Origin: Chloroflexota bacterium
GTDB lineage: Bacteria; Chloroflexota; Anaerolineae; UBA1429
Assembly (NCBI GenBank): GCA_019873625.1
Contig: JAIOAW010000017.1
Coordinates: 1 to 51,670, forward strand
Direction of reading: 5' to 3'
Length of the DNA: 51,670 bases
Below the pieces are notes generated by a model, which was given only the letters and a program-made list of their open reading frames with translations, searched no databases and was not told where the DNA came from. Position numbers and translations under genes: made by a program. Numbering within the stretch: the stretch's first letter is position 1; every line of letters begins with the position of its first letter. Shown piece after piece: positions 1 through 51,670 of this stretch.

Positions 1-872
1 GCCTCGAGCGCCGCCCGCACGGCGTGGCTGAAGCGGTGGGTCTCTTCGAGGGTCTGGGAGCGATCGGCCAAGACGTGGATATCCACCCATACCCTGGGGC
101 CGACGAACTCGGCCACCAACTGCTCGATGCCCTGCACGCCGGGCACCCCGAGCGCCGCCTGGGCGATGCGCTCGTCCAACTCGGGCGAGCCGGCCCCGCC
201 GATCAACTGCTGCACGGCCTCTCGCAGGACGAAAAAGGCCCCCCGCAAAATCCAAGCCGAGACGAGGAGCGCGGCGATGGGGTCCGCAGCGGGGAAGGCC
301 AAGCGGCTCGTGCCCACGCCGATGAGGGCCACAAGGGAAGTCAGGATATCGCTCAAATTATCGCGCGCCGAGGCAAGGATGGCGGGGCTGTGCACGGCGC
401 GGCCGATGCGCCGCACGCCAAAGTACATCCCCGTCTTGATGAACATCGTGATGAAGGGGATAGCCAGCGCCCAATTGGAGAGCACCGCTTGCAGACCCTG
501 TTGAAAGCGCAGGATGCCAGATCGCGCCGCCTCTACGCCGGCCAGGGTCATCATCAGGCCGATGACCAGGCTGACCATCGGCTCGATGCGGCGGTGGCCG
601 TGGGGATGGGTGGCATCGGCCGGGCGCACCGAAAGCCACAACCCCACGAACATCAGGAGGCTGTAGGCCACATCGGAACCCGAGTTCGCCGCATCGGCAT
701 AGATCGCGCTGCTCCCGCTCACCCAAGCGACGATGGCCTTGGCGGCAAAGAGGAGGATATTCCCCGCCAAGGCGATATAGCCAGCGCGCTGGTAAAGGAG
801 CGACGTCTCGTGAGAGACGGTTTGACGGGCTATACGGCGTGTTTCGTAAGGCATAGAAAAGGGTTCGGCCAT
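1..872 (-). CDS. Cation diffusion facilitator (CDF) metal efflux protein, C-terminus cut by window edge
   Basis: This is an integral-membrane metal/proton antiporter of the CDF family. About 290 residues are visible and the reading frame stays open to base 1, so the C-terminus is missing. Reading the minus strand gives the usual order: a helix with the TM2 metal motif IYADAANSGSD, then HPHGHRRIEPM, a helix ending at SARDNLSDILTS (TM5 metal motif), and a cytoplasmic domain with VDIHVLAD. The expected His of the TM2 and TM5 motifs is replaced by Asn and Asp, which suggests Mn or Fe rather than Zn (inference). I chose the ATG at 872, which follows a sigma70-like promoter by about 24 bases. An in-frame ATG at 854 is equally possible, since neither has a clear ribosome-binding site. 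The gene is monocistronic at this end and lies downstream of the anti-sigma gene on the same strand. Confidence 0.88.
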   Translation of the reverse strand, partial: MAEPFSMPYETRRIARQTVSHETSLLYQRAGYIALAGNILLFAAKAIVAWVSGSSAIYADAANSGSDVAYSLLMFVGLWLSVRPADATHPHGHRRIEPMVSLVIGLMMTLAGVEAARSGILRFQQGLQAVLSNWALAIPFITMFIKTGMYFGVRRIGRAVHSPAILASARDNLSDILTSLVALIGVGTSRLAFPAADPIAALLVSAWILRGAFFVLREAVQQLIGGAGSPELDERIAQAALGVPGVQGIEQLVAEFVGPRVWVDIHVLADRSQTLEETHRFSHAVRAALE

Positions 873-902
873 CAAGACGAGTGTGATCTTTGGAATAACC
901 CT

Positions 903-930
903 ATGATAAGAGAAAGGTCAAGTGAGGCAA
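903..930 (-). promoter_or_regulatory. Sigma70-like promoter for the CDF gene
   Basis: On the minus strand TTGCCT (925-930) is followed after 16 bases by TATCAT (903-908). The predicted start of transcription lies near 896, about 24 bases before the ATG at 872. Confidence 0.5.
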
Positions 931-994
931 TCGGCGCGCTGAAGGGCATTTAGCCCCCTCAACCCCTTGATATTAGGATATGCTTACTCATCAC

Positions 995-1025
995 AACACA
1001 GGCGGGCCATAAGCCCGCCTGTGTT
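995..1025 (-). terminator. 13-bp hairpin after the anti-sigma gene
   Basis: Perfect inverted repeat with arms 995-1007 and 1013-1025 and a 5-base loop, 14 bases beyond the stop of the anti-sigma gene. There is no clear T-tract on the minus strand, so it may be a weak terminator or an RNA-stabilising hairpin. Confidence 0.5.
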
Positions 1026-1038
1026 CCGAAAAGTCCCG

Positions 1039-1623
1039 TCAGGAGGGGCGGTGGGCCATCTTCAAGAGGTGATCGGCCGCTTCGCTCAGGGCGCGCTTGA
1101 CCTCTTCGACGCGGCGCGTGTAACGCGCGTTCCAGGCGCTCAGGGCGAGGGTTAGCCCCACGCCGCCCGTCGCCACAAAGAGGCCGCTCCACACGGCCCA
1201 AAAGGCCCCCCGATCCAGCGTGAGGCGCCCCTCGGCGGCCCACGGCGCCACCTGCCGCGGCCACTCGGAGATGGCCGGCTCCCACGCTTGGGAGATTTGC
1301 GGCGGCAGGGCCAATGCGGCGATGATCAGCGCCGCCCCCAAGGTCATAGCGGGCACCCAAATGTTCCAGGGGAGCACCTGGCCGGCGCGGGCGGGCACTT
1401 GCTCGCGCGCCAGGCGCTCGAGAAGGCGTTCGAGGAACCCCGGCGCCGGCTCAGCCAGGGGCCAGGAGGCCAAGGCGGCCTCGACGGTGCGCAGCCAGTG
1501 CATCTCTTCGCGGCACACCGGGCACTCGGCCAGGTGGGCGCGGAGCGCCGGAGGCCACTCGGCCATTGGGCAGGCGGCATAGTGGGCAAGGGCATCTTGC
1601 CCGTGCAGATTATGATCCATCAT
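1039..1623 (-). CDS. Membrane-anchored zinc-binding anti-sigma factor (ZAS type)
   Basis: This protein is predicted to hold the ECF sigma factor encoded just upstream at the membrane until a signal releases it. The first 40 residues carry HLAECPVC, the Hx3Cx2C core of the zinc-binding anti-sigma (zf-HC2) fold. A long hydrophobic helix around residues 92-112 (IWVPAMTLGAALIIAALAL) and a second around 145-165 would anchor it. The C-terminal tail is basic. Start codons at 1629, 1623 and 1620 are all in frame. GAGGAG sits 7 bases before 1623, so that one is preferred. The gene overlaps the end of the sigma gene by 14 bases, which suggests translational coupling. The zinc motif and pairing with a sigma gene make the role fairly certain. 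The inducing signal is unknown. Confidence 0.82.
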   Translation of the reverse strand: MMDHNLHGQDALAHYAACPMAEWPPALRAHLAECPVCREEMHWLRTVEAALASWPLAEPAPGFLERLLERLAREQVPARAGQVLPWNIWVPAMTLGAALIIAALALPPQISQAWEPAISEWPRQVAPWAAEGRLTLDRGAFWAVWSGLFVATGGVGLTLALSAWNARYTRRVEEVKRALSEAADHLLKMAHRPS

Positions 1624-2173
1624 CGCCATTCTCCTCTCGCCAAAGCGCCGCGAGGGCGCGGCGGGCGCGGTTTAACTGCGCCTTGACCGTGCCGATGGGC
1701 AAGCCAAGGACCTCGGCAATCTCAGCATACGAGAGTTCGTGTTGGTAGAACAGCGCCAACACGACCCGGTACCTCTGCGCCAGGCGCCTCACCGTGGCCC
1801 AAAGGCGCGCGTTGCGGTCTCGCGTGGCGGCGGCTGCGGCAGGATCTGGCAGGGGGGCGTCGAAATGGGCCAAGGTCTCGGCTGCGCCCGCCGCCTGCTC
1901 CTGGGTGCGCAGCGTGCGTTGGTAATTCATAGCCGTGTTCAGCGTGATGCGATACAGCCAGGTGCTGAACTGGGCATCGCCCCGAAAGTCAGGCAAGGCG
2001 CGCCAGGCGCGGAGATAGACCTCCTGCGTCAGGTCCTCCGCCTCCTGCTCGTTCGACAGGAAATGATAGGCCAAGTTATAGACGCGCCGATGCGTCCGCT
2101 TTACCAATTCCTCAAAGGCGGCGCGATCGCCCTTTTGGGCGCGGGCCACCCACTCGGCCAATGGGTCTTCCAA
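1610..2173 (-). CDS. ECF-family RNA polymerase sigma factor
   Basis: Extracytoplasmic-function sigma factor of 187 residues, the normal size for the family. Region 2 is seen in the first 90 residues (FEELVKRTHRRVYNLAYHFL, EAEDLTQEVYLRAW, FSTWLYRITLN). Region 4 is at about 125-175 (RYRVVLALFYQHELSYAEIA, LPIGTVKAQLNRARRAL). A linker rich in Ala/Pro separates them. The start is TTG at 2173: GAGG lies 8 bases upstream and no in-frame ATG gives the conserved N-terminus. It is the middle gene of a three-gene minus-strand operon with a small membrane protein before it and its anti-sigma factor after it. Such genes often autoregulate, but I could not recognise an ECF-type promoter upstream of 2630. 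Confidence 0.93.
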   Translation of the reverse strand: MEDPLAEWVARAQKGDRAAFEELVKRTHRRVYNLAYHFLSNEQEAEDLTQEVYLRAWRALPDFRGDAQFSTWLYRITLNTAMNYQRTLRTQEQAAGAAETLAHFDAPLPDPAAAAATRDRNARLWATVRRLAQRYRVVLALFYQHELSYAEIAEVLGLPIGTVKAQLNRARRALAALWREENGDDGS

Positions 2174-2201
2174 CGCAATCGCCTCAGGTAGTGCACGGGG
2201 T

Positions 2202-2630
2202 TCACGGCGCGCCCTCTTTGTCGCCTCGGCGCTCCTCCGCAGGGGGTTCGGCGCCCTCTAGGGGGGCATCGGGGGGCGCTTCGCCCCCGCGCGGCGCGGG
2301 GCTGGAGGTCATAAAGTAGATAAGGATGATCCCCAGCCCCACAAAGAGCGGCAAAAGCCCCCCGATGAGCCAAGCGCCCACCCCCAATGTAGATAACCCC
2401 AGCAGGAGCGCCAGGCCGCTCATCGCCGTGATGACGCCGCCCCAAAGGACGCCCCGGTTGGCGCGGCGCGAGGCGGCCTCGCGCTCCGAGAGGTCCTCGA
2501 GCGAAAAGCCCAACTGCGCCAGGGCCACGCGCTCTTTGTAGGCGATGTAGCGCTGGAGCGTGATAAACCCCAGGATGATGACCAGGAGCAAAAAGGGCGC
2601 GAGGATGATGAGAAGGGTAGGCAGTGACAT
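2202..2630 (-). CDS. Small two-helix membrane protein (DUF6249-like), first gene of the sigma operon
   Basis: A 142-residue protein with an N-terminal membrane helix (residues 2-26), a charged segment KERVALAQLGFSLEDLSERE, two more hydrophobic stretches at about 62-80 and 86-107, and a Pro/Glu-rich tail. The layout resembles the DUF6249 family often found near ECF sigma genes. The function is unknown. AGAGGA is placed well before the ATG at 2630. Its stop lies 28 bases before the sigma start, so the two are probably co-transcribed. It could be part of the signal input to the anti-sigma factor, but this is only suggested by position. Confidence 0.72.
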   Translation of the reverse strand: MSLPTLLIILAPFLLLVIILGFITLQRYIAYKERVALAQLGFSLEDLSEREAASRRANRGVLWGGVITAMSGLALLLGLSTLGVGAWLIGGLLPLFVGLGIILIYFMTSSPAPRGGEAPPDAPLEGAEPPAEERRGDKEGAP

Positions 2631-2758
2631 CGTATTTCCTCTTTGAGTGCGAGGGCGACACTTACTCCGAAACCAATCAACGTCGTTACGCTATCATAAA
2701 CTATGACGAATGTCGAATCGAGAAGGTTGCGAGATGTCCCGGCATTTTCACTCAGCCG

Positions 2759-2786
2759 TTGACCGATGCGAAAAAACGGGTATGAT
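2759..2786 (+). promoter_or_regulatory. Near-consensus sigma70 promoter of the restriction-modification operon
   Basis: TTGACC (2759-2764), a 16-base spacer, then TATGAT (2781-2786). The predicted transcription start is near 2793, about 70 bases before the GTG start of the methyltransferase. Confidence 0.65.
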
Positions 2787-2865
2787 TTAACCGGGGGTTC
2801 CGAGATATACGATTTTGCATACCCATCTGAGCAAGTTTGCCGATGTTGATCCGTAGGGGGGCACT

Positions 2866-4002
2866 GTGAATCTGAAGAAAACGGTGCAATTGGCCGTGCC
2901 GGGTTTGGAGCCAGCACCGGGCCAGGCGGGCCTCGTGATACTCAACAAAGAGCGTTTTTCCGAGATGCTCTCTGAAATGCTTGAGAGAAACGATAGAGAG
3001 TTTATAAAAAAGCAGGTTATATTACTAAAGAGCATCATCGCAAGGCGTGTAGCCGACCGGGAGGGTCTCCTAAATATCGTGGCGAACGGCGACACGGTTT
3101 CGCTGAGGAAGGAAGTGCTTCTCGCGGAACTGGATCAAGTACTGGAAGCGCATACGCTGGAGAGGATGAACTATTATCTTACCAGGCTGTTGAAAAGCGT
3201 TCATGAAACAAAGACGAGCAAGATAAACGATATCAATTTGCACCGGTGGAAAGAGTACGATGACATCTTGACGGATAGCCTATGGATTCTAGATCGCAGG
3301 GATACGTCAGGCGCCCACTTGGGGTGGTATTGGGGCAATTTCGTCCCCCAAATTCCCCATCAAATGCTCCTACGGTATACAAAAGAAAGGGATTGGGTGC
3401 TCGATCCTTTTGTTGGCAGTGGCACGACTCTCATCGAATGTCGTCGTTTGAATAGAAATGGGATAGGGATTGAACTCAATGCAACCGTTGCCCAAAGGGC
3501 AAAAGAACTCGTCGAAAAAGAACCCACAGAACCGGAGATCATTACCGAGATTTTTGTCGGCGATAGCGCCACAATTGATTTGAATGCGGTGCTGGAACGA
3601 TATGGCGTTACGAATGTCCAATTGGTCATCATGCATCCGCCATACCACGACATCATCAAATTCTCAGATGATAACAGAGATTTATCATGCGCTGGGAGCG
3701 TGGAAGAGTTTCTTCGAATGTTTGGCCGTGTTGTAGAGAATACGACGGCCTGCCTCGAAAAGGGACGCTATCTTGTGGTAGTAATTGGCGACAAGTATTC
3801 ACGGGGCGAATGGATTCCCCTTGGGTTTTATTGCATGCAAGAGGTTCTAAAACGCAATTTTCAACTCAAGAGCATCATCGTCAAAAACTTTGAAGAAACG
3901 CGCGGCAAACGAAATCAGCAGGAACTTTGGCGTTATCGTGCGCTCGTGGGGGGGTTCTATGTCTTTAAGCACGAATACATTCTTCTTTTCAAAAAGCGTT
4001 AG
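2866..4002 (+). CDS. DNA (N4-cytosine or N6-adenine) methyltransferase of a restriction-modification system
   Basis: SAM-dependent DNA amino-methyltransferase, 378 residues. The SAM-binding motif I is LDPFVGSGTT at 179-188, followed by GIGIEL (motif II). The catalytic motif IV is HPPY at 257-260, a variant of the D/N/S-PP-Y motif. Residues 25-150 form a mostly helical extension without recognisable motifs. The late segment VVVIGDKY matches the strand before motif VIII. Start is GTG at 2866 with a G-rich site (TAGGGGGG) about 5 bases before it. The gene is followed after 11 bases by a PD-(D/E)XK-like gene, so the pair is read as a type II restriction-modification system. Codon use and base composition are visibly AT-richer than the genes on either side, a sign of transfer. 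The target base and site cannot be told from sequence alone. Confidence 0.86.
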   Translation: MNLKKTVQLAVPGLEPAPGQAGLVILNKERFSEMLSEMLERNDREFIKKQVILLKSIIARRVADREGLLNIVANGDTVSLRKEVLLAELDQVLEAHTLERMNYYLTRLLKSVHETKTSKINDINLHRWKEYDDILTDSLWILDRRDTSGAHLGWYWGNFVPQIPHQMLLRYTKERDWVLDPFVGSGTTLIECRRLNRNGIGIELNATVAQRAKELVEKEPTEPEIITEIFVGDSATIDLNAVLERYGVTNVQLVIMHPPYHDIIKFSDDNRDLSCAGSVEEFLRMFGRVVENTTACLEKGRYLVVVIGDKYSRGEWIPLGFYCMQEVLKRNFQLKSIIVKNFEETRGKRNQQELWRYRALVGGFYVFKHEYILLFKKR

Positions 4003-4013
4003 GAGCCTAATTT

Positions 4014-4847
4014 ATGCCACGAAGAAGCAGGAACGAGGTTCTCAATCTAAAACTCGGCTCCATACCGGTTTCTGGGTTGCGAGAGATCGCCGAGATTTTC
4101 GGTGTATTGAGCCGGGGTGCAGCCTGCGATATTATCAAGAGGCTTCTCGAGAAGCGCCCCGATGAGCATCAAATAGACCATTTTATCAAGCAGAAATATG
4201 CAGAACAAATTGGGCAGAGAAGGCGCATCATCTCTGATGAGGCGCTGAAAGAAGAATTGAACAAAGTCAAGTTTTTTTCCTGGGGAATTGTGCAAGGGCA
4301 ACTCGATCAGAAAATACAACGGGAATTTGTAAGAAGGATATACCACTATGAGGATCTAGTGAGCAGTGTGGAAAGATCTCTTCACACTGAGGTAACAAAC
4401 TATGTTGTTTGTACCTGGTTCAACCACTGGAGCACCGTTTTGCTCGAAGAGCACATCGGTATGCATCCCCGGGTCGTGCCTACAATTAAGAGTATTAGAG
4501 GCATTGATCTTTTCTTTGACGGTCAACCTTTCGATTTGAAGGTTACCTATTTACCACGCCGGTATGATATTGGTAATGCGCTACAGCGCCCACAAGATTT
4601 AGCCATCTGGCTATACGAAAATCAGGGTGAGCAAAGATTTGGGGCAGATAACCGTATATTTGTGATTCTCTTGAATCCAGATGATCCGGAAAGAAGTTGG
4701 GAGCTAAAAAGAGATTTTGAATTGATCTTTGGCAAGATTGATCGGTTTTTCGATACTGAATCGGTGTCAGACGCGGATGAAATTGTGTTCAGTTATAGAA
4801 GGCGAACGTATACGACGATCGCCAAGGTACTATTAATCACAAAATAG
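4014..4847 (+). CDS. Probable restriction endonuclease, PD-(D/E)XK-like
   Basis: A 277-residue protein that directly follows the methyltransferase and shares its AT-rich composition. The strongest clue is IRGIDLFFDGQPFDLKVTY at about 161-179. There D165 and D174-L-K176 fit the D-Xn-(D/E)-X-K nuclease core, on two predicted strands. The first 45 residues (SVSGLREIAEIFGV, AACDIIKRLLEK) look like a helix-turn-helix, possibly for target recognition. The middle is helical and charged. I do not recognise a named restriction enzyme family. The start ATG at 4014 has only GGAGCC as a modest ribosome-binding site, and translation may be coupled to the upstream gene. The function rests on motif plus neighbour, so it is an inference rather than a family match. 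Confidence 0.68.
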   Translation: MPRRSRNEVLNLKLGSIPVSGLREIAEIFGVLSRGAACDIIKRLLEKRPDEHQIDHFIKQKYAEQIGQRRRIISDEALKEELNKVKFFSWGIVQGQLDQKIQREFVRRIYHYEDLVSSVERSLHTEVTNYVVCTWFNHWSTVLLEEHIGMHPRVVPTIKSIRGIDLFFDGQPFDLKVTYLPRRYDIGNALQRPQDLAIWLYENQGEQRFGADNRIFVILLNPDDPERSWELKRDFELIFGKIDRFFDTESVSDADEIVFSYRRRTYTTIAKVLLITK

Positions 4848-4954
4848 ACTGATTCCCCCTACGGAGTGCTGAAGCCTTGCTTCGCCCCCGCCGAGGGGCG
4901 AGGTTCCCGTAATTCCGTAGGCACTCAGCCCCTTGCGCGGGCGATTCGCCGTAA

Positions 4955-4991
4955 ATATCGAGTGCGGAAGCGCTGCTTCCGCACTCGATAT
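4955..4991. terminator. Perfect 17-bp hairpin between convergent genes
   Basis: Arms 4955-4971 and 4975-4991 are perfectly complementary around a 3-base loop. It lies between the convergent nuclease gene and the 5015-5770 gene. No T-tract follows on either strand, so it may be a bidirectional transcription block, or a repeat at the edge of the island. Confidence 0.5.
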
Positions 4992-5014
4992 CCATTCAAC
5001 GCGAAACCCGAAGC

Positions 5015-5770
5015 CTATTCCTTCGGCTCTTCTTCTTCGGGCGTAGAGGGGGGCGCCTCGGTCAGTTCGCCGTAGGAGGTGGGGCCGCCGAACCCTTCCT
5101 CGCCGCCCATCGCGGCCGCCGGCGCGGCCTGGGCGCCCACCTGGCCGTAAACGTGGACCTGCACCAAAAGCGCCCAAAAGGCCGTGAGGAACACGCCGAT
5201 GACGCATAGGATGACCCCGAACGTGGAGAGAAACTGCGCCACGAAGGAGATGATGACGGCGACGATGTAATCTCCCACGTTGGCGCGGATGAGCGACCAC
5301 AGCGCGCCGAACTCGAACATAGCCCCAAAGCGCCCCTCGCGCGCAAAGCGGATCATCACCGCTGGGCTCCACAGCGCGAGCAAGAGGCCCCAAATCCACG
5401 TCAGGCACTGCAAGCCCAAAATGCAGAATTGTGCGCCGCTCGGCTCGCTGCTTCTACTCGTCACTACGGCCGTAATGATGGCCGCAATCCCGCCCACGAT
5501 GAGGGCCGGCAGGGCGTAGATGAGCAGCCCCAAAAGGAAGAGCACGCCCTTCACCCAATCCTCTCCCCAATTATCCCACTGGGGGAGCGGCCGCTCCAAC
5601 CCATCGGAGACGTTCTTGAGGACGCGAAGGGAATAGCCCACCACGACAAGGGCCGTAAAGAGGTTGACGATGGGGATAACGCTTGCCAAAAGGAGCAGGG
5701 CGCCAATCACCACCTTTTGGACCCACTGTTCATCGTCGAAAACGTAGGTGAACGACTTGCCGATATCCAT
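5015..5770 (-). CDS. DUF4013-type multi-helix membrane protein
   Basis: Integral membrane protein of 251 residues of the DUF4013 family. The family's opening motif is seen in MDIGKSFTYVFDDEQWVQKVVIGALLL-like sequence, followed by about six hydrophobic segments. The family's middle element (WDNWGEDWVKGVLFLLG) is clear. The C-terminal 40 residues are Gly/Ala-rich and then acidic (EEEEPKE), probably a cytoplasmic tail. The ATG at 5770 is chosen because AAGGAGGA sits 3-4 bases before it. The family is common in Chloroflexota and archaea but its role is not known. It is not clearly linked to its neighbours. Confidence 0.8.
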   Translation of the reverse strand: MDIGKSFTYVFDDEQWVQKVVIGALLLLASVIPIVNLFTALVVVGYSLRVLKNVSDGLERPLPQWDNWGEDWVKGVLFLLGLLIYALPALIVGGIAAIITAVVTSRSSEPSGAQFCILGLQCLTWIWGLLLALWSPAVMIRFAREGRFGAMFEFGALWSLIRANVGDYIVAVIISFVAQFLSTFGVILCVIGVFLTAFWALLVQVHVYGQVGAQAAPAAAMGGEEGFGGPTSYGELTEAPPSTPEEEEPKE

Positions 5771-5890
5771 GATTCCTCCTTGTGCGTTTGTAAGGCAAGG
5801 GGCGGGCACCCCGCCGCACTGCCAGTGAACGAACCCCTTCTACAAGCCATTATACAGGCCCTTTGGGAGCCTATCAAGGCCAAAATGCGC

Positions 5891-6565
5891 TCAGGCGCCC
5901 AAAAGGGTGCGCAGGCCGCCGACAAGGGCCATCTCGGCCAGGGCGCTCAACAGGCCCAGGGCCAGGGGCAGCCCGAAGGCGCCCCATCGCCCACGGCGCC
6001 GCGCCTCGCCCAAGAGCACGGCCCAAAGGGGCGCGTTGACGAGAGCAAGCGTCCCACAGGCGGCGAGGGCGACGGCCCAAAAGAAGCACCCATAGGGCGC
6101 GCTGCGCCACCCCCATAGGAGCGCGCCCCAAGCGATGTTCGCGGCCAAGGGCACCCACAGGCGCCCCGGAGAGGCGCGATGCGCCTCGGCCTCGGCCGCG
6201 CGGATGGATTGGCTCACGATATAAAGGAGCGTCCCTACGGCGAAGCCCATCCCCAGCCCCGTGGCCAACCGCAGGGCGTTCGAGGGAGGGTAAAGGAACG
6301 GCCTTGACCGCCAAAAACTCCCCAGCGAGTTGACCCCATCCACCAGCCAAGCCGCCCCCAGGAGGCCCATCAGCGCGGCGAGCCGGCCATCCAGCCCGCC
6401 CGTGCGCCCCCTATCCACCGCCCAAAGGATCAGGAAGGTGAGCGCAGCCCCCGTAAAAAGCCCCGTGCAGCGCGCACAGAGCGGCAAAGGCAAGCCGCCA
6501 AAGGTCAGGCTGTGCTCGGGCAACTGGTGGCATAGGCCGCTCAAAAGAAACCAGGCGATCCGCAC
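5891..6565 (-). CDS. DUF2085-type membrane protein
   Basis: A 224-residue membrane protein matching DUF2085: an early CHQLPEHS, then LCARCTGL at about 30-37, the family's Cys-containing signature, and a PFLYPPSNALRLATG-like segment. Five to six hydrophobic helices follow. The start is GTG at 6565 with AAAGGTAG upstream. The conserved CHQ/CARC residues could bind a metal or form a disulfide, but no function is established for the family. The gene is separated by 120 bases from the DUF4013 gene on the same strand, and it is divergent from the catabolic operon to its right. Confidence 0.82.
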   Translation of the reverse strand: MRIAWFLLSGLCHQLPEHSLTFGGLPLPLCARCTGLFTGAALTFLILWAVDRGRTGGLDGRLAALMGLLGAAWLVDGVNSLGSFWRSRPFLYPPSNALRLATGLGMGFAVGTLLYIVSQSIRAAEAEAHRASPGRLWVPLAANIAWGALLWGWRSAPYGCFFWAVALAACGTLALVNAPLWAVLLGEARRRGRWGAFGLPLALGLLSALAEMALVGGLRTLLGA

Positions 6566-6636
6566 GCGCTCTACCTTTCACTACGCAATCGGCGCCCTCT
6601 TGTTGCGCATTCTAGCACGGAATGCCCCACTGCGCT

Positions 6637-6665
6637 TGCCGAGGCCGCCCCTTTGCCCTAGAATA
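6637..6665 (+). promoter_or_regulatory. Promoter of the UroD/sulfatase catabolic operon
   Basis: TTGCCG (6637-6642), 17-base spacer, TAGAAT (6660-6665). The first start codon follows 26 bases after the -10 box. Confidence 0.58.
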
Positions 6666-6690
6666 GCGCCCATAGTAAGGAGGATGCCCT

Positions 6691-7728
6691 ATGGCGAGCG
6701 TCTGGTCTTCAAGGGAGCGAGTGCTGGCCGCCTTGGCCCGGCAGGAGCCAGATCGCGTGCCCTATTGCGAATTTGGCATAGATCGCGCCTTGGCCCAGCG
6801 CCTGCTGGGTTGGGGAGAGCCGGTAAGCCAAGCCGCCAACCTGGAAGAGAACCCCTATACGGTGGAGGAGGCCCGCGCCCTCGCCCAGGCCTTGGGGCTG
6901 GATAACCTGTATTACGTCCTGCGCGCGCCCGTCTATGCCGAAAAACACCCCGGCAAAGATGGGCGCCTCTTTTATGGGCGCGGCCTCATCCAAAGCGAAC
7001 GCGATCTCGATAAAATCGTCCTTCCCGATCCGACGCGAGATGCCCTCTATGCCGGGGCCGAGGCCTTTTTGCGCGGCCGGGGCGACTATGCCGCGGTGCT
7101 CGTTACGCGTTTTGGCGTCTTCCCCACGATGCTCAGCCTGGGGATGGAGACCTTTAGCCTAGCGCTCTATGAGAACCGCCCCTTTGTGGAAGCCGTGCTG
7201 GAACGGTACGTCCACTGGGCCGAGGTGGTGATGGAACGGGCCTGCGACCTGGGGTTCGATGCCATCATCACCACAGACGATATGGCCTTCAACACGGCGC
7301 CCTTTTTCTCGCCCCAAATGTTCCGCGAGGTCTTTTTGCCCCACTACCGCCGCGTGGCGCCGCGCATCCGCATCCCCTGGCTCATCCACAGCGATGGGAA
7401 TATCCTGCCGCTCCTCGATGACTTGCTCAGCGTGGGCATCGCCGGGGTGCACCCCATCGAAAAGGGCGCGATGGACATCCGCGCCCTCAAGCGCACCTAT
7501 GGGAATCGTCTTTGCCTCCTGGGGAATGTGGATTTGAACCTCTTGGGGATGGGCACGCCGGGGGAGGTCGAGGCCGAGGTGTATGGCCTCATCCGCGATG
7601 TGGCGCCCGGCGGGGGGTACATCCTCACCAGTGGGAACAGCCTGGCCGGTTATTTACTCCCCGAAAACGTGCGCGCTATGGCGGCCGCCGTCAAGAAATA
7701 CGGCCGTTACCCCATCTCACTCGCGTGA
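6691..7728 (+). CDS. Uroporphyrinogen decarboxylase superfamily protein (MtaA/CmuA-like), copy 1
   Basis: A 345-residue TIM-barrel protein of the UroD superfamily. It opens with the family motif SSRERVLAAL...PDRVPYCEFG and has TTDDMAF at about 194-200 and PWLIHSDGNILPLLDDL at 229-245. True heme-pathway UroD needs the early Arg-rich FMRQAGR motif, which is missing, so this belongs with the methyltransferase-like branch. The zinc-thiol site of MtaA (HxC...C) is not kept: H233 is followed by D235, and the third position is T313. It may therefore have lost methyl transfer to a thiol. It has a strong AAGGAGGA site and is the first gene of a six-gene operon. No corrinoid protein is nearby. Substrate is unknown. 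Confidence 0.85.
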   Translation: MASVWSSRERVLAALARQEPDRVPYCEFGIDRALAQRLLGWGEPVSQAANLEENPYTVEEARALAQALGLDNLYYVLRAPVYAEKHPGKDGRLFYGRGLIQSERDLDKIVLPDPTRDALYAGAEAFLRGRGDYAAVLVTRFGVFPTMLSLGMETFSLALYENRPFVEAVLERYVHWAEVVMERACDLGFDAIITTDDMAFNTAPFFSPQMFREVFLPHYRRVAPRIRIPWLIHSDGNILPLLDDLLSVGIAGVHPIEKGAMDIRALKRTYGNRLCLLGNVDLNLLGMGTPGEVEAEVYGLIRDVAPGGGYILTSGNSLAGYLLPENVRAMAAAVKKYGRYPISLA

Positions 7729-7754
7729 CGAACCTTTATCGCCGAAGGAGGCCT

Positions 7755-8612
7755 ATGGAACTGGAACGCATCGCCGATTATGAGTGCATCACGGGAGAGA
7801 ACCCCCTTTGGCACCCCGATGAGGGGCGCCTTTATTGGGTAGATATCCCCACGGGGCGCCTGTTTCGCTACGACCCACGCACGGGCCACCACGAACAGTG
7901 CCTGGAGGGCGAGCCAATCGGCGGGTTCACCATCCAAGCGGATGGCGCCCTCCTCCTCTTTATGGCGCGCGGGGCGGTGCGCGTTTGGCACGATGGGTTC
8001 ATCAAGACCCTCATCGAGGAGATTCCCGATGAGCGCACGACGCGCTTTAATGACGTCATCGCCGACCCGGAGGGGCGCGTTTTCTGTGGGACGATGCCCA
8101 CCTCCGAGCGCCTGGGGCGCCTTTACCGGCTTGACCCCGACGGCCGGCTCACGATCCTCCTCGAGGGAATCGGCACGAGCAACGGCTTGGGGTTTACGCC
8201 CGATCTCCAGGGCCTGTATTATACGGATTCGCGGCGCCGGGTGATCTACCTCTTTGATTACGACCGGGCGACGGGGGCCATCAGCAACCAGCGCATCTTT
8301 GTGCGCACGCCGGAGGGCGAAGGCGTGCCCGACGGCCTCACCGTGGATGCGGAAGGGTACGTTTGGTCTGCCCGGTGGGATGGCTCGGCCCTCTATCGCT
8401 ATGCGCCCGATGGGCGCGAGGTGCTGCGCCTCCCCTTCCCGGCGAAAAAGGTCTCTTGCCCGACCTTCGGTGGCGCCGATTATAAAGACCTCTATGTTAC
8501 AACGGCCGGGGGCCGCAACAAGGCCGAGGAAGGGCCAGGCGCCGGCGCGCTCTTTCGGGTGCGGCCGGGCATTCGGGGCGTGCCCGAGTTCCGCTCGCAC
8601 ATTGGCTTATAG
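7755..8612 (+). CDS. SMP-30/gluconolactonase family protein
   Basis: A 285-residue six-bladed propeller of the SMP-30 / gluconolactonase / LRE family, typically a metal-dependent lactonase that opens sugar lactones made by sugar dehydrogenases. The family's metal-binding spots are visible: GENPLWHPDEGRLYWVDI near the N-terminus (Glu), GTSNGLGFTPD at about 142-152 (Asn), and PDGLTVDAEGYVW at about 192-204 (Asp). The start ATG at 7755 follows GAAGGAGG closely. A longer frame upstream is only overlap with the previous gene. There is no signal peptide. Being in an operon with a Gfo/Idh/MocA dehydrogenase fits a dehydrogenase-then-lactonase pair in sugar breakdown (inference). Confidence 0.9.
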   Translation: MELERIADYECITGENPLWHPDEGRLYWVDIPTGRLFRYDPRTGHHEQCLEGEPIGGFTIQADGALLLFMARGAVRVWHDGFIKTLIEEIPDERTTRFNDVIADPEGRVFCGTMPTSERLGRLYRLDPDGRLTILLEGIGTSNGLGFTPDLQGLYYTDSRRRVIYLFDYDRATGAISNQRIFVRTPEGEGVPDGLTVDAEGYVWSARWDGSALYRYAPDGREVLRLPFPAKKVSCPTFGGADYKDLYVTTAGGRNKAEEGPGAGALFRVRPGIRGVPEFRSHIGL

Positions 8613-8630
8613 GGCGAAAAGGAGGGGGCG

Positions 8631-9719
8631 ATGACCCAAGGGCCATTTGCTGTTCCGGTGGAACCCGATTGGCGGGCCTTTCGCGATTGTTTGGAGCGCA
8701 AAGGAACGCCCGCGCGCGTGCACCACATCGAGATCTTTCTCGACCCCGAGGTGGAGGACGAAATCTGCCGCCGCTATCACCTGTTAGACGGCTGCGATGC
8801 GGACGACCCCTTTTTCAAGTGGCAGAAGGAAATCGCCCTGCAACGCTTTTTGGGGTATGACTATGTCGTATGCGGGTTGGAGGGCGTGGAACTTGCCTTC
8901 TACCGCACGCCCGTGGCCGATACGGCGCCCCTCCAGCGCACCGGCGGCCGCTATTATCAAGACGAGCATCGCGGCCCCATCACCACCTGGGAGGAATTCG
9001 AGGCCTACCCCTGGCCCGATGTGGCGCAGGCCTCGACCGCCGCGCTCGAATGGGTATCGGAACACCTGCCGGAGGATATGTGCATCATCGGCGGGCTGAC
9101 GGGGCACTTTTGCGAGGACCTGACCTGGCTGATGGGCTATGAGACGCTCTGCTACGCCCTTTACGATCAGCGCGATCTCGTCCAGGCCATCGCGGAGCGC
9201 CTCATCGAGATGTTCCGCGATATTGTGAAGCGCTTGCTGGCCTTTGAGAGGGTGCAGATGATCTGGGGGACGGACGATATGGGCTTCCGCTCGGGGACGC
9301 TTATCCGCCCCGATGATTTGCGCGCCTTTGTGCTGCCGGGGCATCGGCTCCTCGCCGAGATGTCTCACGCGGCGGAGAGGCTCTACCTCCTGCACTCCTG
9401 TGGGAACCTCTCGGCGATTATGGAAGACCTCATTACGGAGGTCCGGATTGACGCGAAGCATTCCTTTGAGGATACCATTGAAGATGTAACCGAGGCCAAG
9501 CGGCGCTACGGCGACCGCATCGCCCTCTTGGGCGGGATTGATGTGGACTTTTTATGCCGCGCGAGTGAAACCCAAGTGCGCGAGCGCGTCCGCAAGACGC
9601 TCGAGGCCTGTATGCCCGGCGGTGGCTACTGCCTGGGCACGGGGAATAGCGTGGCGAACTATATCCCCGTGAATAATTACCTAGCGATGCTCGACGAAGG
9701 GCGCCGCTACCGCCCCTGA
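8631..9719 (+). CDS. Uroporphyrinogen decarboxylase superfamily protein (MtaA/CmuA-like), copy 2
   Basis: A second UroD-superfamily TIM barrel of 362 residues, only distantly like copy 1. Recognisable parts are WGTDDMGFRSG at about 212-222, LYLLHSCGNLSAIMEDLI at 251-268 and CLGTGNSVANYIP at 334-346. Here the possible zinc site is intact: H255-x-C257 plus C334, as in the MtaA-type corrinoid:thiol methyltransferases. This copy is thus a candidate methyltransferase or demethylase while copy 1 is not. No corrinoid protein or activase is present in the operon, so it could use another methyl donor or have another chemistry. AAGGAGGG precedes the ATG. The gap to the previous gene is 18 bases. Confidence 0.84.
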   Translation: MTQGPFAVPVEPDWRAFRDCLERKGTPARVHHIEIFLDPEVEDEICRRYHLLDGCDADDPFFKWQKEIALQRFLGYDYVVCGLEGVELAFYRTPVADTAPLQRTGGRYYQDEHRGPITTWEEFEAYPWPDVAQASTAALEWVSEHLPEDMCIIGGLTGHFCEDLTWLMGYETLCYALYDQRDLVQAIAERLIEMFRDIVKRLLAFERVQMIWGTDDMGFRSGTLIRPDDLRAFVLPGHRLLAEMSHAAERLYLLHSCGNLSAIMEDLITEVRIDAKHSFEDTIEDVTEAKRRYGDRIALLGGIDVDFLCRASETQVRERVRKTLEACMPGGGYCLGTGNSVANYIPVNNYLAMLDEGRRYRP

Positions 9720-9750
9720 TGTGCCGGAAATCCTTTGAGGAGGCTAAGGG

Positions 9751-10896
9751 ATGGATGAGCCGACGATGATCGGTGCCTATGGGCCGTGGGCAGCCTCGTT
9801 TTTGGGAGAGGGGCCAGCGCGGCTCTCTTTTCGCCAGCCCGGCTGGGTGGATCTGGAGGCCTGGCGCGCCGTGGCGCGGGCGCGCTTTGCCGAATGCGTG
9901 GCGGCCCCGCCCTTGCCACCCACACCCGCCGTGGAGTGCCTGGAACGCCGAAAGGATGATGGGCTGGAAATCGAGCGTTTGCGGTGGCAACTCCCCTATG
10001 GGCCGCCCACGGAGGCGGTTTTTCTCAAACCGGCTGGCGCCAAGGGGCCTCTGCCGGGCATCCTGGGGCTACACGATCACGCCGGCCTAAAGTACTTTGG
10101 CGCGCATAAGATCACCCGCACGGGCGACGATCAGCACCCGATGATGGCGGCCCACCAAAAGACGTATTACGGCGGTGTAGCCTGGGCCAATGAAATCGCC
10201 AAGCGGGGATATGCCGTCTTGGTGCACGATGCCTTTGCCTTTGGCAGCCGGCGCGTCCTTTTGGCCGATGTGCCCGAGGCGATACGCCAGGGCTTAGACG
10301 ATAACGACCCCGAAAACCCCGAGCGCATCGCGGCCTATAACCAATGGGCCGCCCAGCATGAATCCATTATGGCCAAATCGCTCTTTTGCGCGGGCACCAC
10401 GTGGCCGGGCGTCTTTTTGACGGACGATCGTGTAGCCCTGAGCGTCCTCTGTGCGCGGCCAGAGGTAGACGCCTCTCGCATAGGCTGCGCGGGCCTTTCG
10501 GGCGGAGGGTTGCGCACCGTATTCCTCGCCGGGAGCGACGAGCGCATCCGCTGCGCCGTATGCGTGGGGATGATGACCACCTGGCGAGATTACCTGCTCT
10601 ACAAATCGCACACCCACACCTGGATGGTCTACGTGCCCCTTCTGCCGCGCGATTTGGACTACCCTGAAATCCTCGGCCTGCGGGTGCCCTTGCCTACCTT
10701 GGTGCTGAACAACCGGCAGGACCCCCTCTTTACGCTCGCTGAGATGGAGCGCGCCGACCGCATCCTGGCGGAGGTGTATGCCAAGGCGGGGGCGAGCGAC
10801 CGCTATCGCTGCACGTTCTACGAAGGGCCGCACAAGTTCGATGTGGCTATGCAGGCCGAGGCTTTTGCCTGGTTCGATCAGTGGCTCAAAACCTAG
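9751..10896 (+). CDS. Alpha/beta hydrolase (dienelactone-hydrolase or acetyl-xylan-esterase-like)
   Basis: A 381-residue serine hydrolase. The nucleophile elbow is GCAGLSGGG with S250. The likely acid is in LNNRQDPLF and the base His in EGPHKFD near the C-terminus. The oxyanion region is LGLHDHAG at 106-112. An 80-residue N-terminal part precedes the core, and an insertion (about 110-220) carries an NPE/His-rich segment. This resembles the large esterases of the dienelactone hydrolase family found in plant-polysaccharide clusters. It lacks a signal peptide, so it would act in the cytoplasm on imported oligosaccharides or lactones. GAGGAGG precedes the ATG. The exact substrate is not known. 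Confidence 0.85.
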   Translation: MDEPTMIGAYGPWAASFLGEGPARLSFRQPGWVDLEAWRAVARARFAECVAAPPLPPTPAVECLERRKDDGLEIERLRWQLPYGPPTEAVFLKPAGAKGPLPGILGLHDHAGLKYFGAHKITRTGDDQHPMMAAHQKTYYGGVAWANEIAKRGYAVLVHDAFAFGSRRVLLADVPEAIRQGLDDNDPENPERIAAYNQWAAQHESIMAKSLFCAGTTWPGVFLTDDRVALSVLCARPEVDASRIGCAGLSGGGLRTVFLAGSDERIRCAVCVGMMTTWRDYLLYKSHTHTWMVYVPLLPRDLDYPEILGLRVPLPTLVLNNRQDPLFTLAEMERADRILAEVYAKAGASDRYRCTFYEGPHKFDVAMQAEAFAWFDQWLKT

Positions 10897-10938
10897 CCCT
10901 TGGGGCGCGGGTAACCTTCATTAGAAAAGGAGCGTGTT

Positions 10939-12243
10939 ATGAATCGTCCGAACATCTTGTACATCCACTCGCACGATACCGGGCGCTACGTCCAGCCCTA
11001 CGGCGCGCCGGTGCCCACGCCGAACATCCAACGCCTGGCAGAAGAGGGGGTCGTCTTTCGGCAGTGCTTCTCGGTGGCGCCCACCTGTTCGCCCAGCCGG
11101 GCCGGCCTCCTCACGGGGCAGTGCGCCCATAGCGCCGGGATGATCGGCCTGGCCCATCGGGGGTTCTCGCTGAACGATTACCGCCAGCACATCGTGCACA
11201 CCCTGCGCCAGGCGGGGTACGAGTCCACGCTCATCGGTGAACAGCACGTGGCCAAACGCGCCGAGATGATCGGTTACGACCGCGTGGTGGACCTCCCCTC
11301 GCACGATGCCAAGGACGTGGCGCCAGCGGCCGTGGCCTTTTTGAAGAGCAAACCGAAACAGCCCTTCTTCCTCTCGGTGGGGTTTGCCGAGACGCACCGC
11401 GAATACCACGAGCCGGGGCCAACGGAGGATCCGCGCTACTGCGCGCCCCCCGCTCCCCTGCCCGATACGCCCGAGACGCGGCGCGATATGGCCGCCTTCA
11501 AAGCAAGCGCCCGCATCCTCGACGAGGGGATGGGCGCGGTATTCAACGCCCTGGACGAGGCGGGCCTGGCCGAAAACACCCTCGTCATCTGCACCACCGA
11601 TCACGGCCTGGCCTTCCCGGCGATGAAGTGCAACCTCACCCAGCACGGCATCGGCGTGATGCTCATCCTGCGCGGGCCGGGAGGCTTTACCGGGGGGCGC
11701 GTGTGCGATGCGCTCGTTTCGCACATTGACATCTTTCCGACGATTTGCGACCTGGTGGGCCTCGAGCGGCCGGCCTGGTTGCAGGGGGAATCCCTCCTGC
11801 CGCTTATCCACGGCGAAAAGGATGAAATCCACGATGCCGTCTTTGCCGAGGTAACTTACCACGCCGCCTATGAGCCACAGCGTTCGGTGCGCACCAAACG
11901 CTGGAGTTACATCCGTCGCTTCGGCGGGCGCACCACGCCCGTCTTGCCCAACTGCGACGACTCGGGCAGTAAAGACGTGTGGATGCGCTACGGCTGGCCA
12001 AACCGCTTGGTGGCCTCCGAGCAACTGTACGATCTCATCTATGACCCCAACGAGGCCTACAACCTGGTGCACCTGCCGGAGATGGCCCACGTCCTCCACG
12101 AGATGCGCGCCCGGCTGGATGCCTGGATGCAGCGCACAGACGACCCCTTGCTCAAAGGGGAACCGGTGCCCGGCCCAAGCGGCGCGGAAGTGAACGACCC
12201 GGATGGCATTTCGCCGCGCGAGCCTACGCTGCGTCTGCCTTAG
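10939..12243 (+). CDS. Sulfatase (formylglycine type, N-sulfoglucosamine sulfohydrolase-like)
   Basis: A 434-residue alkaline-phosphatase-fold sulfatase. The maturation signature CSPSRAGLLTG starts at C50, the residue that would become formylglycine. The N-terminal metal residues are in SHDTGRY and the C-terminal pair in TTDHG. The early fold pattern (VPTPNIQRLAEEGVVF, HTLRQAGYESTLIGEQHV) is closest to the N-sulfoglucosamine sulfohydrolase branch as I remember it. There is no signal peptide, so it is probably cytoplasmic, which would be consistent with removing sulfate from imported sugars. No formylglycine-generating enzyme is in the window. The ribosome-binding site is AAAAGGAG. This is the fifth gene of the operon, with 42 bases before it. 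Confidence 0.92.
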   Translation: MNRPNILYIHSHDTGRYVQPYGAPVPTPNIQRLAEEGVVFRQCFSVAPTCSPSRAGLLTGQCAHSAGMIGLAHRGFSLNDYRQHIVHTLRQAGYESTLIGEQHVAKRAEMIGYDRVVDLPSHDAKDVAPAAVAFLKSKPKQPFFLSVGFAETHREYHEPGPTEDPRYCAPPAPLPDTPETRRDMAAFKASARILDEGMGAVFNALDEAGLAENTLVICTTDHGLAFPAMKCNLTQHGIGVMLILRGPGGFTGGRVCDALVSHIDIFPTICDLVGLERPAWLQGESLLPLIHGEKDEIHDAVFAEVTYHAAYEPQRSVRTKRWSYIRRFGGRTTPVLPNCDDSGSKDVWMRYGWPNRLVASEQLYDLIYDPNEAYNLVHLPEMAHVLHEMRARLDAWMQRTDDPLLKGEPVPGPSGAEVNDPDGISPREPTLRLP

Positions 12244-12259
12244 AAGGAGGCAAGATCCT

Positions 12260-13303
12260 ATGCCCAAAGATACGGTGCGGTTCGGCGTCATCGGCTGTGG
12301 GGAGATCGCCGTGCAGACCTGCCAGGGCATCGCGGCGGCACCCAACGCCGAAATCGCTATGCTGATGGATGCACGCCCCGAGGTGCTGCGCGATTTGGGC
12401 GAGTTCTACGGCGCGCCTACGACCACGAATCTCGACGAGGTGCTCGCCAACCCCGAGGTGGATGCCGTGTACATCGCCACGCCGCATTACCTCCACGCGC
12501 CCATTGGCATTCGCGCGGCCCAGGCGGGCAAGCACGTCTTGGTGGAAAAACCCATTGCCACCACCTTGGAAGACGCCGATGCGCTCATCGCCGAATGCCG
12601 CAAGCAGGGCGTAAAACTCGGCGTGGCCTTTTTGGCGCAAGGGGATGCGGCGATGAACGCCGCGCGCGACCTCATCCGCGCGGGGGTCATCGGCCAAATC
12701 ATCGCCGTGCGCATTATGGCTTTGGGAGATAAGCCGGATACCTATTGGCACGGCGGATACACGCAGCGCGTCCATACGGATTGGCGCACCCGCAAAGATC
12801 AATCCGGCGGGGGCATCCTCATAATGAACGTGGTGCATGACCTGAACACCGTCCGCTATGTAACGGGGCTGGAGGTCAAACGCGTCTATGCCGAGTACGA
12901 CACCCTGGCTACCCCCGTGGAGGTGGAGGACGTCATCGGCGTGGTGATGCGCTACACGAACGGCGCTATCGGGGTCATCCAGGCCGGCTCGCGGATGCGC
13001 GGGCGGGCGCACCAAGATGTGCCGGGGCCGCGCATCTACGGTACCAAGGGGCAGATCATCCTGGCCGATAAACCACTCATCTACCTCGTGGAACCGTTCG
13101 AGGGGATGATGCCCAACACCTGGGCCGAAATCCCCTTCTCCGGCCCGGCGGGCGACCGCGCGACGATGATCACGCGCTTTGCCGAGGCCATCCTCAACGA
13201 TACGGAACCCCCTGTGAGCGGCCTCGATGGGCGCAAAGCGCTGGAGATCATCGTGGCGGCCTACCGCTCGGGCGAAATCGGCCAGCCCGTCGAAATCGCC
13301 TAA
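12260..13303 (+). CDS. Gfo/Idh/MocA family sugar dehydrogenase, last gene of the operon
   Basis: NAD(P)-dependent oxidoreductase of 347 residues. The Rossmann start is VRFGVIGCGEIA, followed by DAVYIATPHYLH and the catalytic VLVEKPIATT with the typical EKP lysine. The C-terminal domain carries GGILIMNVVHDLNTVRYVTG, with the HD pair expected for catalysis. The start ATG at 12260 follows GAAGGAGG. The frame extends upstream but only over the previous gene. In this family the enzyme would oxidise a sugar hydroxyl, giving a lactone or keto-sugar. That product could be handled by the SMP-30 lactonase of the same operon. A strong terminator follows after two bases. Confidence 0.93.
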   Translation: MPKDTVRFGVIGCGEIAVQTCQGIAAAPNAEIAMLMDARPEVLRDLGEFYGAPTTTNLDEVLANPEVDAVYIATPHYLHAPIGIRAAQAGKHVLVEKPIATTLEDADALIAECRKQGVKLGVAFLAQGDAAMNAARDLIRAGVIGQIIAVRIMALGDKPDTYWHGGYTQRVHTDWRTRKDQSGGGILIMNVVHDLNTVRYVTGLEVKRVYAEYDTLATPVEVEDVIGVVMRYTNGAIGVIQAGSRMRGRAHQDVPGPRIYGTKGQIILADKPLIYLVEPFEGMMPNTWAEIPFSGPAGDRATMITRFAEAILNDTEPPVSGLDGRKALEIIVAAYRSGEIGQPVEIA

Positions 13304-13305
13304 AA

Positions 13306-13350
13306 CCAAGGCGCCCTCCCGCACGTGCGGGAGGGCGCCTTGGCCTTTTT
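13306..13350. terminator. Strong bidirectional rho-independent terminator
   Basis: A perfect 19-bp inverted repeat (13306-13324 with 13325-13343) followed by CCTTTTT on the plus strand and preceded by TAAAA, which gives a T-run on the minus strand. It ends both convergent units. Confidence 0.9.
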
Positions 13351-13352
13351 CG

Positions 13353-14510
13353 TCAGTCGCAGTGCACGAGTTCCCAGGGCTTGAGTTCGAAGGTGGTGGT
13401 GAGCGTTTGCGTTACGCCCGTTTGGGCGGCCTTGTAGCCCAGTTCGATGATCTCGATGACGTGGCGGGCATGTTCCGCGCTGACCACGGGCTTCTTGTTG
13501 TGGATGACGCAATCCACCATATGCATAATGTCCGCATAGACGTGCCGCTCGGGAATCTCTTTGTGCACGCCGAACACCCAGGGGATGCGGCGGTCAGCCT
13601 CTTCCACGCGCCGGCCGGATTCGCTGCCCGGCGTGCCCAGCACGTTGCGGCCGATGACCTCGATCTGCCCCATCGTGGCCGTTACACTCCCATCGGAGCC
13701 GGAGACAAAGGGCTGGGCGAAGGGATGGCGCGGCCCGCTCGCGCTATTGGAGCCATAGAGGAGGCAGAAAATGTTATCGCCGAAATCCAAGAGGAGGTGC
13801 GTATTATCGTCCATCTCGACGATGATCTCCTCCCCTTTGAAGTAGCGCTTGGGCAGCCCGATGCCGGACATCCCCGTGACGCGCTTGGCCGGCCCCAGAA
13901 TCGCCGTGATGCGATGGAGGGCATATACGGCCATATCGTACATCGGGCCGCCGCCTGGCTTCTTGTAATACCAGGCCGGGTTCACGTTCGCGAGGACATC
14001 ATCCCCTTTGCGGAAGGGTTCGAACTCGTGGCCGCCGCCCGCCGTGCCGATCTCCGCCCAGTAGATGCGCCCCAACTCCCCCGAATGCACGATTTCGCGC
14101 ACGCGCATATTGCTGGGGTGCAAGCCGTTCCCTGGCGAGGCCACCACGACCACCCCCTTGGCCTCCGCAGCGGCAATGAGGCGATCGGCCTCTTCCTTCG
14201 TGGTGGTCATCGTCTTGTTCAGGTGCACGTGCTTGCCCGCCTCGATGGCCTTCATAGCCTGTTCGTAATGGATGCCGATGGGTGAGGCGATGACCACGGC
14301 GTCAATATCCGCCTTGAGCATCTCGTCGTAATCTTCAAAGGCCAATTTGGCGCCGAACTTTTGTTTGGTGGCCTCGGCCCGGCCGGGCACGGGGTCCATC
14401 ACCGCCGTCAACTCGCACCATTGGCGGATATCCTCACAGGCGAGGTGCGGCAATAGCCCCCGCTGTGCGACGCTCCCACACCCTGCTAAACCGATTCGTA
14501 CGACGCTCAT
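13353..14510 (-). CDS. Gfo/Idh/MocA family oxidoreductase with NKT in place of EKP
   Basis: A 385-residue NAD(P)-dependent oxidoreductase. It starts with VVRIGLAGCGSVAQRG, then DPVPGRAEATKQKFG, VVIASPIGIHYEQAM and HVHLNKTMTTTKEEAD. The catalytic loop normally reads EKP; here it is NKT, so the lysine is kept. PGGGPMYDMAVYALHRITAI carries the second-domain signature. The start ATG at 14510 is preceded by AAGGAGCG. It is clearly a paralogue of the 32827-33960 protein, which has the same NKT change and the same C-terminal HARHVIEIIE segment. It is monocistronic, with a promoter at 14564-14592 and a shared terminator at its 3' end. Substrate unknown. Confidence 0.91.
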   Translation of the reverse strand: MSVVRIGLAGCGSVAQRGLLPHLACEDIRQWCELTAVMDPVPGRAEATKQKFGAKLAFEDYDEMLKADIDAVVIASPIGIHYEQAMKAIEAGKHVHLNKTMTTTKEEADRLIAAAEAKGVVVVASPGNGLHPSNMRVREIVHSGELGRIYWAEIGTAGGGHEFEPFRKGDDVLANVNPAWYYKKPGGGPMYDMAVYALHRITAILGPAKRVTGMSGIGLPKRYFKGEEIIVEMDDNTHLLLDFGDNIFCLLYGSNSASGPRHPFAQPFVSGSDGSVTATMGQIEVIGRNVLGTPGSESGRRVEEADRRIPWVFGVHKEIPERHVYADIMHMVDCVIHNKKPVVSAEHARHVIEIIELGYKAAQTGVTQTLTTTFELKPWELVHCD

Positions 14511-14563
14511 CTTCCCACGCTCCTTACCCGTAATCGCAGCCCGATAAGGCCGCGTCAATATGC

Positions 14564-14592
14564 ATCATAGCGCGCTCCCCAAAGGGATGCAA
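14564..14592 (-). promoter_or_regulatory. Sigma70-like promoter for the 13353-14510 oxidoreductase
   Basis: On the minus strand TTGCAT (14587-14592), 17-base spacer, TATGAT (14564-14569), about 54 bases before the ATG. Confidence 0.6.
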
Positions 14593-14618
14593 GCCGATTT
14601 TTGAGGCGGGGAAGCGTT

Positions 14619-16031
14619 TCATTTTCTCATTTTATGTTGACTTTCCTCTCCCTCCACAAGGCGCATTGCGCGAATACGCCGCCCGATGAGCGCCGCCGTG
14701 GCCACAAGGCCCGTGAGGTCGCTCGCGATGAGCGCCCAGCCCGCGGCCATCGGCCCAAAACGCCCCAGAAACAAGAGATTGAGGCCGAGCACCAGGCCCA
14801 AGCGCATGAGGTTGAGGGGGAGATAAGCGCGCACCAGCCCAAACCCATAGCCGATGGTGTGCATCGGCAAAAAGAGGAGCGAGAGCAAAACGCGCAAGCA
14901 AAGCAACCGTGCGATGGGAGCACTCGCCGTATACGCGGCCCCAAAGAGGAAGGTGGCCAAGAACGGCGAGAGTAGGGTGTAGAAAATCCCCCCGGCAATC
15001 ACCAGGGCGCTCAGTTGCATCGTCTTTTTGAGCAAAGGGATGAGTTCTCTCGGCGCAGAGATGGCAGAGACCCGAGGCCAAAGGGCCGTATTGATGCCGT
15101 TCAGCACGATGTAAAGGGGCACTGCGACGCGTTGGGCCGAGGCATAGTAGCCAACCTGCTCCTGTGGGAGCAGGTTGCCCATTAGCCAAACATCCACTCG
15201 GCCGGTGATGATGCCCAAGAGGGCCAGGCCGGACATCAGCGCGGCGAACTGCTCCGGCGAGGTGTCTCCAGCGGCGTCTGCTGCTCCCTCGGTGCCCGCC
15301 GGGCTGCGCCACAGGGCCTGCCATAGGCCGCGCGCCTTGGCCTCAGCCACATCCGCCTTGGAAAAGAGCGCCTCTCGCGGCAAAAGGTTGAGAAAAACGA
15401 TGGCCCCAAGGCTGGTAGCGAGGAGGCTGGCCAAGATCACGGCCCGCACCGACCACAGGCCCAGTAAGGCGATACCGGCAATGCCCGCCAGGGCGATGAG
15501 CGTCTGCCCTACCGAGACGAGGCTGTTCGGCGCAAACCTCTGGAGCGATTGGAAATAAACCGTGGGCACGGCCGAAATGGCCCCCATCACGCCGATGCCT
15601 AAGGCAATGCGGATGATGGGCACTAGCGAAGGATCCTTCCAAAAGGCGGTGGCGACCCACGGCGCGAGCGAAAAGACGCCCAGGGCAATACATACGGTAG
15701 AAAGCAGGCGCCGCCGCAAAGCCCACCGCAAAATGGCCAGGTGGCGCGTGCGATCTCCCGTTGCCGCTGCCTGAGCGCTGTAACGGATGGCCGTATTGCC
15801 GATGCCCAAATCGGAGAGGGAGGTGATGAGGCTGGAAAGGCTCGTGACGAGGGCATACTGCCCCAGCCCCTTGGGGCCAAGCCCCCGGGCGATGAGGATG
15901 GCGGAGACGGCCCCCGCGCCCACCGTAACGGCCTGGGGGATCATCGAAAGGATCGTATCGCGAATGCCCCGCCGCGAGGCTAGGGCCATCTGGTAGAACC
16001 AACGCCAGGTGCGGCGCATAAGGTCAAGCAT
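14619..16031 (-). CDS. Polysaccharide/lipid-linked oligosaccharide flippase (MATE/Wzx-like)
   Basis: A 470-residue membrane protein of the polysaccharide biosynthesis / oligosaccharide flippase family. It has about 12-14 hydrophobic helices. The family's opening is seen in ILSMIPQAVTVGAGAVSAIL and ARGLGPKGLGQYALVTSLSSLI, and later YYASAQRVAVPLYIVLNGIN fits helix 7-8. A long Ala/Glu-rich loop at about 245-265 is cytoplasmic. Such proteins move lipid-linked sugars across the membrane. The ATG at 16031 is chosen because AAAGGTAGG lies just upstream and the protein then starts near the first amphipathic helix. No glycosyltransferases are next to it. The gene is divergent from the small monooxygenase gene. 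Confidence 0.88.
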   Translation of the reverse strand: MLDLMRRTWRWFYQMALASRRGIRDTILSMIPQAVTVGAGAVSAILIARGLGPKGLGQYALVTSLSSLITSLSDLGIGNTAIRYSAQAAATGDRTRHLAILRWALRRRLLSTVCIALGVFSLAPWVATAFWKDPSLVPIIRIALGIGVMGAISAVPTVYFQSLQRFAPNSLVSVGQTLIALAGIAGIALLGLWSVRAVILASLLATSLGAIVFLNLLPREALFSKADVAEAKARGLWQALWRSPAGTEGAADAAGDTSPEQFAALMSGLALLGIITGRVDVWLMGNLLPQEQVGYYASAQRVAVPLYIVLNGINTALWPRVSAISAPRELIPLLKKTMQLSALVIAGGIFYTLLSPFLATFLFGAAYTASAPIARLLCLRVLLSLLFLPMHTIGYGFGLVRAYLPLNLMRLGLVLGLNLLFLGRFGPMAAGWALIASDLTGLVATAALIGRRIRAMRLVEGEESQHKMRK

Positions 16032-16078
16032 TCGCCCTACCTTTCGATGGGCATAGAAGAAGCCCCTCGCGCAAACAC

Positions 16079-16107
16079 TTGCCAACTCCCCACAGGGCAT
16101 CTATACT
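16079..16107 (+). promoter_or_regulatory. Sigma70-like promoter for the small monooxygenase
   Basis: TTGCCA (16079-16084), 17-base spacer, TATACT (16102-16107), about 41 bases before the ATG at 16149. Confidence 0.62.
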
Positions 16108-16148
16108 GGCCTTGTTCGCCATACCACACCATAAGGAGAAACGTCCCT

Positions 16149-16526
16149 ATGAAAGTGCTCCTCGTCAAACTGCAGGTGAAACCCGAGTTCCGCGACCAGT
16201 TCATCGAACTGGCTATGGTGGATGCGCGCGGTTCAACGGAAAACGAGCCGGGCTGCATGCGCTTCGACTTCCTTCAGGATGAATCGGACCCCAACACCTT
16301 CTACTTCTACGAAGTGTACAAGGATGAGGAGGCCTTCAAGGCCCACACGCAGACGGAACACTTTGCCACCTACCGCGACCAGATCAAGCCCGAATGGTAC
16401 GCCGCCCCCACCACGGTGGTGCGCTGCGTCAACCTCTACCCCGCCGATGCGGATTGGAAGAAGCAATATGAAGCGCCCGCCCCTCGCCGGCGCTGCCGCC
16501 CGCGAAGCGCTTCGGCCTCTTCCTGA
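16149..16526 (+). CDS. Antibiotic biosynthesis monooxygenase (ABM/YgiN/LsrG-like) protein
   Basis: A 125-residue protein with the ferredoxin-like dimeric alpha/beta fold of the ABM family. The family pattern is clear: VLLVKLQVKPEFRDQFIEL, then STENEPGCMRFDFLQDESDPNTFYFYEVYKDEEAF, then HTQTEHFATY. Members act as quinol monooxygenases or on autoinducer-type sugars (LsrG); either is possible here. The ATG at 16149 follows ATAAGGAGA. The last 15 residues are basic and Ser-rich (RRRCRPRSASASS) and do not fit the family. They may be a read-on into non-coding sequence after a lost stop, since the domain is complete before them. A terminator follows within 20 bases. Confidence 0.86.
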   Translation: MKVLLVKLQVKPEFRDQFIELAMVDARGSTENEPGCMRFDFLQDESDPNTFYFYEVYKDEEAFKAHTQTEHFATYRDQIKPEWYAAPTTVVRCVNLYPADADWKKQYEAPAPRRRCRPRSASASS

Positions 16527-16543
16527 CCCCAAGGGTTCGGGGC

Positions 16544-16573
16544 AAAAGGGCGCTCGAGACGAGCGCCCTTTTT
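16544..16573. terminator. Bidirectional rho-independent terminator
   Basis: 13-bp stem (16544-16556 with 16560-16572) and a 3-base loop, with a T-run on the plus strand and AAAA on the opposite side. It lies between convergent genes, three bases before the stop of the ferric-reductase-like gene. Confidence 0.88.
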
Positions 16574-16575
16574 CG

Positions 16576-17895
16576 TTAGAGCGCAAAGCGCTCCCAATGC
16601 ACGCGCGCCCGAGGCACGCCGAGTTCTCGAAGGGCGCGCCGCACGAGGGCCATCATCGGCGGGGGACCGCAGAGGTACACATCGCACGAGGCCACGTCGG
16701 GCACGAGGCGGGCGATTCGTTCTCGGTCAATGAATCCCTTTTCGCCCGCCCAATGGGGTTCTTCGCTGAGGACGTGATGCACGATTAGGCCATGCTCGCG
16801 CGCCAGGGCGTCCAGTTCGCCGTAAAAAGCGATGGCATCGAGGGTGCGGTTCCCGTAGAGGAGGGTAACGCGTTTGCCCTGCCGCGTAAAGTGCTCGGCG
16901 AGCGACCGGAGGGGAGTGATCCCGATGCCGCCGGCGATCAAAAGCACACGATCGCGGCGGCACAGGCGCGGCGTCATCGCGCCGTGGGGGCCGTCAATGA
17001 TCACGGGCGTGCCCGGCTGGAGCGAACGGACCTTGCGCGTGAAGTCGCCCACCGCTTTGATGCTCAACCGCAGATACTGGCCATTCGGCGCGCAAGAAAG
17101 GGAAAAGGGGTGAGCCTCGCACCAAAAGCCGCGCTGCAAAAAGCGCACGATGAGGAACTGCCCCGCCTCGATGGGGAAGCGTTCCAGCCGATGCCCCGTG
17201 ATGTAGACCGAATGGACATCGAGCGTCTCGGGGACGATGCGTTCTACGCGCGTGCGGAAGCGCGCGTACTGATACAGGGGCCTCGCGAAGCGAAAGAGGA
17301 TGACGTTCGCCACGGCAAAGGCCCACAGGATAAGCCAATACGTGCGAAAGGCCCCTTGGCCGATGAGGTCTCCTCCGACGAGGATTTGATGAAAAAAGGC
17401 CAGCGCCAGGGCGGCGTAGGCCGTTATATGCAGGGCATACCATTGCTCATAGGTCAAGCGCCTGCGCAAGAAGCCGAGCGATAATAAAATAATCAGGATA
17501 AAGAGGATAAGGCCAATTTCGGCGAGGAGCACCGTGGGGTAGGTGCGGAAGAAAAAGAGCACCTGGTCGAATATAGCGAGGCCGTTCAGCGCAGCGTGGG
17601 CGGCATTGGTCAGCACGGGGTGGACGAGCGCGAGCGTAAGGAGCGCGAAGCCGTTCCAGTGGTGAACGCGCGAAAGGCGATCTAGCCCGAAGCCCCGTTC
17701 CACCCACAAGACGCGCCCGATGAGGATGATCTGCGTCAGGAGCGTATAGCCGGCGAGGAGGCCCGCCAGGCGCGCCCCAGCCAAGAGGGCCGCTGCACCG
17801 CCGGCGCCCAGGAGGGCGCCCGAATGCCTCGCCCATAGGGCGATGATAGCCGCGAGGTTGGCGAGATACAGGGCGATGGGAAATGCTTTGCGCAT
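16576..17895 (-). CDS. Ferric-reductase-like transmembrane flavoprotein
   Basis: A 439-residue protein with an N-terminal membrane domain of about six helices and a C-terminal FAD/NAD(P)H reductase domain. The membrane part has paired His typical of heme ligands (RVHHWNGFALLTLALVHPVL and WYALHITAYAALALAFFHQIL). The reductase part shows HPFSLS (FAD), GGIGITPLRSL (NAD(P) phosphate) and LCGPPPMMALVRRAL (C-terminal nucleotide site). It should pass electrons from cytoplasmic NAD(P)H across the membrane to an acceptor such as ferric iron or oxygen. Start ATG at 17895 with AAAGGAT upstream. A promoter lies at 17945-17973. No ferredoxin domain is attached. The physiological acceptor is not indicated by neighbours. 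Confidence 0.9.
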   Translation of the reverse strand: MRKAFPIALYLANLAAIIALWARHSGALLGAGGAAALLAGARLAGLLAGYTLLTQIILIGRVLWVERGFGLDRLSRVHHWNGFALLTLALVHPVLTNAAHAALNGLAIFDQVLFFFRTYPTVLLAEIGLILFILIILLSLGFLRRRLTYEQWYALHITAYAALALAFFHQILVGGDLIGQGAFRTYWLILWAFAVANVILFRFARPLYQYARFRTRVERIVPETLDVHSVYITGHRLERFPIEAGQFLIVRFLQRGFWCEAHPFSLSCAPNGQYLRLSIKAVGDFTRKVRSLQPGTPVIIDGPHGAMTPRLCRRDRVLLIAGGIGITPLRSLAEHFTRQGKRVTLLYGNRTLDAIAFYGELDALAREHGLIVHHVLSEEPHWAGEKGFIDRERIARLVPDVASCDVYLCGPPPMMALVRRALRELGVPRARVHWERFAL

Positions 17896-17944
17896 AGCAG
17901 GGTATCCTTTCCTGGGTGCCGCCTTGGGCATACCAAGCGGCGGT

Positions 17945-17973
17945 ATTGTTCCATAGGTTCGGGGGCGCGTCAA
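17945..17973 (-). promoter_or_regulatory. Possible promoter for the ferric-reductase-like gene
   Basis: On the minus strand TTGACG (17968-17973), 17-base spacer, AACAAT (17945-17950), 50 bases before the ATG. Confidence 0.45.
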
Positions 17974-17979
17974 GCGGCG

Positions 17980-18235
17980 CGCGCCCCTTCCGCCTCGCGC
18001 GTGGGCCAGGAGGCCCCCTTCTCTTTTATTTTTGGCGTGCTGAAGCCTTGGCTTCAGCAAGTATCGCGCCCTCGCCCTAGCCCTCTCCCGCCCCAGCGGG
18101 AGAGGGAAAAAGAGCACGAGGCCCCTACCGTGTGGCGTTCCCTCTCCCACGTCGAGTGGGAGAGGGTCAGGGTGAGGGGGAGCACGCCCCTTCCGCCTCG
18201 CGCACACGGGCCGGGAGGCCCGCGCTCCGAAATTG
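17980..18235. repeat. Cluster of REP-like palindromes and a 19-bp direct repeat
   Basis: This 473-base gene-free gap (17896-18368) holds several palindromes. A 10-bp-arm hairpin starting TGCTGAAGCC lies at 18038-18059. Two stems of the CCCTCTCCC type lie at 18081-18106 and about 18148-18175, the second followed by CAGGGTGAGGG. The direct repeat CGCCCCTTCCGCCTCGCGC occurs near 17986 and again near 18185, each followed by a GGGCC-GGAGGCCC hairpin. The same elements recur at 30.4 and 39.9 kb. Confidence 0.75.
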
Positions 18236-18264
18236 CAGCCGCAAACACACATCCCCTTCTCATC

Positions 18265-18301
18265 ACATCTTAACAAAAGGATAACATTTCCCTGCTATAC
18301 T
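18265..18301 (+). promoter_or_regulatory. Promoter P1 with 11-bp-spaced repeats, before the secreted protein gene
   Basis: An extended -10 box TGCTATACT (18293-18301) with no good -35 at 17 bases. In its place TAACA occurs at 18271-18275 and 18282-18286, 11 bases apart, with a CATCACATC segment one turn further upstream. The layout matches P2 at 19312-19353 and is typical of promoters activated by OmpR-type regulators. Confidence 0.55.
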
Positions 18302-18368
18302 GAGCGTGGCTTATAAACAAGGCCGGGGGATGGTCCCACGGCTATCACCGAAGAGAAAGGAGTTTGTT

Positions 18369-19217
18369 ATGCGTCACTTATTGAAACGAGGGTGGATCAT
18401 CCTCTTAGTCGGGGCGCTTCTCGTCGCAGGAGGCCTGACGGTGTGGGCACAAGGGAATAATAATGATGAAAACACCAACACCACGCCGTGGCCGGGCAGA
18501 GGAGGCATTGTCGCCCGCTGCGACGTCTCCGCCGAGGCTATGCAAGCGCTCAACCAAAAGATGCAAGCGATTTTAGCGGAAAAGTTGGGCGTGAGCGTCG
18601 AGGAACTGCAATCGGCCTGTGGGCCGAGGGGATATCTGCCGGGTTTGGCGGCCAAGGGGAACGTGACCCCAGAGGCCTGGCGCGAGGCGATGCAGAGCGC
18701 CCGTGAAGAAGCGTTGAAGGCGGCCGTGAAAGACGGCACTTTGACCCAGGAGCAGGCCGATTGCCTGGCCCAGCCTAGGGCGCTCATCGGGGGTGGCCGT
18801 ATGGCCTTCCGCGCCCCGAATATGCCCCTTTACGATTGGCTCGATATCCCAGCGGATACCTGGCGTGAGGCCCAGCAATCGGCCCTGGCCAGCGCCTTGG
18901 GTATGACGAAAGAGGAGTTGACCGAGGCCCTTCAAGCGGGCAAGACCGTCCGTGAGATCATCGAGGAAAAGGATCTGACGGTCGAAAAGGTGCAAGAGGC
19001 GATGCAGGCCGCCTTTGAGGAGGCCGTCAAGCAGGCGCAGGCGGAGGGGCGCATCACCGCTGCGCAGGCCGAAAAACTCCTCAAACTGAAGGTCGGCGCG
19101 GTGCCCGGTTTCGGCAGGGGCGACTTTGAAGGGCGACCGATGATGCGCGGCCGCGGTGGGATGATGCGCGGCGGGTTCTGGCCCAAGGCCACGCCAACCC
19201 CCACCACGAGTTCGTAA
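18369..19217 (+). CDS. Secreted helical protein with Gly/Arg/Met-rich tail
   Basis: A 282-residue exported protein of unknown function. Residues 1-28 are a signal peptide (KR, hydrophobic core, then VWAQG). Two related helical units follow, at about 53-133 and 160-240. Each has a W-REA-(M/Q)-QSA segment, an LG(V/M)(S/T)xEEL segment and an end like GTLTQEQADCL or GRITAAQAEKL, so the protein looks internally duplicated. Three Cys lie in the first unit. Residues 246-271 are rich in Gly, Arg and Met (RPMMRGRGGMMRGGFW), then a Thr/Pro tail. Similar Chloroflexota proteins sit next to MacAB-like pumps. The ATG at 18369 has AAAGGAG upstream. It has its own promoter P1 and terminator. It may bind metal or a toxic compound in the envelope (inference). 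Confidence 0.82.
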   Translation: MRHLLKRGWIILLVGALLVAGGLTVWAQGNNNDENTNTTPWPGRGGIVARCDVSAEAMQALNQKMQAILAEKLGVSVEELQSACGPRGYLPGLAAKGNVTPEAWREAMQSAREEALKAAVKDGTLTQEQADCLAQPRALIGGGRMAFRAPNMPLYDWLDIPADTWREAQQSALASALGMTKEELTEALQAGKTVREIIEEKDLTVEKVQEAMQAAFEEAVKQAQAEGRITAAQAEKLLKLKVGAVPGFGRGDFEGRPMMRGRGGMMRGGFWPKATPTPTTSS

Positions 19218-19259
19218 GCGATCTATCTCCCGATCCCTCCTGGCAGGCGACACAGGCCC

Positions 19260-19296
19260 GATTCTCCGCCGCAACGTTGCGGCGGAGAATCTTTTT
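19260..19296 (+). terminator. Rho-independent terminator after the secreted protein gene
   Basis: Perfect 16-bp inverted repeat (19260-19275 with 19276-19291) followed by TTTTT. Confidence 0.92.
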
Positions 19297-19311
19297 CGCT
19301 TTGGGTAAATG

Positions 19312-19353
19312 TCATCATCTCTTCATCATCTCTTCACAATTTTCTGCTACACT
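19312..19353 (+). promoter_or_regulatory. Promoter P2 with tandem 11-bp repeats, before the efflux operon
   Basis: TCATCATCTCT is repeated exactly at 19312-19322 and 19323-19333. A third, degenerate unit TCACAATTTTC (19334-19344) abuts an extended -10 box TGCTACACT (19345-19353). No independent -35 is seen. Direct repeats with an 11-bp period just upstream of the -10 are the classic binding pattern of OmpR/PhoB-family activators. Confidence 0.65.
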
Positions 19354-19389
19354 AGGAGCGTGAATCATCTCGATGGGCAAGGAGAGGCG

Positions 19390-20979
19390 ATGCAGCACAA
19401 AAGAAGACGGGTCGTGTGGATTGTCGTGGCGATTCTCCTGGTAGGGGCGGCGGCGGGCGGCTATGCCTACTATCGCCAAACCAAGGCGACCAAGGCCCAG
19501 GCGCAAGCCACCCAGCAGACGCTCCAAACAGCCCGCGTGCGGCGGGGTGAGATCGTCCTTTCGGCCACGGGCGCCGGAAGCGTCGTGGCCGCGCGCGAGA
19601 TGGCCTTGGCCTTTGGTGCGGGGGGCGAACTTCTCGAATTGAAGGTGGGCGTGGGCGATGCGGTCAAGCAGGGCGATGTGCTCGCCCGCATAGATGACTC
19701 AGCCGCCCAAAAGGCCGTGGCCAGCGCCGAACAGGCCCTCGTCCGGGCCAAGGCCGATTTGCAAACGGCGCAACAGAATCACGCCGACCTCCTCGCGCCG
19801 CCCACGGAGGCCGAACTCCTCGCGGCACAAGCCGCCGTCGAGACGGCCCAAAAGAACCTCGATGACCTCCTCAAAGGCGCCACTCCGGCCGAAATCGCCC
19901 AGGCCGAGGCCAACTTGGCCAGCGCTGAGCAGGCATATCAAGAGGCCGTGGCGGGGCCATCGGAGGAGGATATTCGCAAGGCCCAACTCGCGCTGGACCA
20001 AGCCAAAAACAGCCGTTGGTCCACCCAAATGAACCGGGATGCCACCTGCGGCCTGCGCCCCGATTCCTCCGCCTGTGACCAGGCCCAGGCTCAGGTGCTG
20101 AACGCAGAAATCTCGGTGCAATTAGCCGAGATGAACCTGGAGGCTGCCAAAAAGGGCAAGACCCAGGCGGAGATTCAGGCCCTGGCCGCCCAGGTGGCCG
20201 CCGCGCGAGAGACCCTGGCCAAATTGCGCGCCGGCCCCACCCAGGCGGAGATTGACTCGGCCAAGGCGCAGTTGGCCTCTGCGAAGGAGAAACTCGCCGA
20301 TTTGCAGAATGGCCCCACCGCTGAGGAAATCGCCGTCTCTGAGCAAAACGTCCGCAGCGCCGAACTCGCCGTGCAACTGGCGGAGGCGAACCTCGCCGAG
20401 GCCAAAGACGCCCTCGAGCGTTGCACGCTCGTGGCCCCCTTCGATGGGGTAATCACGGCGGTGAACGCCCAAGTGGGCGACACGGTAAGCGCCAATAACG
20501 CCATCTTGACTATGGCCGACCTCAGCCAGGTGGTGCTCGACGTCTACCTCGACGAGACGGATTGGGCGATGGTGAACGTAGGGCACGAGGTGGAAGTAAC
20601 CTTCGACGCCATCCCCGACCAGGTGTTCAAGGGCAAGGTCGTGCGCGTCTCGCCGCAACTCGTCACGGTGAGCGGGGTGAAATCGGTCTATGCGCAGGCC
20701 GTGCTGGATGCAGCCTCTTTTGCCAAACCGCAGAGGCTCCCCGTGGGGTTGAGCGCCACGGTGGATGTCATCGGCGGGCGCGCCACAAACGTCCTCTTGG
20801 TACCGGTGGAAGCCTTACGGGAAATCGGCACGGGGGAATATGCCGTCTTTGTGGTGGAAAACGGTCAACCTAAACTGCGCCCGGTGGAAGTAGGGTTGAT
20901 GGATGCCACCTATGCCGAAATCACGTCGGGCTTGCAGGAGGGTGAACTCGTCAGCACGGGCCTGGTGGAGACGAAATGA
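19390..20979 (+). CDS. HlyD/MacA-type efflux adaptor with long repeat coiled coil
   Basis: Membrane-fusion adaptor of 529 residues that should link an inner-membrane ABC pump to the envelope. It has one N-terminal membrane helix (residues 8-28) and a first lipoyl half ([13 protein letters not shown]...[16 protein letters not shown], 53-104). A very long helical part at 105-345 is made of about six units with a P-T-x-A-E-I-like turn. The second lipoyl half ([20 protein letters not shown], 347-366) and a beta-barrel end follow. An insertion at 216-230 carries C220 and C229, which could form a disulfide. The ATG at 19390 follows AAGGAGAGG. The usual MacA is about 370 residues, so this coiled part is much longer. 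The next gene overlaps the stop by ATGA. Confidence 0.91.
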
Positions 20980-21713
20980 GCGATCAACCCCTCATCGTAA
21001 CGGAAGCGTTGACCAAAATCTACCGTATGGGCCGCGTCGAAGTGCCCGCCTTGCGGGGGATTGACCTGACCGTGGCGGCGGGCGAATTCGTGGCCGTGAT
21101 GGGGCCATCCGGTTCGGGCAAGAGCACGCTGATGAACATCCTCGGCTGCCTAGATCGCCCTACCTCGGGGCGATACATCCTCGATGGGCAGGACGTCTCT
21201 CGCTTGAGCAAGGTGGAATTGGCCGTTATCCGCAACGAGCGGATTGGGTTCGTCTTCCAATCGTTCAACTTATTGCCGCGCACGACCGCGCTCAAGAACG
21301 TGATGCTCCCGCTCATCTACAGCCGCAACCGGCGGCTGAGCCGGGCCGAACGGCGTGACCGCGCCGAGGAACTCCTCACCATGGTGGGCCTGGCCGACCG
21401 TATGCACCACGAACCGCAGGAACTTTCCGGCGGCGAACGCCAACGGGTGGCCATCGCCCGCGCCCTGGTCAATGACCCCGTGCTCATCTTGGCCGATGAG
21501 CCGACGGGCAACCTCGATACGCACGCCGGCCAGGAGATTATGCAAATCTTGGAGGCCCTGAACGCCCAGGGGCGCACCATCGTGATGGTTACGCACGAGC
21601 CGGAGATCGCCATCCACGCGCGCCGCACCATCCACGTGCGCGATGGGCTGATCGAATCGGTGGTGTATAACGGGCACGGCGGCCCCCTGGCCGAAAAGGA
21701 GGAAAGAGAATGA
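20976..21713 (+). CDS. MacB/LolD-type ABC transporter ATP-binding protein
   Basis: A 245-residue ATPase of an ABC export system. All motifs are present: Walker [11 protein letters not shown]-loop [12 protein letters not shown], signature [15 protein letters not shown], Walker [14 protein letters not shown] and the switch VTHEPE. The sequence around Walker A and the [19 protein letters not shown] segment match the MacB/LolD group, which drives mechanical transmission through an FtsX-like permease rather than ordinary transport. It overlaps the adaptor gene by ATGA at its start and the permease gene by ATGA at its end, so the three are translationally coupled. Confidence 0.95.
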
Positions 21714-22945
21714 GTTTTCTCGATCTCGTCCAGGTGGCGGCAGAGGGCCTATCGAACAACAAACTGCGCGCCCTCCTCACGATGCTGGGCGTCATCATCG
21801 GCGTGGCGGCGGTGATCATTATGATGGCCGTCAGCGCGGGCACCGAGGCAGCCATCGCCGAGCGGATCACCAGCCTAGGGGCCAACCTCATCTTTGTGCG
21901 ACCGGCCTTTAGTATGGGGGGCGCGCGGGGCGAACGGATAGCGGCCCGCCCCTCGCTCACCTTCGACGATGCCAAGGCGATTAGCGAGCAGATTTCCCGC
22001 GTCAAGGGCGTTACGGTAGAGCAGAACAGTATGCAGACCGTCAAATACGGCGCGAACACCTTGACGGATATCACCGTCATCGGCACCACGCCCGATTTCC
22101 CCACCGTGCGCGAGGTGCGCGTGGCCGACGGGCGCTTTTTCAACGCGCAAGAGGTGGATCGCGTGGCCAAGGTATGCGTGTTGGGCTATTCCGTCGCCCA
22201 AGAACTCTTTGGCGGTGCTGACCCCATCGGCGAAAAGGTGATGGTGGGCAATACGAAACTCACGGTCATCGGCGTGATGGCCGAACGCGGCACGGTGGGC
22301 AACCAAGATTGGGATGCGCGCGTCTACACGCCCATCACCGTGGTGTTCCAGAAGTTTATGCCCTCACAGTTTGCCCGGGTGATGGGCAACCGCGTGGGGA
22401 TGATTTATGTCCAGGCCGAAAGCCAAGAGGCCATCCCCACAGTCATCACGCAGATTACCTATCTCTTGGCCAAGCGGCACGGCGTGACCGTGGATGAACC
22501 CGATTTCAGCGTGCAAACCCAGCAAGATATCATCAGCGCCCAGCAGGCCACCACAGCGGCCTTCCGCAACTTGCTAGCCTGGGTGGCGGGGGTGTCGCTC
22601 CTCGTGGGGGGCATTGGGATTATGAACATTATGTTGGTGAGCGTGACGGAGCGCACCCGAGAAATCGGCATCCGCCAATCGGTGGGCGCCACGGAGGCCG
22701 ATGTGCGTTGGCAGTTCTTGGCCGAGGCGCTCGTCCTCAGCCTGACGGGTGGGGCCATCGGGGTGCTGGCCGGCGTAGGCGGGGCCTGGGTCTTTGCGCG
22801 CCTGAGCGAGATGCGCACCGTGGTGGTGCCCAATTCCATCGCCCTAGCCTTCGGCTCGGCGGCGGCGGTGGGCATCTTCTTCGGGTTCTACCCGGCAAAC
22901 AAAGCGGCGCGGCTCGATCCCATCGAGGCCCTGCGCCACGAATGA
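21710..22945 (+). CDS. MacB/FtsX-type ABC permease
   Basis: A 411-residue permease with the MacB plan: a first membrane helix after [25 protein letters not shown] (about 15-45), a large external domain of about 230 residues, and three helices at the C-terminus (about 285-400). The last part includes the FtsX signature [27 protein letters not shown] and ends DPIEALRHE. The ATPase is a separate protein, unlike enterobacterial MacB, where both are fused. With the adaptor and ATPase it forms a three-part pump, probably for a lipid-like compound, peptide or drug. The substrate is not known. Confidence 0.94.
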
Positions 22946-22965
22946 TAAAAGGAGTTGAGGTTCCA

Positions 22966-23631
22966 ATGAAAACGCGTTCCATTGCCCTGTTGGTTATCCT
23001 CGCCCTGGGGATAGCGCTCGCGGGGTGCGCCAAAAAGGAATCCACGGCCAGTGCCCAGGCGGCGGCCCAGCAAGCCCCGACCCTTTCGCCCGTGATGCGC
23101 CTTCTCATCGGCATCTTCCGCCTGGAAGGCACGGCGGATGCCGTAACGCCCGAACAGGCGAAGCAACTCTTGCCCTTGTGGAAGGGTTACCGCGCCCTTT
23201 CGCAGAGCGATAAGGCCGTTCCCGCCGAACTGGAAGGGCTGATCAAACAGATTGAGGAGGCGATGACGCCCTCTCAACGCCAAAAGATCGCGGCGATGAA
23301 CCTCTCCTACGCCGATCTCCAGGCGATTGCCGAAGAACGCGGCATCAACTTGGGCGGGCGTATGGGCGCGGGCGCTGGGCCAATGGCCACGCGCGCGGCG
23401 CAGAGCGGAACCCAGGCTCGCCAAGGGGCAGCCGGGGGGCCGGCCTTTGCGGGGCCGCCTGACGGCGGGATGATGTTCGGCGGGCCGCTGGGCCAGGGCG
23501 GCCAAGGGAGCACCACGTTGAGCGCGGAGGCCGTGGCGACCTTGCGGGCGCGGGCGAGCACGCGGGTGCCCACGGCCCTGCTCGATGCCCTCATCGCGCT
23601 CCTTCAGGAGCGCGCGGGGTTAGGTCAATAG
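22966..23631 (+). CDS. Lipoprotein of unknown function, Gly/Met-rich middle
   Basis: A 221-residue lipoprotein. The signal peptide ends with LAGC, so C21 would carry the lipid anchor. Residues 40-115 are helical (MRLLIGIFRLEGTADAVTPEQAKQLLPLW-like, then LIKQIEEAMTPSQRQKIAAMNLS). This block often recurs in Chloroflexota lipoproteins next to MacAB-like pumps, as I recall. Residues 125-185 are low-complexity Gly/Ala/Pro with GPPDGGMMFGGPLGQGGQG. A final helix covers about 190-218. It follows the permease by 20 bases with AAAAGGAG upstream and belongs to the same operon. A role as an accessory part of the pump or as a sensor partner is possible but not shown. Confidence 0.8.
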   Translation: MKTRSIALLVILALGIALAGCAKKESTASAQAAAQQAPTLSPVMRLLIGIFRLEGTADAVTPEQAKQLLPLWKGYRALSQSDKAVPAELEGLIKQIEEAMTPSQRQKIAAMNLSYADLQAIAEERGINLGGRMGAGAGPMATRAAQSGTQARQGAAGGPAFAGPPDGGMMFGGPLGQGGQGSTTLSAEAVATLRARASTRVPTALLDALIALLQERAGLGQ

Positions 23632-23644
23632 ACTTCATATGGGC

Positions 23645-23685
23645 TATACTAAAAGGGCGCCGTGGGTTAGCCCTCGCGGCGCCTT
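23645..23685 (+). promoter_or_regulatory. Possible -10 box and hairpin ahead of the two-component genes
   Basis: TATACT (23645-23650) could be the -10 of a promoter for the regulator. It is followed at once by an imperfect 9-bp hairpin (23653-23662 with 23677-23685). The hairpin has no T-run. It could attenuate read-through from the efflux operon. Confidence 0.3.
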
Positions 23686-23705
23686 GAGACGTGCAGGAGG
23701 GAGAA

Positions 23706-24392
23706 ATGCCCAAGACACTGCTCATTGTAGACGATGAGGAACGGCTCCGCGCCCTGTTGCGCGACTATATGGAGCACGAGGGTTTTCGCGTGCTCCTCGC
23801 GGCGGATGGCCGCGAGGCCCTGCGCATTGCCCGGCAAGAAAAGCCAGACCTCATCATCCTTGACCTGATGATGCCCGAGATGGATGGCTGGGAGTTTATG
23901 CGCCGCTACACGCCCGAAGCGCGCACGCCCATCATCATCTTAACGGCGCGTTTGGATGATACCGACAAAGTGCTGGGCCTGGAATTGGGCGCGGATGATT
24001 ACGTGACCAAGCCATTCAGCCCGCGCGTCCTCGCGGCACGCGTGCGGGCCGTGTTGCGGCGGGCCGGCGCCCAGCCGCCCCCGGCGGAGGTGCTGCGCGC
24101 GGCGGATATCGTGTTAGATCGCGCCGCGCACCAGGTTACGGTGGGCGGCCAGCCCGTGTCGCTCACGCCCTCGGAGTTCGATCTCTTGGCAGCGTTGATG
24201 GCCGCGCCGGGGCGGGTGTTCACGCGCCTTGAACTCCTCGAGCGCGTCCAAGGCACCCTGTACGAGGGGTATGAGCGCACCATTGACGTGCATATTCGTA
24301 ACTTGCGCAGCAAGATCGAACCGAACCCCAAAAAGCCCCGCTATATCGAGACGGTGTACGGCGTGGGCTATCGTTTCGCGGCGGAGTCCTAA
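23706..24392 (+). CDS. OmpR/PhoB-family response regulator
   Basis: A 228-residue two-component regulator. The receiver domain (1-120) has DDE near residue 9, the phospho-acceptor D53 in LIILDLMMPEMDG, the Thr in ILTAR and the Lys in DYVTKPFSP. The winged-helix DNA-binding domain (130-228) has LTPSEFDLLAALM and the recognition region YERTIDVHIRNLRSKIE, ending YGVGYRF. The start ATG at 23706 has GGAGGGAG upstream. It is followed by a histidine kinase gene overlapping by one base (TAATG). Its likely targets are promoters P1 and P2, whose 11-bp repeats fit this regulator class. That link is inference. Confidence 0.96.
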   Translation: MPKTLLIVDDEERLRALLRDYMEHEGFRVLLAADGREALRIARQEKPDLIILDLMMPEMDGWEFMRRYTPEARTPIIILTARLDDTDKVLGLELGADDYVTKPFSPRVLAARVRAVLRRAGAQPPPAEVLRAADIVLDRAAHQVTVGGQPVSLTPSEFDLLAALMAAPGRVFTRLELLERVQGTLYEGYERTIDVHIRNLRSKIEPNPKKPRYIETVYGVGYRFAAES

Positions 24393-25759
24393 TGGGCCGA
24401 TCGTTGACCTTCAAACTGGTGATTGCCTTCCTGTTGGTGAGCCTGGTGGGCACGGCCGTTACGGCGGGCTATGTGGCCTACATCACGACGGATCGCTTCA
24501 GCCGCTACGTGGCCGAACAATCGCGCCTGCGTACGGCCGAACGATGGGCCGACTATTACCGCATCACGGGGAGTTGGGAAGGCGTGCGTGAGGCGATGCC
24601 TATGGAGGAACTCTCCCCTCCTGGGGGTATGCCGATGCCCAATATGCCGATGGCCTCCGTGGCCTTGGCAGATCGCCAAGGGCGCATCGTCGTGGCGGGG
24701 GCGGGGTTCGCGCTGGATCAAAAGGTGCCTGCGCACCTCCTCAGAGCGGCTACACCCATCACCGTGAATGGCCAAGTGGTGGGGTATATGCTCCATATGA
24801 ACATCCGCATACGCCCCGATGCGCCGAGGCTCAACTTCCTTATGGGGTTCTACCGCGTGCTCGCCGTGGGGAGTTTGGTGGCTACAGCCGTAGCCCTGAT
24901 GCTGGGGGTGTTCCTCGCCCGGTCTTTGACGCGCCCCCTGCGCGAACTCACCGCCGCCACCCAGGCTATGGCCAGGGGCGAATTGGCCCAACAGATCCCC
25001 GTGCGCTCTAGCGATGAACTGGGCGAACTGGCCGCCTCGTTCAACCGTATGAGCGCCGAATTGGTGCGCGCCCAAGAGGCGCGCCGCCAAATGACGGCAG
25101 ATATCGCCCACGAACTGCGCACGCCGCTCAGCCTCATTTTGGGGCATGCCGAGGCCCTGGCCGATGGCGTCTTGCCTCCTACGCCGCAAACCTTTGCCAT
25201 CATCTACGATGAGGCCCAGCGCTTGACGCGCCTGGTGGACGATTTACGGACGCTTTCGCTTTCGGAGGCAGGGGAACTCGCCCTGCAGATTGCCCCATTG
25301 CGGCCGGAGGAAATCGTCGAACGCGCGGCCGCCGCCCATCAACCCCAGGCCGCGGCGCGGCGCGTCGAAATCGTTACGGACGTGGCGCCCGATCTCCCCG
25401 ATGTGGAAGGGGATTTCGACCGCGTGGCCCAAGTGCTCGATAACCTCTTGGCAAATGCTCTGCGCCTCAGCCCGGAGGGGTCCACGGTGGCGTTGCGCGC
25501 CGAGGCGTTTGGGCGGTTTGTGCGTTTTAGCGTGCGCGACCAAGGGCCAGGCCTGGCGCCGGAGGATCAACAGCGCGTGTTCGACCGCTTTTACCGCACC
25601 GATCGCTCCCGCAGCCGCGATCTGGGCGGATCGGGGCTGGGGCTGGCCATTGCGCGGCAACTGATCCTCCTGCAAAAAGGGGAGATCGGCGTCGAATCTA
25701 CCCTTGGGGAGGGGGCTACGTTCTGGTTCACCCTGCCCGTTCACCAGGCCGAGGCTTAG
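24392..25759 (+). CDS. Membrane sensor histidine kinase with Met-rich sensor segment
   Basis: A 455-residue kinase of the BaeS-like type. It has a membrane helix at about 8-30, an external domain of about 120 residues, a second helix at about 153-178, a HAMP domain (178-230), HisKA with H240 in DIAHELRTPLS, and a complete ATPase domain (N-box DNLLANALRLSP, G1 DQGPGLAPED, G2 GGSGLGLAIA). The external domain has a stretch at 69-87 with six Met in MxM and similar spacing (MPMEE, GGMPMPNMPM). Met-rich spacing of this sort binds Cu(I) or Ag(I) in other proteins, so metal sensing is possible (inference). The regulator gene directly upstream is its partner. Confidence 0.93.
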   Translation: MGRSLTFKLVIAFLLVSLVGTAVTAGYVAYITTDRFSRYVAEQSRLRTAERWADYYRITGSWEGVREAMPMEELSPPGGMPMPNMPMASVALADRQGRIVVAGAGFALDQKVPAHLLRAATPITVNGQVVGYMLHMNIRIRPDAPRLNFLMGFYRVLAVGSLVATAVALMLGVFLARSLTRPLRELTAATQAMARGELAQQIPVRSSDELGELAASFNRMSAELVRAQEARRQMTADIAHELRTPLSLILGHAEALADGVLPPTPQTFAIIYDEAQRLTRLVDDLRTLSLSEAGELALQIAPLRPEEIVERAAAAHQPQAAARRVEIVTDVAPDLPDVEGDFDRVAQVLDNLLANALRLSPEGSTVALRAEAFGRFVRFSVRDQGPGLAPEDQQRVFDRFYRTDRSRSRDLGGSGLGLAIARQLILLQKGEIGVESTLGEGATFWFTLPVHQAEA

Positions 25760-25802
25760 GGGCAGATCGCAGGGTGTGAAAAAACTTTTGGTGCGATTTT
25801 AC

Positions 25803-25845
25803 GCCTTGAGCGGGCCACTAACTGTGGCCTGCTCAAGGCCCTTTC
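25803..25845 (+). terminator. Terminator after the histidine kinase gene
   Basis: A 16-bp stem with one G-T pair (25803-25818 with 25824-25839), a 5-base loop, then CCTTTC. The T-tract is short. The 362-base gap 25760-26121 also contains the dnaA promoter. I saw no clear DnaA-box cluster in it. Confidence 0.78.
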
Positions 25846-25911
25846 TCCCCTAGGGCTTGTGTCATAGGCGGCATTTTCAGGCCGCTCCCCTTGTGCCCTC
25901 TTGCATTCCTC

Positions 25912-25940
25912 TTGGCAGGCGCTTTTCAGTTGAGTAAAAT
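25912..25940 (+). promoter_or_regulatory. Probable dnaA promoter
   Basis: TTGGCA (25912-25917), exactly 17 bases, TAAAAT (25935-25940). The transcript would carry a leader of about 175 bases before the ATG at 26122. Confidence 0.6.
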
Positions 25941-26121
25941 AGCGCTGTTCGCTGGGCCTGCGTATCGTGCCACCCCTTTTGCCCAGAAGACGGTTTGCGA
26001 CGATCTTTCGCCTCTGTGGAACGAAGGCCTCATAGAACGATGCGAATACGGTAGCCCGGTGCTGCCGTCGGTGAGCGCCTCGGCCTTGTGGGTGTATTGA
26101 GAGGATCTAGGAGTACCGCCT

Positions 26122-27516
26122 ATGGATGCATATCAGCTCTGGCAGACGGCTGTCGGGCGCCTTCAACTCCAGTTGGATAGGCCGACCTTTGATACGTGGG
26201 TCAAAGGGACGCGCGCCATCACCTTGGAAGATGGCGTCCTCGTGGTGAGCGTGCATTCGGCCTATGCCAAAGATTGGCTGGAGAACAGGCTTTACGGCAT
26301 AATCCAGCGCACCCTTTCGGAGATCGCCCGTCAGACGATCACCGTGCGGTTCGTCGTGCAGCGCAACCCGATGCTAGAGGCCGTGCGCGAAGAAGAGCCT
26401 CTTTTGGAGGAGGAATGGGGCCTCGAACCAAAGGCTTCGACACCGGGCTACGATGCCGAATCGAGCCATGTGAACCCCCGCTATACCTTTGAGACCTTTA
26501 TCGTGGGGCAATCGAACCGCCTGGCTCACGCGGGTTGTTTGGCCGTGGCCGAAAACCCGGGTCTGGCATATAACCCGCTCTTTATCTACGGCGGGGTGGG
26601 CCTGGGGAAAACGCACCTCTTGCACGCCATCGGCAACCGCGCCCTAGCCCAAAAACGCAAGACGTTGTACGTCTCGACCGAGACGTTTGCCAACGAGATG
26701 ATCAACGCCATCCGCAACCACACGACGGATGAATTCCGTGCGCGCTACCGCACCATCGAGGTGCTCCTTTTGGATGATGTGCAGTTCCTTTTGGGCAAAG
26801 AACGCACCCAAGAGGAGTTCTTTCACACGTTCAATGACCTCTATCAAGAGAACCGGCAGATCGTCCTCTCCAGCGACCGCCCGCCCAAGGCCTTCGTAGG
26901 GCTGGAGGAGCGCCTGCGCTCGCGGTTCGAGTGGGGCTTGACGGCCGACATCCAGCCGCCCGATTTGGAGACGCGTATGGCCATCTTGGCGGCCAAAGCG
27001 GAACAGCGCCATATACACCTGCCCAATGAGGTCATCGCCTTCATCGCCCAGAGGGTGCAGTCGAACATCCGCGAATTGGAGGGAGCGCTCACGCGGGTGC
27101 TGGCTATGGCGCGGATGTTGGGCATCCCCCTCACAGTGCAGACGGCTGAGCAGGCCTTGGGAGAGACCCTGCGCCCGGTGAAGGCCCTCAGCGCCGAACG
27201 GATTATCGCCGAGACGGCGACCTATTTCGGCCTCAAACCGGAGGACATTTTGGGGCGGTGCCGCAGCCGCGAAGTGGCCCTAGCGCGCCAGGTGGCGATG
27301 TACCTGACGAGGGAACTGACCTCCCTGTCGCTCCCGCAAATCGGCGAGGCCTTTGGCGGGCGCGATCACACGACCATCCTTCACGGCCACGAAAAAGTGG
27401 CGGCCCTTTTTGAAAAGGATGACGCTCTGCGCCGCCAGGTGCTAGAGATCAAGACGAGCCTTTACGGCGCGGAAGGCCAGGGGGTGCCTGCGGCCTCTGG
27501 GTTGCAGAACGTCTAA
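26122..27516 (+). CDS. dnaA: Chromosomal replication initiator protein DnaA
   Basis: Complete DnaA of 464 residues, normal for the family. Domain I is in the first 80 residues (LWQTAVGRLQLQLDRPTFDTWVKGT). A short acidic domain II follows. The AAA+ domain III begins at YTFETFIVGQSNRLAHAGC and has Walker A GGVGLGKTHLLHAIGN near residue 160, Walker B LLLDDVQFL and sensor SSDRPP. Domain IV carries the DNA-binding signature CRSREVALARQVAMYL and GGRDHTTILHGHEKV. The start ATG at 26122 has only a weak AGGAG site further upstream. Unusually, no dnaN, recF or gyr genes follow; instead a ThDP enzyme does. So the locus lacks the common oriC neighbourhood. Confidence 0.98.
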   Translation: MDAYQLWQTAVGRLQLQLDRPTFDTWVKGTRAITLEDGVLVVSVHSAYAKDWLENRLYGIIQRTLSEIARQTITVRFVVQRNPMLEAVREEEPLLEEEWGLEPKASTPGYDAESSHVNPRYTFETFIVGQSNRLAHAGCLAVAENPGLAYNPLFIYGGVGLGKTHLLHAIGNRALAQKRKTLYVSTETFANEMINAIRNHTTDEFRARYRTIEVLLLDDVQFLLGKERTQEEFFHTFNDLYQENRQIVLSSDRPPKAFVGLEERLRSRFEWGLTADIQPPDLETRMAILAAKAEQRHIHLPNEVIAFIAQRVQSNIRELEGALTRVLAMARMLGIPLTVQTAEQALGETLRPVKALSAERIIAETATYFGLKPEDILGRCRSREVALARQVAMYLTRELTSLSLPQIGEAFGGRDHTTILHGHEKVAALFEKDDALRRQVLEIKTSLYGAEGQGVPAASGLQNV

Positions 27517-27549
27517 GTTCAACCTGGTATTGCCCGATAGGAGGGGCCT

Positions 27550-30340
<2,791 letters not shown>

Positions 30341-30364
30341 AGCCTCGCGGCACGGGCCGGCTAT

Positions 30365-30489
30365 AAAGTGCTAAAGCCTTCCCTCCCGCAGGTTTGGAAC
30401 CTGCGGGAGGTGCTTTGCCCTCACCCTAGCCCTCTTGAATGGAGCGCGAGGCAGGAGCCTCGCGGCGCGGGCCAGGAGGCCCGCGCTCC
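30365..30489. repeat. Terminator-like hairpin plus REP-like twin hairpins
   Basis: This gap (30341-30512) has a 13-bp hairpin at 30382-30410 that may end the esterase unit. The motif CCCTCACCCTAGCCCTCT follows near 30418. Next come two adjacent 7-bp hairpins with identical AGGA loops (30446-30463 and 30467-30484), enclosed by an outer stem GGAGCGCG/CGCGCTCC (30441-30448 with 30482-30489). The pieces match the repeats at 18.0-18.2 and 39.8-40.0 kb. Confidence 0.72.
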
Positions 30490-30512
30490 TCTACCCATAG
30501 GCTTGGAATCCC

Positions 30513-31787
30513 CTACGCGTACCAATCGGCGCGCTGGAGAGGCAGGCCGCTTGCGCCACGTTCGCCCGGCTTGACGAGGAGCGCCTGGTAAACGTTCAAG
30601 CGCCCCGTCGTGAACCCGTGCGCCGAGCCGGACATAAACAGCCGCCACACGCGATACGTTGGCTCGTCCACATAGTGCAGCGCCTGCTCATAGTGCGCCT
30701 CCAGGCGGCGCACCCACTGGCGGAGCGTCAGGGCATAGTGCTCGCGCAGGCTCTCCACATCGCGCACCTCGAACCCGCAGGCCTCAGCCACCTGGAGCGT
30801 CGTGCTGATGGGCACCAACTCCCCGTCGGGGAAGACGTAGGTGTTGGAAAACGTCCGCCCGCGCGCCTTGGGCGTGAGGGCATTGCAGGCAATGCCATGG
30901 TTCAAAAAGACGCCCTGCGGCTTGAGGAGCGCCCAGGCCTTGCGGAAATAGGCGGGGAGTTTGGCCTCGCCCACGTGTTCGAACATCCCCACGCTGACGA
31001 GGGCATCGTAGGGGGCGCCTTCCGGCACCTCGCGATAATCCTGCACGAGGACGCGGCAGCGATCGGCCAAGCCCGCCTCGGCGATGCGCTCGGCAGCGAG
31101 TTCCGCCTGGGGTTTGCTCAGGGTGATGCCCGTCGCCTCCACCCCATAGTGTTGCGCAGCATACATCACCAGGGCGCCCCAGCCGCAGCCGATATCGAGC
31201 ATCCTCTGGCCCGGTTTGAGGCGCAGTTTGCGGCAGATGTAATCGAGTTTGCGCTCTTGGGCAACCTCCAGCGATTCCTCGGGATGGGCGAAATAGGCGC
31301 AGGAATAGACCATCCGCTCATCCAAAAAGAGGCGGTAGAAATCGTTCGATACATCATAGTGATAGGATATCGCCTGCCGATCGCGCGCCGGGGAATGCCT
31401 CCGACCGCGCAGCCGCGCCGGGCCGCGAGAGGTTTCCACCGTCTTGCGCGCCTCGGGGAGTTTCACGAGGCGCCTCGCCAGGCCCCACCAGGTGCGCCAG
31501 CCGACGATGCGCCGAGGGAGGGCCTCGGCCAGGTCAAAAGCGGCCTCCACGTTCCCCTCGATATCGAAATCGTCGTACAGGTAGGCCTCGCCCAGGGCAA
31601 GTTCGGTGCCCTTTAGGAACATCGCGCGCAAGGCGCCGGGATGCTTGAGGACAAGCGTGGCCGGCCGGGGCGTTTCGTCGGGCCAAAGGGTGCCATCCCA
31701 CAGGCGCACCGAGACGGGGTCTTGCTGGGGGAGGAGGAGTTGGGCAAGGATTTCCTGGGTGAGTTGAAGGGCGCGGTCGTTATCCAT
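30513..31787 (-). CDS. Cyclopropane-fatty-acyl-phospholipid synthase family methyltransferase
   Basis: A 424-residue SAM-dependent enzyme that would add a methylene bridge (or a methyl group) to unsaturated fatty acyl chains in membrane lipids. The N-terminal lipid-binding part (1-140) includes LYLYDDFDIEGN-like sequence. The methyltransferase domain opens with AISYHYDVSNDFYRLFLDERMVYSCAYF, has SAM motif LDIGCGWGALVMYAA, TGITLS and VSVGMFEHVG, and ends with the QWVRRLEAHYEQA segment. All key family signatures are present. Start ATG at 31787, 14 bases after the stop of the alcohol dehydrogenase gene. It is the last gene of a three-gene operon. It is not evident why it sits with two sugar-type dehydrogenases. 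Confidence 0.94.
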   Translation of the reverse strand: MDNDRALQLTQEILAQLLLPQQDPVSVRLWDGTLWPDETPRPATLVLKHPGALRAMFLKGTELALGEAYLYDDFDIEGNVEAAFDLAEALPRRIVGWRTWWGLARRLVKLPEARKTVETSRGPARLRGRRHSPARDRQAISYHYDVSNDFYRLFLDERMVYSCAYFAHPEESLEVAQERKLDYICRKLRLKPGQRMLDIGCGWGALVMYAAQHYGVEATGITLSKPQAELAAERIAEAGLADRCRVLVQDYREVPEGAPYDALVSVGMFEHVGEAKLPAYFRKAWALLKPQGVFLNHGIACNALTPKARGRTFSNTYVFPDGELVPISTTLQVAEACGFEVRDVESLREHYALTLRQWVRRLEAHYEQALHYVDEPTYRVWRLFMSGSAHGFTTGRLNVYQALLVKPGERGASGLPLQRADWYA

Positions 31788-31801
31788 CGGAGGGCTTCTC
31801 T

Positions 31802-32830
31802 CTAGGTGGGCATAACGATGATGGGCTTGATGGGGCCATGCTCCGCATCGAGCCAGGCGGGGAAGCGGCCCGGCACCTCCTCTAGGGGCGCCTTCTCGCT
31901 GACCCAAAGGGCGGCATCAAAGGCTTTCCGCTCGAGCACGGCCATTACCTGGCGAAAATCTTCCGGGAGGGCGTTGCGGCTGCCCAACACGGTCATCTCA
32001 CGGGCGTGCAAGAGGGGGTCCGAAAAGGTGATCTCGTGCGGATTGTGCCCCACCAGGATGAGCCTCCCACTGTGGGCCACGTATTCAAAGGCCCGCATCA
32101 TCGAACGCGCGTTCCCGGTCGCGTCGAATACGGCCGTCGGGAAGTCTCCCCCGGTCAACTCTCGCAGGGGGCCGAGGAGGTCCGATGTGGCATCCACGCA
32201 GGCCTCCACCGAAAGGTTCTCGCGGCAGAAGGCCAAGCGGCGCTCGCTGATTTCCGCGATGATGACCCGCGCCCCTGCTAGGCGCGCAAAGGTGGCCACC
32301 GCCTGGCCGATGGGGCCTGCCCCGATGACCAAGGCCCATTCGCCCTTTTCGAGCGCGGCGCGGCGCACGGCGTGGGCGCCGATGGCCAGCGGCTCCACAA
32401 GGGTGAGTTCATCCACCGTGAGCGTGGTGGAGGGGTGGAGCTTCCCAAGGGGCACGGCGATGATCTCTTGCAGGCCGCCATCGCGGTGCACGCCGAGCAC
32501 CTCAAGGCGCACACAGCAGTTCGGCCGCCCACGGCGGCAGGCGATGCACTCGCCACAGTGAAAATAGGGTTCCACGGTGCACACATCGCCCACTTGCACG
32601 GGCGAAGGAGCAACGGCCTCGCCCAGGGCCAGCACCTGCACGGCCAACTCGTGCCCCACAACGCGCGGATAGGTGAAAAAGGTCTGGCTGCCCCGGTAGG
32701 CGTGCAGGTCGCTCCCGCATACGCCCACCTGCAAGACGCGCACCAGGGCCTGCCCAGGCGGCGGCGCGGCAGGCGCCGGCACCTCGATGCCTTCCAAAAT
32801 GCCCGGCCCTTGCAGGATGAGCGCCTTCAC
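31802..32830 (-). CDS. Zinc-dependent alcohol/polyol dehydrogenase (MDR superfamily)
   Basis: A 342-residue medium-chain dehydrogenase. Catalytic zinc ligands are in GVCGSDLHAY (Cys), GHELAV (His-Glu) and the later Glu. The structural zinc site is CGECIACRRGRPNCC at about 94-108. The Rossmann motif is VIGAGPIGQAVATFARL. The nearest relatives I recognise are sorbitol or threonine dehydrogenase-like proteins. GTG at 32830 is the start, overlapping the end of the upstream oxidoreductase by GTGA. The pairing with a Gfo/Idh/MocA enzyme suggests two oxidation steps on one sugar or polyol (inference). Confidence 0.91.
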   Translation of the reverse strand: MKALILQGPGILEGIEVPAPAAPPPGQALVRVLQVGVCGSDLHAYRGSQTFFTYPRVVGHELAVQVLALGEAVAPSPVQVGDVCTVEPYFHCGECIACRRGRPNCCVRLEVLGVHRDGGLQEIIAVPLGKLHPSTTLTVDELTLVEPLAIGAHAVRRAALEKGEWALVIGAGPIGQAVATFARLAGARVIIAEISERRLAFCRENLSVEACVDATSDLLGPLRELTGGDFPTAVFDATGNARSMMRAFEYVAHSGRLILVGHNPHEITFSDPLLHAREMTVLGSRNALPEDFRQVMAVLERKAFDAALWVSEKAPLEEVPGRFPAWLDAEHGPIKPIIVMPT

Positions 32831-33960
32831 GAGGGCAACTCCGCCAGCGCCTCGAGGGGGAGCGGCTCGAAGGTGGTGCGCAGGGTTTGCGTTTGCCCGG
32901 TTTCGGCGGCGCGGTAGCCCGCTTCGATAATCTCGATGACGTGCCGCGCATGCTCGACGCTTGGAATCGTCGCGGGCTTGCCCTCGCGGATCCAATCCAC
33001 GAGTTGCATCATATCCTCGTAGACATGGCGCTCCTGCATTTGGGCGTGCGGCCCCCACCAGTGGGGCATCGCATCAAAGGGCTGGGTGAGGTCCATCTCG
33101 CCGAATTTCGTACCGATGACCGCCCCGGCCGTCCCGTAGATGTTCGGGTTCTGCCCAGGCACGATGCGCCCCGCCACCGTGGCCCCGATGAAGGCGTAAA
33201 AGGCCTCATCGAACTCGAGGAGGAGGAAGGTCGTATCGTCCATATCGCAGGTGAACTTTTCGCCGCGGAACTCGCGCTCTTTGAGGAGAAGCCCCGAAAA
33301 CCCCGTGACGCGCCGGGCCGGCCCCACGATGCCCGTGAGGATGTGCAGGGGGTAAACGGTTACATCGTATTGGGGGCCGCCGCCGGGGCGCCGAAAATAC
33401 CAGCGCGGGTCAATGTTCGAGAGGACGTCCTCACCCTGGCGGATCGGCTCGTTGAGATGATAGTTCCGCTCGATGCCGCCACCGCCCGCCTGGCCGATGG
33501 CCCAATTCAAGATGCCCAGCCTCCCCTCCAAGATGAGCCGGCGGATGCGCTGGTTGTGCGGATAGAGCATCATCCCCGGCGAGGCGACGAGTTTGACGCC
33601 TTTCGCCTTGGCGCGGGCGATGAGATCATCGGCCTCCCACACCTCGGTGGTCATCGTCTTGTTAAAGTGGACGTGCTTACCCGCCTCAATGGCCATTTTC
33701 CCTTGCTCGTAGTGCAGGCCAATCGGCGTGCAGAGGGTTACGGCATCCACATTGGGGTCGGCCAGGAGTTCCTCATAGGTGAGGTACCAGGCCTTGACGC
33801 CATACTTTTTCGCGGCTGCCTCCGCGCGGCCGGGCACCGGGTCGCACACCGCGGCAAGGTACACGCGATCCTGCACATCGGGCAGGCTGAGGTGCTCCAG
33901 CGCCGCGCGGATGCCGATGGACCCCGCGCCCACCACGCCCATACCCACGCGCTCTTTCAT
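32827..33960 (-). CDS. Gfo/Idh/MocA family oxidoreductase with NKT in place of EKP, paralogue
   Basis: A 377-residue oxidoreductase beginning VGMGVVGAGSIGIRAALEHL, then CDPVPGRAEAAAKKYG, VTLCTPIGLHYEQGK and HVHFNKTMTTEVWEAD. PGGGPQYDVTVYPLHILTGI is the second-domain signature. It shares the NKT loop, the DPVPGRAEA segment and the C-terminal HARHVIEIIEAGYRAAETGQTQTL block with the 13353-14510 protein. The two are therefore paralogues, probably with related substrates. ATG at 33960 has GGAGGT upstream. It is the first gene of the operon that includes the zinc dehydrogenase and the cyclopropane synthase. Confidence 0.92.
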   Translation of the reverse strand: MKERVGMGVVGAGSIGIRAALEHLSLPDVQDRVYLAAVCDPVPGRAEAAAKKYGVKAWYLTYEELLADPNVDAVTLCTPIGLHYEQGKMAIEAGKHVHFNKTMTTEVWEADDLIARAKAKGVKLVASPGMMLYPHNQRIRRLILEGRLGILNWAIGQAGGGGIERNYHLNEPIRQGEDVLSNIDPRWYFRRPGGGPQYDVTVYPLHILTGIVGPARRVTGFSGLLLKEREFRGEKFTCDMDDTTFLLLEFDEAFYAFIGATVAGRIVPGQNPNIYGTAGAVIGTKFGEMDLTQPFDAMPHWWGPHAQMQERHVYEDMMQLVDWIREGKPATIPSVEHARHVIEIIEAGYRAAETGQTQTLRTTFEPLPLEALAELPS

Positions 33961-33995
33961 AGGGACCTCCTGCTGAGAGTGCTCGCACAAAAGAT

Positions 33996-34024
33996 ATTGT
34001 AGGATGGCGCCTAGGGCCGCGCAA
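33996..34024 (-). promoter_or_regulatory. Promoter of the oxidoreductase / dehydrogenase / CFA operon
   Basis: Minus strand TTGCGC (34019-34024), 17-base spacer, TACAAT (33996-34001), 35 bases before the ATG at 33960. Confidence 0.6.
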
Positions 34025-34106
34025 GTGATTTCCCCTTGCGACAAAGGGGGGAAAAATCAGGCCCCTCACACGAGGCAGGCGCCGCCTCCGCGCGCGGATG
34101 GCCGCC

Positions 34107-34565
34107 TCATCCCATAGCGCCCCGACGCGGGCGAACGCCCAGCGCATCGAGCAATGCCTGCACCCTTTGGTACACCTCTTCGATGCCGAGGGGCGTCGTA
34201 TCGAGGTAGAGGGTGCAGTGCGCCCGCGCGTGGGCCAGGCGTTTTTGCTGCAAGGCCCACTCGGGCGCATCGGGCCCGTTGGGGTTGCGCGCAAGCGACC
34301 GCGCATAAGAGACGTCCAGGTAGATAAGCACCTCCGGCCGGGCGATGCGCTGCCACATATCCGCCACGTGGGAATGTTCTTGCAGGCACTGGCGCGCATC
34401 GTAGCCCAGGGCGCGCAGCCGTTCGGCAAGGGTCGTCTTCCCGGCGGCGCAGGGGCCTACGATGGCGATGCGCCCCGCGATGGGCGCCGGGATGGGGCGT
34501 TCCGCAAGCGGCCGCAGCCTCGCCTTTAGCCCGCTTGCATCCTGTGGGGGCATAGCATCTCTCAC
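34107..34565 (-). CDS. P-loop nucleotide kinase-like protein
   Basis: A 152-residue P-loop protein. Walker A is GPCAAGKTT at about 37-45. A later VLIYLDVSYARSLARNP and the QQKRLAHARAHCTLYLDTT segment look like the core of adenylate-kinase-like small-molecule kinases. No lid or specific substrate motif is seen. GTG at 34565 overlaps the stop of the phosphatase gene (GTGA). The ATG at 34553 with a GAGAG site is an alternative start. The substrate is unknown. Its place after a phosphatase gene and a CNNM gene suggests a signalling or ion-balance unit, but this is only by position. Confidence 0.72.
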   Translation of the reverse strand: MRDAMPPQDASGLKARLRPLAERPIPAPIAGRIAIVGPCAAGKTTLAERLRALGYDARQCLQEHSHVADMWQRIARPEVLIYLDVSYARSLARNPNGPDAPEWALQQKRLAHARAHCTLYLDTTPLGIEEVYQRVQALLDALGVRPRRGAMG

Positions 34566-35275
34566 ACGGGGAGGCTCAAGCGGTAGCGGCGAATCTCGAT
34601 GGGTTCCCGATGCGGCCGCACGGCCAAGACGAGCACGCTCGCATCATCGGCCAAGCGCCCCTGGTCGGCCTCCAAGGCGGCCTGGAGGATTTCCTCGGCG
34701 AGGGAGGCCGCATCCCGCTCGGCGGCGGCCCCGGCTTGGAGCATCGCGCCCACATCCAGGCTCACCCCATAGCGGCCACCGGCCGAGAGGATGCCATCGG
34801 TAACGAGCGCGAGATAAATCCCCACTTCCAAGGGGCGCTCGATGATCATCGGCTTGGTCTCACGGTAGATGCCGATCGGCCCGATGCCCCCTTCGATGAC
34901 CTCTATTTGGCCGTTTTGCACGAGGAACGTGGGGCAATGCGTGTTGCGAGAAAGGACTACCGTGCGGGTCACCAAATCCACCGAGACGATCTGCAACTCG
35001 GCCGAAACCTGCCCGCCCCGATGGGTGCGCAAATAGTCGTGCGCCGCCCGAGCCGTAGGGCCATCTCGCACGCCCTCTCCCAAGAGGGATACGACCTTGC
35101 GCGCCACGATGTTACTCACGATCTTGGCGGCGTGGCCGCTGCGCTGGCCATCCACCAACACCGCCGAGATGCCTCCCTGCGGCCGTTCGATGATCTCCAG
35201 CGTATCGCCGCTTTCCGAGACGGCATATTTGGGCGCCTTGGCCGCGCCCAACTGCACCTCAAGATCTTTCGCCAT
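34562..35275 (-). CDS. SpoIIE-type (PPM) serine phosphatase
   Basis: A 237-residue protein that is almost only a SpoIIE/PP2C-like phosphatase domain. Metal-binding segments are VLVDGQRSGHAAK (about 40-52), ALVTDGILSAG (about 155-165) and DDASVLVLA near 213-221. It lacks any sensor domain, so a partner protein would have to bring the signal. These phosphatases usually act on anti-anti-sigma or other phosphoserine proteins. No anti-sigma kinase of the RsbW type is in the window. Its start overlaps the CNNM gene by 17 bases, and the P-loop gene overlaps its end, so the three are coupled. Confidence 0.84.
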   Translation of the reverse strand: MAKDLEVQLGAAKAPKYAVSESGDTLEIIERPQGGISAVLVDGQRSGHAAKIVSNIVARKVVSLLGEGVRDGPTARAAHDYLRTHRGGQVSAELQIVSVDLVTRTVVLSRNTHCPTFLVQNGQIEVIEGGIGPIGIYRETKPMIIERPLEVGIYLALVTDGILSAGGRYGVSLDVGAMLQAGAAAERDAASLAEEILQAALEADQGRLADDASVLVLAVRPHREPIEIRRYRLSLPV

Positions 35276-36620
35276 CGGAGATATCCGCTTCCTTTTCGCC
35301 CGTGGGGAGTTCGCTCGCCGGGGGAAGGGGCGTTACGAGCACTTTATCCACACGCGGGCCATCCATATCCACCACCTCGAAGCGCAACCCGGCCCATTCG
35401 AACGCATCGGTCGGCGAGGGCACTTCGCCGAGTTCCATCACCACGAACCCCGCCACCGTCTGATACAGTCCCTGCTCCTCAGAGGGCAGGGTTTCGATGT
35501 CAAAGATTTCTTTGAACTCCTCGATGGGGAGCATCCCATCCACCAGCCAGGAGCCATCTTCCCTCTGGATGGCCTGCGGCTCCTCCTCCACGCCCGCCGT
35601 AGGGATATCTCCCACGATGGCCTCGAGGATATCCGTCAACGTCAAGATGCCTTGCACACTGCCGTATTCGTCAATGACGAGCGCCATCTGCGTGCCCGAT
35701 GACTTGAAAGCCTCTAGCACTTTGAGGGCGGGCATAATCTCAGGGACGTAAAGCGGCCTACGCAGCACGGCGCGCAAGTCAAAAGGCTTCCCCTCCAGGA
35801 GGTGGAGGAGGAGGTCTTTGACGTGCACCTCGCCGAGAAGGTTGTCGAGGCTGCCCTCCGCCACGGGGAAGCGCGAATAGGGGGCCTCTAAAATCTTGCG
35901 CTGGAGCACGTCGGGGGGATCTTCCAAGTCAAGCCAGACGATATCGGGGCGCGGCGTCATAAGTGAACTCGCCAGGCGGTCGTTCAGGCGAAAGACGCTT
36001 TCGACCATATCCTGCTCGATTTCCTCGATGGCGCCGGCCTCGGCCCCCTCCTCCAAAAGGGCGCGGATTTCCTCCTCCGTCACAGGCGGTTCGAGCGAGG
36101 GGCGCACGCCGAGCAGCCGCAGAACGCCCTTCGTGGATAGGCCCAAGAAGCGCACGATGGGCCGCGTGATCAGGGCAAAGAGGCGCATCGGCTTCGCCAC
36201 GGTGGAGGCGATCCGTTCGGGGTTATTCAGGGCGATGCTCTTGGGCACCAACTCGCCGAGGAGCAACGTCACATAGGTGATGGCCGAAACGACGAGGATG
36301 AGGGATACGGTGGGCGCCACCTTCGCCAACCACGAGATGCGCCCAAGGCCCCTCGCGAGCCTATCCGCCAGGCTTGCGCCGCTCACGGCCCCCGCGAGGA
36401 TGCCGATGACCGTAATGCCAACTTGGATGGCCGAGAGGAAATCCTGCGTAGATTGGGCGAGGTCGAGGGCGATGGCCGCCTTCTTATCGCCGTGTTCTGA
36501 GCGCTGCTGGAGGCGCGACTTCTTGGCGGCGATAATCGCGAACTCGGCCATGGCGAAAAAGCCGTTCGCCAAGATCAAGAGGATCAAGAAAATAAAATCA
36601 CTTGCCAAAAGCGCACTCAC
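35259..36620 (-). CDS. CNNM/CorC-family membrane protein (DUF21, CBS pair, CorC/HlyC domain)
   Basis: A protein of about 453 residues. The N-terminal DUF21 membrane domain has three to four helices (FIFLILLILANGFFAMAEFAII, IQVGITVIGILAGAVSG). Two CBS domains follow at about 200-330 (SLMTPRPDIVWLDLEDP, ALVIDEYGSVQGILTLTDILEA). A C-terminal CorC_HlyC domain has GFVVMELGEVPSPTD and VDMDGPRVDKVLV. The family is linked to magnesium or cobalt efflux. The start is uncertain: GTG at 36620 is chosen because a promoter sits at 36658-36686, which would exclude the longer frame reaching 36686. It is the first gene of a three-gene operon. Confidence 0.88.
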   Translation of the reverse strand: MSALLASDFIFLILLILANGFFAMAEFAIIAAKKSRLQQRSEHGDKKAAIALDLAQSTQDFLSAIQVGITVIGILAGAVSGASLADRLARGLGRISWLAKVAPTVSLILVVSAITYVTLLLGELVPKSIALNNPERIASTVAKPMRLFALITRPIVRFLGLSTKGVLRLLGVRPSLEPPVTEEEIRALLEEGAEAGAIEEIEQDMVESVFRLNDRLASSLMTPRPDIVWLDLEDPPDVLQRKILEAPYSRFPVAEGSLDNLLGEVHVKDLLLHLLEGKPFDLRAVLRRPLYVPEIMPALKVLEAFKSSGTQMALVIDEYGSVQGILTLTDILEAIVGDIPTAGVEEEPQAIQREDGSWLVDGMLPIEEFKEIFDIETLPSEEQGLYQTVAGFVVMELGEVPSPTDAFEWAGLRFEVVDMDGPRVDKVLVTPLPPASELPTGEKEADISDGERS

Positions 36621-36657
36621 CCCCCTTCGGGGCGACGAACTCACGAACCTCACAAAA

Positions 36658-36686
36658 TATATATCACGGCGTTTATCAAAGCGCAA
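36658..36686 (-). promoter_or_regulatory. Promoter of the CNNM operon
   Basis: On the minus strand TTGCGC (36681-36686), 17-base spacer, TATATA (36658-36663). It lies 38 bases before the chosen GTG start. Confidence 0.6.
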
Positions 36687-36704
36687 ATCCTTCAGGCCCT
36701 CAGC

Positions 36705-36761
36705 CCGGTATAATGATCAATTGAGTGAACCATCGCTCCCCGGTACAGTGATCGTTTGAGT
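36705..36761 (+). promoter_or_regulatory. Imperfect direct repeat with promoter boxes before the FtsB-like gene
   Basis: A 22-bp unit is present twice at 36705-36726 and 36740-36761 (CCGGTAyArTGATCrwTTGAGT, period 35). TTGAGT at 36721-36726 and TACAGT at 36744-36749 are 17 bases apart and could form a promoter. The first unit also contains TATAAT. Confidence 0.48.
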
Positions 36762-36846
36762 TTGGAAAATGCGCCGGCCGTGGAGCGCCCCCTTCGGTTG
36801 ACGCCGCGCCCCCATCGCAGTAGGATACCCCCTCGAGGGGGTGCCT

Positions 36847-37290
36847 ATGACGGAACGCACAGCGCATCGGGGACGGCCGTTCACCAAAGGGCGCATCATC
36901 GGCCTCTTGGTGATCCTTTTGGCCCTCTTTTTTATGGCCTCTTTTGCCGCGAAATCTGCCGAACTCTCGCGCTTGCGCGCTTGGCGCGCCCAACTGGTCG
37001 AAGAAATCGCCCAGTTAGAGCGCCAGAAGCAGGCCCTGGAGTTGGAGAAACAGCGCCGTGAATCCTTTGCCTGGGTGGATCAGGCCCTGCGGCAGACCGG
37101 CCGAGTGCCTGCGGGGGTCATCCTTGTTACGGTGGCCACGCCGCCAGGCCCCTCAGCCCCACCGAGCGCCCCGACGCCCTCCGCGGGGCCGGCTCCGCGC
37201 GCCGTGCCCTTCCCCTTGGTGAGCAAGGGGGAACTGTTCCACAACGAGAACTGGGCTGCCTGGCTGCGGCTCATCCGCCAAAGGGAATGA
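36847..37290 (+). CDS. FtsB/DivIC-like septum formation initiator family protein
   Basis: A 147-residue single-pass membrane protein. A short basic cytoplasmic start is followed by one membrane helix (about 15-38), then a coiled coil at about 40-78 (LSRLRAWRAQLVEEIAQLERQ, EKQRRESFAWVDQALRQTG). That fits the FtsB/DivIC family of divisome parts. The Pro/Ser-rich stretch at 95-125 is a spacer, and the end is FHNENWAAWLRLIRQ. In other genomes this group bridges other divisome proteins outside the membrane. Start ATG at 36847 with GAGGGGGT upstream; GTG at 36841 is an alternative. No other division genes are nearby. Confidence 0.75.
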   Translation: MTERTAHRGRPFTKGRIIGLLVILLALFFMASFAAKSAELSRLRAWRAQLVEEIAQLERQKQALELEKQRRESFAWVDQALRQTGRVPAGVILVTVATPPGPSAPPSAPTPSAGPAPRAVPFPLVSKGELFHNENWAAWLRLIRQRE

Positions 37291-37327
37291 GCCGCCTTCC
37301 CCTCTGATCTTGCCGCCGAGGTGCGGA

Positions 37328-38416
37328 GTGAAGGCTACCATCGCGCTGCTCAAGGCCTTTGGCGAACCGCTCGCCCTGGAGGAGGTGGAAATTCCCCCTC
37401 TGAGCGCAGGGCAGGTGCTGGTGCGCGTCGAGGCCGCCGGGGTTTGCGGGTCTGACGTGCATATGTGGCGGGGGCGCGACCCGCGCACGCCGCTCCCCAT
37501 CATCCTAGGGCATGAGGGCGTGGGGCGCGTGCTCGAGGTGCGCGGCGCACGGCAAGACCTCTACGGCCAACCCGTGCGCGAGGGCCAACGCATCCTATGG
37601 GAACGGGGCGTAACCTGCGGGCGCTGTTACGCCTGCGCCGTGCTCCACGAACCGAGCCTTTGCCCCTCGCGGTGGGCCTACGGCATCCATCGCGCCTTCT
37701 CGGTGCCGCCCCATTTGAACGGCTGTTATGCCACGCACATCATCCTAGAGCCAACCACGCCGCTCATCCCCCTCGAAGAAAAGGGAGACCCCGCCGTGTG
37801 GGTGGCCGCCTCTTGTTCGGGGGCGACGGCTACCCACGGGTTTGACCTCTCGCCGGCTCACATCGGAGATACCGTGGCCATCTTGGGGCCGGGGCCGCTG
37901 GGGGCCTTTTCGGTGGCCCTAGCGCGCGCCCAAGGGGCCGCGCACGTCGTGATGATCGGCGGCACGCCGGAACGCCTCGCGCTGTGCCAGCGATTAGGGG
38001 CCACGCACCTCCTGAACCGCCAAACGACCTCCCCTCGAGAGCGCCGCGAGATGATCCTGGGCCTGACGCAAGGCCGCGGGGCAGACCTGGTGGTGGAGGC
38101 CTCCGGCAGCCTTTCTGCCGCGCGCGAGGCGCTCGATTTGGCGCGCTATGGGGGAACCGTCTCGTGGGTGGGGTTTGGCACGCCGGCGGGCGAAATGCCC
38201 CTCGCCCCTTTCGAGGCCGTGGTGCGCAAGAACCTCCGCCTGCAAGGCGTGTGGGTGAGCGACGTGCGCCATACCCTCCAGGCTGTACACCTCATCCATC
38301 AGCACCGCGAAGCCTTTGCGGCGCTCGTAACCCATCGCTTTCCCCTCCAAAAGGCCACGGAGGCCCTGCGCTGTGTGGAGGCGCGGGAAGCGATGAAAGC
38401 GGTGCTTATCCCCTGA
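37328..38416 (+). CDS. Zinc-binding MDR alcohol dehydrogenase
   Basis: A 362-residue medium-chain dehydrogenase. It has the catalytic zinc site AGVCGSDVHMWRG and LGHEGVG, a structural zinc cluster in CGRCYACAVLHEPSLC (about 97-112), and the cofactor motif ILGPGPLGAFSVALARAQG. The end shows PLQKATEALRCVEAREAMKAVL. It is threonine/sorbitol dehydrogenase-like, but the insert WAYGIHRAFSVPPHLNGCYATHIIL gives no clear substrate. GTG at 37328 follows GAGGTG. It comes 37 bases after the FtsB-like gene and may be co-transcribed with it. It is only distantly like the 31802-32830 dehydrogenase. Confidence 0.9.
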   Translation: MKATIALLKAFGEPLALEEVEIPPLSAGQVLVRVEAAGVCGSDVHMWRGRDPRTPLPIILGHEGVGRVLEVRGARQDLYGQPVREGQRILWERGVTCGRCYACAVLHEPSLCPSRWAYGIHRAFSVPPHLNGCYATHIILEPTTPLIPLEEKGDPAVWVAASCSGATATHGFDLSPAHIGDTVAILGPGPLGAFSVALARAQGAAHVVMIGGTPERLALCQRLGATHLLNRQTTSPRERREMILGLTQGRGADLVVEASGSLSAAREALDLARYGGTVSWVGFGTPAGEMPLAPFEAVVRKNLRLQGVWVSDVRHTLQAVHLIHQHREAFAALVTHRFPLQKATEALRCVEAREAMKAVLIP

Positions 38417-38436
38417 GGCAACCAGTATAGCGGCGT

Positions 38437-38465
38437 TTGGGCGCTTGGGCCAAATGGCCTATTAT
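38437..38465 (+). promoter_or_regulatory. Possible promoter for the MFS transporter gene
   Basis: TTGGGC (38437-38442), 17-base spacer, TATTAT (38460-38465), 39 bases before the ATG at 38505. Confidence 0.45.
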
Positions 38466-38504
38466 AACGTTTCGCACAACCTTCCCAAGGGAGGACGTTC
38501 GGCG

Positions 38505-39824
38505 ATGCGTGGAGCGGAACCCAAAGGGACCGCTTGGTCTCCCGAAGAGTACGAGGCTTACATCGAAAAGCACCAAGCATGGAACTTTGGCGTTAATTTG
38601 TTTGATATAACCTTCTTCAACCTGGCGATGAGTTTCATCTTTGGGTCTACGGTCCTTTCGCTCTACACGAGTTACCTGACGACCTCGGCCGTGCTAATTG
38701 GCCTCATCCCGGCGCTGCAGAACGTCTCTTTCTTCTGGCCGCAACTCCTTCTCGCCCGGCACATCGAACGCCTACCGCGCAAGAAAGACCTCCTCGTCAA
38801 GGTGAGCCTCGTCGAGCGCTTGCCTTACTTTTTCGTGGCCTTGCTGGCCCTTCTTTGGCCCTCAGCGCCCCGCCCACTGGCCTACGCGGTGCTGGCGCTC
38901 TGCTTGACCGTGGCCTCCGCGGCGGCCGGCCTTGGCGGCCCGGCCTGGAACGCGATGCTCGCCAAGGTGATTCCCCCCACGCGGCGAGGGCGCCTCTTTG
39001 GCTTGAGCAGCGCGCTCGGAGGGATCTTGGGTATGGCGGGGGCGGCCCTTTCCAGCCGCATCCTGGGCACCTACCCATACCCCATCTCGTTTGGCTTGTG
39101 CTTCCTCCTCTGTTTTGGCGCGCAAATCCTTTCCTACACGGGCCTCTCGCTCAACCGCGAACCGCCCCGCGCCCCCAACCATGAGGTGCCCGCCGCCAGA
39201 GATTATTGGAAGCGCCTGCCAGCCATCCTGCGCAACCACCGCAATTTGCGCAACTACCTCATCGCCCGCACGCTGATGATCCTCGGCGGCATGGCCACGA
39301 CCTTTTATGTCATCTATGGGCGAACGCGCTTTGGTATGCCCGATGAGGCCGTGGCGAACCTCACCATCGTGGCCCTGGCCACGCAATCCCTCGCCACGCC
39401 CCTTTTCGGCCTTTTGGCCGACCGGCGCGGCAACAAGGTAGTAGCCGAGTGGGCGTGCATTTTCGGCGTGGTGGGCATTCTGTTTGCCCTCGCGGCGCCT
39501 TCGGCGGCTTGGCTCATCGCCGTGTTCGTGGCCATCAACGTTTCTTCGTCGGCCTTTATGATTATGGCGATGAGTATGCCGCTCGATTTCGGCACGCCGG
39601 AGGAACTCCCCACCCTCGTGGCCCTCTCGAACACTGTGTTGGCCTTACCCATCCTGCTTGCGCCGCTCCTCGGCGGTTGGCTGGTGGATGTGGTGGGCTA
39701 TGGCGCGCTCTTTGGCACGGCGGCGGCCCTTTCGGCCGCCGGCTGGGCGGTGATGCGCTGGGCCGTGCGCGACCCGCGCCGTGAACTCCAAGCGGTGCCG
39801 CAGGCGGAAATACCCTCCCCATAA
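38505..39824 (+). CDS. Major facilitator superfamily transporter
   Basis: A 439-residue membrane transporter with about 12 helices in two halves. The MFS loop motif between helices 2 and 3 is only weakly kept (LARHIERLPRKKDLL). The loop of the second half is clearer (LFGLLADRRGNKVVAE at about 305-320). The N-terminal 30 residues are cytoplasmic and charged. The segment GLGGPAWNAMLAKVIPPTRRGRLFGLSSALGGI is typical of the sub-group of bacterial MFS proteins with no known substrate. ATG at 38505 follows AAGGGAGGA. It has its own promoter and is followed by the REP-like cluster, so it is probably a single-gene unit. Confidence 0.89.
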   Translation: MRGAEPKGTAWSPEEYEAYIEKHQAWNFGVNLFDITFFNLAMSFIFGSTVLSLYTSYLTTSAVLIGLIPALQNVSFFWPQLLLARHIERLPRKKDLLVKVSLVERLPYFFVALLALLWPSAPRPLAYAVLALCLTVASAAAGLGGPAWNAMLAKVIPPTRRGRLFGLSSALGGILGMAGAALSSRILGTYPYPISFGLCFLLCFGAQILSYTGLSLNREPPRAPNHEVPAARDYWKRLPAILRNHRNLRNYLIARTLMILGGMATTFYVIYGRTRFGMPDEAVANLTIVALATQSLATPLFGLLADRRGNKVVAEWACIFGVVGILFALAAPSAAWLIAVFVAINVSSSAFMIMAMSMPLDFGTPEELPTLVALSNTVLALPILLAPLLGGWLVDVVGYGALFGTAAALSAAGWAVMRWAVRDPRRELQAVPQAEIPSP

Positions 39825-39839
39825 GAGGGGTTGGGGCCT

Positions 39840-39985
39840 CCGATGGAGCGCGGGCCTCTCTCGCACCGAAAGCATAGGCACGCTAGCGCGTGCCCCTGCT
39901 GAAGCCGAGGCTTCAGCACGCCATAGCCGGAGCGCTTTTATCCCCTCTCCCGCTGGGGCGGGAGAGGGCTAGGGTGAGGGTCTTA
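39840..39985. repeat. REP-like palindrome cluster
   Basis: In the 306-base gap 39825-40130 a TGCTGAAGCC hairpin (39897-39906 with 39909-39918, loop GA) is followed by an 11-bp stem of the CCCTCTCCCGC type (39943-39953 with 39958-39968). GGGTGAGGG comes after it. The second stem is the exact reverse of the one at 18081-18106. GGAGCGCGGGCCTC near 39845 matches the third part of the family. Confidence 0.75.
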
Positions 39986-40016
39986 CCTCCCGCCCTCCGC
40001 GCGAGAGGGCGCCTAT

Positions 40017-40045
40017 TCGACAGATGCCCCAAACCGGGCTAAAAT
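40017..40045 (+). promoter_or_regulatory. Promoter for the alpha-oxoamine synthase gene
   Basis: TCGACA (40017-40022), 17-base spacer, TAAAAT (40040-40045). The leader to the ATG at 40131 is about 80 bases. Confidence 0.5.
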
Positions 40046-40130
40046 GGCGCCATCGTTCGCTCTACAAGGCGCCCTGTCATCGCCTATCGGCAGGGTTATC
40101 GGGCGTTACCACACGTTGGGAGGCGAGGCT

Positions 40131-41306
40131 ATGGATCTCTTTGAAAAATGCCGCTCCTTCACCCGCGTAGCAGAGGCCAAGGCGGCCGGATACTATCCCT
40201 ACTTTATCCCCTTGGAAGATACCGAGGGCACTGAGGTCGTCATCAACGGCAAGCGGATGATTATGATCGGCTCCAACAACTACCTGGGGCTGACCACCCA
40301 CCCCAAAGTGCGCCAGGCGGCCATTGACGCCATCAAACGCTACGGCACAAGTTGCACCGGCTCGCGCTTTTTGAACGGGAACCTCGCCCTCCACAACAAA
40401 CTCGAACAGGACCTGGCCGATTTCGTGGGCAAAGAGGCGGGGATCGTCTTCAGCACGGGGATGCAGGTGAACCTGGGCACCATCTCGGCGCTCGTGGGGC
40501 GGGGCGACGTGGTCATCACCGACCGGGAGGATCATGCGAGCATCGTGGATGGCTGCCGGCTGAGTTTTGGCGAGATGAAGCGCTTTCGCCACAACGATAT
40601 GGAGCACCTGGAGCAAGTCCTGCAGGAATCGGGCGATAAGGGCAAACTCGTGGTGGTGGATGGCGTGTTCAGTATGGGCGGCGATATCGCCCCCCTGCCC
40701 GAGATCGTATCCTTGTGCGAAAAGTATGGCGCGCGCTTGATGGTGGATGATGCCCATTCTCTGGGCGTCTTGGCCTATGGGCGCGGCACAGCGGCCCATT
40801 TCGGCCTGACCGATAAAGTGGATCTCACGATGGGCACCTTCAGCAAGGCCTTTGCCTCGTTGGGCGGCGTGGTGGTGGGCGATGCCGACGTCATCGAATA
40901 CATTCGCCACACGGCGCGCTCGCTCATCTTTAGCGCGAGTATGCCCCCCTCGAACGTAGCGGCGGTGGCGGCGGCGCTGGAGGTCATCAAAGAGGAGCCG
41001 GAGCGCACCGAGCGCGTGATGCAAATCGCCGAGCGGATGCGCCAAGAATACCGCCGATTGGGTTTCAACTGCGGCAATAGCCAAACGCCCATCATCCCCA
41101 TTCTCATCGGCGATGAGCAAAAGACCTTCCTCTTTTGGAAGGCCCTTTTCGAGGCGGGCATTTATGTAAACCCCGTGGTGCCGCCCGCCGTGCCGCCCAA
41201 CCTTTCGCTCCTGCGCACGAGTTATATGGCCACCCATACTGACGAGCAGATGGATCGCGTCCTCGAGACGTTCAGCAAGGTCGGCAAGCAGTTGGGGATT
41301 ATCTAG
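40131..41306 (+). CDS. PLP-dependent alpha-oxoamine synthase, serine-palmitoyltransferase-like
   Basis: A 391-residue enzyme that condenses an amino acid with an acyl-CoA, releasing CO2. Family segments are GSNNYLGLTTHPKVRQAA, SRFLNGNLALHNKLEQDL, ITDREDHASIVDGCRLSF, VDDAHSLGVLAYGRGTAAHFGL and the PLP-lysine motif GTFSKAFASLGG. The start YYPYFIPLEDTEGTEVVINGK and the SLIFSASMPPSNVAA and ATHTDEQMDRVLETF segments are closer to bacterial serine palmitoyltransferase than to BioF or Kbl as I recall them. If so, it would start sphingolipid-type lipid synthesis. No other bio or sphingolipid gene is in the window. ATG at 40131 follows GGGAGGCG. It overlaps the end of the convergent NUDIX gene by 4 bases. 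Confidence 0.88.
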   Translation: MDLFEKCRSFTRVAEAKAAGYYPYFIPLEDTEGTEVVINGKRMIMIGSNNYLGLTTHPKVRQAAIDAIKRYGTSCTGSRFLNGNLALHNKLEQDLADFVGKEAGIVFSTGMQVNLGTISALVGRGDVVITDREDHASIVDGCRLSFGEMKRFRHNDMEHLEQVLQESGDKGKLVVVDGVFSMGGDIAPLPEIVSLCEKYGARLMVDDAHSLGVLAYGRGTAAHFGLTDKVDLTMGTFSKAFASLGGVVVGDADVIEYIRHTARSLIFSASMPPSNVAAVAAALEVIKEEPERTERVMQIAERMRQEYRRLGFNCGNSQTPIIPILIGDEQKTFLFWKALFEAGIYVNPVVPPAVPPNLSLLRTSYMATHTDEQMDRVLETFSKVGKQLGII

Positions 41307-41995
41307 AGCAAACCGAGGCCGGCGCGCACCAAACATCGGAGGGAGCGCGCCGTCCAGATGGGCACGAAAACCGTTTCCGGCGGGAGCGGCGAGGCCGTGA
41401 GGAGGCGCACGCTCCCATCCTGCTGAAGGCCAGCATAGGGCAAAACGTCCGGCAAAAAGAGGTCTCGCCATAGCGCCCTGGGCACGGCCAGGAGGCCGAA
41501 CAGGTCGCCCAGTATGGGCTGGCCCAAGGGGCGTGCCAGGAAGGTGATGATGGCGAGCGTAGGCCAAGGGGCAAGTTCCCGCTGGCGGTAACGGTTAGCG
41601 CTAATTGTGAACAGCACGGGCAAGGGATGGGCGCGCCTCTCGAGGCTCAGGGAGGTGCGCCATCGTTCTTCATAGATGAAATGCGTCTCGGCGGCCGAAA
41701 CGACGTCGAGCGCCAGGCCGATTTCCTCCTGCGCCTCGCGTTCGAGGCACCCTAGCACCGTTTCCCCTTCCTCGATGGACCCGCCGATGCCCCCAATCCC
41801 CACGAGGAGCGCGCCATCGGCGCGGCGCTGCCAGTGCTTCGGCTTGGCCACCTCGAAATAGAGATAGTCGTCATCGAAAAGGATGGCCGAAACCCCCGTG
41901 ATGCGCCACGGCGGGCGTTCGCAGAGGGCGTCTATTGGGCGGGCCAGTTCGGGGTAGGCGTCAAAGACCTCTTGCCCGGGCGGGTGAGCGGCCAT
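41303..41995 (-). CDS. NUDIX hydrolase
   Basis: A 230-residue NUDIX protein. The Nudix box is GIGGSIEEGETVLGCLEREAQEEIG-like at about 67-92, with the REAQEE core that binds magnesium. A 50-residue N-terminal part and a 120-residue C-terminal part flank it. It would cleave a nucleoside-diphosphate-linked compound, which could be a sugar nucleotide or a damaged nucleotide. ATG at 41995 follows GAGGAG. It is the last gene of the long minus-strand operon, 7 bases after the DUF4432 gene. Confidence 0.87.
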   Translation of the reverse strand: MAAHPPGQEVFDAYPELARPIDALCERPPWRITGVSAILFDDDYLYFEVAKPKHWQRRADGALLVGIGGIGGSIEEGETVLGCLEREAQEEIGLALDVVSAAETHFIYEERWRTSLSLERRAHPLPVLFTISANRYRQRELAPWPTLAIITFLARPLGQPILGDLFGLLAVPRALWRDLFLPDVLPYAGLQQDGSVRLLTASPLPPETVFVPIWTARSLRCLVRAGLGLL

Positions 41996-42002
41996 TTTCT
42001 CC

Positions 42003-43085
42003 TCAGGGGCGCGGCACGCGGGCGATGGCCGCCTCAATCTCCTCCTGCCCATCCAGCACGCCAATTTCGAGGAGGTATTCGCGTTCCTCGCCCGGCTCCA
42101 AGAATTGCAGAATGCCCCGCGCGCGATCCTTATCGCGCCCTTCCACCAGGCAGTTGGCCGGCTCTAACCCCGTAACATAAGTGCCCGCGCAGACCATCTT
42201 CCACTGGGTAAAGCGGGGCAGTTCCGCCTGGCGATAGCGGAGATAGACGCCCAACCCCTTGCCCCCGTCGAAGGCGCGGTTCACCAAAAGGACGGTTACA
42301 AACCCATCCTCGCCGGGGATCATCTCGTGGTAGAAGCACTGCTCCTTGTAGCCGTCTATCGGGGCCTCGTAGCGGTGGTGCACCTCCAGGCCCGGCGCGG
42401 CCACCGCATCGCGCGGCGCGACGGAGCGCGAAGGCGCGATGAGTTCAGTGCCCTCATCCAGGAGCGGGAAGCCAAAGTTACAATGGTAGAGCATCATATG
42501 GGGCGTGGTCTGAAAGCCCTCATTCGCCACCACATCGCGAATGTAAAGCCGCGAGGCGCCGAGGTACGTCCAGATGCGGCGCGTGAGGGTGAGGTTCTCG
42601 CCAAAGACCACCGTCTCGCGCATACGCCCGCGCACCCACATCTCGTACTCGTCGCCGCGCCAAGCGCCGTCTGCCCAGACGTTGCTCGCCGGGATGTGCC
42701 CGATGCGCCCGTGCAAGCCCAGGGCCTGCCCCTCATCCACGCAGGGCGCGCCGGCGTAGGTCATCCCGCAGGTGGCCACCAACCCCCCATGAAAGGTGCG
42801 GAGCCACCCCAAGCCCTCGCGCTCGAAAAAGGCGGGGTGCGCCGGCCCCGGCGTGGCCTCCCAGGCGAGCGCGGCCCCCTTGTACTTACAGGCGCCGATA
42901 TCCATCCCCCGATCGAGGAGGACGGTGAACGAAAAGCCGCTCCCCGTCTCGAACTCGGCGGTGCGCACGCCCCGCCCAGCGTCCTCCAGGCGTTCCACCA
43001 AGCGCACATCGCCCACTTGAGAGGGGAGGCCGATGCGCCGCATGATATCGCGTTGGCTCCACGTGCGACCAAAGAGTTGAACCAT
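42003..43085 (-). CDS. DUF4432 / aldose-1-epimerase-like protein
   Basis: A 360-residue protein of the DUF4432 family, which has the galactose mutarotase fold. Recognised segments are FSFTVLLDRGMDIGACKYKG, FHGGLVATCGMTYAGAPCVDEG, LGLHGRIGHIPAS and GTYVTGLEPANC near the C-terminus. Members are thought to be sugar mutarotases or epimerases, and some are found in plant sugar breakdown clusters. GLEPANC and LHGRI hold the residues that in the mutarotase fold bind the sugar. ATG at 43085 follows AGGAGGG. The gap to the E2 gene is 18 bases. A mutarotase role for rhamnose or a related sugar is plausible. Confidence 0.85.
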   Translation of the reverse strand: MVQLFGRTWSQRDIMRRIGLPSQVGDVRLVERLEDAGRGVRTAEFETGSGFSFTVLLDRGMDIGACKYKGAALAWEATPGPAHPAFFEREGLGWLRTFHGGLVATCGMTYAGAPCVDEGQALGLHGRIGHIPASNVWADGAWRGDEYEMWVRGRMRETVVFGENLTLTRRIWTYLGASRLYIRDVVANEGFQTTPHMMLYHCNFGFPLLDEGTELIAPSRSVAPRDAVAAPGLEVHHRYEAPIDGYKEQCFYHEMIPGEDGFVTVLLVNRAFDGGKGLGVYLRYRQAELPRFTQWKMVCAGTYVTGLEPANCLVEGRDKDRARGILQFLEPGEEREYLLEIGVLDGQEEIEAAIARVPRP

Positions 43086-43103
43086 ACTGCCCTCCTTTGG
43101 GTG

Positions 43104-44465
43104 CTAGGCCAATAGGAGATAGGGCGCCTCGATGTAGCGCATAATGCCCTGTAAGAAGCGCGCCGCTGGCGCGCCATCCACCAGGCGATGGTCGAAGGTA
43201 AGGCTCAGCCACATCCGCTGGCGGATGACGACTTGCCCCTCGACTACGGCCGGCTCGGGGTGGATGCGCCCCACGCCCAGGATGGCGCATTCGGGGAGGT
43301 TGATGATGGGCGTGAACATATCCACGCCGAACATCCCCAAGTTCGTGAGGGTAAAGGTGCCGCCCGTGAGTTCATCGGGCAGGGCTTTGCCGGCGCGCGC
43401 CCGAGAGACCAAATCGCGCAGGCGCGTGGCGAATTCCTTCAGGCGGAGGTTCTGGGCGCCGTGCACCACGGGCACGAGCAAACCCCGATCGCTATCCACC
43501 GCCACGCCCAGGTTCACCTCCGGCAGGCGGCGGATGCCCCCCTCCTCCAAACGCACGTTCATATAGGGGAACTCGACCAAACACCGCGCCACAATGACGC
43601 CAAGGAGATCGTTATAGCCAATGGCGAACCCCAATTCCCCCTCCAGCGCCGCCTTCAAGCGCTCGCGCAGGGCCACCAGTTCGGTCGCATCCACCACACT
43701 TTGGAGCGTTACGGCGGCCGTCGTCTGCGCAGAGCGCGCCATCCGTTCGGCGATGATGGCCCGCAGGCCCGCCAGGGGCATAACTTCCCCTTCGGCGGAG
43801 GGGGGTGGAGGAGCAGGGATCTCCTCTCGAACGGGCGGCGCGGCCGCCGCGGCGGCGCGCACCTCTTCGGCGCGCAAGCGCGGCCCGGCGGGGGCAACCT
43901 CCCCGAGGGGAACGCCCAGTTCTTGCGCCACCTGCCGCGCCAAGGGAGTGGCGGGGGGCTGCTTCTCAAGATAGGCGAGCACATCGCGCTCGATGATACG
44001 CCCTCCGGGGCCGGTGCCGGCGATCTCTCGGTAATCCACCCCCTTTTCGCGGGCCAAGGCGCGCGCCCTGGGCGAGATGGCGATGCGCCCCTCGACCTCC
44101 TCCATAGAGACCCCAGGCGATGGGGAAGCCATCGCCTGGGGAGAAGATGCCGCTGCGGGGCCTGGGGCGCTTGGCTGTTTCGTGGCTTGGCCGCCCGCAG
44201 CGCCGCCCGTATAGGCGCTGATATCCTCGCCCGGTTCGCCAATCAGGCCTACCACGGTGAGGACGGGCACTTTGACGCCTTTACCCACCAAAATCTTGAG
44301 CAGGGTGCCCTTCGTCTTGGCCTCGACCTCCAGCACGGCCTTGTCCGTCTCCACCTGGAAGAGGATATCCCCTTTGTTGACGGGGTCGCCCTCCTTTTTC
44401 AGCCACTCGACGATGGTGCCCTCTTCCATCGTCTGCCCGAGTTTCGGTAAGATGATCTCCTGCAT
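43104..44465 (-). CDS. Dihydrolipoamide acyltransferase (E2) of a 2-oxoacid dehydrogenase complex
   Basis: A 453-residue E2. The lipoyl domain is at 1-80 with the lipoyl lysine K42 in VETDKAVLEV. A peripheral-subunit-binding domain follows (ISPRARALAREKGVDYREIAG, GGRIIERDVLAYL, about 128-170). A second, degenerate copy (TPLARQVAQELGVPLGEVAP, LRAEEVRAA) comes right after it. The catalytic domain begins near 225 (MPLAGLRAIIAERMARS) and has the DHRLVDG motif with the active His near the end. AAAGGAG precedes the ATG. It is 36 bases after the fused E1 gene, so the two form one complex. No E3 gene is in the window, so E3 must come from elsewhere. Pyruvate, acetoin or a branched 2-oxoacid are all possible substrates. 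Confidence 0.93.
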   Translation of the reverse strand: MQEIILPKLGQTMEEGTIVEWLKKEGDPVNKGDILFQVETDKAVLEVEAKTKGTLLKILVGKGVKVPVLTVVGLIGEPGEDISAYTGGAAGGQATKQPSAPGPAAASSPQAMASPSPGVSMEEVEGRIAISPRARALAREKGVDYREIAGTGPGGRIIERDVLAYLEKQPPATPLARQVAQELGVPLGEVAPAGPRLRAEEVRAAAAAAPPVREEIPAPPPPSAEGEVMPLAGLRAIIAERMARSAQTTAAVTLQSVVDATELVALRERLKAALEGELGFAIGYNDLLGVIVARCLVEFPYMNVRLEEGGIRRLPEVNLGVAVDSDRGLLVPVVHGAQNLRLKEFATRLRDLVSRARAGKALPDELTGGTFTLTNLGMFGVDMFTPIINLPECAILGVGRIHPEPAVVEGQVVIRQRMWLSLTFDHRLVDGAPAARFLQGIMRYIEAPYLLLA

Positions 44466-44501
44466 AGGCGCTCCTTTCTAGGGGCTGGCGAATCGGGTTC
44501 C

Positions 44502-46571
44502 TCAGGCATAACGTAAGACACGATAAATCCCTTTGATGATCGCCTCCGTGTTCGGGATGGCCGCATCCTCCAAACTCTCGGCCATCGGCACGGGCACATC
44601 GGCCGCGGCCACGCGCACCATCGGGGCATCGAGGTAGTCAAAGGCGACCTCGTTGATGCAGGTAAAGAGTTCGCTGATGAAACTGCCCGTCTTGTAGGCC
44701 TCGGTCACGCCCACCACGCGCCCCGTCTTGCGGACGGAAGCGACCACGGTCTCTAAATCGAGCGGCTTGAGGCAGCGCAAATCCACCACCTCGACGGAAA
44801 TACCCTCTTGGGCGAGTTTCTCGGCGGCCTCCAGGGCGCGCAGCACCATCCGCGAATACGTCACCACGGTGACATCCGTCCCCTCGCGCTTGACGTCGGC
44901 CACGCCCAAGGGAATGGTATACTCCTCCGGCGGCACCGGCCCGCGCGTGCCGTAGAGCATCTTGTGCTCGATGAACATAATCGGGTTATCGTCGCGGATG
45001 CACGTTTTAAGGAGGCCCTTGGCATCATAGGGCGTGGCGGGCATCACCACGTAAATGCCCGGGAAGTGCGCCCAGAGCGCCTCCAGGCTCTGCGAATGGT
45101 GCGCCGCGATGCTGCGCCCTGCGCCGCCCTCCGTGCGGATGACCATCGGCACGCGCGTCTTGCCGCCAAACATATAGCGGTTCTTGGCGCCTTGGTTGGC
45201 GATCTGATCCATCGCCAAGGGGGTGAAATCCACATACATAATCTCGGCCACGGGGCGCATCCCCGTCATCGCCGCGCCCACGGCGGCCCCGCCGATGAGC
45301 GCCTCGGAGATGGGCGTGTCAAAAATACGCTCAGGGCCGAATTCCTCCCACAGGCCGCGCGTGGCGCCGTAGGCCCCGCCGTAAAGGCCCACATCCTCGC
45401 CCATCACGAACACCTTGGGGTCGCGGAGCATCTCCTCGCGCAGGGCATCGCGGATGGCCTCCCAATAGTACTTTTGGGGCAGATTGGGGTCGGTGCGGAC
45501 GCGCTGGCACAAACGGCGCTCGGCCTCGATTTCGCCGGGCGTGGGCGGCTTGAGGACGTACACATCCTGCTCGAGTTCAGCGGGGTCGGGCATAGGGGAG
45601 GCAAGGGCAAAACGCGTCGCCTCTTCGATGGCGGCCCGCGCCTTGGCCTCGACGGCATCTAACTCTTCCTGGGTGGCCAGGCCCATCTCGAGCAAGCGCT
45701 TGGCCAAGTTGGGGATGGGGTCGCGCGCCCGCCAGGCCTGCTCCTCCTCGCGGGTGCGGTATTTGCGCGGGTCCGAACGGGAATGGCCGTACCAGCGGTA
45801 GGTCTTGCATTCGATGAGCGTCGGCCCCTCGCCCCGGCGCGCCCGCGCCAGCGCCTCGGATACGGCCTCGTACACGGCGAGGACGTCCATCCCATCCACC
45901 ACTACGCCGGGGATGTTGTACGCCACGGCGCGCATGGCCGCATCGGGCCGGGGGCTGACCTTCTCGAACGGCACCGACATCCCATATAGGTTATTCTCGA
46001 TGATATAGACGATGGGCAACTTGCGCGATGCCGCAAAGTTCAGCGATTCGTGAAAGTTGCCCGTGTTCGTGGCCCCATCGCCAAAGAAGCAGACGACACA
46101 CCGATCTGACTTTTGCAATTGCATCGAGAGCGCCGCGCCGGTGGCCACAGGGATGTTCCCGCCCACGATGCCCGTGGCCCCGAGGTTCCCCTTTTCCACA
46201 TCGGCGATGTGCATCGAACCGCCGCGCCCCTTGCAGTAGCCTGTGGCGCGGCCGCACAGTTCGGCCATCATCTTGTTGAGGTGCTCCTGTTTCTCCTCTG
46301 GCGTTTTGGCCAGGCTATCGCCTCGGGCGTGGCAGTGGCCGTGCCCTCGGTGCGTGGAGGTGATGAGGTCATCCTCGCGCATCGCGGCCACCGCGCCCAC
46401 GGCCACGGCCTCCTCGCCCGCGTAAAGGTGCGAGGCCCCTTTGATGATATTCTGGCCGAGGAGGTCATACACCGTCTCTTCAAAAATGCGGATTTCCCAC
46501 ATACGCCGCAGCATATCGAGGAGTTCCTCTTTGCTCAGCGCGCGCACCGCTGCTGTCTTTGCCTCGCTCAT
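44502..46571 (-). CDS. 2-oxoacid dehydrogenase E1, alpha and beta subunits fused
   Basis: A 689-residue ThDP enzyme formed by E1-alpha (about 1-340) joined to E1-beta (about 350-689). The alpha half has GHGHCHARG, GKGGSMH-like CKGRGGSMHIAD and the ThDP motif GDGATNTGNFHESLNFAA ending NNLYGMS. The phospho-loop region YRWYGHSRSDP is also there. The beta half has VFVMGEDVGLYGGAYGATRGL, DTPISEALIGGAAVGAA and EGGAGRSIAAHHSQSLEA. These features fit pyruvate or acetoin dehydrogenase (PdhA/B, AcoA/B); usually they are two proteins. ATG at 46571. It lies 15 bases after the PfkB gene. The fusion fixes the subunits in equal number. It gives acyl-CoA from the oxoacid made by the sugar pathway (inference). 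Confidence 0.94.
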   Translation of the reverse strand: MSEAKTAAVRALSKEELLDMLRRMWEIRIFEETVYDLLGQNIIKGASHLYAGEEAVAVGAVAAMREDDLITSTHRGHGHCHARGDSLAKTPEEKQEHLNKMMAELCGRATGYCKGRGGSMHIADVEKGNLGATGIVGGNIPVATGAALSMQLQKSDRCVVCFFGDGATNTGNFHESLNFAASRKLPIVYIIENNLYGMSVPFEKVSPRPDAAMRAVAYNIPGVVVDGMDVLAVYEAVSEALARARRGEGPTLIECKTYRWYGHSRSDPRKYRTREEEQAWRARDPIPNLAKRLLEMGLATQEELDAVEAKARAAIEEATRFALASPMPDPAELEQDVYVLKPPTPGEIEAERRLCQRVRTDPNLPQKYYWEAIRDALREEMLRDPKVFVMGEDVGLYGGAYGATRGLWEEFGPERIFDTPISEALIGGAAVGAAMTGMRPVAEIMYVDFTPLAMDQIANQGAKNRYMFGGKTRVPMVIRTEGGAGRSIAAHHSQSLEALWAHFPGIYVVMPATPYDAKGLLKTCIRDDNPIMFIEHKMLYGTRGPVPPEEYTIPLGVADVKREGTDVTVVTYSRMVLRALEAAEKLAQEGISVEVVDLRCLKPLDLETVVASVRKTGRVVGVTEAYKTGSFISELFTCINEVAFDYLDAPMVRVAAADVPVPMAESLEDAAIPNTEAIIKGIYRVLRYA

Positions 46572-46586
46572 CTTGGTTCGCTTTCC

Positions 46587-47522
46587 TCAGACATATTCCA
46601 GGCGCCGCACGCGCACCTGGGCATAAATCTCTTCGACGAGTGCCCGCGGGGGCATCTGCGTTCCATCGCACAGGGCCTTGGCCGTGCCGGTGGCCGCCGC
46701 CCAACGGGCCACCTCCGGGGCCGGCAAGCTGCCCTCCTGAGCATAGAGCGCCCCGGCCAGGGCGGCGTCTCCCGCGCCGATGTTGCTCACCTCGCGGATG
46801 GCTGGCGGCTCCGCCCACCAGAGGGCCTCCCCAGCGGCCCATATCAGCCCCCGCGCTCCCAACGTCAGGAGGATGCGCTCAGGCCCCAAAGCGCGCATCG
46901 CCGCGATGGCCTCGGCCCAGCGCCCCTCTTCCAGAGGGCGCCCCAGGAGTTCTTGCGCCTCCAGGGCGTTCGGTTTGATGAGCCAGGGCCGCGCGGCACA
47001 ACCGGTTTTGAGGGCCGGGCCGCTCGCATCCAACGCGGAGCGCACGCCCGCGGCGTGGAGCGCGCGGATGAGCTGCGCATAGGTCTCAACCGGCGCGCCC
47101 ACCGGGAGGCTCCCACAGAACACGCAGATATCCCCCGGCCTCACCAAGCCGAGGAGGTGCCCTTCCAAACGCGCCAAATCCTCCGGCGTAACGGCAGGCC
47201 CCGGCTCGTTCAACTTGGTAGCCGTGCCCGTGGCCAAGTCAATCACGGTAATGTTGGAGCGCGTTTCCCCCTGAACTTCCAAGAAGGCGCACGCGTGCCC
47301 TTGCGCCCTCAACCCTTCCACTAAAATGCGCCCCGAGGCGCCCGCCACGAACCCCGTCATCACCGAGGGCGCGCCCAGCGCGCGGAGCGCCAAAGAGACG
47401 TTCACCCCCTTGCCGCTCAAATCGGTGCGCGTGGCCGTGGCGCGGTTCACCGCGCCCAGGGCGAGCGACTCGAAATGGAGCGTGCGATCCACCGAGGGGT
47501 TTAGGGTAACCGTATGGATCAT
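46587..47522 (-). CDS. PfkB-type sugar kinase (1-phosphofructokinase / tagatose-6-phosphate kinase-like)
   Basis: A 311-residue ribokinase-family kinase. The opening IHTVTLNPSVDRTLHFESL and the substrate loop LSGKGVNVSLALRALG are those of the FruK/LacC branch. The C-terminal signature SNIGAGDAALAGAL has the catalytic Asp. That branch phosphorylates a sugar phosphate to a bisphosphate. The upstream genes have a sorbitol-6-phosphate-dehydrogenase-like SDR and a class II aldolase, so a ketose phosphate could be the substrate. It could also act as the rhamnulose kinase that is otherwise missing here. ATG at 47522. The gap to the SDR is 16 bases. Confidence 0.91.
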   Translation of the reverse strand: MIHTVTLNPSVDRTLHFESLALGAVNRATATRTDLSGKGVNVSLALRALGAPSVMTGFVAGASGRILVEGLRAQGHACAFLEVQGETRSNITVIDLATGTATKLNEPGPAVTPEDLARLEGHLLGLVRPGDICVFCGSLPVGAPVETYAQLIRALHAAGVRSALDASGPALKTGCAARPWLIKPNALEAQELLGRPLEEGRWAEAIAAMRALGPERILLTLGARGLIWAAGEALWWAEPPAIREVSNIGAGDAALAGALYAQEGSLPAPEVARWAAATGTAKALCDGTQMPPRALVEEIYAQVRVRRLEYV

Positions 47523-47538
47523 CGGCCGGCGCGCCCCC

Positions 47539-48336
47539 TCAGTGCATCTCTTGCCCGCCCGTCACGTTGATGGCCTGCCCCGTCATATAGGAGGATTGCT
47601 CGGAGGCCAAAAAGACCATCACATTGGCCACATCCTCATAGGTGCAGCCGCGCTTCATCGGCACCTGGTCAATATAACGCTGGCGCACTTCCGCCTCAGA
47701 GATGCCCCACCGTTTGGCATATTGGGCATAAAGGCTATCCACCCACAGGGGCGAATCGAGCAGGTTCCCCGGGCAAATGGCGTTCACGCGGATGCCGTAT
47801 TCGGCGAGTTCCAAGGCCAGGCTCTGGGTCAGGCCGATGCCGCCGAACTTGCTCGCGGCATAGGCCGAGTTCTTGTAACTGCCCCGCTTGCCCGATTTGC
47901 TGTTGATCTGGATGATGACGCCGCTCTTTTGGGCCTTCATAACGCGCGCCGCCGCCCGCGCCACGTAAAAGTAGCCCACCAGGTTGACCTCAATGACTTT
48001 GCGCCAGTGTTCCGGGGCGATCTCATCCACCGCGCCGGCGATGAGGATGCCCGCATTTGAGATGACGATATCGAGCCGGCCCATCGCCTCCACGGCGCGC
48101 GCAAAGGCCGCCTCCACCTCATCGCACCGGGTGACGTCGGCATGGAGCGCCAGCGTGCGCACGCCATAGCGCGAGGCAATCTCTTCGGCCACGGCCTGCG
48201 CCTTTTCATCGTGGATATCGAGCACGACCACATCCGCGCCCTCTTGGCCCAAACGGTGGGCCAGGGCCTCTCCCAAACCTTGGGCGGCCCCCGTTACCAG
48301 AGAAACTTTGCCCTTGAGGGCCTGCACCACGCTCAT
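47539..48336 (-). CDS. Short-chain dehydrogenase, sorbitol-6-phosphate 2-dehydrogenase-like
   Basis: A 265-residue SDR. The cofactor motif is VTGAAQGLGEALAHRLG, then VISNAGIL, and the active Ser and Tyr-Lys are in INSKSGKRGSYKNSAYAASK-like sequence with YxxxK. The long C-terminal part (SPLWVDSLYAQYAKRWG, IDQVPMKRGCTYEDVANV, YMTGQAINVTGGQEM) matches enterobacterial SrlD as I remember it. It could interconvert sorbitol-6-phosphate and fructose-6-phosphate. A lactaldehyde dehydrogenase role like RhaW is an alternative, because it sits with rhamnose genes. ATG at 48336 overlaps the previous stop (ATGA) with GAGGAG upstream. Confidence 0.9.
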   Translation of the reverse strand: MSVVQALKGKVSLVTGAAQGLGEALAHRLGQEGADVVVLDIHDEKAQAVAEEIASRYGVRTLALHADVTRCDEVEAAFARAVEAMGRLDIVISNAGILIAGAVDEIAPEHWRKVIEVNLVGYFYVARAAARVMKAQKSGVIIQINSKSGKRGSYKNSAYAASKFGGIGLTQSLALELAEYGIRVNAICPGNLLDSPLWVDSLYAQYAKRWGISEAEVRQRYIDQVPMKRGCTYEDVANVMVFLASEQSSYMTGQAINVTGGQEMH

Positions 48337-50060
48337 AGCAACTCCTCTAAAAAGGCTCTCTCGGCCTCCACCGTCCACGATTCGTTCGGCCCCAAGAGCG
48401 CATAGACGCGCGGCAACCGTTCTTTGAGGTCCGAGAGCATCGTCAAAGGGAAATCCAACACTTGGGGATAGATGACCACCTTGCCGGGGAAGCGTTGAGA
48501 CATCACCCCTTCCAAGCCCACCTTCGCATCGCCCAACCCCGAGACGGCCACCACCGAAAGGTTGGGGTCCAACCGACCGCTCTCGGCCTCCTCGAGCATC
48601 TGGCGCAAATCGGCAATGGAGGAGCCGCTGCTCCCGATGAGGCGCACGCCGTGGCGCACCACGGGGTATAGGCTGATGGCCGCCTTGGTGCCGCGCGGCA
48701 GCCCGGCAAAGATGTTAACCACCCCACCCGGCGCGACGAGGGGCATCGCCTCGGAGATGACCGTCGCGCTTGGCGCAAGGACGATGACATCATCGAACCC
48801 TTTCCCGCCCGTCTCGGCCAGAAGTTCAGCGCAAAAGGCCTCGGAGAGGTGCTCGCCAAAGGCGCGCACCAAAACGCGCGTTTGCCCCGCCTTGGCCTCT
48901 AGGAGATCGCGATATTTGGGCACGAGGAGGCCCAGCCGATCCATCACCCGGGAGGTGGCCACGATGAGCCGTGGGCTGGCCTCGGCCTGCAAAGCGCGTT
49001 GAAAATGCATTTGACCCATCGGCCCAGCCGCGCCCAAAAGGAGCATACACCCGCCGGCGCGGAACTCGCTGCGGATGGGCTGCTCATACCCCGCGGAGAT
49101 GATGGGCCGGTCGGCGCCCACCAGGCCGATGTGGTCGTAATGCAGGCGCCCCACGTCCACCTGGGCCTCGCCCGTCAGGCCGGCGGCGCCGATGAGGTTG
49201 ATCAAGGCGCCGTTGGCCGCCAGGGGTTCCAGGCGCTCGTAGAGATCCGGCGTGCCCCCCACAAGCACGATATCATCGAACGTTTGGCCGCTCAGGCCCT
49301 CCAAGGTGTAAAGGCGGTTCAAGCGCACGTGCCCAATCGCACAACGCACCCTGAGCGAATTCCATACCTCATACGTCGGCTGATAGGCGAGCACCTCTGC
49401 CGGCGGGGCCGAACGGTCGAACGGCTCGCCCAAGATCACGCCGTACGGCGTCCTCGGCCCAAAAACGATGAGCACCCGCCCGCCGGGCTTCCACATCGTG
49501 CGGTGGGTGATGCGATAAGAGGCCACCACGCAGGCCCACGGCTCGGTGAGGGCGGCCTGGGCGTAACCCATCTTGGGGCTGATGGGCAAAAGGTAGCACC
49601 CCTCATCCCCCTCCAAAATCTCGCGGCCCACCACGTTATATTGCGAAAGGCCCCCCTGCAAGGCATAGCCGTAGGCCAGCCCCACGCCCTGGTAATAGAT
49701 ATCGGCCTGGATGATGAACCGGTCGCCCACGCGGAAGCGCCTTTCCAAGCCCTCGCCCACCTGGGCCACGGTCATAGCCACCTCATGGCCCAGAACGACG
49801 GGTTCCTTTGCGAGATCGCGGCCGCGCAAACGCGGGTGCGCCCCGCCCACCTGGATAACCTTGGTATCCGAAAAGCACAGCCCCACCGCATCATGGCGGA
49901 CGAGGAGTTGCCCCGGCCCGCACTGCGGCATCGGCACCTGGATGGGCCTGCCCTCGCGGCCCAAGTTTTCCAGCCCGGCCCCATAGAGCGGCCAAAGCCA
50001 ATGGTGAGCCGGAAGTGGGGCGCTGGCCTCGCGGTAGGCCGCCCATTTATCGCTGGTCAT
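48333..50060 (-). CDS. Unusually long zinc-dehydrogenase-like protein (575 residues)
   Basis: A dehydrogenase-like protein of 575 residues, against about 350 for normal MDR enzymes. The N-terminal GroES-like part has GLCFSDTKVIQVGG and VLGHEVAM, where Phe replaces the Gly of the usual GxCGSD. The structural zinc Cys cluster is absent. Two Rossmann-like regions follow: about 185-320 (GGRVLIVFGPRTPYG, FDDIVLVGGTPDLYERL) and about 340-500 (GGCMLLLGAAGPMGQMHFQRAL, LIVATSRVMDRLGLLVPKY, DVIVLAPSATVISEAMPLV). So the cofactor domain appears to be enlarged or doubled. The second region is like L-sorbose-1-phosphate reductase. It lies between the aldolase gene (15 bases) and the SDR gene (overlap). A ketose phosphate reductase is likely but unproven. 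Confidence 0.78.
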   Translation of the reverse strand: MTSDKWAAYREASAPLPAHHWLWPLYGAGLENLGREGRPIQVPMPQCGPGQLLVRHDAVGLCFSDTKVIQVGGAHPRLRGRDLAKEPVVLGHEVAMTVAQVGEGLERRFRVGDRFIIQADIYYQGVGLAYGYALQGGLSQYNVVGREILEGDEGCYLLPISPKMGYAQAALTEPWACVVASYRITHRTMWKPGGRVLIVFGPRTPYGVILGEPFDRSAPPAEVLAYQPTYEVWNSLRVRCAIGHVRLNRLYTLEGLSGQTFDDIVLVGGTPDLYERLEPLAANGALINLIGAAGLTGEAQVDVGRLHYDHIGLVGADRPIISAGYEQPIRSEFRAGGCMLLLGAAGPMGQMHFQRALQAEASPRLIVATSRVMDRLGLLVPKYRDLLEAKAGQTRVLVRAFGEHLSEAFCAELLAETGGKGFDDVIVLAPSATVISEAMPLVAPGGVVNIFAGLPRGTKAAISLYPVVRHGVRLIGSSGSSIADLRQMLEEAESGRLDPNLSVVAVSGLGDAKVGLEGVMSQRFPGKVVIYPQVLDFPLTMLSDLKERLPRVYALLGPNESWTVEAERAFLEELL

Positions 50061-50075
50061 TTTTGCCTCCGCGCC

Positions 50076-50843
50076 CTAACGAATATGCAATTCCCGCCGG
50101 CGGTAGGCCTCATCTGGTCGGGTGTGGATGCGCTCGACGTTTTCCTCGCTCAAAAAGTGCGGCCCGCCGAAGGCATACGTCCCCGCCAGCACGCGGCAGG
50201 TCTTGACGAACATCGCGGTGATGTGATCCACCTCCTCCGGCGAACCGCCCAGGGCGATGAGGCCATGGTTCTGCATCGCGATGACCTTGGGCATCATCCC
50301 CCAGGCCTCCGCATAGCGATGGCAGACCTCGCGCACGCGCCGCGCCAAGGGCAAGCCGGGGTCGGCATAGGGCACATAGGCCGGCGCCGGCCCGCAGACG
50401 ACGATCTCATCGGGGAAGAGGCGCCCGGCCAGCGCCTTTTCTGCCGCCACCGAACACATAATGGCGTTCACGGCCACGGGGTGCGTATGCCCCACGAACT
50501 GCGCGCCGAACTCGGTGAGCGCCAGGGCGTGAAGCACCGTCTCCGTCGAGGGGCGGCGCACAGCAGAGCGATCCACCTTGGCGGCATCGAGCGCGGCCTT
50601 GAAGGCCTCATCGCTCATCTCGCCCGCCTCGGCCAGGGCGCGCACGGGGTCCAGCCACAGGCGCACAAAAGAATCGCGGCTCGCCGTGGCCAGTTGCGTC
50701 CCGCTCGCCTTCACCCAAAAGGTGCCGTCTCCCACGGCGGCGGAGGTGTTCCCCTCGCCGAGGATGGCGAGATCCCGCTCGGGCCGGCCCAATGCGAGAG
50801 ACATCTGCACCAAGGCCTCCAAGATCTCTTCGGCGTTCGGCAT
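50076..50843 (-). CDS. Class II aldolase/adducin family protein (fuculose/rhamnulose-1-phosphate aldolase-like)
   Basis: A 255-residue zinc aldolase. Family residues are EGNTSAAV near 30, GHTHPVAVNAIMC with the first two zinc His at about 118-120, and MQNHGLIALGG with the third His. Class II aldolases cut ketose-1-phosphates to dihydroxyacetone phosphate and lactaldehyde. Following rhamnose isomerase, the obvious substrate would be rhamnulose-1-phosphate, with the domain similar to the aldolase half of RhaE. ATG at 50843. It starts 2 bases after the stop of the isomerase gene. The enzyme could also act on a related sugar. Confidence 0.9.
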   Translation of the reverse strand: MPNAEEILEALVQMSLALGRPERDLAILGEGNTSAAVGDGTFWVKASGTQLATASRDSFVRLWLDPVRALAEAGEMSDEAFKAALDAAKVDRSAVRRPSTETVLHALALTEFGAQFVGHTHPVAVNAIMCSVAAEKALAGRLFPDEIVVCGPAPAYVPYADPGLPLARRVREVCHRYAEAWGMMPKVIAMQNHGLIALGGSPEEVDHITAMFVKTCRVLAGTYAFGGPHFLSEENVERIHTRPDEAYRRRELHIR

Positions 50844-50845
50844 CG

Positions 50846-51670
50846 TCAGGCTCCTTGGTACCCCGCGCCCTTGCCGCTAGCAAAGGGGCGCTCGGCGCAG
50901 ATTTTCTCATAATAGCCGCTCGCGCGGTAGGCAGCGAGCGGGTCAGGATGGAGGCCCATCTCCTCGCGCACCACGGCCAAAAGCGGGCGCACATCGGTGC
51001 GGTAGGCGTCGAGCAGAATCTCCTCCGCCTTGACGATATCCCCCTCGGCCTGGGCGGCCGCCAAAGCGGGGCGATCTACGATGAGTGCCTGGGCATAGGC
51101 CACCTGCACGTTGAGCACCGATTGGATCATCCCCTCCACTTTGGGTTTGAGGTTGAGGCTCTCGTCAATCATATAGGCCACATCCATCTTGACGGAGGGG
51201 TCCATCTCGCCGGCCACGAGTTCGTTAAAGATGAGGAACAACTCATAGGGGTTGATGGCGCCCACCACCAGGTCATCATCGGCATACTTTTTGCTGTTGA
51301 AATGGAACCCGCCCAGTTTGCCCTCGTCAATGAGGTAGGCCACGATCTGTTCGATGTTCGTGCCCAAGGGATGGTGCCCCAAATCCACCAGCACCTGGGC
51401 GCGCTCCCCCAACTTTTGGGCCATCAAAAGCGCCGTGCCCCAATCGCTGAGGTCGGTGTGGTAAAAGGCCGGCTCGAAGAATTTATATTCGATGAGGAGG
51501 CGCATCGGCGCGGGCATCGCGGCGTAGGCCTCGCGGAGCGCTTCTTCCAAGCGGTGCTTACGGCCGCGAAAACTATCTTGGCCGGGATAGTTCGTGCCAT
51601 CCGCCAGCCACAGGCTGATAATCGTCGAGCCGACCGTTTGGGCGATCTCGATGCACTCGAGGATATGGTC
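50846..51670 (-). CDS. rhaI: L-rhamnose isomerase, N-terminus cut by window edge
   Basis: The last 274 residues of an aldose-ketose isomerase. The frame is open to the right edge, so roughly the first third is missing. Metal-binding and fold motifs of the Pseudomonas-type rhamnose isomerase are seen: [57 protein letters not shown], and [18 protein letters not shown]. It turns L-rhamnose into L-rhamnulose. This type also accepts other aldoses. It is the most upstream visible gene of the nine-gene minus-strand operon, whose promoter must lie beyond the window. Confidence 0.93.

Follow-up and report, generated by a model that had tools for sequence, protein, structure and literature searches.

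The locus described here raises the question of whether two neighbouring promoters, P1 before the gene for a secreted protein and P2 before an efflux pump operon, are controlled together and, if so, by which regulator. It lies in a window of 51,670 nucleotides (the whole stretch of DNA that was analysed), on contig 17 of a 2.76-Mb Chloroflexota genome. All of the genes that follow P1 and P2 are on the plus strand. The open reading frame after P1 (18369-19217) encodes the secreted helical-repeat protein (SEC), which forms a single-gene unit and for which no Pfam or NCBIfam family scored above its cut-off. In the alignment of its homologues, the family shows the repeat motif LGLT-EL---L-aGKTLAEIA--KGVD ... 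GRITQ-QADWML and tails that are rich in Gly, Met and Arg. A ferric-reductase-like flavocytochrome gene (16576-17892, minus strand) is divergent from P1, and no box of its own was seen before it. Between SEC and the pump operon there is an intrinsic terminator (19260-19291, plus strand; a 14-bp stem that is followed by T5, folding z-score -4.7), and hence the co-expression of SEC and the pump needs two sites, as was observed. P2 is followed by a HlyD/MacA-type pump adaptor (19390-20979; Pfam HlyD_D23 and HlyD_3, NCBIfam RND_mfp above its cut-off), a MacB-type ABC ATPase (20976-21713; Pfam ABC_tran, with MacB as the top NCBIfam model, below its cut-off), a MacB-type FtsX permease (21710-22945; Pfam MacB_PCD and FtsX), a small putative lipoprotein (22966-23631), whose homologues stand beside the pump or the regulator in four related loci (L138, L141, L197 and L201), an OmpR/PhoB-class response regulator (23706-24392; Pfam Response_reg and Trans_reg_C) and a BaeS-like sensor histidine kinase (24392-25759; Pfam HAMP, HisKA and HATPase_c, with BaeS_SmeS as the top NCBIfam model, below its cut-off). 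The adaptor and the ATPase, the ATPase and the permease, and the regulator and the kinase share one to four bases, and the terminator scan gave no same-strand terminator-like site between the lipoprotein and the regulator. Because of this close packing and the missing terminator, P2 probably transcribes the regulator as well, and the pump, the regulator and the kinase are predicted to form a self-activating operon.

Both promoters were found to have an extended -10, TGCTATACT at 18293-18301 in P1 and TGCTACACT at 19345-19353 in P2 (both plus strand), and the promoter scan revealed a sigma-70 site that includes a -35 at neither of them, which agrees with the first-pass annotation of this DNA on both points. 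The place of the -35 is occupied by an operator of 11-bp direct repeats of the type TTMAYM. In P1, the operator (18248-18291, plus strand) consists of four units, CACATC-CCCTT, CTCATC-ACATC, TTAACA-AAAGG and ATAACA-TTTCC, which start at 18248, 18259, 18270 and 18281 and are followed by a single C and the extended -10, the whole spanning 18248-18301. The P2 operator (19311-19343, plus strand) has three clear units, GTCATC-ATCTC, TTCATC-ATCTC and TTCACA-ATTTT, with starts at 19311, 19322 and 19333, which are again followed by a C and the extended -10 (19311-19353 in total); position 19300, where a fourth unit would be expected in the 54-position span of 19300-19353, is without a match. The first base of the last unit lies 12 bp before the TG in both promoters, and the same offset and the same occupation of the -35 place were found in the relatives. 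The first-pass annotation had placed the 11-base units of the two promoters in register. The repeats are indeed real and are, by a large distance, the top two sites in the window, but the P2 units had been read one base off-frame relative to P1 (33, 22 and 11 bp before the TG in P2 as opposed to 23 and 12 bp in P1). Its list for P1 had two of the units and missed the two upstream ones at 18248 and 18259, but its main point is affected by neither slip. When two units and the extended -10 were scored, P1 and P2 each obtained 18 of 20, while the next site in the 51.7 kb (both strands) obtained 15. With a 54-position matrix that was derived from the relatives only, P2 scored 44.3, P1 33.8 and the next non-regulon site in the window 8.9, although this ranking is partly circular because the seed pattern came from P1 and P2, which does not affect the seed-free test described below. 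As a site, P1 is weaker than P2.

The relatives were picked by their homology to the secreted protein only, and a homologue was present in 46 of 60 genomes. A score of at least 16 was found upstream of 15 of the 36 genes of the SEC family compared to one of 271 further genes from these loci and none of 180 shuffled regions, and about half of the SEC upstream regions were without a clear box. One example of a relative's box is TTCATCAAATC-TTCACACCCTTC-TGATACAAT in L144. In the seed-free dyad test, in which every trinucleotide pair was examined at spacings of 4-24 (86,016 tests, Bonferroni correction), the significant dyads in the SEC-selected relatives were TCA-11-TCA (Bonferroni 2.7e-4), TCT-11-TCT, TCT-16-ACA and ACA-12-TAT, which correspond to the unit, to its recurrence every 11 bp and to its constant distance from the -10. 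In 504 kb of the protein-selected loci, 11 unit pairs were spaced at 11 bp compared to 0-4 at any other spacing, and the extended -10 stood at offset 12 in five of six cases. When 39 boxes were stacked, a conserved A was also seen with the same period in the units at -22 and -11 (32/38 and 32/39), which are located further upstream and had no part in the selection of the boxes. These two conserved upstream units indicate that a full operator is made of four, a number that would be right for two dimers. Direct repeats with a period near 11 bp, as in the operators of OmpR/PhoB-class regulators, were thus found in the 11-bp peak of the protein-selected loci, in the dyad test and in the matrix; together with the position over the -35, this bears out the design that was first proposed for P1 and P2. 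As regards functionless low-complexity or microsatellite-like DNA, P2 does contain a perfect short tandem (the 11-bp array at 19312-19336 was rated 100% by TRF), but the units diverge in sequence while the TCA, the period of 11 bp and the offset of 12 bp are retained in different families of a class, and we give almost no credence to this origin of the repeats.

The genes that follow the box were also similar among the genomes. The strict pattern occurred at 11 sites in 396 genomes compared to none for the reversed controls, and all 11 precede a gene for SEC, the pump, a response regulator or a Met/Gly-rich membrane protein (in detail, the SEC family, the pump ATPase, the adaptor in the window, the regulator and Met/Gly-rich membrane proteins). 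When one mismatch was allowed, 31 sites were found in the 60 relatives compared to two for the reversed controls, which added the DUF4405 and DUF2202 proteins; the unrelated genes among these sites are likely to be due to chance. Four loci (L124, L138, L141 and L161) have a box before SEC and another before the pump, as in the window. Within the same family, boxes were found before DUF4405-regulator-kinase operons (L229 and L249), before an adaptor that is 48% identical (L244), before DUF2202 proteins (L231 and L241) and before further secreted proteins. The first-pass annotation had suggested that the secreted protein and the pump are one regulon, and this is well supported by the recurrence of the box before SEC, pump genes and regulator orthologues in many relatives. 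Its proposed check, conservation in the relatives that keep the genes, had a positive outcome: the repeat recurs, and with it the spacing of 11 bp and the distance of 12 bp to the extended -10. In a search extended to other phyla, 80 loci with relatives of the regulator, most of them from outside the group, yielded only two AT-rich, chance-like matches, both in one locus. Small Met/Gly-rich membrane proteins stand behind the box in L191, L192, L195 and L168; the L168 protein has a Pfam SHOCT domain, the C-termini of those of L191 and L195 are similar to it and that of L192 is zinc-ribbon-like.

The statements on the whole host genome rest on pattern and model searches, the model having been built from the boxes of 37 relatives with the window left out. 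Only three sites had E<=10 in the 2.76 Mb: P2 was the top site (1.3e-7), followed by a site before a DUF4405 gene on contig 28 (6e-4) and by P1 as the third (0.066), although the values for P1 and P2 depend in part on the original pattern, which was derived from them. The contig 28 box (L154, 7007-7060, minus strand) precedes a DUF4405 membrane protein of about 110 aa, and in the relatives, the DUF4405 gene is followed by a regulator and a kinase. A further site that adjoins another regulator (C14:31486) was set aside with a long-matrix score of 9.4. The modest genome-wide value of P1 could mean that only P2 is real and that P1 is a chance or decayed resemblance at an ordinary extended -10 promoter. 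When the two upstream units were added, however, the score of P1 rose from 22.9 to 33.8, while that of the next site in the window fell from 17.7 to 8.9. Moreover, the SEC gene of L125, which belongs to the same family, is preceded at the corresponding place by TTAACA-TTCTG-GTAACA, and boxes that mix TTCAxx and TAACA units, like the inner units of P1, were found in L131, L138 and L143. We therefore regard it as quite unlikely that P1 is accidental. The mixed boxes also make it plausible that one regulator can take both types of unit.

It remains to be asked which regulator binds. The first-pass annotation was right that an OmpR-class regulator is encoded in the locus, but its physical linkage does not by itself name the binder. 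In the SEC loci of the relatives, linkage to a response regulator did not predict the box (Fisher p 0.17-0.30), which would be expected if the regulator acts in trans. Autoregulated OmpR-class systems usually carry their own box before the regulator gene. Here, the box precedes orthologous regulator genes in six loci (L193, L194, L199, L205, L217 and L223), and those of L193 and L194 are 73% and 61% identical to the regulator of the window. The nearest named relatives of the latter are in Chloroflexota genomes, and in the tree, it groups with the box-linked regulators, with PhoB outside. The boxes before the orthologues and the exclusion of the PhoB paralogue support the prediction that the 23706-24392 protein is the binder of both operators.

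The PhoB paralogue deserves closer attention because the sites of PhoB-class proteins are likewise built of 11-bp repeats, and P1 and P2 could be Pho boxes that are bound under phosphate starvation. The PhoB on contig 20, which was identified from the sequences and the layout, adjoins PhoR, PstS, PstC and PstA and is 50% identical to the regulator of the window, and the inner units of P1, TTAACA and ATAACA, resemble GTTAAC. However, the genome's own Pho box (L156, about 6322-6406, minus strand, contig 20) has four TGTTAAC-like 11-bp units before pstS and scored -1.1 with the box matrix as opposed to 44.2 for P2 and 22.9 for P1, which makes a Pho site unlikely at P1 and P2. The pst-pho contig region gave no match in the box search, and the boxes of the relatives precede pump, SEC and response regulator genes rather than pst genes. 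The recognition-helix regions also differ, with GYERTIDVHI(R/K)NLR in the box-linked regulators and GGTRTVDVHIRWLR in PhoB, and the regulator of the window reached 224.5 bits with the NCBIfam PhoB model, below the cut-off of 296.2. Control of P1 and P2 by PhoB is thus highly improbable. The pstS box likewise lies 12 bp from an extended -10 (TGGTAAGAT), which means that within one genome two OmpR-class paralogues keep the architecture of 11-bp repeats and 12 bp to the extended -10, whereas their unit sequences differ. A second possibility is that the box is that of a different member of the regulator's subfamily, or that several paralogues share it, the linked regulator being one binder among them. 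Many relatives have two or three response regulators at 50-60% identity, some of which have a box of their own (G005 and G020), and the recognition helix is nearly invariant across the subfamily. Since several relatives have two or three such close paralogues, the binder could differ between species. In the host genome, by contrast, one member of the subfamily was found, the next full-length homologue being PhoB at 50%, which leaves the contig 17 regulator as the only subfamily candidate there, and a different or shared binder appears unlikely.

Taken together, the sequence evidence makes it very probable that the promoters P1 and P2 depend on an activator and serve a single small regulon under the predicted binder encoded at 23706-24392. 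The phosphorylated regulator would most likely occupy the tandem units of 11 bp in a head-to-tail arrangement of one or two dimers, stand in the place of the -35 and recruit RNA polymerase to the extended -10. P1 would then express the secreted helical-repeat protein, and P2 the MacAB-type pump, the lipoprotein, the regulator and the kinase in a self-activating circuit, with the DUF4405 membrane protein as a further putative target on another contig. We infer activation rather than repression, as well as the dependence on phosphorylation; an operator that covers the -35 place and the known binding to 11-nt repeats make activation together with the extended -10 most likely. The secreted protein, the multidrug-type ABC pump and the membrane and redox-like proteins suggest that the stimulus is envelope stress. 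Copper or silver sensing, considered because of Met-rich stretches in the kinase loop and the secreted protein, is not supported: the number of Met in the sensor loop varied from 0 to 12 and was unconserved among 34 kinases.

The core Bae regulon consists of spy, mdtA, acrD and the mdtABCDbaeSR operon (PMC3160322). As in the BaeSR system of enterobacteria, the window combines a secreted protein with its own promoter and a pump operon that ends in two-component genes, both predicted to be under an OmpR-class regulator; this layout is seen in the boxes at both promoters of the window and in the relatives, and the top NCBIfam match of the kinase is BaeS. On the other hand, the pump is of the MacAB ABC type rather than an RND pump, the secreted protein has no Pfam or NCBIfam match to Spy, and the kinase and the regulator reached 263.1 of 500 bits and 198.6 of 380 bits of the BaeS and BaeR cut-offs, respectively. 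The locus resembles the Bae regulon in the way it works, but the NCBIfam cut-offs do not place it there. In the HssRS-HrtAB heme response of Firmicutes, an ABC efflux pump is controlled by an OmpR-class regulator that acts through a direct repeat in the pump promoter (PMC3968170, PMC6305404). The window resembles this system in having such a regulator and a direct repeat at the promoter of an ABC efflux pump, a likeness of architecture that carries no suggestion of heme as the signal. To our knowledge, HrtAB has neither a HlyD adaptor nor a secreted partner, in which it differs from the locus in the window. Regulators of the OmpR/PhoB class bind head to tail to direct repeats of 11 nt, and the Pho box unit of S. 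coelicolor is GTTCACC (PMC4415409). The MtrA, PhoR and CopR sites of C. glutamicum also have an 11-bp period, with an (A/G)TAACAATttn repeat for MtrA and a 9+2 repeat for CopR (PMC3353115). The box shares at least two direct repeats with an 11-bp period with the Pho boxes of PhoB/PhoP and with the MtrA and CopR sites but differs from them in its unit (TTCAYM/TTCACA), its four-unit operator and its target genes; moreover, the regulator of the window reached 227 bits with the NCBIfam MtrA model, below the cut-off of 300.

No prior description of this regulon or its box was found in the open-access papers that were searched, and the regulon is ordinary in kind, with an apparently undescribed content. 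We know of hardly any transcription factor binding sites in this mostly uncultured bacterial group. It is likely that an undescribed envelope-stress regulon extends across this Chloroflexota class, in which an OmpR-class regulator whose operator has four TTCAYM units would control itself, a MacAB-type pump, the secreted helical-repeat family, DUF4405 and DUF2202 proteins and Met/Gly-rich membrane proteins. If this is true, the regulon would be the first functional context for those protein families of unknown function. The defined operator and gene set make it a testable regulon and offer a class of function for the secreted repeat protein, DUF4405 and DUF2202. Besides the operators, the window also has an intergenic palindromic repeat with CACCCTGACCCTCTCCC, with copies at 18073-18089, 18158-18174 and 39960-39976; there were four matches to this repeat in the window compared to 0.31 expected.
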